Shown here in pieces: positions 1-64,000 of a DNA stretch of 64,000 nucleotides. The position numbers were made by a program, and so were the translations under genes. The DNA is from Ectocarpus siliculosus (lineage: Eukaryota; Sar; Phaeophyceae; Ectocarpales; Ectocarpaceae): contig FN649727.1 in NCBI GenBank assembly GCA_000310025.1, positions 3,490,064-3,554,063 of the forward strand. Direction: 5' to 3'. How positions within the stretch are numbered: the first letter of the stretch is position 1; every line of letters starts with the position of its first letter. The notes beneath the pieces were generated by a model. It did not search any database. It was not told the origin of the DNA and saw nothing but the letters and a program-made list of their open reading frames with translations.

Positions 1-219
1 GCGGGCATGTGGGAGAGACTACATAGTCGACTCGAAGCGACAGCAAGACCTGACACCGTACATAGCTTTCTGACAGCTGGCGGGGGTTCCACAAGGTTTC
101 TAGAGCGGGAGACAACAAGAAGAGGCGAACGGTGACGGACGCAGAAGAAAAAGAAAAAGTGACTTCTAAAGAAAATCAGCAATAATACACTCGTACATGG
201 CCAATTGTAACGATTGCAA

Positions 220-300
220 TGGAGGAGTTGAGCCTAAACCCTATATTGAGATTTCCAAATTGCGGGCGCCAGACTTCATCGTACATCAAAATTTGGGCAC
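220..300 (-). repeat. short dispersed repeat, copy 1 (partner near 15785-15860, plus)
   Basis: Read on the minus strand, this segment contains the words TGGCGCCCGCA and TAGGGTTTAGGCTCAA. A matching stretch lies on the plus strand at 15785-15860 with TGGCGCCCGCAGTTTAGGAA. Conceptual translations share W-R-P-Q-F and a following G-x-R-L. About 45 nt align by eye. The repeat is inverted and 15.5 kb away, so it is a dispersed repeat rather than a tandem one. Its class is unknown. Confidence 0.45.
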
Positions 301-1360
301 AGCGTTTTGTTGAGCCCTCGTTCGCTTCAAGCATCGTCTGCTTCTTCTTCGTTGTTCGTGAACGTTCGGTGTCGACGTGACGGATAATTCCAATACAGTA
401 CGGGCCCGAAATTAAGAAAAAATCCGTTGAGAAAATAAGGCTCAATTTTTTACGAAAAACAAGAAAAAAGAAACCACAGCTCATTCTCGGCCACAACGCA
501 AGAAACGTTCCAATAAGAAACATGATTGTGCGATACCCCCAACACATAAGAAGCTAGGGTTGCTGGGTAGCGTGTCCAATACGAAACGTCCCACTGCTGC
601 TCCTTCCGTGCTCCCACCCCATCTGTACCTAGCTGAACAATGTCTTTTTTGTAGGGGGGGAAGAATGATTTTTGTCGCGCCCCCCTCGCCTCCCTCCGCG
701 CTAGCGCGCTGGCTACTCCGCGCCTCCGCGGACTGCTTTACCCACTGCTGCTGTACTGCAATGTTGGCAACACCGAGCATTCTGGTTAATGCTGCATGAA
801 TGCATGGTGGTTTGTTGTATTCTTAGCCTGAAACATTAAGAAAATAAGAAAGAAGAGACTCAGGAAGATGCGACAGTCCAAAGGAATAAGATGTTTGGGG
901 TACTTGGATACAAGATCCGATCTGCAGAGAATGTGTGTGTGTGGGGGTATACTGCTGGGGGTTCCAAGTGCGGGGCCCCTCGTGAGAGCCCGCGCATGTG
1001 TTCACTGTGTCTGCAAGAGATACTGTGTATGTTGTGCTGGAAGGAGCACTGTGTGTGACAATCAAGGTTTTGAAAAAAAAAAAAATGTTTCATGTTGGGT
1101 GCATTCTTCCCGTTGAGCCGAAGACGAGAAATTCATCCAGGAATCGCCTCCGAGAGACAATGCGTTGATGATGTGTGTGTACGGAATTCCTGTTTGTGGT
1201 TGAGTAATTTTTTTTTCTGGTTTTTGACTTGTTGTGTTTCCGACCCGAATTGTTTGTTGTGTAACATGCGAAATTCAATGACAACTGTCGAACTCTGCTG
1301 TTTGTACTCCTGTCAAGAACAATGGGGGGGGGTTTGTGTACCATGTTTGTTTGTTTGTTT

Positions 1361-1744
1361 CTATAGCCGCAGTACCAGCAGAGCAGAGTGCTTTCCAACA
1401 CATGTACGGAGACCTACATAGCCGAGATTGCCGAGGGTACCGGAACGCACAGTCGGGCAGCAGAAACACTCCAACAGGCACGAAGAGGTGCCCATGGAGT
1501 GAAGCGTCGTATTATCTGCATCCTCCAGATGTAGGTAGCACAGCGATCCATCACGTGCCGCCACAAAGGATACAGACAGACAGACGTCGTGCAGCTGTTG
1601 TTGCGGAGAAGTTTTGAACTTCTTCCCCAGCAAACGCATGGTGATGGCCCCCATTACATATTCGCAGCCCTCTATGTATGTATCTGCCAGAGGAAACCAA
1701 ATATTTTCACCATGAAACCTGAAAGGTCGGTGCATTTCATGCAA
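1361..1744 (-). repeat. dispersed repeat A, copy 1 (inverted partner at 14279-14650)
   Basis: The minus strand carries a 127-codon frame whose conceptual peptide contains F-R-F-H-G-E-N-I-W-F-P-L-A-D and S-P-Q-Q-Q-L-H-D-V-C. The plus strand at 14279-14650 encodes the same words, but with an in-frame stop after the first one and a drifted second half. The two copies are in opposite orientation. They are either remnants of a mobile element or two pseudogenised copies of a small gene. No family is recognised. Confidence 0.6.
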
Positions 1745-2264
1745 AACAGGAACACATGTACAGCAGCAGTAGACGTTTGGCAGAACTAAGGAATAATAAA
1801 AACAAAACAGACCGCAAAACGCGGCGGAATTTCAAATGGTGACGCCTACAGCGCCGACGCGCCGACGCATGTACTGGAAGCTGTACTAGAGCACCAAGAG
1901 GGGGCAAGGGGAAGAGAGGGCGTGGAGACAGAGGGGAAGAGAGGAGAAAGCTTGCGCGAGTGGGTGAAGTAGCGAGAGTGGCGTGGAATGCAGGAAGGTG
2001 AGAATCATCCGGCACGGGGCACGGGGGGGGCACGTTCCCGTTTTGTACTGCTGGCTCGCACCACTCTGCGTAGATTTCGTAGATGTTGGGATGCTGGGGG
2101 GGCGCAATATGACAGTCCCCCCGCCATTAGCTCTTCATGGCTGCAGCGCACAAGCAAGACGTGGGTGAGCCAGCGGTTCGTGCGAGTGTGCGAGCCAAAT
2201 CAGTACACGGCAGTAAAGAGAGGGAGCGATTGAGAAGGGGATACCATATCTAACTGCTGTGCCC

Positions 2265-5200
2265 ATGAAGCCTGTGTACGGGCCGGTGCGCCCCCCAAAG
2301 TGGCCTCGAGGCCCCACGAACGAGTTGCACAACGCTGCAGGCAGCGGTTGCATTCCGCATACAGCGGCGCTGCTCTCAGGAGATCAAGAGTTCTCGCATA
2401 AAGGACATGGCTGTTGTGCTAAACACAAAACCGGAGTTTCGGCTGGGGAGATAGATATCAACGAGGGTGATGAAACGGGCACGACACCTCTCATCTACGC
2501 CGCTCAGGTATGCGCACGAACCACTGGTTCTTCGCGTCCGTGTGTTATTCTTGCGATGTTGCGGTGAAGTCTGAGGGAAGAGTTGCGTAACTGCCACAAG
2601 TATTGTACAAGTACCGTCAGGTAGTACATGCGATCTCTTATATGCACTGCGAGTAGTGGGTTATGGGGCGTAAGAGAAACGACGAGGTATTGAGCGCTGC
2701 GTGTGGTGATCCATATGTACATTACATGGGTGGCCAACCGGCCCCCCTGCAAAACCCTCTAGAGGAACCACAAATCTGCGGCTTGTCTTGATGATAGTAT
2801 TATTGTGGCTGTCTCTCAGGAGACACAATGTGACTATATATATTTTTTTTGTTTGGGTTTATTTTAATTCATTGTTGTTGTGTTGTTCAGGTTTTCAGGT
2901 TTGGGGAGTACATATGGATACTGCTCAGAGGAACAAACAAATTGAACCTCCTGAGAGAGAACCAAAAATGGATCCTCCAGGACCACTACACTGGGACAAA
3001 AAAGTGGATCCTTGCCAGACGAGCCAAAAATTGATCCCAGACTCGTATCGGTGATAGAGATGGTTGTGTGTCACATAAGTTAGTACGGCGGGAATTGAAA
3101 GAGAATCCTTTACAAATATAGAAGTAGTGTCGTATATGGTCGAGTTTTTGCAATTTGTTTCCTCACCAAGGCTCCATGTTTGCTGTGCTACAGCAAGTAT
3201 GCATATAGCAATCGACAACAGCAGAACAAAACACAAAAACATCAAGCAATTGCAGACCAGGAATGCAGCTCTCTCTGTCACCTTTATGATACACCCCGCG
3301 GCTCTCTGTCATTGCATACTGCTGAACCTCTCGCTGGGCGTGTGGTAACAACGGAGTGTCACCAAAAAACATCTGTTGAAAAATAAAATAAACTCGAGTA
3401 AACAAGAACAGGATGCTACAGTACCTCCTTCCTGTAGAAGTCCTGTAGAAGGTTTGGTAAGGCTGAATGGCGTTCGATGCCTACCGAACATCAACATGGA
3501 AGCGGAATATCTAGTCTACATGAAATACCATGATTCCTGCTGCTGCACACGACGGTAGTGCTGCATGTGCACAATGTGACGAGAACCCTCGGGTGTAGCA
3601 GCAATGTCACGGGACACATGTACATACAATAATTGGTCACTTTTCATGCTTCGGCATTTTTTTCTCGCGCGACAGCGAGTGTTTTCTCGCGATTCCTTCT
3701 CAGGGGCATGCGGGAGGCTCTTCGGTACATTTACCTTCTCCCGGAGCTCGGTAGGCCTCCGTGGCGCGTGTGGTTGACGGTCAAAGTTGCGAAAACGGGC
3801 TCTATACCCCAAGGGCGCGTTCTGCGCAGACAAAGCCTTGCGAACAAATCCTGAAACCAATCAAAAACGACAGTTAGTTTGAAATATTTCCTCTTGGACT
3901 TGTTGCCATCTCCACATTCATTCATTCATTCCCTGATTCCACATCGCTGTGACCCTTCGTGGAATCGCAATGCCCAACAGTACCTACGTTTGCTCTTTTA
4001 CACTTCACAGCCGGCCAAGTGAAACGCTGCTGCTGTAGAGAAGTCTTAGCGCATGCACCCGCAGTGTTGAACATGTTTTTGTTCGTGGTGTTATTTCGGA
4101 TTCAACGTCGGTTCTCATTGGATATCTGCCATCATCACAAGACATCATAGAATGAAGAAGTTTGATTTTTCGCTGGCAAGTTGCTGTCCGCTCGAGCTGG
4201 CTCACATGTAGAATAACTACATGGGCGATGTTTAGCACGGAATAAGAGCGTTTTAAAACCGCCCATCGAAAATATGACACACAACCTTTTCGGGGAATGC
4301 GCATGTGGTCTTGCGTCACCCGCGGGAGGTTTGACACCCACGTCCCGAAGGGAGACCTTGTATATATATAGCTGCGTGTTGTGCGTGTATACATGCAGGA
4401 CGCGCCCGCACCTAAGAACCCTAGTTTTGGCCGAGGCTAGGATTCTTATTTCCCGGGGGCCATGCTACGAATGGCCGCTATGAACGTCGTAGGTTTTGTG
4501 TAGGGGTTCATAACCGAGCTCACAAATGGTGCTCAAGTTCTTAGACTTTGATGTTTTTCAGGCTCAATGCCAAGTTCTTAACGTCAGGCGCGTTCTGTAG
4601 TCTAGAACAGTTTAGCGGCCCATTCTCTCTCCTTTTCTCAAACGGACATCTTCAATTAGATGAAGCCGGTCTTCGCACTCGGAGCCGCGTTGACGATTGA
4701 ACTTGCCTCTTTCGTCGATCTTCCTAAATCTCCGTCTACGTATTCCGAGGCCAATGTCCCCAGTCCTAAATTGACCTTCAGCTTTGTCCCTGCATCCATT
4801 GGTCCATATACATATATACCTTCAACCATATTCCTTCGTTCATCATTCTGTAGATTTTCGTACCCTCCGTTTCCCTCTTTTCGTAGATCGAGGTGTTCTC
4901 TGTCCGCGAACGCATCTGATATGTCCGCTCCTTGAACCCCTATACGCTTTCCGTTGCCAACGTACACTCCTCCATACTTTCTTCTACAACCTTTACCCAC
5001 TCTGTGGGTTGTCTACCCTCGCGTTGTTTGCCCACACCGCCTTGCAAGCTCATATTCAGCAACATTCCTCTCCCGTATCTTTCATACTTTATGCCATTTT
5101 CCTTGAGTCTCTTGCCGTTCGTAGGGATTGGAGCCCAATATCTGGCCTTACGGGTGCGTTTGTTTGTGCGCACGGAGCATCCTAGAATACGATCTTCGCT

Positions 5201-7905
5201 GCTTGCACCTGCGCCCCTCCAACCCTTTTGTACAAGTACCTTTTTTGTTTGCCCCATACTTCTCCGGCGTACTCTAGCGGCGGGATGGCAGCGCTTTTCA
5301 TTTTTTGGGTTGAGGCGTGCATCAATATACCTGTCTGCGAGAAACGGGCCTAGCTTCCCCGCCCGTACTTTGCCCAAGGGACGCAAATGAGCCAAGCGCA
5401 AAATTCTCCACTTCTTTTTTGTCTTCAATTCAAATCAGCGCTCGCAGCATTCGTGCGGTTTACTCGAACCCGTGGTCACACAGAAAGCTTCCTCTCCCTG
5501 ACGCCCACTACCCACTACCCACCCCTCCTGCAGTGCTTTGCCTTCGATGTTTAGTGCCAGAAGAGTGCAGCACTCTCTTCCCTCTGTGTACACAAGAACT
5601 AGCGCTTGCCACCCAGGCCACGAACGGAAGCAAGCGAAACTCACGTTGCAAGAAAAGCTCGCATACGCCTGGATTCGAACCCCTGACCTTGGCCACCAGA
5701 AGGTTTTCGAGGATACTAACTAGGCTATTTGGGCGAGCGGTGTTCCATACAGGGAGAAAATTAGGATGAACATGTCCCCAGGCTCAAACCTACGTCCTGC
5801 CCGATGTGCACCAGAGCGTTTTTTCTGTTCCTTCAACTAGCAGCGAGTTGATTTGCAATCAACGCAATTCGTTCACTTCTAAACGAAGTAGTTTGTATGC
5901 GGTGGCCGGGGCATGAAACTGACCAAGAACCTAGCGCTAATCCTTACCCTAACCCCAAACTCACACGATAGGTGCTAGGTTGGCACTGGGTGAACATGGT
6001 TTAGGTTGGTGTGCCGACATAGGATCTAGGTGTTGTGGTGTTATTTTCCAGGTTGGTATTGCTTGGATGGGTGTTTTATCTGTATTGGTTCCCGACGTGG
6101 GTAGGTGCTGGGTTGGTGGTGCTTGGAGTAGGCCTTGGTCGTAGTTAGGTGGTAAACGGTGTTCGTGAAGGTCTGATAGGGCGGGACTGCCGACTATGGG
6201 TAATCTGTCATTGACGCCCCCCCGGGTGTATTGAACATTCCGCGAACATTCCGCTCGGAGAGACTCGTTTCGGGTAGCATGGTTTCCCGCCCGTCGATTC
6301 TTGATTTTTCCTATCTAAAAAAGAGTGTAAGAGTCCAAACAGATCTCGTGGTGTTTCTTGTGGGAGGAAGATTATGTATGGTCCACTCAGGGCAATCCAT
6401 TGCATCACATTTTTCGTAGCAACTGCCGGGAAAGCAACGATATTTGAAAAGTACCCCGTTTCCAAAAGCGGGCGAGTACATTTCCCTTTTGAGCGCTGAG
6501 TACGAGAGGTAAACAGACGAGCTCATGTGTCGTCTTCAAGTACAATGGCGTTGCTTTTTGGTCAACGCAAACCCAGATTTATGAATCATTCGCAGTCTTC
6601 CTCCGCTCGCTTTTCCCCACGCGCTACTTACGCACGTTTGATGCATCTATCCCCTAGGGAGGTTACCCACGAGTCGTCCGGATGCTCCTTCAAGCCGGGG
6701 CAAACGTCGCAGTGGAGGCAGACACCATGTATACGGCCCTCCACGGTTCTACCGTGACCGGACGCCAAGACGTGGCTCAGATGCTGATCGACGCCGGGGC
6801 CAATGTGGATGCCGGGAACGAGGATGGCATGACACCATTGATGTTTGCTGCGACGGACGGAAAATTGGCCGTCGCGAAAGTGTTCATCGCGGCGGGAGCA
6901 AAGGTTGACGCCCGTTCGGCCAACGAGGAAACCGCGTTGTGTCGTGCTGCACAAGGGGGGCACGTGGACATGGTCAAGCTGCTCCTTGCTGCTAAAGCAA
7001 ACCCAACGCTAGGGTCGATGAACACGAGGATGGATGGCCTTAAATGGGTATGCTTGCCGTTGGACGCTGCGTCGGAACGCGGGCACGAGTCGGTGGTGCG
7101 AGAGCTGCTGAATCTCGGGCTGAAGGCATGCGGCGGCCCTAGTCGCGGCAGGGATGCGCTCTTTATGGCCGCACAGGATAACCGCGTAGGAGTGCTGACC
7201 ATGTTGAGGGATGCGGGAGTAGTGGATAGGGGCAAGGCCATCGTCGCGGCGGCTGGCTTTGGCCGCGAGGCATCCGTCAGGTTCCTTTTGAAGCAGGAAC
7301 GGGCTACGACTCGGATCGATTACGCCAACACCCGTGACGAGGCTGGCCGCACCTTGTTCTATCGTGCCGCTTGGGGCGCGTATCCGAGGATCGGTCGGTG
7401 GCTTCTTGATGCCGGAGCGGACGAGACGCTGACGTCCGTGGTACAGCCTTTCCTGCGTTATGATAATATGCGTTTTGAGGACACAGCCCTGAAACTCGTC
7501 CTCCGGAGCCTCAGTTCAAAGCAATACCGCTTCGAGCCCGCCACGGACGACCAGATGCTCCGGCTGCAAGCATTCCGCCGCTTGCTTTTACAGATAGACG
7601 CAGTTCGTGCGATCTCTTGGCCGTGGCCTATCCCTGTCCCCTCCATACCCCAGGGTGTGAGCGGTGGGACCGTGGCAACATCAAAACCTGTGAAGTTAAT
7701 GCCAACCAAGTGGAGACGAACAGGAAGCCGTCATGTGCTCGCGGCGCAACTCTTCAGGTGGGTGTCGTACGGAGCTTGTCCGCGGAGTTCTGTCGTCACG
7801 TTTTGGATCCCGCACAGGTTGGTGCTCCTGCTGCCAAACCGATGCCCACCTCTTTCTCCTTTCCTTCGTCGAATCGCTCCGCTTGGTATTCCAGTTGTAG
7901 CTTAA
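2265..7905 (+). CDS. ankyrin-repeat protein (two exons)
   Basis: The proposed exons are 2265-2507 and 6658-7905, about 496 codons. Exon 1 ends in the ankyrin word T-P-L-I-Y-A-A-Q followed by donor GTATGC. Exon 2 begins after CCCCTAG with G-G-Y-P-R-V-V-R-M-L-L-Q-A-G-A-N-V. Joining them in phase 0 rebuilds one unbroken ankyrin unit, which is the main support. About seven more units follow (for example T-P-L-M-F-A-A and T-A-L-C-R-A-A), running to roughly residue 330. Ankyrin repeats are protein-binding scaffolds; no catalytic domain is seen, so partner and pathway are unknown. An upstream in-frame GTG at 2259 exists, but the ATG at 2265 is the first ATG. The last 80 or so codons are Pro/Arg-rich and unlike ankyrin; another frame is open at 7617-8063, so the true C-terminus may use a further splice. 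The intron is 4150 bp and holds transposon debris. Confidence 0.75.
4400..4610 (+). repeat. dispersed repeat B, copy 1 (partner at 14720-14895)
   Basis: About 160 bp align by eye with 14720-14895 in the same orientation. Shared words are ATGCTACGAATG, TGTAGGGGTTC, CTCACAAATGGTGCTCAA and TTCTTAA. At the second site it follows repeat A directly, so A and B may be parts of one element. Here it sits inside the large ankyrin-gene intron. Confidence 0.55.
4656..5428 (-). mobile_element. decayed 5'-truncated LINE fragment
   Basis: Two overlapping minus-strand frames (4940-5428 and 4656-5000) encode C-terminal pieces of the same protein family as the LINE at 10063-12453. Shared words include G-R-Q-P-T-E-W-V-K-V-V-E, G-P-M-D-A-G-T-K-L-K-V and I-L-G-C-S-(K/V)-R-T. 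The frames are broken and many residues differ, so this is an old copy that cannot encode a working protein. It lies antisense within the ankyrin-gene intron. Confidence 0.85.
5657..5738 (-). tRNA. tRNA-like sequence, probably a pseudo-tRNA or SINE head
   Basis: The minus strand contains an exact polymerase III B-box, GGTTCGAATCC, and a near-consensus A-box, TAGCCTAGTTAG, at tRNA-like spacing. The outermost bases pair over 6 bp (GCTCGC with GCGAGC), and a 5-bp ACCTT/AAGGT stem sits where the anticodon arm should be. The loop of that arm is 9 nt rather than 7, and the T-stem pairs poorly. A working tRNA is therefore unlikely, and no anticodon can be assigned. A tRNA-derived SINE head or decayed tRNA is more plausible. 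Confidence 0.35.
5930..6210. repeat. G/T-rich degenerate repeat tract in the ankyrin intron
   Basis: Loose repetition of AGGTTGGT, GGTGCT and TAGGT words follows a short CCCTAACCCC stretch. No regular period can be fixed by eye. The telomere-like words are too few to call an interstitial telomere. Confidence 0.3.
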
Positions 7906-7949
7906 GCTGTTGTGATGCCTCGCTTACCGTATACGACACACGAAATCAC

Positions 7950-8340
7950 ACACCGGGGATAACATTTTGGGGTTTAAAACTATTATCACCGGGTGTTGTA
8001 TTCTGTGTGGGGTGTGATATCTTATGTAGTCCGGGTGATAAAGTGCGGCCGTTGGAGCCATGAAGGGGGGGTGATATTCAGGGGGTGTCATACCCCTGCC
8101 ACACACTTGCAGGGACCGAAAAGGGCTGTGCTACCCAGAGGGTGTGATAACCAGGGGTGTGATATTCAGGGGATGTGATACCACTGCCGCACACTAGGGG
8201 CCGAAGGGGTGTGGTAACGAAGGGGTGTGTTAGCGCCAGAAAAGAATTACCTACCGTGCCTTCTCCCGCATTTGCAGGGTATTGGTACTTGTGCTACGGG
8301 GCACAGGTGATAACCGGGGACGTGATACACCTCCTGATCA
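7950..8340 (+). repeat. GGGTGTGATA-type interspersed short repeats
   Basis: More than ten variants of GGGTGTGATA(T/A) occur, several followed by TCAGGGG or CCAGGGG, with spacing of about 20-45 bp. Example words are GGTGTGATATTCAGGGG and GGTGTGATAACCAGGGG. Similar words recur at 12945-13330. This looks like a subterminal repeat array of the proposed TIR element. Confidence 0.6.
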
Positions 8341-8486
8341 AATGATCCCGGCGATGAACGCCAACAGCGCCCTCATCAACTACAGAGAATGTGTTATGCA
8401 ACAAAAAATACATTAAAATTATGTATCACCACCGCCTGGCACCATAATATGCCAAGAAGGGGGGGAAGAAAAAAAAGCTGAGTTGC

Positions 8487-9334
8487 ATGCATTTAAGAAC
8501 CCTCGATCAACGCGCTACGAGGCGGAAGCTTCCATTCATTACCCCCCCCCCCCCGGGTCATGAACATTTCCGGGTGAAATTGACCAAGGGAGACAGCCAA
8601 GAGTGCTTGGGGGTTGACATCGAGAAGCTGTCGAACTACGTAAGGAAGTTTGGATGGAGGGTTTGCGTCGCGAACATGATAGGAACAGAGAAGGTAAGGC
8701 GACAGGAGACGAGGGCGATAGAGGCGAAGAAGAGACCGGGCGGGGGAGACGAGCAGGCAAACCAGAAGAACGCCGAGAAGAAGCGGAAGGCGAAGGATAG
8801 AGTGCGCAAAATCTCCAATAGGGAAAAGCACAAGCTGAGAGTGGGGTCGTGGAACGTGTGCGGGTTCGCAAGGAGTGAGCGCAAGCGGTTGGAAATAGTG
8901 GACCAAGTAGAACAAAGCGATCTGGATGTAGTGGGGATCCAAGAGACGTGGGAACTGAAGGATGGGGACGTGGTAAGCAAAATAGGGAAGTACCGGTGGG
9001 TAGGGAAGGCAAGAAAGGGCTTAGACCCGAAGAAAAGGGGGGAGGGGGGAGTCGGATTCCTGGTCAAGGAACACTTGTATGACGTGGTGGAAGTAGTGAT
9101 GAAAACGGAGTTCGAGGAAAGCCTATGGCTTAAGATACCTGGGGAGCGGGGTGAGAAAGATTTGTTTCTAGGGAACGTATACGTCCCACCGTCGTCGAAG
9201 AAAGTCGCAAGCAAGGCGCAGGAGAACTTCGGACAAATTGGGGAAGATGTCCAGAAGTTCAGTAGGAAGGGAGAAGTTGTCATGGTGGGCGATTTCAACT
9301 CCAGAGTAGGGAAAGCTTGCAGTAGAGGACAGGC
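8487..9334 (+). CDS. LINE APE-type endonuclease region (cut by the gap)
   Basis: The frame encodes a lysine/arginine-rich N-terminus of about 110 residues, then an exonuclease-endonuclease-phosphatase domain. Visible family words are L-R-V-G-S-W-N-V-C-G (Asn near the active site), D-V-V-G-I-Q-E-T-W (metal-binding Glu) and V-M-V-G-D-F-N-S-R (active-site Asp and Asn). In LINEs this enzyme nicks the target DNA to prime reverse transcription. The domain's C-terminal part, including the expected final His, falls in the run of Ns. The start codon is uncertain: the first ATG is at 8487, but the poly-C run at 8541-8554 lies inside the frame. Confidence 0.8.
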
Positions 9335-10062
9335 NNNNNNNNNNNNNNNNNNNNNNNNNNNNNNNNNNNNNNNNNNNNNNNNNNNNNNNNNNNNNNNNNN
9401 NNNNNNNNNNNNNNNNNNNNNNNNNNNNNNNNNNNNNNNNNNNNNNNNNNNNNNNNNNNNNNNNNNNNNNNNNNNNNNNNNNNNNNNNNNNNNNNNNNNN
9501 NNNNNNNNNNNNNNNNNNNNNNNNNNNNNNNNNNNNNNNNNNNNNNNNNNNNNNNNNNNNNNNNNNNNNNNNNNNNNNNNNNNNNNNNNNNNNNNNNNNN
9601 NNNNNNNNNNNNNNNNNNNNNNNNNNNNNNNNNNNNNNNNNNNNNNNNNNNNNNNNNNNNNNNNNNNNNNNNNNNNNNNNNNNNNNNNNNNNNNNNNNNN
9701 NNNNNNNNNNNNNNNNNNNNNNNNNNNNNNNNNNNNNNNNNNNNNNNNNNNNNNNNNNNNNNNNNNNNNNNNNNNNNNNNNNNNNNNNNNNNNNNNNNNN
9801 NNNNNNNNNNNNNNNNNNNNNNNNNNNNNNNNNNNNNNNNNNNNNNNNNNNNNNNNNNNNNNNNNNNNNNNNNNNNNNNNNNNNNNNNNNNNNNNNNNNN
9901 NNNNNNNNNNNNNNNNNNNNNNNNNNNNNNNNNNNNNNNNNNNNNNNNNNNNNNNNNNNNNNNNNNNNNNNNNNNNNNNNNNNNNNNNNNNNNNNNNNNN
10001 NNNNNNNNNNNNNNNNNNNNNNNNNNNNNNNNNNNNNNNNNNNNNNNNNNNNNNNNNNNNNN
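9335..10062. other. assembly gap (728 Ns)
   Basis: The bases are unknown. The gap falls between the endonuclease and the reverse transcriptase of the LINE, where the linker of one ORF is expected. Its length may be an estimate, so whether the two halves are in one frame cannot be told. Confidence 0.99.
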
Positions 10063-12453
10063 GAAGTAGTGCAGAAGGCCAACGGAGGCCTGGAGGGGAA
10101 CGTCAAGCAGATGTGGGAAGGCATTAGTGGGATGGTAAAAAAGACCGCGCAAGGGGGGGATACAGGGGTAGCAACATTGCGAAGTGTGAACGGTGGACTA
10201 GTCAGCAGTGGGAAGGGAAAAAGGGAAGTTCTAGCAGGACACTACAAGAGACTTGGAGTGCCTTCGGAGAATGAAGATTTTGACCAAGTGTTTAAGAAGG
10301 AGGTGGACGCATGGGCCCAGAAAGAAGAAGAGACATCGAAGGCAGACGTTGGGAACGTAGAACTAGAAAAGGAGTTCACTGAGGACGAGGTTGAGGCGTG
10401 TGTGAACAAGCTGCAGTGCCACAAAGCAGCAGGGGCGGATGGGATAGTAAACGAGTTCATGAAGTTTGGGGGCAAGGGGATGATCCAGCTGATGGTACTG
10501 CTGTACAACTGGGTGTGGAAAAACGAGTATGCGCCAAGTAGATGGAGGGAAGGAGTGGTTGTGAACTTGTTTAAGAAAGGAGACAAGACTGACCCAGGAA
10601 ACTACAGGGGTATCACACTGTTGAACACAGTAGGAAAAGTGTTCTGTAAGCTGCTGAACGATAGGATAGTGGGAGTATTGGAGAAGAAACGTAGCATTAG
10701 TGAGGGTCAGGCAGGTTTCCGACAGAAGAGGGGGTGCGTAGACCACGCATTCACGGTAGGGAGAATCATCCAAGGTAGAAAGAGGGCGGGCAAGCGGACG
10801 TACTGCTTCTTCCTGGACGTGAAAAAGGCATACGATACCGTATGGAGAAATGGGCTGTGGAAACAATTGTCCAAGTACGGGATCAAGGGGAAAATGTGGA
10901 GGGTGCTGAAGAAGATGACAGAGTGTACGAAAAGCGCGGTCATGCTAGACGGAGAACTGTCTAAATTCTTCGACATTGAGCAAGGGGTTCCACAAGGTTG
11001 CACGCTGTCCCCAACATTGTTCCAGGTGTTCATCAACGATCTGTTGGAAGTCGTAGAGGCAGTCCGGAAGGGAGTAAAAGTAGGGGACACGGAAACTTCG
11101 GTGTCAGGAATGCTGTTTGCGGATGACTTTGTTGGTATGTCGGACACCCCTGAGGGACTGCAACTGCAAATTGACGCGGCGAAGAAGTTTACTGATAAGT
11201 GGAGATTGTCTGCCAACGTTACGAAGAGTGCCGTCATGGTATGCAACGAGGGCAGGGAGGCACCAGTAGAACATAGATGGAAGTGGGGGATCGAGGAGAT
11301 TGCAGTAGTGGACCAGTACACATACCTCGGAGTAGAGATCGCAAAAGATTGCTCGTGGAATGCACACATGTCCAAGGTAGCGGAAAAGGGCAAAGCACGA
11401 GCAGGGAAGCTGCACCCAATACTCGCAAACCGGCACCTTGATACACGCATCAAACTGACGGTCTTGAAGAGCGTAATCGTACCGCCGCTGGAGTACGCCG
11501 GAGAAGTATGGGAAGGAAATAAGAAGGTAGTGAAAGAACTCGAGGCGGCGCAGATGAAAGCAGCGAAAATCATCCTAGGATGCTCCAAGCGCACAAGTAA
11601 TGCAGCAGTCAGGGCAGAATTGGGGATCCAATCCTTACGGTCGGGAAGAGACGTAAGGAAGCTGACATGGCAGTACCGCATGTGCGGGATGGGAGAGGAG
11701 AGGTTGCCGAGAATAGTATGGGAGGCGAAGTGGGCAAACAAAAAGAGGGGTAGACAACCCACGGAATGGGTCAAGGTTGTAGAGGACGTATGGAAGGGAT
11801 TGGACATCGACGAAGATGAAACGCTGGAAACGGAGGGTCTACAGGGGTTCAAGAAGAAGATATCTGTTGCTTGTGCCGAGAGAGAAGAACAGAATCTAAG
11901 GAAAGAAACCAAGGATAAGGAGGGTCTAGAAGTGTACGGAATGTTGAAAGAAGGAATAGGGTTCAAGGATTACCTACATGGACCAATGGATGCAGGGACA
12001 AAGCTTAAGGTCAAATTCAGGACCGGGGACATAGGCCTTCGCGAACGTCGACGAAGACATAGGACGGTAGACGACGAAGACGACAAGTTCAAATGCGATT
12101 GCGGCTTCGAATGCGAAGACAGTGTTCATGTAGTCGCGGAATGTCCGTGGTACGAAAAGGAGAGGGAAGTGTACATGACTGAGCTGGGAAGAATACAAGG
12201 GACGTACAGGGAGATGTTTGAGGCATGGAATAGAGAGGAGAGGACGGTAGCGGTACTGGGGAGTAGAAAGTGGTTTGAAAAAGCGGGAAGTGACATCGGT
12301 AGGATAGACAGACTAGGAAAGAAATTTTTGAGCCACCTTTGGCAAAGTAGGAAGGAACGATTGACCATCGGTGATCGGTCCTGTGGGAACAATGCTCCGT
12401 CCTCTCGAGGACGCGTGGTCAATGGTCTAACCGCTAAGGCATGCAAAGCATAA
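10063..12453 (+). CDS. LINE reverse transcriptase with C-terminal zinc-knuckle-like motif
   Basis: An open frame of about 795 codons starts at the gap edge and ends in TAA. RT motifs appear in order: N-Y-R-G-I-T-L-L (motif 2), F-L-D-V-K-K-A-Y-D-T-V (motif A), G-V-P-Q-G-C-T-L-S-P (motif B) and F-A-D-D (motif C, 11116-11127). The catalytic aspartates of A and C are intact. The C-terminal part carries C-x-C, then E-C-E-D-S-V-H and E-C-P-W-Y, matching the Cys/His motif seen at the end of many LINE proteins. The protein copies the element's RNA at the nicked target. Its true start lies in or before the gap. The last codons overlap a tail sequence that recurs at 46930-47066. Confidence 0.9.
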   Translation, partial: EVVQKANGGLEGNVKQMWEGISGMVKKTAQGGDTGVATLRSVNGGLVSSGKGKREVLAGHYKRLGVPSENEDFDQVFKKEVDAWAQKEEETSKADVGNVELEKEFTEDEVEACVNKLQCHKAAGADGIVNEFMKFGGKGMIQLMVLLYNWVWKNEYAPSRWREGVVVNLFKKGDKTDPGNYRGITLLNTVGKVFCKLLNDRIVGVLEKKRSISEGQAGFRQKRGCVDHAFTVGRIIQGRKRAGKRTYCFFLDVKKAYDTVWRNGLWKQLSKYGIKGKMWRVLKKMTECTKSAVMLDGELSKFFDIEQGVPQGCTLSPTLFQVFINDLLEVVEAVRKGVKVGDTETSVSGMLFADDFVGMSDTPEGLQLQIDAAKKFTDKWRLSANVTKSAVMVCNEGREAPVEHRWKWGIEEIAVVDQYTYLGVEIAKDCSWNAHMSKVAEKGKARAGKLHPILANRHLDTRIKLTVLKSVIVPPLEYAGEVWEGNKKVVKELEAAQMKAAKIILGCSKRTSNAAVRAELGIQSLRSGRDVRKLTWQYRMCGMGEERLPRIVWEAKWANKKRGRQPTEWVKVVEDVWKGLDIDEDETLETEGLQGFKKKISVACAEREEQNLRKETKDKEGLEVYGMLKEGIGFKDYLHGPMDAGTKLKVKFRTGDIGLRERRRRHRTVDDEDDKFKCDCGFECEDSVHVVAECPWYEKEREVYMTELGRIQGTYREMFEAWNREERTVAVLGSRKWFEKAGSDIGRIDRLGKKFLSHLWQSRKERLTIGDRSCGNNAPSSRGRVVNGLTAKACKA

Positions 12454-12487
12454 GAGTACGCCCCCCCCCCCCCCGCCCCCCGGGTCT

Positions 12488-13326
12488 AACACGCTAAGTA
12501 AGGAAGATCGACAGCATCGCTGGGCTTCTGCCCCCCTCTTCCTCGTCGGAGGCTGGATTGGTGCGCATGCACTCTTCTGCATCATCAGCACCTTCGCGTG
12601 CTGCTGCGTGCTGCTGAGAGTACCTCAGCAGCAGGCTGCTGAGCCAGCGTGGTGGCTGCCCCATTGGCGCTCGTTGCTGTGCCAACTTTGTCAGCCGCAG
12701 GTGTTGAACCTTGCTCGTGTTGACGGAAGAACGAGGTTACGATCGGGCGAGCCATTGCTGCGGTCGAAACAGCTGCCGAACGAGCAGAGATAACTGCAGT
12801 GGGATTCTGCTCTCCCTACACGTTCATGTCATTGGAGATCTCCATCCGGGGCGGTTGCCCCGTACCCAGAGCGTGTGTTGGGTGTGTTCCCTGCTGAGCC
12901 ATCCTGTGGGTGATCAGCGGCCACTGACTGATGCTTGTTCATCACCGGGGTCATATTAGTGGGGGCTCCGTGATTACATGCAGCCTAACCTCAGGGGGTG
13001 CATTATCTTTTGTAAGTTACCTATACAGATGTTTTTGTACTTAGCACCAGCTGGCATCACTGATATAAATAATCAGTGTATAGACTTGAAAAGACTCGAA
13101 ATAAGTCCAGTACCCAGCCGGTTTTCCTCCACTCACTGACAAGACTCCAACAACATCCCGTTCGACTGTGGGTATATCTCGAATGGGTAGTCTTTCTGTG
13201 TGTGTATTTATTTTTCCTTAAATCTTTTGTAACCCGGGTAGTATTTTAGCTCTTCGTTTGAGATCCAAGAATATTAGCACAGGGTGTGGTATTCTGTGGG
13301 GGGTGCCTTATCTTATGTGGGTGTGA
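12488..13326. other. no gene seen; right arm of the proposed TIR element
   Basis: The stretch contains short CAGCAG-type words at 12595-12650 and several GGGGTCAT/GGGTGTGGTAT words toward its right end. No ORF with a recognisable product is present. Confidence 0.5.
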
Positions 13327-13561
13327 TGTGTCGTATACGGTATACTCAAGTGTTGGTGCGCAGGGCAAATGCCGCTCACCTGCTGTTCCACGACGCGAAG
13401 GCATTTGCCTCAGAAAGCTGATGCTACTCTGCCGAAAGTAGTAAATAGTAGTTGTAGTTGTTGCTGTCTTCACATTAGAAACCGTTCCGTTCTCTCTACC
13501 CAGTACCTTCTTCTGTCCGACTAGAACAGTTGACGCGGTCGATTCCCGTGGTCACAGGCTA

Positions 13562-13630
13562 GCTTACCCAATAATGGTACACGAACACAATGGCTCTTGT
13601 TTTTTCTATACCATGCATTATTGGGTAGTC
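13562..13630. repeat. short fold-back (TACCCAATAATG arms)
   Basis: TACCCAATAATG near 13563 is matched by CATTATTGGGTA near 13617-13628 in inverted orientation, with about 40 bp between the arms. Inner bases GGTAC and ATACCATG add partial pairing. It could be a tiny MITE or a hairpin; no target duplication is clear. Confidence 0.5.
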
Positions 13631-14278
13631 TAGGAAGTCGTAGAAATCAACGACAAATAGTCTAGGACTCTCCGCTCGCCTCTGCATGCTATGCGCGGTA
13701 ACCATAGACTGGAAAAAGGAAAGAAAAAGAAAATAATAAAGAAAAAAGCAGAGGGGGAAAAGGGAAAGAGAAAGACACAGAGAAGACACACTCCAGAGCC
13801 ACTACCGTAGCGAATATAGCTCGACTTATAGAGCGTAGCATGGATGTAGTCCGTACGAGCCCAACCTGTCTCACGACGCCAACGAATGAGCGTTTCTTTG
13901 TGCTTTAGGTGCTCAACACAAATGATGAAAGGTATCCGACGGCGCAAATGCTGTTGGATAGAATGATACACGGAAGGGAGATATGTTGGTCGGGTCTTAC
14001 GCTGCCTGTATCCGGACGTCGACTTACGGTCCATTGTTGCGTTTTTGCTTGGTTCGCTCGTGTTTTATGCACAGGTACTCGAGGAAGGCGTGACCGCAAC
14101 CTGTCTTAAACGCGCCGTTCCACGATGAACCACAGCGTTTAGCTGAGAACTCCAAGGCCAGCTGGTATACATTTCGGGGGGGGAGGTGATATCGGCGATT
14201 TCGCAAATGAAAGGCGGAAAGAACACAGGTTCACACTGTAGTCTGCTGGGCCACCTTTATCTGTATTATTGTGTATTG

Positions 14279-14650
14279 CATGGAATGCACCGGCTTTTCA
14301 GGTTTCATGGTGAAAATATTTGGTTTCCTCTCGCGGATAAAGAGGGCCACGAATAGGTAGTGGGGGCCATCACCATGCATCTGTGGGGGAAGAAACTCAC
14401 AACTTCTCCGCAACAGCTGCACGACGTCTGTATCCTTGGTGGCGGCACGTGTTGGATCGCTGTGCTACATGTGGATGGATTTGCCACATACATGGCGCTG
14501 GGCGGCCATGCGTGAGAAACACGGCGCTTCACTCTGGGTACACCTCTTCGTGCCCGTTGGATATTTCTGCTGCGCGACTGTGGGTTCCGGTACCCTTGGC
14601 AATCTCGACTGCATGAAGACGTACTCCCCGCACATGTGGGATGCTTGACG
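14279..14650 (+). repeat. dispersed repeat A, copy 2
   Basis: This is the inverted partner of 1361-1744. The conceptual frame starts in the same words (F-R-F-H-G-E-N-I-W-F-P-L-A-D), meets a stop about 20 codons in, and resumes with G-A-I-T-M-H-L and S-P-Q-Q-L-H-D-V-C. It is clearly decayed. Confidence 0.6.
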
Positions 14651-14719
14651 TACTTCGATGTTGTGAGGTTTCGGGGTCCTCACGACTAGGTTGCAAGATA
14701 TATTGCTACTTTACCGCCC

Positions 14720-14895
14720 GCGGCTTGGGTTTCTTTATTCCTAGGTTATGCTACGAATGACAGCTATATAGGTTTTAGTGTAGGGGTTCTTATCCGCGCT
14801 CACAAATGGTGCTCAATTTCCTAGATTTTGAGTTTTTCGAGGCTCAATTTCTTGACTGCGAGCGCTAACCGTAGTTCTTAATTGGGCGTGATTAA
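14720..14895 (+). repeat. dispersed repeat B, copy 2
   Basis: This is the direct partner of 4400-4610, carrying ATGCTACGAATG and CTCACAAATGGTGCTCAA. It follows repeat A copy 2 after about 70 bp. Confidence 0.55.
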
Positions 14896-16213
14896 GACGT
14901 GTTTGATCACAAGCTCCGAAAACGTTGACTGTAAACACATGACGTAACACAACCTTCATGGTCAGATCATACGCGTGTAAAGCCCTTGCTCGTTGGGTTC
15001 GGATCCGGCATTATTGACCATCGCGAATAGCATCAAAGTGCATGAAGGGCAGCACTAACTTCGAGATGAAGTGGTACTGCGCCACAACTCACACACCGAA
15101 GGGTTAAGGACGTCCCTGTAGTTGATGGACTACATTTCCCCCAGGTCGGATTGTGGGCAGAAACCCACACCTCTTTGCCGCAAGAGTATGTACCTCACGC
15201 CGACGGACGCACCAGGAAAACGTTACAACGTACGCGCTGAAATATACCACAGCACCCATAATGATGTTGGGACAATCACTCCGCCGCTGCCTTGTCGATC
15301 GAAAGAACACAGAATCAAACGCGAAAAAGCGCCAAAGATCGAGGCACTCGATGCTACGCGAACGTTCCTACACTTAACAGCAGCGTGCTGGCGTCAATAC
15401 ATGTCTAGCATGGAGGTAGGTGGAGGTCTGGTGGAAGATCACCCCCTTGCGGATAGCTTGGCTGCGCACCGGCACGCGTTACGGTCACAGACGCCACCCT
15501 GCACGAAAACATCCGGAAGTCGGAGGGCGGGTAGGTGGAGCTTTAAGAACTCCCAAAGCCAACAAGAGCATGCCATGGGCGTTCATTAGAAAGCGAGTGC
15601 CCGCAGGGTGATGAGTGCGACTTCGTTCATCAGGTAGCTTGCGATTAGTCCAACAGCTGTAAAATTGGAGCACAGGAAAAAATTGGGGTGGTGATTCGCG
15701 GTCAGAAATTATTATATTACCCTGTGACCGAAAGTCCACGAAAGAAAAGCAGAAATCGCTTGAAGTCAAACAATGACCTCAACAACTGTGCCGCACATGA
15801 CGGGCGACTACATCTGGCGCCCGCAGTTTAGGAACATCAGTTTAGGTTCCAGACTCGATGTGCAATGCCGGATTCTTTTGATTTCTTCAAGAACCATTTT
15901 GTTGTTCCTTTGCCTCCCGTCACCGCTCATCGTAATCAGCCTCTTCTTATCTCCGGCCATAGAAACGAACTTCCACCAGCTGCAAGAAAGCAATTTACGG
16001 TGCCGGGTCTCGCTGTCGCTTCGAGTTCAAGGTGTTTGCCACCCCCGCCAAAAGAAGGGCCGATGTCCAAAAGAGGCGCAAAACGGTATGAGGGGGTGGT
16101 TTGCCCCCCACGACAGCGTTTGCTTGCGTCCCATCACAGGTATGATGTGTATACCAGCATCTTGAATGACTACGCGTATCTCGCCCCCCAGTTGCAGACG
16201 GACAACAAACGCA
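14896..16213. other. no recognisable gene; downstream of ribokinase
   Basis: A 155-codon plus-strand frame at 15122-15589 has no recognisable domain. The short dispersed repeat at 15785-15860 lies here. The 3' end and polyadenylation site of the minus-strand ribokinase gene should fall in the right part. Confidence 0.5.
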
Positions 16214-19200
16214 CTAGTCTGTCTTCGCGAAACACGGGCGTCGTGTCGATGGACTACAGCATGACGAGCATCCAACGAATGCCTGCGCCCCCTACAGCAC
16301 GGTGTGCTTCTTTTTTCATACCTGACCGCCTTTCCAATAGCGTCCTCCAATGCCATTCCTCTTGCGAGGTACGCCCCTAGAGAGCCGAGAAAGGCATCGC
16401 CGGCCCCAACGGTGTCTGTGGCGTACACTTTGTCTGCCGGGAACCGCTGGCACCCCTCAGAGGTAGAGGAGACCAGCATGCAACCGTTACTCCCCAGAGT
16501 CACCACCACGTTCTTGGCGCCTGGTGAACGCCGAGGGGGTGTGTGGTGGTAACGGCATGTTCGATCAGGCGCGGCCCGAACCTTCGGAACAAACAGTTAA
16601 ATAATTTATTGCAAGAAGGACAAGGCTGGTCAAATACAGCAATACGAGCGCGGATTGCAGCCATAGCATTCAGGGGCTCAAGAACGGAGCAGCATGGCAA
16701 GAGAGAGCAGCTGGGGCCATGGCCCTAGGCACCGCTTGCGTCATGCTTCGAAGTACATGCTCGATACCTCGCGCGAGTAGCTCCCTCGCCCCAGCTATGA
16801 CGCTCTCATCGTCCTCCGGGTCGATGTCCCCCTTGCACAGCAGCGCCAGCTCGGTCTCGTTCGGACACAGTATATCCGACAGCTCGAGATACCTTCGGTG
16901 GGTGCGTGCGTGAGTGCGTTTGGGCACAGGAAATGGTTTCACTCTCGCATCTCTCCCTTTCTCCGTTTCTGCTATCAGCTGTGGCAACTCCGGTAAGACG
17001 CGATGGAAACACATCTATGCAAACCGCGTCATATTCGAAGGCTGACCTGTTGAATAGGTTACGAATAGCATGGGTGAAACAAGGATATGAAGCATCAAGA
17101 TTCACGTAGAATCGAAGATTACCATCATTCTTTGCGCCATGAAACCGAAAGGAAACGCGAGCAAAATAAACACCAGATCTACCTCACAAAAACATGGTGT
17201 ACCTGCGTAAACAAATCAAACGTAAACAACTTGCTAGACGAACTCTATCTTGCTATTCTCGTTGGAGTTTCAACTTGGCGCCGCCTGTACGAAACCGGAG
17301 GTCAACAATCCCGACCAGGTAAGCTAGATCTATGGCAATACCTATATACCTATCCGGGAGGTCGGCTTGCGCCGGTGCAGGGTTAAAGATCGTCGTCATC
17401 CCCGCCGCCCGTCCACGCTCCAGTGCCGCCAGGGTGGCCTCTGGTCGCACCTCCGACTGGCACTGCACGAGCGCCGAAGTAGATGAAAACATGCACATAA
17501 ATCCTTGAGCCGACGGCTAAGCATCAAGCTGAGTTTCGCGCAGAACAGAAGAACATGCCCAGCAGAAGTTTTTCAACACGTGTAGAAGTGGGCGGAACGA
17601 TTTACAGGAAGATTGAGACAGATAAAACCTAGTGCGGAACGGAGGCTTGTGGACCAACATAAGAGGTAGACTGTGCCGCAGGTAATCTGTTGCTGGGGAG
17701 TGATGTGGACGCTGCAAAACGACCAGTGCGAGCCCGCCCTTTGATATATTGTACTACGAAATCCTGATAGTCCATCGTCTTTTCTCATGCATGAAAATCA
17801 GCCACGTCCAGTTGAACACGCGACCGCACACCGCGGGCAACGACCATGCCAGTCCTAGAAACTCTCCCAAGCTACGTCTCATTCACCCATATGCGGCAGT
17901 AAATGAATCAGTTCAACAATACGTACATCAAAGATCCGTCTTACATGATCAATACCCGTCGTGGGCAAACCCTACCTACCATAATAATCTTGGCGTCCTT
18001 CAGCCTGTTCGTTGCAGCGGCCACGTCTTCGGGGGAGAGCAGATAATTTGCCCCGGGCACGATAACGATGAAGTTTCCCCCTCCACCACCCCCCTCGCTT
18101 CCGCCTGCCTCCTCCACGCAGATCTGAGGTAGCGGCCGTCCAGCGACACGTTAGTAGGCCATACCATGCCAGTTTCTGTAAGGGGCGACACCATTTCTGC
18201 TGTAAACTACCACTAATAGATGGTTATTGTTTACCTATCTGTTTTCTGGTGTAAAGGCGGTTGGTCGTAAACAATAATCATCGGCTTTTCCACCCGTACA
18301 ACAAACATAGGCGACGTGGGTTTCCCGACCGGGGTATTCGCTGTCCATACCCCGAACTCTACCGTATGCCCTTATCGAGAAACCGCCCGTTGAGACATGA
18401 CTTAAACGCCGTGTTGGCACCGAACACCAAACGTACGTGTGGTAGCTCGCAAAGACGGGTACACGGGGTTGTACGCATATAATGTGGCATACGGTTCAAC
18501 ACCACCTCCAACACACACCTGAGCAACACCGGTAGCAGCTCCCGCATCCCGGCGGACGCTCCCGCAGTCTATCCCGTCGTCGCAGAGGCTCTTGACGTAG
18601 TCAGATCCGTACCAATCGTCGCCCAGACAGGCCACCATCGCCACGCCGACCCCCATGCGCCTAGCCATCACGGCCTTTCGTTTGTGGAAATTGGGGCGGG
18701 TGTGAGCTTATCACACTATTTTAGGACAAACTTATCCTTCTTTCTTTCGCACAACGCACCTGATGTTTACGGGCCCTCAGAGACATGATTCGTGTGCCTC
18801 GAAACCATGGGTGTGTACACTACGATGTACAAGTGATACCTTCATCTCCTTTTTACCGAAATACATGCCGTTGGCGTTCAATGCACTCTCGTTTACAAGG
18901 CGATGTGTACGCCGTGGAGATACTTCAACAGAAAACAAACACAATACACAAAGACGCACACAGGGTCTAAAAGAGGCCTCAAAGCTCAAGGTCTCAAGAT
19001 GGTTCAAATCCTTGGTTGCTTTTCCTCATAAACTTCTAACCCTAAATCGCCCTCAGCCGTCAGAGTGCATGTCATGGGTCTTGAGTTTTTCTCCTCTCGT
19101 GCCTCCTGATGAATGTCTGCGAGATTCACACCTGATTGGCCCCCTTGCCGCCATTGTGAGTCTCGAAGCGGCTTCCCGTGATGGTTTCTCCTGGGACGCG

Positions 19201-19686
19201 GATAATCATGAAAATGTTCCGCGGGGACTCCGTCAGCCCGTATTTCCGCGGTCGAGGCGCATCTTCGTGCGACAACGAACAGCAATATCCTCCCCAAACC
19301 CAAAAACATCACGTCTGCAATCAAACAAAAAATACCCTCGTTTCTGAGAACCATGTTGTTGGTGCCATCGCTGATATGTACGGGGGCAGACTGCTGCTGG
19401 AGCCCTGAACCGTTAGTCTCAACGTACACGTGCAGGGTTTCTGTGCGGAGAGATTATTCATGCAACCTGCGTACAAACAAAAAAAAAAAAAATCATGGGC
19501 GAAGTCTTCTTGCCGTGACAGGTGCAGGTCTACGTTTGCATACATGTTTCCATAGATCTGTACCGGGGTCACAATAGATAATTAACGATTCTCACCCCGG
19601 CTAGGTAGTCGAGATGTGTAGGTCATCAGATCCGTGTTGCAGGAGCCAACCACGATCACTTCGGCGTGTTGATCTCTTCCCGACAT
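16214..19686 (-). CDS. RBKS: ribokinase (PfkB family), eight exons
   Basis: Exons on the minus strand are 19686-19596, 19190-19132, 18674-18519, 18123-17980, 17462-17350, 16892-16768 and 16520-16322, then a tentative last exon 16253-16214. Phases agree across the first seven, giving about 295 residues against about 320 in human ribokinase. Diagnostic words are V-V-G-S-C-N-T-D-L (N-terminus), G-G-K-G-A-N-Q (44-50, sugar binding), A-T-G-V-A-Q, F-N-P-A-P-A, L-C-P-N-E-T-E and D-T-V-G-A-G-D-A-F (265-273, Asp271 the likely catalytic base). The enzyme phosphorylates ribose with ATP, feeding the pentose phosphate and nucleotide pathways. The ATG at 19686 has good context (CCACC) and sits just before the conserved core; in-frame ATGs to 19941 could add a leader. 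The C-terminal tail is unresolved: reading through instead of splicing stays open to 16027. Confidence 0.88.
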
Positions 19687-19962
19687 GGTGGGCACTGGGG
19701 ACCTCATCAGCGGGACCTTCTTTAGTGCAAGTTGTCCAGCAACAGCAGCAACAGAACTTCGGGCAATGAACGCAAAGGCTCTGTCGCCGGCCTGAAGCAG
19801 AACAGTAGCAGCAACCGCTACGAGGCGGCTCGGGTACATCCGGACGGCTCCAGGACGCACGACGACGTGGGCGGAGGGGCGATACAAGGCACAAGGCACC
19901 AAATACGACCCCTCCGCAATAACGCCCTTGGAACCATGCATGCATGAAACCTTCCGAAGCGT
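19687..19962 (-). promoter_or_regulatory. ribokinase 5' flank, left half of a split divergent promoter
   Basis: This segment lies between the chosen ribokinase ATG and the 3' LTR. It ends in GCGT, the target duplication of the LTR element. With 27074-27172 it rebuilds a spacer of roughly 370 bp between two divergent genes. No TATA box or other core element is obvious. It is also open in frame upstream to an ATG at 19941, so part of it may code for a leader peptide. Confidence 0.45.
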
Positions 19963-20523
19963 TGTGGAGAGAACTGGTACTCTGGGGTACTGGTTCTGCC
20001 TCTTCCTTGCTAACAGGCTCAGCCTTGTCAGAAGTGCATGCGCTTGTGTTCAAGCGTCTTTGTGTTCGGCACGGTTGTTTTTGGGTGTCTTATTATTGAC
20101 TCTCGGCAATCTTGCTATCAGCTCTGTACGGCGAGACTGAGGGCAAAGCTTTATGAGTGATTCATGTGCGAGGCTTAACGGAGCCAAGCTTCCGGACGGT
20201 CCAACTGCAACCAAGCGTTACAAACAGTCGCACGTCAGTCCGTGGTCTGCGATTCTCCTACTACTACACAACAACCATCTGATTGATTGCACTTATCCAA
20301 TGAAATGCACAAACACATGTTACTGGCTTACTCTCATACTCCTGGGTCTACGCTCGTGAATGCCTAGGCCCTAGGTCCGATGCATCCAGCTGGCCACATC
20401 AGCCCTAGGTCTACGCTACTTGGTTGGTCGGTCCAGTCGTCTAGACACTCAGAAATATGTCGACCGTTTCAGATAATAACCAATAACGCCTCACGAACTA
20501 GACTGAAACCCATTCTCGCCACA
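19963..20523 (-). repeat. 3' LTR
   Basis: This 561-bp repeat is nearly identical to 26513-27073; I count four substitutions. It lies upstream of ribokinase and points the same way, so any LTR promoter would fire toward that gene. Confidence 0.95.
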
Positions 20524-20540
20524 TCAGCCCACCCTGATCA
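20524..20540 (-). promoter_or_regulatory. candidate polypurine tract
   Basis: On the minus strand the bases just before the 3' LTR read AGGGTGGGCTGA. This is purine-rich and in the right place to prime plus-strand synthesis, but it is interrupted by pyrimidines. Confidence 0.35.
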
Positions 20541-20552
20541 TAAGTAAATCTA

Positions 20553-21058
20553 CTAGATGATTTCGCTTATGAACAACTCAAAGTCAAGTGAGATGGTAGA
20601 TGTTTTCAACCACTTCACACCTAAAGTATATCCTAAAATATTCAAATTTTCTTCCAAAACAAATAAAACACAAATATCGCCAAGTCTCTCATTCCATTCT
20701 TCTTGCGCATCGATTAATGTACGCATTCTCCATGATTCATCAGCGAATTTCAACATAAAACTCGTCAGACACACCACAACATCCAACACACAGGCTTCCA
20801 ACATACATCATCAGACGCACAACCACTGCACATCACCCACACACACACATAACAACATAACATCAACATACATATAAACAAATACCTAGGCCCTCTTGAA
20901 CTAAAACAATCGTCAGGGTATAAATCTCAGAACCCTTAACAACCATTCGGAACCTCCATCTTCAGTTCTCGTCGATGATCTTCTTCAGTCTTGAGTGTCC
21001 TGGTCGATGATCTTCTTAGTCTTGAGTGCTCTTTCTTGTCGACGATCTTCTTCCGTCT
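20553..21058 (-). other. element 3' region with a three-copy tandem repeat
   Basis: Between the last pol-type frame and the 3' LTR lie an unassigned 83-codon minus frame (20553-20804), a CACA-rich tract (about 20815-20870) and, at 20966-21065, three imperfect copies of a roughly 30-bp unit containing GATGATCTTCTT and GTCTTGAGTG. Confidence 0.5.
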
Positions 21059-21938
21059 TCAGTCCAGGGTGTACCGGAAACTCTTAACGCTGTCTCGCCC
21101 CCTTAACCTGGTGTGAACATGCCAGCACCAAGTCCCCGGTTCTTCATCGAATGTCTTCAGAGTCTCCAAACTCAGGTGTACATTCTCTTGCCGCGCAAGA
21201 TCCAAGAACTTCACGGTGTGTGGGTTCTCCACGCTCTCCCCATCCTCCGCCACCATGATTACCTTCGCGATCTGCCATCCAAAATCGCGGGTTTTGAAAT
21301 AAATGTAAGACCCGATAATATCAGTGCCATATAGGGTGGGCCGCTCACGCATATCACAGCACACCTTAAACCCATCAGGCACATGTCTTCCACCATTAAG
21401 CCTGGCCTCGGCTCTCTTTGCACATTGGACACGGTATCTTCGGTACTTCGCGTTTTCACCACCGACCAACTCGATTTTTCCCGTCCAATACCTCATAACG
21501 GAATTACCGTACTGTTTCAATTCCTCCTCGTGCTCCCAAGTGCACAGTTCGGTTTCGTCCCAATCAATGTGTGTAATATTGAACCGCAATCTTTCCTGAC
21601 AATCCTCGCACCAGCCTATGCTTGGATATTTTCCATGGCACATTACGGTGCGTGTCCAAGTTTATCTGCACGTCTTCTCCCGTAAGATGGGAAGGCGGTG
21701 ATAACTCAGAGTATTTGTTCAGAACATAATTACTCATAGCCCACGGTAAAAACCTTGGTTTGTCATCCTCCGAATGGAGGTTAAAACATTTCTTCACCCT
21801 CAATACAGATACCCGAGATGTTATGTCTTTTCCCGGTTCATCCTTTCGTACATCTAAGAGCACCAGTTTAGGCCCCACTTCTCGGCCATCAGGCGCGGTT
21901 CCAGGTCCAACAAATAGCACCCGGTAGGTCCAGTCCAA
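21059..21938 (-). CDS. integrase C-terminal extension (two broken frames)
   Basis: Frames 21938-21564 and 21643-21059 follow the integrase frame with shifts. The first resumes with Y-R-V-L-F-V-G, where integrase C-terminal domains carry a G-P-Y-x-V motif, so a small indel separates it from the upstream frame. The second frame contains I-G-S-Y-I-Y-F and several Trp and acidic residues. It is not a clear chromodomain. Together they would make about 290 residues beyond the integrase. The breaks mean that this copy probably cannot make the full protein. Confidence 0.55.
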
Positions 21939-23119
21939 CAGTATGCCAACTTGGACACCAAAGCAAAGGATTTTCTCTCTCCAGACTTGATTGTTTGAGG
22001 CTTCAGCACATGTTTCCCTCCTCCAGTTATAGTGCTTTGATCATTGTACAACCACACCCAATCATTCGCCTCAATTTTAGGGCGTCTGGTTTTGAGCTCC
22101 TTCACCAAAGCTTCGTTAGCCTTAGCGTGTTTAGCTTTGATCAACCGGTCTCCTTCTTTAACCAGATCATAGGCTTTAACTTGTCTAGCCCTCATTAATT
22201 CAAGATAGTCGAGCTGATCTTGTTTAAAGCTCTGGTGACCCTTCACCCCACGACCTTCCAAGATCGTCATCGGTAATCTGGTATATCGACCTATGTGGAT
22301 CTCATTGGGAGATAATCCGGTTCCCCTGCTCATGTTGTTATTGTGTGCTGCAATTGCAGTACTCAAATATTCATCCCAATTCTTCTGGTCATCCGCAATT
22401 AAATGAGACAACATTTGACATAGGGTATGATTCAGACGTTCCACCATGCCATTCGTCTGTGGGTGATATGAGCTAGTAAACATTTTCACCGTTTCCTGCA
22501 TCCGATATATCTCCCTGCTCACAGGTGCGGTAAACTCTGCCCCTCTGTCAGACAGAAAGGTGTGCGGACAACCCCATCTAGGGATATACTGTTGCACCAG
22601 TATTGCGGAACATCCCTGAGCTGTCTTTTCTGCAGCGGTTAATGCATATGCTTCAGCATATCTGCTAAACAGATCAACCACCAGAAACACATACTGTCTC
22701 CCTTTCTTGGTTTGTGGTAAAGGTCCGAAGAAATCAAAGGCCACCATCTCACCGGGCCTACTCGGCAAAGGTAAAGATACTAGGGGCCATCTTCTAGTAT
22801 GCCTAGGAGTCTTCCTCGCTTGACATGCGTAACAAGCTCGGCACCACCACTTTACACTTTGACTCTGCCCTATCCACCAATAATATCGTTTAAGGATTCC
22901 GAGAGTAACCTTCTCACCTAGGTGTATCGCTTCCTTGTGAGCGCAGTCCATCACCCAAGGTCGCAAAAGCATCGGCACGTTGGTACGAACAGGCTCTTCT
23001 CCCAATATTCGTTCGTACTCCCCAGGATTCCTGTTAGGACGTTCAGCGGGCATTGCGGTTAACTTCTTGACCAACAATTTCTGTCCATCAGGTATCTCCA
23101 AGAGTTCGCCTTGTGCCAA
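21854..23119 (-). CDS. retrotransposon integrase (H2C2 zinc and DDE core)
   Basis: This is a 421-codon frame. It carries an H2C2 zinc-binding module (His61, His66, Cys96, Cys99) and an RNase-H-fold core with Asp129 (A-F-D-F-F-G), Asp191 (L-S-D-R-G-A-E-F) and Glu227 (N-G-M-V-E-R-L-N), with 35 residues between the last two as in D,D(35)E integrases. It inserts the cDNA copy into the genome. All catalytic residues are intact. The frame has no upstream RT or RNase H: going 5', the same frame reads E-I-K-R-I-L-A-Q-G and then runs into the short ORF region. The displayed start may not be an initiation codon because such proteins are normally cleaved from a polyprotein. Confidence 0.9.
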   Translation of the reverse strand: MAQGELLEIPDGQKLLVKKLTAMPAERPNRNPGEYERILGEEPVRTNVPMLLRPWVMDCAHKEAIHLGEKVTLGILKRYYWWIGQSQSVKWWCRACYACQARKTPRHTRRWPLVSLPLPSRPGEMVAFDFFGPLPQTKKGRQYVFLVVDLFSRYAEAYALTAAEKTAQGCSAILVQQYIPRWGCPHTFLSDRGAEFTAPVSREIYRMQETVKMFTSSYHPQTNGMVERLNHTLCQMLSHLIADDQKNWDEYLSTAIAAHNNNMSRGTGLSPNEIHIGRYTRLPMTILEGRGVKGHQSFKQDQLDYLELMRARQVKAYDLVKEGDRLIKAKHAKANEALVKELKTRRPKIEANDWVWLYNDQSTITGGGKHVLKPQTIKSGERKSFALVSKLAYCWTGPTGCYLLDLEPRLMAEKWGLNWCS

Positions 23120-23127
23120 TATTCTTT

Positions 23128-23604
23128 TTATTTCATCAACGAAACTTGACAGTCAACTACAAATCTGTCAAGTCTTCTATAGGTATGAACAACGACCAAT
23201 TTGCTACTATGACGTTCGAGTACATTTTCCCACCCTCGGACCCAATGATCCTGGGAAAAGTCTTGCGCGCTCACACGAATCTGATCGACCGACTTCGTGA
23301 TGGCCGTCGATAGTTGGACAAGTTCGACCACATCATTATCGTTCTGCAGCGGCAAGAGCGGCATAACGATTAAGTTTTTGATCGCCATTACTGCGAAACG
23401 ACCCTGAATTTTGCGCTCCGCATCTACGTCACGCGTCGGAGAAAGTGCAACCGGCAAGGACCCCTCTGTCCGTCCCGTCCCCGGGGGCAATTCCTCCTTA
23501 GGCCGGAGGGCTTCGGTTTTCACTGGCTCGGACTTAACCGCTTCAGGTTTAACGTCCGATCGCACACCAGATGTCACGTCAGATTTAACCGCGGGCAACG
23601 GCAC
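23128..23604 (-). CDS. short ORF between Gag-like and integrase frames
   Basis: A 158-codon frame starts inside the end of the 746-codon Gag-like frame and stops eight bases before the integrase frame. Its N-terminal third is rich in Lys/Glu/Pro (V-K-S-E-P-V-K-T-E). The remainder looks globular, with W-V-R-G-W-E-N-V-L-E and V-V-H-T-Y-R-R-L-D-R. I cannot assign it to protease, RT, RNase H or a known capsid. It may be a capsid fragment or the scar of a deletion. Confidence 0.45.
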   Translation of the reverse strand: MPLPAVKSDVTSGVRSDVKPEAVKSEPVKTEALRPKEELPPGTGRTEGSLPVALSPTRDVDAERKIQGRFAVMAIKNLIVMPLLPLQNDNDVVELVQLSTAITKSVDQIRVSAQDFSQDHWVRGWENVLERHSSKLVVVHTYRRLDRFVVDCQVSLMK

Positions 23605-25825
23605 GCAGTTTGGATGTCTCGGGCTTCACGTAGGTAAACGAATCTAGGCCAACCTCGTCTACAGGCGTAGCAGGCGCAACAGCCGTTGCGGAATCGACAC
23701 ACACCGGGGGCACTGCAACAGGGGTACGCAAAACCGGCACGGCGTCAAGGGATACCTGACCGTGTTTCCCGACGAAACGAGCCTCCTCGTCTTCGCTACC
23801 GCTACCACTATCGGTTTCATACCTGCCACGTCCGCCACCACGGCCTCCACGTCCTCGGGAGCCTCGCGTGCGGCCGCCAAACCCGCGGCCATGCCCGTCC
23901 GAGTCTCCGCTCCCACCGGAATGCTGGTGAACAGTCCGCTCCTTGCCCGAGCGGTATCGTCCGCCACCACGGCCATAGCGCTGTCCGCGCCCACCACCGC
24001 GGTACTCGCCGCCAGAATCCGTCGCAGACCACCCGTCACTGGAGTCCGCACCCCGGTAACGCTTCCGGCCGGAGCGTCCGCGGGCACCTCCACCGCGATC
24101 GCCATGACCGGCCCGTCCACCGTGACTGCCGCGGCGACCCCCACCTCCGCGGCGGTACTCACCGTCCTCCGACCCGCTGGACGGCGGGCAGTCCTTGCGC
24201 TTTTTCGTCGCGAGCGCCAACTTCATGGCTTGGTCGAACGTGAAACCGGACCCCTGTGCCATGACCGTGGCCACTTCCCTGGCGAGAGACACCGAGTCGC
24301 CGGTCTCCTCACGGGCCGGTGCGGCCGCGCTCCCCGACACAGGAGGCGCAGACACCTCCAACGCCGAACTCGTATCACCCGGGCCGTCCGGAATGGCGCC
24401 CGCCTCTTCCAGCAGGGCGGCGTCCGCGAGCCGCCGGCGCTCGCGCCTCTCGAGGCCGTCCCGGACCTCGTCCCCAGTGCGACATGGCGGGGCCGGGAGG
24501 ACAGACGCCCCTTTTGCCCTCGCCGCGGATTCCTCCGCGGCCAGGCGCTCGGTGTGAGCGCCCCGCATGCGGCGCTGCTGCTCGGAAGCCGCGCTGAGCT
24601 CCTCAGCCAGCGCGTCGGCCTCGATTTTCGCCAGCTTAATATCCTTCTCTCGGGCCCCACGAACAGCACTCTTATCGTCCGTTCGCGCGCGGTACCGGGC
24701 TTCCATAATGCCCAGCGCCGACCGGGCGTCGGCGATTTTCGCCTCGATGGCCGCCCGCACTTGCTGCGCCTCGTGGAGTTCTACCCACATTTCCTCCACG
24801 GATTCCCGCTGCGTTTGCACAGAAGAGGCCACTTTCCGCGCCTCCTGGCGAGCGCGGTCGTGGTCCACGCGGTCCTCAGCGGTGAGGCGCTCCCACCGGC
24901 TCGCCGCCTCTCGGTGCCGTGCCCCGAGGTCGGCGACCTGAGCCGCTACGGCCACTTGCACCGCCTTTCGTGTGGCGAAGGCGACTTTCTGCGCGTCGTG
25001 CTCCTCGATCGTCGGCGGGGTCGATCGCGGAACCACGGGCGAGGCCGCCCGCGCGTCCCGCACGCCCGTCGGCGCCCGGGACGACCCAACGGCGCCCGTA
25101 TCAACCTCCAGGGAGCGCACCGAAACCGCGCCCACGGCGGGCGTTTCGACCTTCGCTCCTCGGGCCCCGGCCGCCGGGGCGGCGCTCCGCCCAACCTGTC
25201 GGACAGGGTGTGCCGGCTTCGTCGACACAGGAGAGGGTTCGGCTGGCGCCTCCGCACCTTCCGCAACCTGTCGCAAATCAGGCGCCGAAAGGACAGCGAA
25301 GCGATTGTGAGTGGGGATCGCGAACGCACGCGAAACCGGCGCACGACGGGAACGGGATTTGGAGTTCGAGCGGCCCGTACGCGGGGGAGGACGGCCGTCC
25401 ACCACCGCAAGGCGATGCGCTTCAAGAGCGCGCTCGGCTTCATCTAAGGATCGGGCTAACGCGACGGACTTCGCCCATTCGGGGTCAGAATCGGCGTCCC
25501 CTCCGCTCATGTCACGGACTAGCTTCAACGTAGCCGGCAGATCGGGGTCACGGGTACCCTGCGACCGGCGCCCACCCAGCAACTCCGCGAGCAACTGTTC
25601 TCGGTCGTTAACCGACCAACCGGCAACAATATCCCCGACAGCCACGACCGCGGGGGACGGCCGCTCAAACCCGCTCACCTGAGTCGAACAGGTAATCGCC
25701 CTTTTTGATGGTCCAGAGCCGCGGCCCCGGGACCTTCCTTGGCGACGCGGTCCGCCGCCTCCCTGGCCGCCGCAGCCGCAACCGCCGCCTCCGCCGACAC
25801 CTGAGCACCGACCACCACCCGACAC
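23585..25825 (-). CDS. Gag-like protein with coiled coil and RGG-rich tail
   Basis: This is a 746-codon frame of high GC content. From the N-terminus there is a glycine-rich start, a segment with N-D-R-E-Q-L-L-A-E-L-L, a long Ala/Glu/Arg-rich stretch (about 280-440) with heptad-like spacing that suggests a coiled coil, and a strongly basic Gly/Arg/Ser-rich region (about 560-680) with repeated R-G-G and G-R-G. The RGG tail could bind RNA in place of a CCHC zinc knuckle, which is absent. Position just inside the 5' LTR and composition suggest Gag, but no capsid fold is recognised from sequence. It overlaps the 271-codon frame upstream by about 150 bp in another frame. Confidence 0.55.
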   Translation of the reverse strand: MSGGGRCSGVGGGGGCGCGGQGGGGPRRQGRSRGRGSGPSKRAITCSTQVSGFERPSPAVVAVGDIVAGWSVNDREQLLAELLGGRRSQGTRDPDLPATLKLVRDMSGGDADSDPEWAKSVALARSLDEAERALEAHRLAVVDGRPPPRTGRSNSKSRSRRAPVSRAFAIPTHNRFAVLSAPDLRQVAEGAEAPAEPSPVSTKPAHPVRQVGRSAAPAAGARGAKVETPAVGAVSVRSLEVDTGAVGSSRAPTGVRDARAASPVVPRSTPPTIEEHDAQKVAFATRKAVQVAVAAQVADLGARHREAASRWERLTAEDRVDHDRARQEARKVASSVQTQRESVEEMWVELHEAQQVRAAIEAKIADARSALGIMEARYRARTDDKSAVRGAREKDIKLAKIEADALAEELSAASEQQRRMRGAHTERLAAEESAARAKGASVLPAPPCRTGDEVRDGLERRERRRLADAALLEEAGAIPDGPGDTSSALEVSAPPVSGSAAAPAREETGDSVSLAREVATVMAQGSGFTFDQAMKLALATKKRKDCPPSSGSEDGEYRRGGGGRRGSHGGRAGHGDRGGGARGRSGRKRYRGADSSDGWSATDSGGEYRGGGRGQRYGRGGGRYRSGKERTVHQHSGGSGDSDGHGRGFGGRTRGSRGRGGRGGGRGRYETDSGSGSEDEEARFVGKHGQVSLDAVPVLRTPVAVPPVCVDSATAVAPATPVDEVGLDSFTYVKPETSKLRAVARG

Positions 25826-26490
25826 TCCGACGCCGAATCGGAAGTGGCCGATTCCGCCGACGAGCTCGCCGCGTCCGACGGGTCCGCGACCTCCTCCTCA
25901 TCGTCCACCTCTGAACCTGACAGGGCCGCCAAATACGACCGCGACGCGGTAACACGAGACGAGCGATGGGCACGCGCGGGCGGGGGCGCAACCGGTTGGG
26001 ACAAGGGGACGAACGACCCCAGCGTCACGGGCGCACGAGATTGCTTACGGCGAGAAAGCGTTTGCGAGCAGGTCACCGGACCCTCCACACGAGACCCACC
26101 TTCACGGCTCGCGCCCTTTCCCCTGGGCGACGGAGTCCGCACTCCCACAGGGGCCGACCCCGCGCTGGGCGAGGACGCCTCTCCGCCCCTCCGACCAACC
26201 GCCGCTGGCTTCATCGTCTTCTCGGAACGATCCACGAGCCTGGCCACGCGCCGCTCGGGAATGTGCGAGTGCTCCGCCGGCACCTCGATTGCACGCGCCG
26301 ACCCCGCTCGGGCGATCGGACTCACGCTCCCGTCGTCGGGGGTAGCGAGTGTCGCGGCGGCCTCAGCCCCGATGCGCGGTACCCGAGCGGTACGTCGCGT
26401 ATCGACAGCCGCGTAGAACGCGGGCGTGCTGTCTGCCGATGTGCAGACGACCCCAACCGTGGACACTCGACGCACAAGCAAGCTAGACAA
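25675..26490 (-). CDS. first ORF after the 5' LTR, Gag N-terminal candidate
   Basis: This 271-codon frame begins 23 bp inside the 5' LTR boundary. It is rich in Ala, Ser, Arg and Glu and low in hydrophobic residues, so probably disordered. An acidic/serine stretch (V-D-D-E-E-E-V-A-D) comes before an Ala-rich helix. It ends within the 746-codon frame; a frameshift, natural or by mutation, could join them. No family is recognised. Confidence 0.5.
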   Translation of the reverse strand: MSSLLVRRVSTVGVVCTSADSTPAFYAAVDTRRTARVPRIGAEAAATLATPDDGSVSPIARAGSARAIEVPAEHSHIPERRVARLVDRSEKTMKPAAVGRRGGEASSPSAGSAPVGVRTPSPRGKGASREGGSRVEGPVTCSQTLSRRKQSRAPVTLGSFVPLSQPVAPPPARAHRSSRVTASRSYLAALSGSEVDDEEEVADPSDAASSSAESATSDSASECRVVVGAQVSAEAAVAAAAAREAADRVAKEGPGAAALDHQKGRLPVRLR

Positions 26491-26493
26491 AGC

Positions 26494-26512
26494 TTGAAGC
26501 CGACGACGCCAC
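26494..26512 (-). promoter_or_regulatory. candidate primer binding site
   Basis: One base inside the 5' LTR the minus strand reads TGGCGTCGTCGGCTTC, starting with the TGG expected to pair with a tRNA CCA end. I cannot match it to a particular tRNA. Confidence 0.45.
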
Positions 26513-27073
26513 TGTGGAGAGAACTGGTACTCTGGGGTACTGGTTCTGCCTCTTCCTTGCTAACAGGCTCAGCCTTGTCAGAAGTGCATGCGCTTGTGTT
26601 CAACCGTCTTTGTGTTCGGCACGGTTGTTTTTGGGTGTCTTATTATTGACTCTCGGCAATCTTGCTATCAGCTCTGTACGGCGAGACTGAGGGCAAAGCT
26701 TTATGAGTGATTCATGTGCGAGGCTTAACGGAGCCAAGCTTCCGGACGGTCCAACTGCAACCAAGCGTTACAAACAGTCGCACGTCAGTCCGTGGTCTGC
26801 GATTCTCCTACTACTACACAACAACCATCTGATTGGTTGCACTTATCCAATGAAATGCACAAACACATGTTACTGGCTTACTCTCATACTCCTGGGTCTA
26901 CGCTCGTGATTGCCTAGGCCCTAGGTCCGATGCATCCAGCTGGCCACATCAGCCCTAGGTCTACGCTACTTGGTTGGTCGGTCCAGTCGTCTAGACACTC
27001 AGAAATATGTCGACCGTTTCAGATAATAACCAATAACGCCTCACGAACTAGACTGAAACCCATTCTCACCACA
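26513..27073 (-). repeat. 5' LTR
   Basis: This 561-bp repeat is nearly identical to 19963-20523. It ends 99 bp before the Lon start codon and points away from Lon. Confidence 0.95.
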
Positions 27074-27172
27074 GCGTCAGGCAAAACACGACAACAAAGC
27101 ACCCACCGTGGGCGGCCTGCCCCCACCTCGGAGCAATAACCGCGCACCAGCAGACAGAGTTGGTGGCCGAGG
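27074..27172 (+). promoter_or_regulatory. Lon 5' flank, right half of a split divergent promoter
   Basis: Only 99 bp separate the LTR from the Lon ATG. The stretch starts with the GCGT target duplication and is GC-rich with no obvious TATA box. Much of Lon's original upstream DNA is now on the far side of the element. Confidence 0.5.
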
Positions 27173-30100
27173 ATGGTGTTATCATCCGTTCTAAACCAAG
27201 GATCCCGCTTGCTCCGCTCTCCAGCGGTACTGGGTGCAGCGGCGTGCAGAGGCACCTTCAGGGGGCAGCAAGCACAGCGTGTGTCTCCCTGCGCCGCTGC
27301 TCCAGCCGCGTGGACTACTGTCCGAGCTGTCGGCGTACATCACCGCACGTTCTGGGACTGGAGCGGCACGGGCAAAGGCGGGGATCAGGGGAGCAGCAAG
27401 GGGAGCGGCGGTGCGGCAGACGGCGGCGGTGGCGGCGGTAGCGGTGGCGGGATTCCGAGGAACGGCAAGGGCAAACCCGGCGGCTCAAGTGAGAGGCAGG
27501 AGATGTCTTGATTCAAAAATTCACGCGCGTGTACCCAACCAATACTGCTGTGCTATCTTATCTCCACCTCCATCAGTTGTATCATTGACATCTACAGTAT
27601 GTAGACATGGAGACGCTCTACGAGCTTCGAAAGGGCGTGACCTTGTCGGTCGTACCCGCTCTTGCTAGTGTAACGGGGACGAGATAGCCAGGTTCCGTAG
27701 GCAAATATGCGGCGCAACCTCAGCGGGCCATTTTGAAAGCTGAACCCGCAAAAAGGCAGCAGTGGGCGCATCTCTTGAGGACTTTGGGATCACGAAGCAG
27801 GTGCCACGTGTCTTACCGGCAAAGCGGCAGCAACGTGTCTGGGTTCTGTCACGCACTCCAGGCAACATTAACCGCACAAAGCGGCGGCATCACTTGTAGT
27901 CAACGAACAGCTTTGGGGGGGCGCCTGTACGGTACTTCAAAGAAGAGCACTGAGTTATAGTACACATGCACCCGCTTTCATACATTTGGTGGACCCCCTG
28001 CCACTTTCTTGCTTCTGTTGCACTTGAACTGCATCCGCCTCCACTCTCGCTGAACGCGGAGGTTGTAATGCCGGACAGGCGACGGGCATGATGTACCCGC
28101 CCACACCAATCCAACACGAGTGATCAACGGTTGCTGTCTCGTGCCCACACAAACCTCAACCTCTTTCAACGCCGCCATCCGCCTTGAGCCGTCCACAGCA
28201 TCGATCACGACAATGTACTGTAGTCGAGCGAAATATCTGTTCTACATTGGGCACGCCGAGGGTATCGTTTCACGTAGAAATTGTTGTCGCTGTTCCACCT
28301 ATCCCTCCCAGAATGCCCTGGCGAACTATGTATACTACCACTGCTGTGGCGTTAGCAACAGCCCGCCGCGTAGAGGCAATCGATCCCCTTACTCCCCTCG
28401 CTTCCTTCTCGCCTGTTTGGTTCGTCACGACGCGATTCCCGCCCGACACCACACGCGCGGACCTGTCGATCGATACGTAGATGGCGTGGGCGAGGCGGCC
28501 GCGGAGGAGCAGCCCCCGTCTCCCGGTAGCGGCGGCGCGGCGGCGTCTTCGCCGATGCTAGTCGGCTCGGGCGACCAGGCGCCCCGGCCATCGCGGTTGG
28601 TCGGTCTGCCGATCAAGTGGCGGCCGCTGTTCCCCACCACGGCGTACACGTACACCATCACCAACCCCGACGTCCTCACCGCGGTGGCCAAGTCGAGCCG
28701 GGTGTGTCGCGTGTTGTAGCCACAGGCATAGTTTCGAACGTGCCGTTGCTATCTATCTATTGGGGCTGCGTGTGCCGCTTGACTGACTGAATCGTGGTGG
28801 GTGGAGGGGCCTTTTGGGATGTATTGTCATGTGCGTGGATGTTGTGGTCTTGTCGAGTGGGTTGGTGGAGTCAACCTGGGTGAACAAACAATGCACGCAC
28901 TTCATGGGGTAGTTGTAGGGCGACTCTTTCGGTACATGTAATATTATTTTTTATCATCCTGATTGTAACGCACGTTTAGCTGTGGTGGGGTTGATCCACC
29001 TTCTTTGCCGGGTCCACCTTATTTTTTTATTTGTTCCGATTGTGTGCTTCCGCGTGACACATCTTCTTCTGCGCTCGTCGTTCTTGTGGACCCTCTCTTT
29101 CCTTTGCTCCCCCACCCCGTTCTTTCTCGCCGCATACCTACCTCTCTTCAACACTTTTGCCCGTCATCCCCGACACCGTCTTCGAACGATCGCACGGCTC
29201 GCGGCGGCGCAGAGCGGGTTCCCGTACGTGGCCGTTTTCTTGCGCAAGGAGCCAGAATGGAACCAGGGCGCCGAGGCGGACAGCGAGGCCTCGGGAGAGA
29301 CGGCGGCGGCGGAACCGCCGGACGATGCTTCCACTGCCGTGGGGGACAACAAGGATGGCGTCGTCGAAGGGGCGGCGGAGAACGCCGTTCAGCAGACGTT
29401 CCCCGAAGTGATCACCAGCATCGACGAAATCCATGGGGTCGGCACTCTGGCTCAGGCGAGTGCTCTTTGGTGGGTACGGTACAGGAAGTTAAAACGAGAA
29501 TTGTGAAGAAAGTAGAGACACGGAAACCGGATGTTTTCGAGGCACGCATTTTGTCAATCACGTGTTTTTAGCGCTGCGCCTTTTTTTAGCGGAACTGACT
29601 GGACATTTGTTACCGGCGTGCGGTCTTGTTTGGAATTATTTCGTCACACACCGTTGGCAGCTGTCCAATCCGTGCGGCGCTTAATACGGTGCCATAGAGT
29701 TAATGGCGCTGTGCAGCTTTTGGCCCGGGCAGGGGACGGGGACGCGGGGAAGGAAGAGGGGGACGAGCTGTGATATCTCGCATACGGGGAATAAATAACT
29801 AGAGACACACGTTGCAGATCACGTCAGCAGGAAACGCCTCGGTCTCTTCTCTGTACGGCGAGAGCGCATATCGTAGCGCATTTGTGTATGTGTTTTTGGG
29901 TGTCTAGCCCGTTGAAAGTCCGTCGTGCTGTTTTGTTCCCAATGCCGTGGCAATTCTGCTGTGCGGATAGTTTCCGATGTTACCTGTGGTTTTTCCGTGT
30001 GCTGTGGTGAGGTGTACACAGACAGTAATTTGCTGACTCCAAGGAAACGACGTATGCACCATGTAACGATTGGCGGCAGGTGGCCGATATCCGACCGTCG

Positions 30101-30240
30101 GCGCTGCCCGGAGAGGTGCAGCTGCTGCTGGTCGGGCACCGGCGCCTCTCAATCAAGGAGGTCGTCTCTCTCGGCCCGCCCCTGGAGGTGGAGGTGGACC
30201 ACTGGAACACGTGCGTGCTCTTTCGATTTTCTTGCTGTGG

Positions 30241-30286
<46 letters not shown>

Positions 30287-31048
30287 TTACTACTGCCGTG
30301 TGTTGTTGGTGTCCCATGGCGTGGTGTGATCGCTGGTGTTGCTTCACTGCCGCCGTCGACTGGTCCCGTTTATCCTCGCGCATACCACAAGCACATGACG
30401 GTTAACATGATCGCCATACTGTAGGTAATAATCGTGGCTCTTGCTTCTTCGCCTTGCTGGTTTGTACTCGCGTGGCCGACCCCCCGCCCCACCCCCACCA
30501 TCGTCAACAAACCAGCGGCGAGTTCGATGCAGACTCGGAAGTGATCCGCGCCTACTGCCAAGAGATCCTGAGCACGGTCCAAGAGGTGGTTGTCCTCAAC
30601 CCTCTCCTTAGGGAGCGCATCACGTTCTTCAGCGAGCGAAACATCAACGTCCACAACCCCTTCAAGCTGGCCGACCTCGCGGCGACCCTCAGTTCGGGCA
30701 GCCCAGACAAGCTGCAGGCGGTGCTCACCGAGCAGAACCCGGAGCAACGCCTGCGCCTGGCGCTTGACATCATCTCCAAGGTGTGTCGGTGCACCTATAT
30801 TTGTCGGTATCTTGGTGTCTCATGGGAGAGCTGTATCGTGTGTTGGGTTTGGGGGACTGCCTGTCGCTTGTTGACTCAATTCTTTTGTCGGGATGTCATG
30901 AGGAATTTGTTTTGGCTCACTGGCGTGTGTGTGTCTATGGTTGTGTTATGGTAGGGTTTCCATCCGAAAAGGAGAGAGAAGGGGGTGGAGTGCATGGTGG
31001 AGGAGGGGTCTTCTGCGGGTGCGTTGTTACGTTTTGTGTCTTTTTATT

Positions 31049-31125
<77 letters not shown>

Positions 31126-34100
31126 ACTTTGTTTTTGATTCCATTTTTTGTGCCGAGGTCTCGTTGCGCGATATTCCGCCCCGACACAAGTCGCTCTTTG
31201 TAGTTATATGTGTCAGAACAACATGCAAGTGTTGTCGATGTCTGCGGGAGAGCGAGAGGTTCTTCGCCTGCGGCAGCAGGACATCAAGTACAGTAGCACG
31301 CTTAGCCGACCCTTTTTCCTTTTTCGCATGTGGTTGCTTCGCGGTAATTTGTTTTCACGCAGGTACAATGGCCCCTGTGTCATATTTTCGCGTTCAGTTC
31401 GCTTCTGCCAGCGGAGATACCCCTCCGGGACAAATAACCTAGCGAACCCTTCATGGTATGCGTATGGCTTGATTTGTTTATTTTCTTCTGCTTGCAACCG
31501 CAGGAAAGGGAGGTGCTCCGGCTGCAGCAGGACATCAAGCAGCAGGTGGACCAGAAGATGACAAATCAGAAGAGGACCTACTTCTTGCAGGAGCAGCTCA
31601 AGTCGATCAAGAAGGAGCTTGGGCTTGAGAAGGACGATAAGGAGGCCATCCTCAACAAGTTCCGGGACAGAAGGAAAAAGATCAAGGTCTGGTGGTGTGT
31701 TGGAAGTGGACGAAAAGCACAATACTGGTGTTCCGACTTTCGCTGAAACGAGCAAGAAGGGATGGGCAGAAGAACGAAAGTGTACAACAGTTGGATAGTT
31801 ATGGAGAGAGATGGGACGGATGGATCAAGGAAACAGGAGGCCAACGGTAGTTTGTGAAGACGGGCGGGACGTATGGAACAGAAGCAAAAAAACAGATTTT
31901 GATGGTTTGGAATCGGGGGAAGAGAGATGGAGATACGGAAGATTTTGGCCTCAAGATTTGATGATTTTGAAGATGGCCAGCGAGCTTCGACATGAACGGA
32001 CGGAGAGACATACACACAGAGAAAGCCATATACACAGACAAACAGCAAAAACGCAAAAGAGTCGACAGCCGGCAACCCTGGGGGATTGTGTCGGTCCCCG
32101 CCTTCTTCTCTTGTTGCACCCAACACGACGCCACCACCGCACGCACGCCTCTACCGCCACGGTACGGTATGCATACAACGGTTCGTTTTTTTGCACCAGG
32201 AGATTACGAAGGAAGCGGAGAAGGCGATCGAGGAGGAGCTTGAGAAGCTGTCGTCCCTGGAGAAGAACAGCCCGGAGTTCAACGGCACCAAGAGCTACCT
32301 CGACTGGCTGACCCAGCTGCCGTGGGGACACGCCTCGGTGGACAACTTCGACCTCAAGAAGGCCAAGGAGGGGCTCGACGAGGTATGTATATCGTGGACG
32401 GATGTGAAGGGGGAGGGGGGGAGGGGGGTGTACTCATATAAACGCATGCTGTCGTCGTTAGACCATTGAGAGGGGAGGAGGGGGGGGATTTTCCATCTTT
32501 CCAATGGACCCCTCGATGTATTTTTTTCTCTCTCTACGTGTTGAAGCGTTTGTGCTTTGTTATATGGGAGGGGGGAACAAGCTTCCTTCCGCGTGAGCAA
32601 TTTTCCTCTAGGGTTTGAGATGGGTGTGTGTATCCAGAGCGTGCGGTATGATGCGCACAGCCCTTCTTTCGTTCTCCCCCCACCCCACCCGCGAGTGGCG
32701 TTATGTTTTTTTTCGACGCACAAGGCCTGTAAGGAATAGGTCTGCTGCGGATTGACCCGGTGCGGACGAGATCAAAACCCCTTTAAGGGTGGCGCGCCGC
32801 CCGCCCCATTGCCATCGCGGGGGTTGCAGGAAATGCTCCAGGGCCGGGTTTTGGGACCAGGATTCCAACACCAAACACTTTTGTCTTTGCAACCTTCCCC
32901 GCACTGCGCGTGGATAAGAAGTGCGTGGTTGATCTTGTCTCTACTTCTCCCCCCCCCCCCCGCCTACTCTATGGGTGAAGGACCATTACGGGCTGGACGA
33001 CATCAAGGAGCGCATCCTGGAGTTCATCGCCGTCGGCAAGCTGAGGGGCGGGGTGCACGGCCGCATCCTCTGCTTCGTGGGGCCGCCCGGCGTGGGGAAG
33101 ACTTCGATCGGGCACAGCATCGCCAAGGCCCTCGACAGGGAGTTCTACAGGTTTAGCGTCGGCGGTCTCCGAGACGTGGCGGAAATTAAGGGGCACAGGT
33201 GTGCATGTATGTTTGCGTCGACCGCGCTAACCGGCTGGCCAATAAGCAGGCGTCGGGAAGTGAACGTTGCAGCATGAGACAGATCGGTGGAAGTGACCGA
33301 GGAGACTTTCGTGCCTCCACTGGGTGCCACTTTTGCTCTTGGGAGGGTTTGGGAAGGAAAGGAACAAGGCGCAACGCAGACAAACGCAGAGACGAAAACG
33401 CGTGTGTGTGCAAATTCACCGATACTTGAGTTAATGCCATTCATGTTATGTGCGTAATCATCCCCTTGCCCCCCGCCCCGAGTTTACTCTGTCGTTGTTG
33501 TCGTGGCGGCATTGTCGTCGTCGTCATCATCATCACGCAGGCGGACGTACGTTGGGTCAATGCCGGGCAAGCTGATTCAGTGCCTCAAGGTCACGGGCAC
33601 CAACAACCCCGTGGTGCTCATCGACGAGATCGACAAGCTCGCCAGGGCGCATGACGGAGACCCCGCTTCGGCCCTGCTCGAGGTCCTGGACCCTTCCCAG
33701 AACAGCGCCTTCCTGGACAACTACCTCGACGTGCCCGTAGACCTGTCCAACGTGAGCGCTAGCGTCCGGCGACGATCTGGCCTGTTGAGACAAAGACAAA
33801 TCCCTCTTTTGTATGTGGTTGCTGTGTTTTACCGCCATGCACGGAGCGTGAAGGTTGAGACTTTGCTTGTGAACAGGGCATGTTGTATGTCGATAGGGCC
33901 CGTGTCCTGAGCGGGCCCGCTGGCCTCGTTTAGACCTGTGCCGAAAACGATTAACGTGAGTGTACTTCAAAGTTCAAGGAAACAAGCGTTTTTGTGTTTG
34001 TCTCGCTGTAGATTTGTATTGCGTGATTTCAGCAATGGTTGGTGGGAAACGCGCAAGTTCGTGCCCCTACCGCCGCGGTTTCTAGGGCTGCTGCTGCTAC

Positions 34101-36662
34101 TGCTGCTGCTGCTGCTGCTGCTGCCGTTGTGGCTTGTACACGTGCTGATCGATGTATCCCTTGCTGCCCACGCCACATGGATGCAGTGCCTCTTCATTTG
34201 CACCGCAAACGTGCTGGACACGATTCCGGGGCCTCTGAAGGACCGCATGGAGGTGATCAGGCTTTCCGGCTACGACCTACCGGAGAAGGTGAGGTAGAAG
34301 GAGAGGTAGAAGAGGAGTGGACCCAAGGTTCGCGGGTGGGAGATGTGTAAGAAGCCGGGGGAGAGAACAGGGAAAGAGAGGAGGTACTGTATGAGATCAG
34401 CGTCAGCACTACCGTTTGGTGCTGGGAACTGATGCGCCGAGGCAGCGTATGTCATCCTATCCGCTGTCCCCTCTCCCTCCCTCCCCCCCTCCCTCTGCTG
34501 CCGCTGGTTATATTTGATTCGTTTTTACGGGGACAATGCCACCATCTTGTGTTGTCGTTTTTGCCCTTTTTTGCAGGTTGCCATTTCGGAGCAGTACCTG
34601 ATACCCAAGGCTCGGAAAGATCACGGCATGGACAAGGTGCGACTGAACAATCTGTCAGAAGCTTGTTTGTTGTTTATTTCGTGTAAGAGAAGCTGTTGCC
34701 TTGTCTCGTGTAACCCCCCCCCCCCGCTGCTGAGTGTTTCCCGCGTTGTCTCGAAGTGTGTGATGCCTTGCTTCGCTATGCCGTGCTGCTCCTTGTGTTG
34801 ATAGAGGTGCTTCCGCCTTTGCATGGCAGTCCCCATGATTCCCTTCGGCTATAACTCGCACGTCATCAGCGATGAGAGACAAAAATGTGCCGCGCAGCGT
34901 TTCTCGTTCTCGTGGCCTGCTTTTCCGCGTGCGAGCCTCGCAAACTGATTGTCCCCATAGTATGACGTTGCACTAGTTAATGCTGCACGTATCGTTTGTG
35001 TTTTCGCAGGACAACCGGCTGGGTCACGTTGAGATCGAGCGCGAGGCGATCGAGACTTTGGCAAGATGGTACGCCCGCGAGGCTGGAGTTCGCAACCTCT
35101 CCAAGCTGGTCGACAAGGTACTGTAATGAGCACGAGCTGCTATCGCTGTTGCTGTTAGTTGCGGCGGTTGTGGCGGTGTCAATCGTTGTTTGTTTGCAGC
35201 GTTGGCATCAAGGGGCGGTGGCGGTGTTTGGTGGCGTTGAAAGGGCTTTACGCGATGGTGGCGGAGGGAGGTGAGAGGTAACAAGGAAGCTACGACAGTG
35301 CTCGAACGCTTCAAAGGACCAGAGAGCGCTGCGGCCGCGTTTCGCTGTCGATTGCGAATCAGCTCTCTCTGGTCCGCACAATCAGCGAACACAACCTAGC
35401 TCGTAAGTCAATTGACTGACATATCGCTGCTGGTGGTGTTCTATTTTGTTTTGCCGCTCACCTCCTGCCAAGGCACACCTGATTTACCTAGTTTGTGCGA
35501 TGCGGCGAGCACTCGTTTGTTGAGAATTGGGTGGATATCGTTGGACCTCGGGGCGAAACGCATCGGCCGCCCCTCTCCTGCCTGTATCCTCACCCGGTCG
35601 AAAAACTTGGAGCAGATTCACAGAAAACTGGCTCTGGAGATGGTTCTCGAGGACCAGGAGGCAACAGCGGCGGCGGCGGCGGCGAGCGAGGAGGAGGAGG
35701 TTTTAACAACATCGTCGCGAAAGGGGGGGGACGGGGAGGCGGCGGGGTTGGTGGTGGTAGAGGCGGGGTCGCCGACAGTAGAAGAGGGGGTGGTGGCGGA
35801 CAACGCAGCAGCGGGAGTACCTGAGGAGGAGGGGGAGAGGGACGGGGTCGCCGGAAAGGAACCAAAGGCTTGGGTTGTGACGAAGGAGAACCTGGACAAG
35901 GTGACATTCTTTCGATTCGATTCGATATGGTTTGGCTACATGTAGTTGGCTGATTCTACACTTGCGTGTGTGCTCTTTTGTTGTTGTTGTAAATAGCATC
36001 GACCGCGCCGAACGGCTGGCCAATGAGAATACATCCGTCTTGCAGCGGCGGGGAAATTAACGGCAACACGCGCGGGCGCGCCTGCCTGCGAGAGTGTATT
36101 TGCTTTGTTGTTGGAGAGGGGGGGGTGGAGAGTGATTATAAACACAACGGTCGACTCAACAATCATGCGTACCTACCCACTGCCGCATTATATTCCGTCT
36201 GTTCAGTACGTCGGGAAGCCGACTTTCACCTCCGACCGCCTCTACGAGGGCGCGTCGGCCCCGCCCGGCGTCGTGATGGGCCTGGCCTGGACGGCCATGG
36301 GCGGCTCTTCCCTCTACGTCGAGGCGATGGCAATCCGACCGCCGACAGATGCGTCGGCCTTGCCGTCATCGGGCGAGGGTGCGGGATCGGGATCCGGGTC
36401 GGCGGGCGCGCGTCTTCGGACCACGGGACAGCTCGGAGACGTCATGAACGAGAGCGCACAGGTGATGATCAGGGGGTGGTGGTAGGGGGGTTGTTACATG
36501 CACATGCGCATGTTTTGGGCTGCTTGGATAGATCGAGCGTATTGTTGTTGTTGTTGTTTCTGGTTGTACCCCCAACCCTCCCGTATGCCGCGTCGGCGAT
36601 ATACTAAGTAGGCGATCAGCTGTTCCTAAACGCTGAAGACCACGACAACACGACATGGATAC

Positions 36663-36750
<88 letters not shown>

Positions 36751-37118
36751 TCCCGTGCCATTACCGCCCGCGTGCAAGTCACCGTTGACCCCTCCCCCCC
36801 CCAACGCGTCTGCCCCGACCCCGAAAACAATCAGATCGCCTACTCCGTAGCGCGAGAGTGTCTTGGAAAGCTGCGGCCGGCGAGCGCTTTGTTCTTCGAG
36901 AAGGCGGCGGAGGTGCACATGCACGTGCCGGAGGGGGCGACGCCGAAGGATGGGCCCTCGGCCGGAGTGACGATGGTAACGGCGCTGCTGTCGCTCGCGA
37001 CGGGGACGTCGGTGCGGGAGGACCTGGCGATGACGGGAGAGCTCTCGCTAACGGGAAAGGTGAGGCCCATGGGCTGGAAGCAAGGCCTCGACGCACGAAG
37101 CCATCAAATACATCATGC

Positions 37119-37193
<75 letters not shown>

Positions 37194-38032
37194 CGTCTTG
37201 TCTCTCTCGCTCTGTCCGTCTGTCTTTCCCGTCTCCCCCACCCCCTCTCTCCTTCTCTCTCTCTTCCTTTGTTCCGTGCTGCTCCACCAAAGAAACCCTG
37301 GTTTGCGGTGTAGTTACCATCTGACCTACCACCCAACACCGCCGTGTCGGCGCGGTCGTTTTGAGCTCTTGCCGGCCCTTTCGATTATGCGTCATTTTGA
37401 TTGATTTCTGTGTATCATACGACGTTTTTTTGCTCTTCGTCCCAAAGGTGCTGCCGGTGGGCGGAATCAAGGAGAAAACCATCGCGGCCCGGCGTGCGGG
37501 CGTGCAGTGCCTCGTCTTCCCGCAGGGTAACAAGCGAGATTTTGAGGAGCTGCCGGAATACCTTAGGGACGGCTTGGAGGCGAGTTTCCCTTTTTTTTTT
37601 CCTGATCGTTTCCGTGTTGGTGTTTTTAGGCGGGTGTGTGCTCTGGGATGTGAGGTGAAACGGACTGGCTACTGTTTTTTTCGTGTTTGTGTTGTTTGTT
37701 GTTTTCTTTTTTAGTTTTTGACAACGATTAAAGGGAGATGGTGGTGTTTGTTCGTATTCGTTGACGTTAATGTAGCTTTAGCTTCGACACCCCTCAGGCG
37801 GGCCCTCTCGCTTCTGTGTTTGTGGGTGCTTTGCTCTGCCATCGAGTATTTCCCTTGCCTCGATTTTGGCTGATTTTCCGAACCCTTTGAAGCGCCTCAA
37901 CGGGATCCGTATGCCCTCCCCCCCCCCCCGACTTGGAAACAGGTCCACTTTGCCAGCGAATACGGAGACGTGTTCGGTGTCGCTTTCGGAAAGAAAGCGG
38001 AGTCGGCTAGCTCATCGCCCGCGCCTCAATGA
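27173..38032 (+). CDS. LONP1: mitochondrial-type Lon protease, 17 exons
   Basis: Exons: 27173-27488, 28481-28701, 29213-29455, 30080-30210, 30516-30780, 31504-31686, 32200-32382, 32981-33198, 33541-33751, 34187-34288, 34577-34636, 35010-35117, 35616-35900, 36207-36461, 36835-37059, 37448-37579, 37943-38032; 1075 codons plus stop. Lon is a hexameric ATP-dependent serine protease that removes damaged matrix proteins and binds mitochondrial DNA. The first 60 or so residues are Arg/Ala/Ser-rich without acids, as in a mitochondrial presequence, followed by a Gly-rich linker. The Lon N-domain spans about 130-480. Walker A G-P-P-G-V-G-K-T is 548-555, Walker B L-I-D-E-I-D about 613-618. The protease domain has Ser969 in D-G-P-S-A-G and Lys1012 in I-K-E-K, 43 residues apart as in bacterial Lon. 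Introns 3 and 16 use GC donors. A poly-acidic insertion fills exon 13. Splice sites are inferred, but every phase agrees. Confidence 0.95.
30241..30297 (+). repeat. (ACT)n microsatellite in Lon intron 4
   Basis: About eight perfect ACT units, then interrupted ACT/TCT units, lie between exons 4 and 5. Confidence 0.9.
31049..31125 (+). repeat. (CGT)n microsatellite, about 25 units, in Lon intron 5
   Basis: An uninterrupted trinucleotide run of about 77 bp. It creates artefactual poly-Ser, poly-Val, poly-Arg and poly-Asp frames that are not genes. Confidence 0.95.
31226..31295 (+). pseudogene. partial duplicate of Lon exon 6 inside intron 5
   Basis: The bases encode [13 protein letters not shown]. 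The start of real exon 6 (31504) encodes [12 protein letters not shown]. The copy lies 250 bp upstream. Exon 5 joined directly to 31504 gives the spacing seen in human Lon, and using the copy as well would repeat the segment and break the phase, so it is best read as a fossil exon. Confidence 0.7.
34088..34132 (+). repeat. (CTG)n tract in Lon intron 9
   Basis: Some 14 CTG units with one CTA interruption lie about 55 bp before the exon 10 acceptor. Confidence 0.9.
36664..36747 (+). repeat. (CT)n tract in Lon intron 14
   Basis: A dinucleotide run of about 84 bp ends 88 bp before the exon 15 acceptor, so it lengthens the pyrimidine-rich 3' part of the intron. Confidence 0.95.
37121..37195 (+). 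repeat. (CT)n tract in Lon intron 15
   Basis: A run of about 70 bp with one CTAT interruption, followed by further CT-rich sequence to about 37265. Confidence 0.95.
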
Positions 38033-41000
38033 TGCAACGCTGGGAGCCAATCTGTTGGAGTTGTACTCGTTACACGAACGTTTTATCTCTGATGCAGTAC
38101 AGAGAAGCACACAAAGGCCAACCCGGTTTTAGTTTTATTGTTGACGCCGACCTCTTTTCCATTTCGCACAGGAGTTGGTATAGGAATTGCATCGGGTGTT
38201 TTGCTTGGCCTTTACCAATACTCCGGAGTAAGTGAAGAGTGATGTGTCGACCAATCCGTGCGGTGAAAGCAAGAAATACGTTTGAATGGACGAGATCATG
38301 ATGTTTTTCCATCTGCAAGTGGTGCATGCATGCACACGATGTGTCAGCGGTAGTCGTCCACACTAAATGTGCTTGGAGCTTCTGGGGGGTGGGGGGTACT
38401 GATGCAAGCAGACCGCCGCACAACCACCGTCTGCTCGGAGGCTTCCGGACCCCGGTTTCTAGGTTTAGGCCTGGACGAGGAAACGGAGCCGTACTACCCA
38501 CTTTGGCGAAGACATGGTTGAAAGGATTTGACGAGGTGTTTCTCTTTTCACCCTGTAGTTTACCCATACCCCATCCCCATCCTCCCGGTTGGCAGTTGTC
38601 ACGTCACGACACGTCACAAGTCATACTGTAGACCGGTGGGTGTGTTGCCTCTAGGAGCTCTTGCACGTTGGTGTACATGGCCAGCTGGGGCACACCAAAA
38701 TCTTCACTAGCGCCCACAGGGAGACCACCGCTTTCGCCGAGGGTGGTCAGGCTCTGTACTGGACGACGGGTTTTACGCAGCAAAGCCTACCAACGGTATA
38801 GGCATATATATGTTCCGGAAACAAACGATAAAACGGAAAAGTTGGGAGGCCTCCACCCTCTTCGTCGACTCCACTTGAGACGCCTAACTCTCGCGTAGAG
38901 TGAGTCAACAAAATCCAAGCCTTGACCACTGACATGAGGTTGTCGATACGTGGCGCGGGAGTACCAAGCTTGACCACGCGGCGCAAGTCAAAACCGGAGT
39001 CGGTGAGGCGTGTGCGATGTGCCTTTCGTGGACAGCAGCTGTCTCACACCAAGATCAACCCCACGCTGTTCGAGGCGAAAGGTGGCAAATCATCTATAGT
39101 CAAGTAGAGACGGAAACGTTGGGTGACCTGCCCCCCGTCTCTCCGTGGAAATTGCAAGATATGTTTCTAAATCTGGCTTGACAGATGCGGTAGTTACCAC
39201 CGTTCAACACACTTTTGCTCGAGAACGATCGGCATGGCGTACACCAAGAAGACAAGGACTGATTTTCTCAACATCCTCCGCGAACGTCGCAGTTTCCACC
39301 ACTCACTCTCACAAATGTCACTTACACACCGCCTTAGTTGGTGTGCGGGAAATACTTGGGAAATACTGGCGCGATCTTTTGACATCCTTTGCGTGCGTGC
39401 GCGAATCGTGACGAGAGATCCAACAGATGAGCGCGCGGAGACGGGGAGGTCTTTGTCGACCTTTCTTTTACCGCAAATGGTATATGCCGGCACAGGTTGT
39501 TGTAGTAGCCGTGCAGTTGTTGAAGTAGCCGTGCACTACAGCAGCAGTCTCTAGTAGTAGCCGTGCATCTCGATATCAATATCTCGGGCGGTGAGGTCGG
39601 CGCCTCTGCCGGTGTGGAGTGTGGAAGTCTCTTCGGACCAATTCCCTGGTGAACAAAATAATCTTCATCACGGCACGATATGTTCGTTCTTCCGATGTTC
39701 CGAAAGACTTCAAAGATTAAAAAAAAATAAAGAAAAGGAAAGCGTCGAGTAGTGGTCCGCAGCTCCCTGGTGTTGGAGTTGAAGGTGAGTTGACTGATGA
39801 GCCCCCTGGCCATCTCGCATGACCAGCACTTACTGAACACGAGGTGAGGCAGGATAACAGGCGGGTGAGGCTGCATCTGCATCCGTCCTGATGTGTATCA
39901 TGAAGTTGTATGTGCGACAGATCGGTCGTGATCACACGACAGATCGGCCTCTACTAAGTCTTGGTGAACCTGGATCTTCCCACGTACGTGTATGTATGTC
40001 TCTGCGCAGCGCTCAACAGCAGCTGTTTGTTTGTGCGAGTTTGTAAGCCGGTTATGGGAGGCAACGCTGGAAGTTTTCTCGAAGGTGGCTATAGCTGGGC
40101 TTCACCTTCTGCACGAACGAGTGGTGTGGAGCGAGAGTGTTAAAAAGTTAAAAAGATAGACGGAGAGAAAGAGAGCAGCTAGCAGCTAGCTAGCTGCCAT
40201 GGTCTTCATCAGACTACAATATCCTCTTCAAAAAATTCCACACGAACGAGATCCTCTGCATTTATTTTCTTCATGTGCTTTGGCGTGTGCGCGCAAGTCT
40301 CACTCGCTCTATGCATACGAGTGAATGCCACCTCAGTCCGAAAGAGTAGTGCTTAGCAGCTGTGTGGCACTGATGGTGCTGATTGCAAGGCAATGCCTCA
40401 TTACTGCTGTAGCTATGTACATATCCAGGCAGATCGGGCAAAGAATCTCCTACCATCATTTGGTAGGATCACTGCGGGGGGCCGGAGCGGCCAAACGCAT
40501 TTATTCAGACAATGTGGCGTTGTGCAGTGTAGATTTCACGGCACAGCAGGACCAAAAAAACAGCAGAACATCAACTGGATTATTGTACACCTTGTATACA
40601 CCGGAATGACTGATGATTCGGTCGAGGACACGTATAGTAAATGAATAAATAAATGTGGTTGCTTGTGCCGAGTGATGAGTTATGTTTATTTATTATGAGA
40701 ATTTCCAATATCCAGCTGTTTTGAGTACAGACGACTAGTTTACATTCCGTAGTTGCCCACCAAGATCAGGAGGACGCCTTGTCTTCCACAACGCAAAGTG
40801 GGAACGACGGATATGCTTGTTTTGTCGATTGTCATGACGTCTTGCTTATTTACTGTAACACTACAATTATGCATCCATCTCCGTTGAGGTGCAAGAGGGT
40901 CGACTGATATAATATGTAGACTACCAGACTTCAAAGCAACGGTGTTCCAAGGCACTGTTCTATCTAAGGTGTGTCGTTCAAGCCGATGCAATGTTTCTGG

Positions 41001-41050
41001 GCATCCAAATAACACTTTGAGAGTCTACTGTAGTAGTGTCCACATCATTC
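38033..41050. other. no recognisable gene
   Basis: Many short ORFs on both strands; the longest, minus 39334-39882, has no recognisable domain. The Lon 3' UTR should occupy the left part. A short tandem motif, GTAGCCGTGCA, occurs three times at 39497-39570. A nested GCTAGCAGCTAGCTAGC tract lies near 40178. Confidence 0.5.
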
Positions 41051-41052
41051 TA

Positions 41053-41904
41053 CCGTAAACTACGGAGTTTCCCCCCCCTTGTACAGATTTATTTCCCCCA
41101 ATATTATCTTTTCGGCCTGGAAGCAAGCAAGCATGGTTTCGTTGATTTAGTCCCGGGGTATGTAGATCGTTTTCGACCGAAAAAAAAAAAGATCCCCCTG
41201 GGTATTTCAATTTTCCCCCGGGGTACCAGTTTCCCACGAGTTCCCCCCGGGGGGGGTGTATTTCCCTTACTTTCTGGGTCGATTTTGTTGCATCGCAGAG
41301 CACAAAAAGCATGATACGGGACGGAAAAAATATTTGCAGATCTACGCGTCGAGCGAGATTTAGGTGTACCGTTTGTCACTTGGCCCTCGCCGTTTTTTTT
41401 GGGTGAAATGCTTTCGTTTTCTTGTTTATTTCTTGCATTATCATCCCTGGAGTCAGCTGAAACGTACCATAGCATGCTGACGAAACCTTGCGCACAAAGG
41501 GAAAAAAAATCGTATTCATTTTTTTTTGGATCTCACAACTCAAGGTAGAACCGAACCACAAAATTAATTTGTTCCTGCGGACAAACAAACTGCGAATTCT
41601 TGTGCATGAGCTTAGGCAAAGGTACCTCTTGCTCTCTTTTTTCTCTTCGCCTTCGTTGCTCTTACGTTGCTCCTCCCTCTGCTTGTTGAAACCTTGCTCG
41701 TAAACCTTATCCATCTCAGTTTTGTGTGTGTGTGGTGTGTGGACCGTCATTATTTTACACAACCCCCCGGGGGGGGGCTTCCCCCCGGGGTAGCGTTGGA
41801 AAGAAAAAAACTAACCCCCCGCGGTACGTCGATTTCCCCCCGGGGGGGTTGATTTTAGAAAAAAAAACGATCCCCTCCCCGGGGGAAAACTCCGTAGTGT
41901 ACGG
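41053..41904. mobile_element. MITE-like TIR element with C/G-run subterminal repeats
   Basis: The left end CCGTAAACTACGGAGTTT at 41053 is matched in inverted orientation at the right end by CCGTACACTACGGAGTTTT, ending at 41904. This is about 24 bp with one mismatch and one indel, and both ends continue into C-runs. TA flanks both ends, as for Tc1/mariner-type target duplications. Inside both ends there are repeated CCCCGGGG palindromes next to TTTCCCCC words. A 128-codon Lys/Glu-rich frame (minus 41376-41762) overlaps it but resembles no transposase I know. The element is probably non-autonomous. Confidence 0.7.
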
Positions 41905-41984
41905 TATTATTGCCTCTTTCATGGTTGCGCATCCCTAACCTGCTCATCCACGGTGTGGATTTACGTAGTCTATTTTTTGTGACC

Positions 41985-42121
41985 CCCCCCCCTCCCCTGA
42001 ACATTGAAATACCCTGGCAACCACCGAGGCAGCGCCAAGAGGTCAAGGCGGACAAAGAGCAGTGCTGCGAAAAGCCTGGTGCTTCTCCATTGTTAGTACT
42101 TGTTCTACGATGAGCGCGGCA
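41985..42121 (+). promoter_or_regulatory. conserved 5' leader of NB-ARC gene 1
   Basis: The leader shares words with the sequence before the second NB-ARC gene (about 61825-61960): a C-rich run, CCCCTGAA, ATTGAA, AAGAGGT, and a similar context at the ATG. The duplication therefore included the leader. Conservation of the ATG at 42122 supports it over the in-frame ATG at 42110. Confidence 0.55.
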
Positions 42122-44247
42122 ATGGAGAATGTTACACCACGAGCCTCATCTTCCGACAACGGATCGGATTCTGACGGATTTGTCGTCGTTTCGGATCAGG
42201 AGGACTTCGTCAAGTTGAAATCGCCGCCGCGGCCTCGGACAGCGGCAGTCGCAGCCCCAGCAATAGCACCATCGGCGGGGCTGGATGAACCTGGTCTTAC
42301 CGTTGGCATTGGTAGTAATGGCGGTGGCGGTGCTGGTGCTGCGCCTCACCACAGGAATCACCAGCCTGCCACCGCTACTTCTCCTGGGGAGTTAGTGTCA
42401 TCGATCAACCGCAGTCCCGCAGTGGCCACCGCGACCACCACCACTGTGGCCACCGCCACCTCCGCCGCCGCCACCTCCGCCAATATCGTCAGCCCTTCTT
42501 CACCACTCCGCCCGAACCATCCATGCCGCCACCACCACAACCAGCAAAACAGCCCTCCATGGACGAGAGTAGCTGCAGTGCCCCCGGAGGCGCCCCGCCT
42601 CCCTTCGCACTACGTGGAGCGGTCGGCCCTGCTCGAGAATGTCGTCAACATGCTCATCGCCAAGAAACACTTCGACAACGGCCACGCCAGGGGCGTTACC
42701 ACCACCAACAGCGGCGACAACCAACTCGACAACAATTTCCCCATCAGGAACAACGGCAACAACGGGACACATGTCGAAAAAAGGTGCAAAACATTCTTCC
42801 CCAGGGGCACCAAGAACACCAGCGGCGACGGGAACGGTAACGAAAACAGCAACGACGATGACGGCCTCGAGGGTGCTGCCTACGCCCTGCTTGGTGACAG
42901 CGGGTCGGGGAAGACCGTCCTGGCGTCGGCCATCGTCTCTCACCCCGAGGTCCGGAGAAAATTCTGGCGAGGAATCTTCTGGGTGAACCTTGGGCGTGGG
43001 GGAGTGGTGACGAGAGCAAGGACGGGGACAGGAGGAGGTTTGCTGAGAGCTCTGCTGCACGATCTGGCTGCGCAGGTGGTCGCGTTAGACCACCCACTCC
43101 CAGCCAACGGTGAAGAAGCCGCCGCCGCAACCGCACTCCTTGCCCGGTCGGCAAGCGCTGGAGAAACCCTCAAGCAATTGGCCACCTCAAACGGGGGTTC
43201 ACATGTAGGGGAGCTCAGCCGACTTCTGGTCCTTGATAGCATTAGCGAGAGTTTCACCGACAACCCCAACGCCGTGGCCGAACTGGAAAGGGCTGGGTTT
43301 ACGGTGTTGGTGACCTGCTCGAGGCCGTGCGCGCTGTCGGTACTGCGGAGCAAGCAGCCGATGGCAAAGCCGGAGGTGGGGGTACCCGGCGGGCTGCCCA
43401 ACGACCTTGAGCACGGTCATCGCACATCGCCACACCGTAGAATCCATGTCAGTGTGCTGCATCCTGCGACGCCAAGCGAGGCGGTGGAGATGCTGCTGAA
43501 GAGGGTAAGGCGGCCGGGTGGGGCAACAATGGCGGTTGAGGCGACGTCGCCCGCAGGTTGGGCAGAGCTGAAGGCCGCTGAAGCTGGTGGCCCGGGTGCA
43601 AATGCATCAACCAGGGCGTCGTTCGAGTCGTGTGCTCTTCAGGTGATTTGACTGCTAGATGTGGCGGTTGGTGTGTGGCTCGGTTGACTGGGTATGCACG
43701 TTGATCGATCGGTTGACAAAATCAAGGAAGATAACTAAGTCGTTTGCTTTTACCCCCCTGCTTTGTGACATTCGCGGCGTGAACCGCTCCAACTTTTCCC
43801 GACAGGTCGTCAACCACTGCAGGGAGGTCGCACCGCTGGCTCTCGCTATCGTCGGTGCAGTAATAGCCGGCCAGGATGAGAGGGGTGGCCGCCGGGACAA
43901 CTCGCTGTCCTGCGACTACGCTGAACGCTGCCGTCAGATCGAGCGGCAAGTCACCCGGCATCAAGATTGTGGTGATGGTTATGATGCTTTCAACAGAGTG
44001 ATGGAGTTGGGGTTTGGCGCGCTCCCTGGGGACAAGACGAAGGACTGCTTCATTAGGCTGGGGGTGTTGGCGGAGGGAACGGTGGCTCCACTCGACATGC
44101 TGTCCAACCTTTGGGGGCAGGTGATTCACGGTAGTGATATGATGGTTCTGGTGGCGGAACGAATGGAGAGGAGGACGAAACCAGGCCACGGTTGAAGACC
44201 AGTTAATTCTCCTCCCTGTGTACTCTTGCTTGTCGTCGTCGATACAC

Positions 44248-44304
<57 letters not shown>

Positions 44305-47300
44305 GGATACAACGCGGATACGCGAAAAACAATGGTAGACGTTGTACCTCTTCCTGCTCTGCCCCTCCCCCTCGTCTCTCATTTGTTAAAAACACGGTAA
44401 CACAAAAACCGATACAGCAGGATTCAGAGGAAACCGCACGGACCGTCAACGAACTCTCGGAGAATTCATTCCTCATCGAAATGGACCCGGGAAGCCGCTG
44501 TTACAGCATCCACGACCGCGTCCTCGCCTTCGCCAAGACCAAGCTCCTCCGCGCCGGTTTTGGGCCCGACGGGTTCCATTGCCGCTGTTACCTTGGAGGG
44601 GAGAAGGCGGCAGCGTCGACGACAGCAAGGAGCACGAGGGAGGCCGCAGTTGTGAATCAGGTGGACTACCTCAGCCGCCCGGGCATTCTCTCTCGGTTCT
44701 CTTACTCCGGCGGAGGAAGCAACGGCGTCATTGGCGACGGTGGAGAGGCGGGAATCGCTCTCGGGTGCGGCGACGGAATGTTGCTTGGGGGTCTGCCGGC
44801 GCTCGCAGCCCTGTGGCAGTCTCTGGAAGACCTCCGGTCTGATGACGACTGCTACTGTGAACGCTTTAGGATTGTGATGGGACGGCGACAGTCGCCTCGG
44901 CGGAGGTTTTTGGGGGATGCCTATGGGGCTTCTCTGCAGAGGATGGGCGTGTGCGTCGAGGCGGCGTTTGGCTACTGGGCAGCAGCGAAGCTGCTCCAGC
45001 TGCAGGTAACGCGCGAAGGCTCGTATCTATGGTACCGACCTCACTGACGCAGTATTATCATGGTACGATACACTTGGTTCCTGTTGGCTACGTACTCACT
45101 GGAAGCGTTGTACAAGATCATCATTTGCATCACGGCATGCAAGCAATACATATCTAAATGGCGTGCCATCGAGCTGTGGATCGTACGTATTCAGTTGCGG
45201 TAAATTACGTGGAGTTGATGCTTTTTCTCCGCCTTTTACCGAAGGAGCTAAATCGACGAATACATGCACCACTACACATCTGTGTCACGAGCCACAAAAG
45301 ATTGTGTCAGTAGAAGCCCCACAATCCCGCCTTTTTCTCTTGCCTATGGTTTTCATTCAGGGCATCAACAAAGACGCCAAAACGATGGCCGGGAAATCCG
45401 TCCATGTGGGAAACGCTCTTTACCATGCCGGTGCGGCCCAGGCGGAACGGCTCCCCTCGAAATCCACGCTGCTCAGGCAAAAGGTGGGTCAGTGTGAATA
45501 ATGATCCCAGGGCTGTCTATGGAGGAAGACGCCGTTGACCGTAACGTGGGAGACTTGGTGAATCAAGTCACCAACAAGCGCGGCCTCAACACACAAGGCG
45601 GAGCAACCTCCAATGCTTTAAAGGCCCAACAGTGTTTCTCTCTGCGACGTCGATACGCACCCTAAACACCCACACCATGAACGATCTAGAAGGCATGTGC
45701 AGTACCCATTGTCAAGTCGAGCACACACAAACGCATGACTGGCTCTACCCATCATTTCATTATTTCTTCTCGCCACACAATAGGTGAACTGAAACTTATT
45801 CGATCGAGTTGACATGATGTCCAATACAAACCAAACGCTGACAACTCCTCCCCCCCCCTTAACCTCCAGGGCAAGGACAACAAACTGGTTGATCGGTATG
45901 AGAAGGAGGTGGAGTCTGTCAGGCTGAGCTACGGGTATCACCACCCGGCCGTGGCGTCCGCTCTGAGCAGCCTTGCCCATGTGCTATTGGAGCAGGTACC
46001 TATTCTGAACTGAAAATCGTGCCTGCCATGGTCGCTGGAAGAAAATGGCTACAAGGTTATATTGCAGGGTGGTTGTACAAGTGGGCATACGGCAGAGGGG
46101 TCCACAAAGAGTACGACGCGCTCTAAATCAACAACACGATAAGAATGTTCTGGAACGACAGGAGCATACCCAAAACGTCGCGTGAAATCTTTGGGTTGTT
46201 AAACATTGTTTCAACGAATCGGAATCATCGCATGTTTGAAAGATATAGTGAGCGACTTTGCAGGAAATCGGCAGAAATGTTGCCACCGGTTTACAGCGAT
46301 GCAGGCATGAACTTGTGCCCCGAGAAAATCGACGTTTCCACTACAAGTGGAACGATAGAGCCCGGTGTTATTCGACGTCAATGCGATACTATTGCTGATT
46401 TGCCCTTTGCTGCTGTACGTTCAAATCGATTATTCCACGCCCATGCCCCCCCACCCCCCCTCGGTGTTTGCCATCGGGATTGGGTTTTCGTCGCTTGGCA
46501 ACGACGTTGTAAAACAAGCCCCCCCCCTCGGTATTTGCCATCGGGATTGGGTTTTCGTCGCTTGGCAACGACGTTGTTAAACAAGCCAATTCACTTCGTG
46601 AACTCGGCAACCAGGTTACCGTTTTTTTTTTTTTACCTCGGTTTTTTTTTTTGGCGGTAACCATAATGGTGGTCGAGTAGATCATGTTGTGCTGGATCGA
46701 TAACCCTCACTCCGCGCAACGGGGGATGGTCGCACCACGTTGTGTTAAAATGGTCAAGCACCCTCGAGGCAGTTACACAGTGCTTACAACTGTCTCTGGA
46801 GGTGAAAGCACCAGAAAATAAATTAAGTCATACGTAGCTGTCATCCGTACGCAAGGAAGTAAGCACAAGATGCCGAACACCCTTAGCAGGATGCAGCTCA
46901 CCCTTCATGCGACTCGCCAAATACCTCACGGCGCTTCGCGCTTGGTGATGTGAGAGCCTGGTCCGGTGAGAACCCGGCGTGCTCCGTCCCGGCTTTGTAG
47001 GGATGCGAGGTCAATGGTCTAACGACTACGGCATGCACGACGAGTACACCCCCCCCCCCCCCCCCCCATGTCTTCTTTTCCGACAATGCCCTCCTCGACT
47101 TCCCCCCTATCTGCATCTATGCATATCATTTCGGCACATGGGAGGTAACAAAGAATGAGGTGAGGAGAATCTGAGCCCCCCCCCCCCTATATCCCCTTCT
47201 ATTCCGGGAATGAATGCCTTTGCCAGGGAAAGACCATTCCCGCCGGTGTTCGCTACAGAGAGGCGCTGGTGGCCCTGGAGGGCTCTGTGGGAGACGATCA

Positions 47301-48019
47301 CCCATTGGTGGCGAATGCTTTGATGGATGTGGCGAAAGCGGATACCAACCAACTTATGCCCCTCCTCGACGGGGTGAGTCCCAATAGACACGTTCTAGGC
47401 GTGTTGATTGTGCCCGTTGCATTATTTGATGGTATCTGGTGGCATGATACCGTGCTTCGCGGTCGGTCATGATCCACGGCGGTGACAATAAGGATGATAT
47501 GATGGAGTTCCCCCTCCCCTTGTTTCTGTCCTTTGGCGTGAACATGCACTCTGCTTGATCTCAACAACACCACGATGGGGACCAGGACGAAAGGCGGCTG
47601 CTCCTGAACACTCACAGCAGCGAGCTGTGCTCGAGAGCCCTGTCCATCTACGACGACGACCTCGGGCTGGCAGTGATCATGTTTCTAAGAGAAAATACCA
47701 CGCCTCTCGTTCGCCTGGCTCACATGCTGGAGGAGCAGGTGTGTGGAGGATATTTGGTAAAGCGCAGTGTAATGGTCGGCCGTTGCATCAATTTATCATC
47801 CATGCAGCATCATGCGGTCCTTCGACCTGCAACAACCAAGTTACGAGGAAACTTTGATGCCGAACATACTGTTCTCGACGACAGGGCAACGTCAAAGAGG
47901 CGAAGCGACTTTGCCGGGCGGCGCTACACACCCTGGACGGGGAGAACCCTCTGGGTCGTCCTCAAGTCGCTGCAGTTCTGGCCACCCTAGCGGACCTGCT
48001 CGGCAAAGAGGTGCGATGA
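42122..48019 (+). CDS. NB-ARC-TPR protein (STAND ATPase), eight exons
   Basis: Exons: 42122-43642, 43806-44120, 44421-45005, 45361-45483, 45870-45995, 47227-47373, 47586-47738, 47885-48019, about 1034 residues, every intron phase 0. Residues 1-160 are a low-complexity Ala/Thr/Ser/Pro region. The NB-ARC module has a P-loop G-D-S-G-S-G-K-T (258-265), Walker B L-L-V-L-D (368-372), a V-L-V-T-C-S-R sensor-like motif, A-P-L-A-L (the GLPLAL position) in exon 2 and an I-H-D motif (the MHD position) in exon 3. Exons 4-8 encode about 42-51 residues each; those of exons 5 and 8 read as TPR units. STAND proteins act as nucleotide-dependent switches, often in pathogen sensing, but the ligand is unknown. 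NB-ARC-TPR genes with shuffling TPR exons are known from Ectocarpus. The last exon may instead splice at GAG/GTGCGA and continue. Confidence 0.85.
44250..44299 (+). repeat. (CT)n tract in NB-ARC gene 1 intron 2
   Basis: About 25 CT units between exons 2 and 3, the same repeat type as in the Lon introns. Confidence 0.95.
46461..46660. repeat. 67-bp tandem duplication and fold-back in NB-ARC gene 1 intron 5
   Basis: Two copies of a 67-bp unit (46461-46527 and 46528-46587) share TGCCATCGGGATTGGG and CTTGGCAACGACG with few differences. Just downstream, GGTTACCG and CGGTAACC bracket two T-runs and form a small inverted repeat. Confidence 0.8.
46930..47066 (+). mobile_element. LINE 3'-tail copy or SINE sharing that tail
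   Basis: The words GGTCAATGGTCTAAC, GGCATGCA, GAGTAC and a long C-run match the end of the LINE at 12410-12475 in the same order. Upstream, TGCTCCGTCC and GGTCC words also match. This is either a very short 5'-truncated LINE insertion or a SINE that borrows the LINE tail. It lies in intron 5 of the NB-ARC-TPR gene in sense orientation. Confidence 0.7.
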
Positions 48020-48452
48020 AGCGACGTTCATCGCACAGCTGGTACCGTAGGAGGGTCCCCGTTCAAGGGCCCGCAACGACGCGAAAATTGGGTACAGCAG
48101 CATTCCATATGTGTCCTTTTCGTGTCGGTGGTTGGGAGAAAACAGAGCCGAACCCCGTTGTCTCTTGGTCTCCTCGACTAGTCTACTGCTGCTGTGGTGT
48201 TTCCTGTTCGTGCTCTACCAACTTCGTGACTGCCTCCCGCATGCATGCTGCTTGCCACCTCAGATGAAAGTGGGAACATATCGTCGCGTGTGTTGACTGA
48301 TGAATACCAAGCATTTGCTGCGCCACCATCATTGCTGCATTCTGCCGCCGGCGATGATGCTGAGAGATGCTGAGTTTTACTGCTGTTCTCCCCATGCTTT
48401 GCTGCCCTCTCTTGGAATGATTGATTCGTCTTTCAAACCCACGCACCCGAAG

Positions 48453-51400
48453 ATGCATGGGTTCACGCTTCGGGATGCGTTCGCTTGTCCAATCACCGGC
48501 GAGCTCATGCGAGATCCGGTGGTTGTGGAGGACGGTCACACTTATGACAGGGAGGCTATCGAAATGTGGCTGAGGAAGTACGGAACTTCTCCCAAGGTAT
48601 AGAGCAATCAATCTATCTACTTTTACGGCAGGTTCTAAACCTTTCGATTCAATAACTGGGTGCGAGAAACGGTATCACTCAATCCCTGATACGTCTTGAG
48701 TGCCACACCGTAGTCTTGTGCAGTTACCGGCAGGCCTTTGGCAGCGCAACTCGCATATTTTTCGGCAGGAGTGTGGAGACGTGGAGACTCTTGCTCAGTT
48801 TTTTAGTTGGTGGGTAGGTCTTTAATGTGAAAAAAAACTTCAACACGCAACTACATCCACGGCAATCTTTGTTGAATGAAATGTAGAGATTATTCTCTGA
48901 AGTCTCCTCGAGTTGGCAACCACGTGTAAGGGAAAGCACACCGTGGGGCGTTGAATGCCAACGTTAGGGGAGCGGTTCTCACGAAAGCTTGAAGCGGGTA
49001 TCCCGGAGCGTTTTCAACTGTGTGATGTTCACTAGCGTTTTTGGAGGGGGGGGGGAGTCTCAATTGACGACGGATGGTCAAAGGCCATTGTGGCAATTGT
49101 CCTCTTCACCAACCACAATTGATTATTCTCGTTTTGTCATTCTCTCGCTCTCTGGCTCTCTCTCTCTCTCTACCAGACCGGTGAGCCCATAGAGCGTCTG
49201 CTGCTAGTGCCCAACCTGAACCTGCGGCGCCTGATCAAGGACTTCCTGATCGAAGGTGGCGAGGAACTCTATGTGGGCGGACGGGACGGTGATGGTGGCG
49301 ACCAAGACGACGGGTCTGGGGAGGTTGATCGCGACGAAGGAGATGGAGGAGAAAGCGGGTGGGAGGAGAGATCGGGCACGGGGGAACATCGGGAGTGCCG
49401 CTTCGCGCTCGTGACCGAGCAGATACTCGTACTCAAGGTGTGTGTACCACGACGAGTACACCGACTGGTGATGAAGGATTCCACCTGCCGAAAAGAGGGG
49501 AGAACGTACGAGATGACGTTAATGAGTACGCTGTATTTGCGCAGAAATTGTTTTGGAATGCGTGCTATGTCCTCCGACGTTGGATGGGTCCGGCAGTAGT
49601 GCACGATCCCGCCCAGTCCAACGGCTTCGAACGAAAACACTGGGAGCAAGTAGCTACCATAGCAGGGCGGTAAAAGACAAGAGCTGGTGAGAGATCGTGC
49701 AACAGCTCCGTATTTCCCTGGCAACAACGCCCAAACTTGGTACATAATTTATGCATACGTGGTGCTGACATCCTTCAACCGCATTTGACAGTGCTTGGGA
49801 AGTGTCTATCCTGGCGGGAACATCGAGTCCTTCCGCGTCACGGAGCGTGGGTGTGTGGGCGGGCGCAACCAGCCGAATACGCTGGCGGGGGCGGAATTTG
49901 TGCAGATCTCAGACGCCACTGTGAGCAAGCGCCACTTCGGCATCGCCTTCGACAAGGAGGTGTGTAAACCAGCACATCTGCCGTGGCCTCAGCCAGTCCG
50001 ATCAACATGTAGAAAATGTATCCTAACTGTTGCAGTTTTCGTTTCTGCTACAATGTTGTTTGCTTCAAAAATCAAGACCTTTTGCCGTCGGCCAAAGTTG
50101 CTACCCACTCTTGACTCGCCCGTTGCTACACGATAATTTTTCTCTCCCCGATGTTGGCTGTCTGCCTTCTTGCGGTGCTAGCTCTGTACTCCGTAACCAG
50201 TTTTCGACCCTGTCGAGCGAACAATTTGTCCTCAAGTCTCTCTCCCCCCCGGCTCTCACAAACCATCGCTTTTCACTGCGCGTGCGCTAGATGGGACACT
50301 ATCAACGAAATATCTCGACGCGTTTGGTCTCCTTTTGACAACGGATGTTCGTTGCTCTATCGTAGGATCAGGGCAGGTGTTGTAGAGGAACGCATTAAGC
50401 ATGTTTTTGTATTTGCTGGCAGCAATATCAACGACGACACCTTGGAGCTCAAACCCGTGCGCAGACCATCATGAGTGTCATGATTTCGTCGGACAGATCG
50501 GGGTAACCAGTGTGCTTCGTCGAAGCTTTAGAACCATGTTCGCAAGTCCAGTGCATTTTCAGGGACCCCTCGGGAGGTGGCAACGGTTCTAGCTCGACAT
50601 TGCGTAGAGTTCAGCGTTGTGCCGAGTCTCAACTCGCCTGCTATATATCCCCCGGCCTTTTGCCTCGACGTAGCTGTTACGCCGCCCGCCGCTTCGCCGC
50701 TATCCAGGACAAGCTATTCTCGTTGCGTGACCTTGGAAGTGCCGGTGGGACGTTCGTTCGCCTGGAGTTAGGGGTGTCCACTCTGCTTTATCCCGGCATG
50801 ATCATACTGCTGGGAAGGCACCAGGTACGTCACCAGCACAGCGCCAGACCGTATCACCCAGCTTGGAACTCTCCTCGTTTGCTGAGGTCGCCTATGTTCC
50901 CCCCCACTGTTTGTTGTTACGTTGTTAGATTTGCGCGTGCTGCACGACGTAGTCATGAGGTAGGAGAAGAAAACGTACCCTTGCGCTGCGGGTGGGAGCG
51001 CGCCACTTTGGTCCTTACAAGTCCCTTGCAAAGTGCCACGTTTGTTCGGCGACAACAACCTCGCCTCCCCCATCTTGTCTTGCCCCGCCCCCCCCCGACC
51101 TTCTTATTCCCAACACCCACCACCCGAATCCTATCGAACACCAGCTGGAGGTGATAGACGTGTCCTCTACCGATTCTGAAGCAAAGGCGGTCGAAGGTGA
51201 TCGTAATCCCTTCGCTGTGGGGGACAAAGGCAGCAACGCCACGTCGCCTTCCAGCCCGTCAGCGCCCGGGAATAGTTCGTCGACGGCAGCCCGCCGCAGA
51301 GGCATGGCCTGCAGTATTGTTGGGAGCGCCGCGATTGTCAATAAAGGGCCCACGACGGACGGCGGGGAGCGAGAACCCAGGCACCCGATCAGCCCACAGC

Positions 51401-53416
51401 CGGCCAAGTCTTCGTCCTCGAAGGTGGAGCGGGGGCTGAAAGCGTAGAGGGTCGGGGGGGCGATGAACGGAGCGGGCGGAGGTTTGTCTAGAGGGTGTGC
51501 CGTCGCCAATTGCTGTCAGATCGAGCGGAGCACCGTGGCAGACAGGATAGCAGTTGGTCGCCCCTGCAGCACGAAAACACAGCCGGTGGGGAGCGGGTGT
51601 GCTTGACACTCCCGTTTAGGGTGGGGCTAGAATGTTTTGTAGGGAGCTGGTGCCGCTGCTATCAGTCGTGGCTTTTCGCCATTGGTCGTCGACACTCCGC
51701 TGTTATGGTCCCGTCCGTATCGATGGTGCGGTGTCTGTGTAGTCGATGTGGTTGTTGCTTGTGGATTCGATTCTCCGCTCATGTACGTTTCTTGTACGGT
51801 TTGTGCTTGCCCTTAGCAGCACGAAGAAGGAGAAGGAGGCATATCGGACGACGAGAAGGAGCTAGAGGCGGGAGCCAAGCCGGGCAGGAGGAATCCGAGA
51901 GTCTGCCTAGAGTGCTTCGCACCAGAAGGGACCCCGATACAGGCAAGCAACCACGTATCGCCGCCGTCCGCACGAGTGTGGGTGTGGGCGCTGTCTCGAG
52001 GGCCGGCAACCCCTCGCCGGTTCTCTGGGAAACACGCGGCGACGTTTCGAGATTTCCGTCACTCTGTGGTGCTAATCTGTGACTGCCAAGCTTTGACTTA
52101 TTGAGAGACGGGATCAGACCACCGTTTGAGTTCGACACTCTGATCGGTGTTGATTTTCTCTATACCAGGGTCTACGTGTCTCCGGCTGAACGGCCAGCGC
52201 ATATGTCTGAACTACGAACACACCCTTAAATAGGATACGCTCTTCCCTAAAACAACGGAGGAAACCCTCACATCTCGTTCTATGTGGGTTGTACCACCCG
52301 CACCCATGCAGGGAAAACGTTTCTTTGTGGGCAGAGAAGGGGCCACTCTCGGGGGGAGGAAAACCAACACGATCGCCTTCTCCTACGAGTCGGGCGGAAC
52401 TGTGATGGGGATAGATGATTTCATCTCGGGAGTACACGCCAGGATCGTGTATGATGACGGAGGCGGCTTCTTCCACATCACGGACGGCAACTCTTTCAAG
52501 GTTTGGTTCGCTGTGTGTGCAGAACGTCCTCCCGCGATGTGGCTGTGTCTTGTCCACCACGAACACGGGGCAAGGGTGTATTTAGTGGCCGTCCGCAGCG
52601 ATGTGCGAATCGTGTACGTATTGGATCGAGGGTGTGAAGTTTGCGGATAGAGACTGATTTCCCGACATGGTTTCCGCGAGTCCGGCCCATTCAAACTAAT
52701 TCCCCGTCCCTGACGTTCTCACTGATATGTCTGGCCCCTTGTCACGTTGCCCCCCTTGAAGTCGTCGAAGAACGGGACATGGGTCCGGCTGAGCGGGAAG
52801 CATACGGAGAGCAGGCCGTACCCCCTGTCCCACGGTACCGAGATCCTGATCGGGACGGTAAGGGGCGGGAAGGGTGGGAGCATGCGTGAAACGATCGGTG
52901 TTAGACTAGCGTAGGCACGGTCCGAAGGGCAACTCTGTATGGGGTGACCGAGTTGGGGGGAAGGTAGCTGCACGCGTCGGCTCCCGGAGAATTATCGTTT
53001 CTTAAGAGGTGTGTCCTGAGGCGCGGCGATTTGCTAGTCGGTACGATGGGAAGAGAAACGCGTGGACGTGAACCCGAGAGCTGCCGATAAACGCCAAAAC
53101 CAGTCAAGCGTGCCACCCACTGTGTTGCGGGGGTGGACTACAGGTCGAACGGTCTGACGAGCGATTAACATGTAGTTACAATAGCTGGAGCCACTTTTCC
53201 CCGCATGCTGACTTACTTCGTCATTTTTTTCTTGTTATCATCTCTGTCTCCCCTGTCAACGCGCAACGATTGGAACTGTAGGTTCCGTTCTCTGTGACGC
53301 TGGGGCGGTTGAAAAAGAGTTCACCGCCGAAAGCCGAGGTTACGTCATGTCGTGAGGGATCAGGACCATCGATCCTCGCACCCGCGGGGAGCGAACCCCG
53401 ACGGCAATCGTCATGA
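48453..53416 (+). CDS. U-box protein with two FHA domains, nine exons
   Basis: Exons: 48453-48596, 49177-49437, 49792-49959, 50708-50824, 51145-51423, 51820-51942, 52312-52500, 52771-52857, 53282-53416; 500 codons plus stop, all phase 0. Exon 1 with the start of exon 2 gives a U-box: [16 protein letters not shown], then G-H-T-Y-D-R, T-S-P-K joined to T-G-E-P, then L-R-R-L-I. U-boxes recruit E2 enzymes, so this is a probable E3 ubiquitin ligase. FHA 1 (about 136-230) shows G-G-R, V-S-K-R-H and [11 protein letters not shown] 2 (about 365-456) shows G-R-E-G, I-S-G-V-H and N-G-T-W-V-R-L. FHA domains bind phosphothreonine peptides, so phosphorylation-dependent substrate choice is likely. An acidic Gly/Asp/Glu stretch precedes FHA 1. 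Exon 6 may end with a GC donor (CAG/GCAAGC) or a GT donor 12 bp later. The ATG at 48453 follows AAG, so exon 1 could be an internal exon of a longer gene. Confidence 0.82.
49148..49176 (+). repeat. CT-rich tract forming the exon 2 acceptor of the U-box gene
   Basis: CTCTCTCTCTCTACCAG directly precedes exon 2, so the repeat itself serves as the polypyrimidine tract. Confidence 0.8.
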
Positions 53417-56400
53417 CGGGAGGGGGGAGATGAGCGCTAAGTTAGGGGTGCGTGCCTGCTGAACTATATTTTGTTTTCCTGACGTGCTGCTTCGAAAGAG
53501 GGTACGGGGTGGCTGGCCAAGCCAAGGGAGGCTGGGAGCTTTTGAGAATCGAGGTTGGTATGTGCGTGCTCGTCTCATCTCTTCTGGTGCAGCTCTACAC
53601 ACCTTTCGGTATATTTTTTCTGACGTATCAGCCGGGATTACACAGGAGGAAGGTCATTCAGGAGCTCTTTATTTTTGTATTATTTTTACTGCCCCACCTT
53701 TCCTTCTGCGGTGCTTGCCTTAGGTTTTATCACGAGAAGGATTCAATCGCCCCTTTGACTCGTTGATCGTGAAGCCGAAGTGTGCGACGGCGTCATGTAT
53801 TGTATATATATATTTTCTACTGTATTTTCTTCCTTGCAGCGCATTCAGAATGTAAGTAATTTATTGGATTTGGTGAGGCTTCCTCATGGCGGCCGGTGGT
53901 CCCGCCCAAATGTCGTGTTCATTGATTTGTTTTGACCATCGCTCGGATTGTATTGAGACTCACCCCAAGCTCACGTTGAACTAACTGTGAACAAGTTCTG
54001 GAGCATGCCCACAAAGCAGCCTCAAAGCCCGGCGACGATGGGACCTCGGAAGCACCAGCATATCTCGCTCGCTTACTCTTGGCCCCCACTACGCGAGAGC
54101 TAGTGGTAGCGCCGATGTAGCAATCAGTAACTTTAATTGTCTTCCAAACTCCGATGAGCATGATCTCGTCCACCGTCGTTCCCGCGAGAGACTGGCTCAG
54201 CGAGCCTCCACTTGAAAGGGGTGCATCGTAAACGTGTGGGGCCGCTCTGCAGCATGCAAATGCGACTGCAGGGTGGCCGTCATACGTGAAATAGACAAGG
54301 GGAACTCCACCCCGGCCCCCACCTGCCGACACCACGGGGAAAAGGAACCCCTGCATCAGGACCCAACGTCCCAGCAAGTACGATGGAGGGCGTACGTAGA
54401 TGTACTTGGAAACCGCGCGAAAATCGCAGCTGTGAGGACATATCCCGCGTCTGCTAAAACAACCACCACCTCTCTCGAACGCCTCAAAATCCTTCCCAAA
54501 ATGGGAAACAGAAAAGCGATACCCTGGGTTGCGGCAGACGCAGTACCTGTGACCAAACGTGAAGGAAAGCTCAACTCCCCGCCGCATAGAGAGTAATGAG
54601 ACAGTACAAAGAAAGCATTATCCTTACGCTCCGTCGTGGTAGGAGCAAGTTTAGCACGAGCTAGAATATGCTGCAGCAACGTAACTAGAGTGTGCACGAG
54701 AATGACCCGCGCTTGACCAGACTCCACTCGGGGCTCGCACACGTGTTTTTACGCATCTTTTCAATGGCATTCCACACTGAGTCACGACCAAACTGGTCTC
54801 GATAAGCCACTGTAAATTTTGAGACACACCCTTTGCTGTTGCGTGGCGCCAAATGGGTAGTGGTGTAGATGCTTTGTCAGCAGAATGAGGGACGTACCGC
54901 TTGGTAAACGAACCCCGGGCGGAGCGTCCTGTTCCGGTCGAGGACCCCGCGCTATGTTGGGCTGTTTGTGAAGTCACTTACAGTTCCCTTGTCGTTGAAG
55001 ACGAGGAAGCATCACCAGTGAACACGTCGTCGGCAATAGCGATCTCCCACCCGCGGAGCAGGGATGTATGGGCACAAACGACCCATCAAAAACAATGGTC
55101 ATATGGAGCTCTCCACTCTGCGTGAGCGGAGAGTCCGGAGTGTGGTGGCTATGACCTGCCACCGGAGGCTGGCTATTTCCTTTGGTGCGATGTGGCGAGG
55201 AATGCCAAGCGTGACCGAGCGAACTCAACTCAGTCCAGCTAGGGTGGTGCGGAGAGTGGGCGAGCCTCCGTGGATTCATTTTCCCATCCTCCTATAGATT
55301 CATCAACTATTCGCAGCTGTACCTCGACAGCCATCTTTTACTTTCGCCGGTGGCCTGGGCACCCAGCCACTACCGTGAAAGCGCGCTCCTTTCGAGCCTG
55401 TAGCCTACCCGAGTCGGTGATCATCGGCGGAGCTTGAGGGTGGCGAGGTACGGGGGGGGGGGAGGGGGTTGAGCACCGCAAAGGAAAAATACAATGTATT
55501 GCCTGATGTTCGGGGAACCGCAGTCGGAGCACCGTTCCCGCTGCCAAAACACGCCAGCGCGTGCGGCAGCCCCTGGCAGAGAGCTTGCCACGAAGCACCC
55601 CGACCATAGAAGGAAGGAACCGGTAAAGGGGGGCGAATACGGATGTTTACGAGGAGCCAGCCAATATTATCCGCTGAACGTGTTTCTGGCGGAAATCAAC
55701 CTCATACGCGACCATGGAGCACCGAGGGGAACACCACGCGCGCAAAGAACCGTCTTGGCAGGGCCAATTAAGAATGCCGGGTTGGGCCGCCCGAGCCACG
55801 ATCCGTGTCCAACTGCCACCTGCTGCGCCAGCGGAAACCAGTACGACTTGGTGCCAGGGACGACAGATACCCTGCACGCGTCTGGCACCCCGCCAAGTTT
55901 TGTACGATTGCCCCGCCATCAATAGGGGGGGGAACCGAGATGCGGGAGCGCTTGCGTAGCCGGAGTTTGGAGACGTTGCCCGCAAACATGTCCACCCTAC
56001 AGTCGCCATCCCAGAGCCGTTGAGTAGGGAGAAGAACGGCAGCTGGGGCGCCCCCCGGCGCGCCCGTTGAAACGACACAGCAGATGCCATCAGGGCCATG
56101 CTGCACGGGCCCAGTGAGTCCCATAATAATTCTTGGAAATCGCCGGACTTCAGGCACACAATCGACTCCCCCCCATCCGATGGAACAGGTGTCGGACGCC
56201 CCGTTAGAACGAGAAGCGGGAAAGTGCCCAGCGCACTGCCATGGCCCTTCGTAGCAAGCGGCGGGAAGCGTCAAACGATGGTGGAGCTCCCCCAGCGAGT
56301 GCGTACTGGAGAAGTAGTGGTTGAGGTCGACGTACTTGGACAACCGTTCGCACGGAAAAAATGACTCTCTCGAAAGGGCCCCGCGCCCGTCTCCACAACC

Positions 56401-56800
56401 CCCCCGCCCAAACCGACGGAGGGAGCGTCGGACGCCCCGTTAGAAAGAGCAGCGGAAAAGTGCCAAGCTCGCTCGCTGCCAGCACTGCTCGCCAGCGAGC
56501 CGCCCATCCGTAAGACAAGAACACTCTGTACCACGAATGGGGGAGGTAGGTGAAAGCCGTCAGTCCTAAAAATCGGGAACGGCTGAGAGTATGATTTACC
56601 CGAGGGCTCAGCGAATAGCCGAGTGGATGATGCATCTTTCGTACCACACCACCGTATAGGATATTACCAAGATGGGTGTGATGAATCGCGGATGCATTGT
56701 CCAAGGAGGTCATCATATAGCAACCTTTCGAGCATGTTCGCCACACGGGACTCGGTATCCATGGAAGAGCAATGTAAATATCGCTGGTGTGCCGGTTGAG
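53417..56800. other. no assignable gene; degenerate sequence with an internal duplication
   Basis: Long but unassigned minus frames occur at 53919-54587 (222 codons), 55768-56343 (191) and 55647-56159 (170). The first contains I-M-L-I-G-V-W-K-T and V-T-D-C-Y-I, which faintly recalls the end of tyrosine recombinases but is far too weak to name. The words GTCGGACGCCCCGTTAGAA and AAAGTGCC occur at about 56193-56230 and again at 56428-56465, a direct repeat about 235 bp apart. The U-box gene 3' UTR lies at the left end. Confidence 0.45.
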
Positions 56801-59800
56801 CGGGGGTGGACAAACATCATTTGCCTAAAAGATCGTACGTCAAGCTGGTCAACAGGAGGCACCGCTCAGCCTGCCGGAGGCGTGAGCAGGTGAAAGAACC
56901 ATGGATAACAGCTCTCCCTCCGGATGAGCTTCACGATCTACCGTTCATGTCCTGTCCCAGACCAGAACATGGCTGGGGCTACCAGCTCGCGCCAGTACGT
57001 GCTACCGCAGAGAGACCGGGCCATCGACGTGCCACACGTGAATCTGGGAAGAAATTGCTCTTCCGTCTAATGAGGTGGTACCCGTGGAAGAACTCAGCTG
57101 TTCCAGGCAGCAAAACGAACGTTAACAACAATGTTGGATTGCAAACCCATGTGAAATCAATCGATCACGTGACGACCTTGCTAGTTACTTTACCAATGGT
57201 CATGGTCCTGTTTCAAACGGTACAACCACATCCCAATACTTCGGCCGTTCCACCTGTTTCTCTTCATTTATCCGACTTACATGTGTCATCTACAACACCA
57301 AAATCCTAGGCAGAGAGGCGCGGACCACTGCTGCTTGCTGTAAACAACAAATAACGCATGTGGATGTCTGTTCCGACCAACTTCCTGGCTTCGGTCCGGT
57401 GTTGGAAACATTGCATCCGCTTTCGAACGTTCCAATGCCCTTCTGCCGACATATATGCTGCAAGCAACATGCATCCTGCAACATCAACAACAGCATTTAT
57501 TTACAGACGTATGCCATTGCTGTACACTACAACTAACGCGACTCCTTGTGTCCACACATGAGCACCCTGTCAAGCTGTGTTATCCCACGTGTGTCTTGTG
57601 ATCCACAGCAACGGCGGATATGACAAGCACATTCGTATAACAATCATAACAAATCAAACATCATCATGATCTTCCGATCCAAATGCATTCAAACATCACT
57701 TCCAAAAAGAAACACGGAATATCATCCGGTTGGTTCACAACAACAATCAATTATTCGTCATCTACCTGCGACGATACGTGCCCATAGCCGGAACGCTGCA
57801 ATCTCCACGACCACACGGCGCCCTACAAACTACTGCATACTCTGGTGGAACCGATCCTCTCGCGAACGCTGAGGTGAGACACCTGAAACATTGTACGCGT
57901 TCGCAGCCATTGGTCGACACAATATGTTGGGACTCTATAGTACGCTAACATGTTCGGATGGCGACGCGTCCACAAGACGACTGTGGCCTAAATAGACATA
58001 GTGTAGACATGCGAACAGGATGTCAATTACTCCAATGAAAACTACCTGTTGTCGTAAACGCCTTGACAACATTCTCGTATGATCCCTTAACGCTGTGTAT
58101 GCATCTCCTTCCTGCAGAAACCAATCAACGAAAAATGGGCGATTCTGCACAACCCTCGTCATCAGTATTTACAGCGAGCGCCGAGTCTAAAGACCATTCG
58201 GGATTCGCCTCTCCTTTTACTTGCCAAAGGCATCGTCTTGGGTACCTTCCCACCAAAGCGCTTTTCCGGTACCGACTCATATGCGTCTAGACTAATGGTC
58301 AGAAATTCGATGTGCCTAGATAGATCTATCGCCAAACGCGACCAAATTATCGCGAAGCCAATACGTGACAACTCAACATTGATTGGTGGAACCCATCAAA
58401 AACGACACATACAACAATGACGTTGGTGTTGCACATTGTCGTCGTAGATAGGGTTGACGAAAGTAAGGTTCTTTTATGTTGTGTGGACGTTTATATGTTG
58501 TAGAAGACCTACATGATGCCGTCTTGTTTTGTGTCTTCTTTTATAAATGGGCTACAGTACGTCGTCTTTAGGGCCGTATCAACAGTAATAACATCATAAT
58601 ACGCTTGCCTTCGGGCACTTCCGGAGGGAAGAAAAACACCTTGCTTGTCCGATTGGACCATCTGTACATACATATCAAGGCCGTGCCATATCAGGGGTCT
58701 ATACGACGCGTTGTTTCCTCCCGTGAGCAACCAAACATGAAACCACAACAGCTTTGTTGTTAGCTTTCAACCATTAGACTACATCGCGAAGCCCGGCAGC
58801 CTTACTTCCCACGCATGGTGGCCGCCCGCCCTATTGGGGGGCGGCGGGGGGTCAATCGTTTCCCCTAGTACAGTGGTATTCTGCCCCGTCGCCTCAGCCC
58901 CCAGTGTTGACGCACTACTGTACGAACAGCACGTCGACGGTGGATCGACCAGGGCGGCCGCACTTTCGTCGTTCGCTACATTTATGGAGGATATGGAGGA
59001 TAGCGCAGTAGACTACCGTACTGCTGTAGTATCACACGCGTGGAGGCTCACACCGGAGCAGGACAGCAAAACGTCTATTTAGACTAGTCGCTGCTGTGAG
59101 GCGGTTGGCGACGTCTTGAGGAACAGTTCGCCTGGGCGTACGAGAGGGCGGAGTCTAGATAGATCCCCCTGTTGTTATTTAGCGAGATCGGTCCAGCTGT
59201 TTTACGTACCAGCACCTCATGACAACAGCAGAGTATCCTTTCCGGCGAGGCCTCTTCGGAAAATATTCCCGCTTGAGAAAACAAGATTTTGATCGGACGG
59301 GTAAGAAACGTTCCAAAGACCCGAAGAAATTTATTTTGGAACGGTCGTCAAGTTGTGGCCTCATCGTGAACTTGAAGAACGCATTTGCGTCGCGTGTCCT
59401 TCGCCACCTCAAAACGTCAAACCATCACACCCCGACCGGACGAACTGCACCGCTACATGGAAAACAAGGTGAGCAAAGAATAAGGCAAGACCTGACTGAC
59501 TTTGTTATTATTTCGGAGTTCTGTAGCACGTGTTTGTAGATCACGAGATGGATCCGTTCCGAGCTTCTGTGTTCTTGCACAATCCCGCAGCTACAAGGTG
59601 TGGTCTGTAGCACATGGCGGCAACGATTCATATGAAGTCTGCCCTCGCTGGGAGGGTGTCTTGAAGGCGGATCCTTGCGATACAGTCCCTGCGTGAACAT
59701 TCCAGAGCGAGAGGGGAAGGTAAATGGATAGAGAGAGCTACAGGAGACACATAGACACCACGGACAGATCCGCCTACATGCAGCTCAACCCTTCATCTGC

Positions 59801-61189
59801 CTCACTTTTCGAGGAGGTCTGCCCGAGTGGGATGTACATTCCTGCCATTGAGCGCCACTTGCTGCCATGTCTGCAACGCTCCTGGTCCTTGAGCCGAGCC
59901 TATGTCGAGCCCCACTCCTGTCAGAGCAGTGCACCTAGTTGTATGATAGACTAAAATGTGCTGCTGGACCGTGTCGTCGTGCGGGCATGCACGAGCAGTC
60001 TGTGTACATAAAAAAATCGAGGAATCTCCCGTTCTTTCGCAGACGTATGCATAGCGAGGGGTACAGGTACACCACGCCGCACCGCTGCTGTGTGGGCCGA
60101 AGTTGGTCATCTACAGTAGATCCACACAGCATGGCATTATGCGTGTAAGCCACACGGCATTATGTAGCGGGATGAAGCACAAGCAAGTACTGCTGAAGTG
60201 ATGTGGCCCAAATGCGGCGTTCTGCGGAACGGTACGAGTGCGTGTACTTTAGAAGTAATTCTCAAGAAGCAAGACGACCATGGACGAATAACCCACGCCC
60301 ATTGATATGATGGGTTCGTGCCCGGTTGTGGCCAGCAGGAGGAAGGCAGGATGAGATGACGGGAGATCCGTACTGGAGACAGAGTTTAGAAAACCAAAAC
60401 ATGCGGGCGTTCGTTATTTTTCAAGAGGTATACCTCATCACTCTCCACCCACAGAGTTTACCCTCAGGAGCGGAACCCATTGGGACCACGCCGTGTATTT
60501 CGATGATGTGTGAAAGTTGTTTTTCAAGATCGAGTCCAGGAGGTGCCCTCATGACTTCATAGTCAAGATCCGTAAAATTGTCAAAAAAAAGTCGGGAGAA
60601 CAATGCACACAACCGAGGTATCGACCCAGTGCCCTGCCGACGACGCGCCGAATGTGAAGGTGTACCCATTTGAAGAAAATAGATTTAGGGCACATATAAG
60701 AAGTGCATTCATTGGGCACGCGCGCCCGGGTTGGCAGTCAATTCCGCCTCCTAAGGCCGCACTGGAGTTTGCAGATCCTCTTCAAGAATACAGGAAACGC
60801 GAACCTTGGTTTTCCAAACGCTAACTCCAAATCAATCTACCATGGCGTCGCAACCGTCCGCTGTGGCCGCTGGTGTACAATGTTTGCATTTGAGATTGTA
60901 GCCCTTGCGATACACTACGGATTACAATAGCAGTCCGCTATTTCCAACCGATCCTTTTGCCATCGAGATCGGTGAGGTACAAGCAGGATTTGTAGCTGCT
61001 GCGCGGTCCGATTTTCTTGAATACTTCAAGCACCTTTGCTTAACCCCTTACCACGCACAGAAAATTCGGCGTTCTTGCGAAATTTCTGAAATGTAAGAAA
61101 AGAGCGAACGACGCCTGCTGATTGGATGGTGCAGGCAGTTCCATCCCTGGGTCCAAGTGCAAAGCTGCCTTCCCACTTGAGCCGTCTCT
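56801..61189. other. no recognisable gene
   Basis: The longest frame, plus 56806-57309 (167 codons), has no domain I recognise and is rich in Pro, His and Arg. AT content is somewhat higher and CAACAA-type words are common at 57130-58400. No RNA gene or TIR element was identified. Confidence 0.45.
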
Positions 61190-61252
61190 TGTCTATAATC
61201 TCTATCAATTGTCCCCTCCATACGAGGGGACATTTGATAGGGATTTTAGACA
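61190..61252. repeat. 28-bp imperfect palindrome (hairpin)
   Basis: The left arm 61190-61217 and right arm 61225-61252 are inverted copies with three mismatches; the loop is CCATACG. The innermost stem is CAATTGTCCCCT against AGGGGACATTTG. It could be a small fold-back element or the stem of a structured transcript. It is not a bacterial-type terminator, since the context is eukaryotic and no T-run follows. Confidence 0.7.
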
Positions 61253-61960
61253 GCAACTGGCGGGAGCGTGGTAAACGGTGCACGAAAAGGAGGTTTTCAA
61301 GATATTTCTCAAGAGGGAAAGCGAGACCTTCTAACTCAAGCCCTAGGTTGCTCGGTGCCTCCTATCAACGGTGGGCTAGGTACTTCTTCCGCGCTTGCCC
61401 CTAGAAGCGCTTTCCACCCAAGGGTAGACAGACGCGGCGCAACTTTGCTGTTGAACCCGCGGCGTAATCGCCCCGCGATTCGATCTGTTCATTACCCTCA
61501 AACTCCTCCACTCTCCAAAGCATCCATACTAGACTAGAGTCGTCCCTGTGTACCCTGGCACCCCCCTGGTCGAGTAGTGCAAAGGAGGAGACAATCATGC
61601 CATTCTTCGCGAGGTGAAGCAGCTGAAGAAGATGGGGACAAAAAGTGTCCCCAAAAGGCGATCCAGCCCTAAAGGCACCTACACGTTCATGACCCCACAG
61701 GCATTCAAAACGACTACAAACATGCCGATGAGTAGGATATGGGGGGGAAGAGCTGCGCTGAAGTTCGCGGCCCCACAAATTCATTACTTGTCTATTGCGA
61801 ATGTCCAACCAGCCCCCCTCTCCCCTCTCCCCCCTCCCCCTGAAATATTGAATCAACCTGGGACCCAAAGCGGAAGCGGCAAGAGGTTACGGCCGACAAC
61901 AGCAGTGTTGCTCAACAATCTGGTGCTACTCTTACTACGTCTGCTACACCGAGTGCGACA
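61253..61960. other. upstream region of NB-ARC gene 2
   Basis: No gene is seen. From about 61825 the sequence matches the leader of NB-ARC gene 1, with a C-rich run, CCCCCTGAA, ATTGAA and AAGAGGT. Confidence 0.5.
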
Positions 61961-64000
61961 ATGGATAATGTTGGATCACCAGCGGCCTCATCTTGCGACA
62001 GCGGATCGGATTCAGACGGATTTGTCCACGTTTCGAGCGGGGAGGACTTCGTCATGGTGCAGTCGTCAAAGAGGTCTCGGGCGGAGGCAGGCGCAGCCCC
62101 AGCAGCAGCATCATCGGTGGGGGTAGATGCCGCAGGTCCCGCTGGTCCCGCAGGTCCCGCAGGTCCCGCGGGTCCCGCAGGTCCCACCGTTGGCACCGGT
62201 GGCGGTGTTGGTACGGCTTCGCACAACAGCGACCAGCAGCCTGCTACTTCTATTAGCCGTCCTACGGCTTTCGCTAGGAAATTGGCGTCATCCATCGACC
62301 GCAGTCACGCAGCCGCCACCGAGGCCGCCACCACCGCGGCCAAAGCGGCCACCGCCAACATCACCGGCCCGTCTTCACCACCCGGCCCTTATTACCCACG
62401 CCTCCACCAGCTCCAGCAAAAACGTCCTCCACGAACGAAGGTAGCCGCGGTGTCCCCGGAGGCGCCCCGCCTCCCTTCGCACTACGTGGAGCGGTGGGCC
62501 CTGCTCGAGAAGGTCGTCAACGAGCTCATCGGCAAGAAGCATCTCGACAACCGTCACGCCAGGAACAGCAGCACCACCAAAAGCGGCGACAACCAACTTC
62601 ACAATAATTCCACAATCGACAACAACGGGTAAGGGCATGCACGAACAACAAAAGACACATTAGGCTCACCAAATCGAAGCTCTGGATCCGCGGGACGTGT
62701 GTGTGTGTGTGATTCTTTTGGGGGGGGCGGTCGTATCCAGAGACCCTTGGGATACATGCCGTGCTTCTCTCTGTGAATGGCATCTGGGCCTAGAGACCGC
62801 CAGGAGGTGGCGGGCACCCGCACCGCCCAGGTTCGTCTTAGGAAAGCTTCTCATACATGCCTCGATGCACCAACCTCCTCTGGGAGCCCCTATTTAGCAC
62901 GCCTGCCACCCGTTTGGCCCAGTGGCCAGAGAACAATGGGTCACTTGAGCTACCGTGCGTTGAAGATTGAGTAGTCTTCATGGTAAACAAACTACCAATA
63001 CATGGAGACAAAAGAAGGACCAGGTACGAAAAAAGAAATTGTTTCAGCAAACTTTCGGCGTGGAAGGATTTTCCGGGATCGAAAGCGACAATGAGAAACA
63101 GGCGCTTCATCGTGCCTGCGTGTGTGTCTCCACACAGGCTCTTCGTTGGGTAGCGAGGTGAAAGAACTGCAGTACTGCCGCGTGAAATAACGGAGACGAA
63201 AGTCCGAAGGTCGCAAACACTCACCGAATGGTTCGTAATCTGTCGATGTTTCATGGTATTTTCGAATCTAACCCCCTACTGAGCGGCGGAAGGTTATGTG
63301 CCCGAAAATTATTTTTCGCATACCCTTGGAAACATCTCGCAAAACATTGCACAACGTTCTTCGCCAGGGGTAACACGAACACCAGCGGCGACGAGCATGT
63401 TATCGGAAACAACAACAACGGCGACGGTCGCGAGAGTGCTGCCTACGCCCTGCTCGGTGACAGCGGGTCGGGGAAGACCGTTCTGGCGTCGGCCATCGTC
63501 TCTCACCCCGAGGTCCGCAGAAAATTCTGGCGAGGAATCTTCTGGGTCAGCCTTGGACGTGCGGGTGTGACGAGAGCAACGGCAGGCACAGGAGGAGATC
63601 TGCTGAGAGCTGTGTTTCACGCTCTGGCTGCGCAGGTGGTTGCGATAGCCCATCCGCTCCCAGCCAACAGTGACGAAGCCGCCGCCGCAACCGCACTCCT
63701 TGCCCGGCCAGCAAGCCCTGGGGAAACCCTCAAGCAGCTGGCCTCCTCGAATGGGGGTTCACGGCTGGGGGGGCAGAGCCGACTCCTCGTTCTTGACGGC
63801 ATCAGCGAGAGCTTCACCGACAACGTCAACGCCGTGGCCGAGCTGCAAAGGGCCGGGTTTGTGGTGCTGGTGACCGGCGAAAAGCCGTGCGCGCTGTCGC
63901 TCCTGCAGAGCAAGCGGACATCGTCGCCAGCAAAGCCGGAGGCTGGCTGGGACCTAGGGAACGGTCGTTCCACACCGCAGCACTGCCGATTCCACGTCAG
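61961..64000 (+). CDS. second NB-ARC gene, paralogue of 42122, cut by the window end
   Basis: Proposed exons are 61961-62628 and 63293 to beyond 64000. The N-terminus matches gene 1 closely (G-S-D-S-D-G-F-V, A-P-R-L-P-S-H-Y-V-E-R), as do the P-loop G-D-S-G-S-G-K-T at 63456-63479, F-W-R-G-I-F-W-V and the Walker B L-L-V-L-D. Gene 1 has no intron in this part. Here the frame meets TAA right after the point where homology stops; splicing GG/GTAAGG to GGAAG/GTTATG restores the frame into the P-loop with 12 extra codons. Without splicing the gene would be truncated before its ATPase. Its N-terminal region also has a five-fold Gly-Pro-Ala repeat absent from gene 1. It is probably the same type of switch ATPase; TPR exons would lie beyond the window. 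Confidence 0.8.
62131..62190 (+). repeat. 9-bp coding minisatellite (Gly-Pro-Ala repeats)
   Basis: About six copies of GGTCCCGCA with small changes encode a collagen-like G-P-A run in the disordered N-terminus of NB-ARC gene 2. Gene 1 lacks it, so it expanded after the duplication. Confidence 0.85.
62630..63329. mobile_element. MITE-like insertion in NB-ARC gene 2
   Basis: Alignment with gene 1 by eye breaks after AACAACGGG (62629) and resumes at AAACATCTCG (63330), where gene 1 is continuous. The inserted 700 bp have near-terminal inverted words AAGGGCATGC (62631-62640) and GCATACCCTT (63318-63327), nine of ten matching. No long ORF or transposase is present. A target duplication is not clear. 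Its 5' edge forms a GTAAGG splice donor with the host G. Confidence 0.65.

Follow-up and report, generated by a model that had tools for sequence, protein, structure and literature searches.

How does a gene fare when a transposon lands in the middle of a coding exon, and can the transposon become an intron? The question is raised by b62, one of two immune-receptor-like NB-ARC paralogues that lie 20 kb apart in Ectocarpus siliculosus. The DNA analysed, here called the window, is a 64,000-nt stretch of the forward strand (GCA_000310025.1, contig FN649727.1, 3,490,064-3,554,063), and relatives were sought in the genome as a whole (189 Mb, 492 contigs). A sequence-only reading of the window had proposed that b62, relative to its paralogue a42, carries a MITE-like insertion of about 700 bp in mid-exon that can be spliced out. 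The exon parts of the two genes are:

42110..43642, plus strand: a42 exon 1, uninterrupted, with the empty site near 42765
61961..62628, plus strand: b62 exon 1, 5' coding part up to the putative donor; 222 full codons, open, by translation and codon alignment with a42
63330..64000, plus strand: b62 exon 1, 3' part with the P-loop (LLGDSGSGKT), open; Pfam NB-ARC, 24.2 bits

The start of the paralogue, earlier given as 42122, is better placed at 42110, where the a42 open frame has its ATG. Exon 1 of b62 runs beyond the window to 64190, where its end matches the exon end of a42. Positions 63330-63998 of b62 match PF00931, the NB-ARC/STAND P-loop domain, just above the cut-off of 23.5 bits, and the a42 exon scores 20.3 bits, under it; the translation of 61961..62628 gave zero matches in a Pfam search at E 0.1. 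A genome-wide protein search returned at least 17 match rows, 3 of which are a42 and b62 themselves. The remaining rows, at least 14, are distant (31-56% identity) and start at or near the P-loop, and among the matches listed there was no third close paralogue with which to polarise selection. An open frame that encodes a U-box domain (48297-48599; PF04564, 45 bits) follows the a42 exons and is either the end of the a42 gene or a neighbouring gene. Directly upstream of the a42 gene, C-run and G-run stretches of the CCCCCCGGGGGGG type are clustered (41766-41885).

That b62 is interrupted in mid-exon was borne out by two comparisons with a42. By blastn, the genes are 71% identical before the insert and 84% identical after it, with about 700 b62 bases unmatched between, and a comparison in codon register gave exactly 700 extra bases in b62 exon 1. 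The empty site reads AACAACGGG/ACACATG in a42 and AACAACGGG...(G)AAACATC in b62. Judged from this alignment, a42 shows a clean empty site, and the element was most likely inserted after the duplication of the NB-ARC genes. The right-hand limit needs correction: the insert does not end at 63292, as had been proposed, but runs to 63328/63329. The element and its ends are:

62630..63328, plus strand: MITE-like element of 699 bp, the extra DNA being 700 bp if an ambiguous G is counted, from the empty site in a42, an end-to-end alignment with locus L002 and a dispersed family
62630..62643, plus strand: left terminal inverted repeat, TAAGGGCATGCACG, which in the family reads CAAGGGTRTGCRCG
63317..63328, minus strand: right terminal inverted repeat, CAAGGGTATGCG in minus-strand reading, from its sequence, common to other copies

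The insert belongs to a family. The insert, used as a query, brought up two partial relatives; for one of them, L002, the match covers the right 230 bp at 68% and ends at GCATACCCTTGG, at most 2 bases from the boundary defined by the paralogue. Both ends are present in the L002 element, and its alignment spans the whole insert (815 versus 700 bp). Searches with L002 gave 20 matches, L002 and the window counted, and searches with L048 gave 32, L048 counted and the window not. Moreover, a 21-base family core with up to 3 mismatches occurs at 24 places in the genome, the window included, versus 0 for the reversed control. The inverted ends of about 10 bp noted earlier are real, as 9 of 11 positions agree between TAAGGGCATGC at 62630 and, in complement, CAAGGGTATGC, which ends at 63328; within the window, AAGGGYATGCR occurs without mismatch only at the two element ends. 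The 699-bp element contains no frame as long as 200 aa, a weak test at such length, and the frame 63186-63998 continues from the element into the host exon. RNA folding of the insert was nothing unusual (z -1.06). By its family and ends, the insert is classed as a diverged, non-autonomous, MITE-like terminal-inverted-repeat element, in keeping with the sequence-only reading, and the alignments confirm a transposon insertion in a coding exon of b62.

The family is informative about the first base of the element. The terminus CAAGGGTRTGCRCG is common to element copies, and the left end begins with C in 8 of 9 other copies, with A in the ninth (L025) and with T in none, loci that were fetched twice by different searches being counted once. 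A terminus pattern that admitted A, C and T equally at the first base gave, among the 39 matches listed with 0-1 mismatch, 31 that begin with C, 7 with A and 1 with T; the window copy, at 2 mismatches, is outside the 39. At up to 2 mismatches the pattern has 273 genome matches versus 134 in the control, about half of these matches are chance, and those listed include several that begin with T. Because the family begins with C, the T of the b62 copy probably arose by a C-to-T change at the element's first base after insertion, and we infer that this change created the donor described below.

Which superfamily the element belongs to was approached through its target site. Among 11 copies with both ends, a 7-bp target duplication matches at 7/7 positions in L094, 6/7 in L090 and 5/7 in L096, and at 1-4/7 in the other 8. 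The b62 copy has no clear target-site duplication (2/7). Over the 11 copies, 36 of 77 positions match, versus 21.9 in shuffles (p 0.0018, uncorrected, with nine settings tried). An 8-bp duplication gave p 0.0029 if shifted by one base and p 0.35 in register. Copies with one end were left out of the test, in L021, L010 and L089 the right end is uncertain, and L095 was removed as a duplicate of L090. L090 and L095, on different contigs, agree in flanks and target duplication and look like a segmental duplicate or an alternative haplotype, not two insertions. Elements of the hAT superfamily make 8-bp target duplications and have YARNG ends. The element ends CAAGG are compatible with YARNG, a target duplication of 7-8 bp has marginal support, and a hAT-like identity fits these ends as a candidate superfamily. 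Domains of the hAT dimerisation type occur at 20 places in the genome, and neither of the 2 of 20 transposase loci checked as an autonomous partner is bordered by the element's ends. A TIR-like match in each of those two loci was rejected, being internal to sequence common to both.

Whether the insert can leave the transcript depends on splice sites, whose strength was judged by eye against the consensus. The candidates, all on the plus strand, are:

62629..62634: putative 5' splice site GTAAGG, in which a host G precedes the first bases of the element (GG/GTAAGG)
63268..63272: CTAAC, branch-point-like, its last A 21 nt upstream of the G at 63292
63282..63283: alternative acceptor CTACTGAG, in frame, 45 bp from the element's right end
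63291..63292: putative acceptor GGCGGAAG/GTTATG, in frame, weak, purine-rich (AAG), 36 bp from the element's right end
63366..63367: alternative acceptor TTCTTCGCCAG, in frame, in the host exon about 39 bp past the element, where a42 has TTCTTCCCCAG

The donor GG/GTAAGG is present at the insertion edge, at 62629, just as had been claimed, and CTAAC matches a branch-point consensus. The proposed acceptor at 63292 exists and is in frame, and we agree that its AAG is purine-rich and weak. Its restoration of the frame carries little weight, however, because many AGs of this region would do so: of the 12 in the interval 63180-63480, 7 match the donor's frame. The pyrimidine fraction is highest, and equal (0.65), at the AGs at 63283, 63367 and 63463, and use of 63463 would cut into the P-loop. 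By eye, 63367 (CAG) would be the best acceptor upstream of the P-loop, and its TTCTTCGCCAG resembles the CAG ends predicted for b62 introns 1 and 2. A clean acceptor-like CCCCCCCCACAG is found in L002 (minus strand, 1549-1560), roughly where the window copy has 63283. Depending on the acceptor, the predicted intron would measure 655-739 bp, an ordinary length in Ectocarpus given the median autosomal intron of 524 bp in the main text of PMC12477816.

Apart from the insert, b62 is open through its first three exons. Both parts of exon 1 are open, as are exons 2 and 3, which were placed by alignment and are open in a42 as well. Constraint on the pair is uneven. Before the insert, dN/dS between a42 and b62 is 0.73-0.90, which indicates little constraint; in the P-loop part of exon 1 it is about 0.45 (dN 0.145, dS 0.326) and in exon 2 about 0.36 (dN 0.071, dS 0.195). 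The argument from exon 2 is weakened because intron 1 exceeds the neighbouring exon in identity. Indeed, intron 1 (43643-43805 in a42, downstream of 64190 in b62) is about 94% identical between the genes, versus about 83% for the preceding exon, and identity per 100 bp is 86-98% over 43680-44180, which includes most of intron 1, versus 63-97% elsewhere; this suggests a patch of gene conversion over the intron 1 region. Such constraint as there is between a42 and b62 may largely predate the insertion. Over about 1.8 kb of b62 coding sequence, 0 stops were seen versus about 7.6 expected if the gene had been neutral since duplication (0.16 substitutions/site), and a gene drifting neutrally over up to about 0.063 substitutions/site would still be stop-free 5% of the time. 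From these figures, b62 has probably been under constraint for much of its life, and the insertion could be recent.

What became of b62 is best explained as follows. A non-autonomous TIR transposon of 699 bp, from a diverged family, landed in exon 1 of b62 after a G, and after a probable C-to-T change at its first base the first bases of the TIR read G/GTAAGG, a strong 5' splice site. Splicing from that donor to an acceptor in frame, whether in the element (63283 or 63292) or in the host exon (63367), would take out most of the element and leave the P-loop in frame, with no change beyond a low-complexity linker. As the host frames are open on both sides, it is plausible that the insert could be spliced as a new intron, and the chances that the b62 transcript is in fact spliced across it seem to us evenly balanced. 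It is quite possible, though less likely, that the insertion instead broke the gene. The upstream frame without splicing meets a TAA at 62630-62632, right at the junction, the acceptor inside the element is weak and the uninterrupted a42 exists; the downstream exons would then be a young, intact-looking pseudogene, and the absence of stops permits a neutral period of up to about 0.06 substitutions/site. A gene that had been neutral ever since duplication, however, would be expected to contain the stops that b62 lacks, and the averaged dN/dS of the P-loop part also argues against a broken b62.

A different fate, which we consider unlikely, is that the element supplies a new start and b62 yields a shortened NB-ARC protein without its upstream part. 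Such a protein could begin within the element:

63228..63230, plus strand: ATG within the element, in frame and followed by an open frame across the P-loop; a second ATG is at 63246

The far-side frame stays open between 63186 and the exon end that b62 shares with a42, across the P-loop, and holds both of these ATGs, but its part inside the element is short enough to be open by chance. Finally, the extra DNA might be an old intron that was precisely lost from a42. Only two close family members were found genome-wide, so polarity rests on structure, and structure makes a loss hardly credible. The extra DNA stops at the termini of the element family, and RNA-mediated loss would have left 36 bp of element (with 63292) or deleted host bases to 63367; a42 shows neither. 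Insertion is preferred over intron loss for these two reasons.

The sequence-only reading had also likened the insert to introners, in which case it would have relatives that sit in exons with matching splice sites. A TIR element that is dispersed in the genome, lies in a coding exon and has a donor at one edge is in line with such membership, and the genome-wide search did find dispersed copies, but it found no matching donors among the left ends read and, among five copies, no clear exonic setting. The first bases reported above argue against membership: C, not T, in all but L025 of the other left ends, and a single T-first match among the 39. Moreover, GTAAGGGYATGCRCG with at most 1 mismatch has 50 genome matches versus 36 in the control, which is near chance. 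The only other exact GTAAGGGCATGCACG, at L084, shows no element around it: the 851 bp fetched contain neither a right end nor the core, and outside the seed 47 of 200 shuffles matched as well as the real sequence. Eight loci with ends of the GCAAGGG, GTAAGGG and ATAAGGG types were considered as close relatives and rejected, there being no convincing homology past the seed; the best were a 44-column minus-strand match at L087 (E 0.012) and a 50-column left-end match at L084 (E 0.097), both E values being from a tiny database.

The flanks of other copies likewise carried no clear exon signal. Ten copies entered a test of the reading frame across the joined flanks, four with the left end alone. 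For the five others with both ends, joined-flank frames and control medians from other points of the same flanks were, in codons, 154 versus 400 (L002), 176 versus 136 (L048), 69 versus 173 (L021), 76 versus 83 (L036) and 65 versus 192 (L025). Only L048 is above its control median, and its 176 equals its control maximum, but with 7 codons on one side. Exonic insertion of other copies thus had no clear sign among these five, which are a minority of the family. With no common donor in the left ends read, an introner-like family is not supported; as far as examined, the donor appears private to the b62 copy, and we regard membership in an introner family as very improbable. We speculate, with little confidence, that the family termini (CAAGG...) could instead act as a latent GC-type donor, tolerated in exons and prone to become introns, in which case b62 would be an intermediate of intron birth. 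A copy landing after GG gives GGCAAG, and one C-to-T change turns that into a GT donor as in b62. In the a42 exon, GGCAAG would arise at 147 of 1523 positions with 6 of the 12 ends tested, at 42 with one and nowhere with five.

Among the matches listed, in main texts only, we found no literature on the b62 locus or on introners in brown algae. The NB-ARC family of b62 and a42 is named in PMC11378527; like that family, both have a P-loop NB-ARC exon, and unlike it, they gave no TPR domain match in the two downstream frames tested. In the main text of PMC12477816, Ectocarpus has abundant short DNA elements, many of them intronic, with a "DNA/Unknown" table row of 51, which we read as families. 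The insert is a short DNA element like these non-autonomous DNA transposons, and that main text has no name match for its family and neither "introner" nor "MITE".

If b62 is not spliced, a transposon would simply have knocked out one of two duplicate receptor-like genes, an ordinary event. If it is spliced, the locus would show cleanly how a DNA transposon gives rise to an intron, in what appears to be an intron-rich lineage of algae and with the empty site available for comparison in a paralogue 20 kb off. It would then be one new case of a phenomenon known from maize Ds1 and introners, not a new kind of system. Introner families (Micromonas, Aureococcus and others) comprise many introns, some with splice sites partly derived from the target, by the main text of PMC9860276, which has no mention of Ectocarpus, Phaeophy, brown alga or stramenopile. 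Like introners, the b62 insert is a TIR element in a coding exon, a potential intron with a splice site that is partly a host base; unlike them, its donor is absent from the other copies examined and the copies are diverged. Maize Ds1, a hAT element, has termini that give donor and acceptor sites at most 35 bp from its ends, also when exonic (PMC5432752). The b62 insert differs from Ds1 in its host and terminal sequence, and hAT is here a candidate superfamily only. Like Ds1, however, it is a short non-autonomous TIR element with putative splice sites at or near its ends, and exonic Ds1 would be its closest functional parallel.
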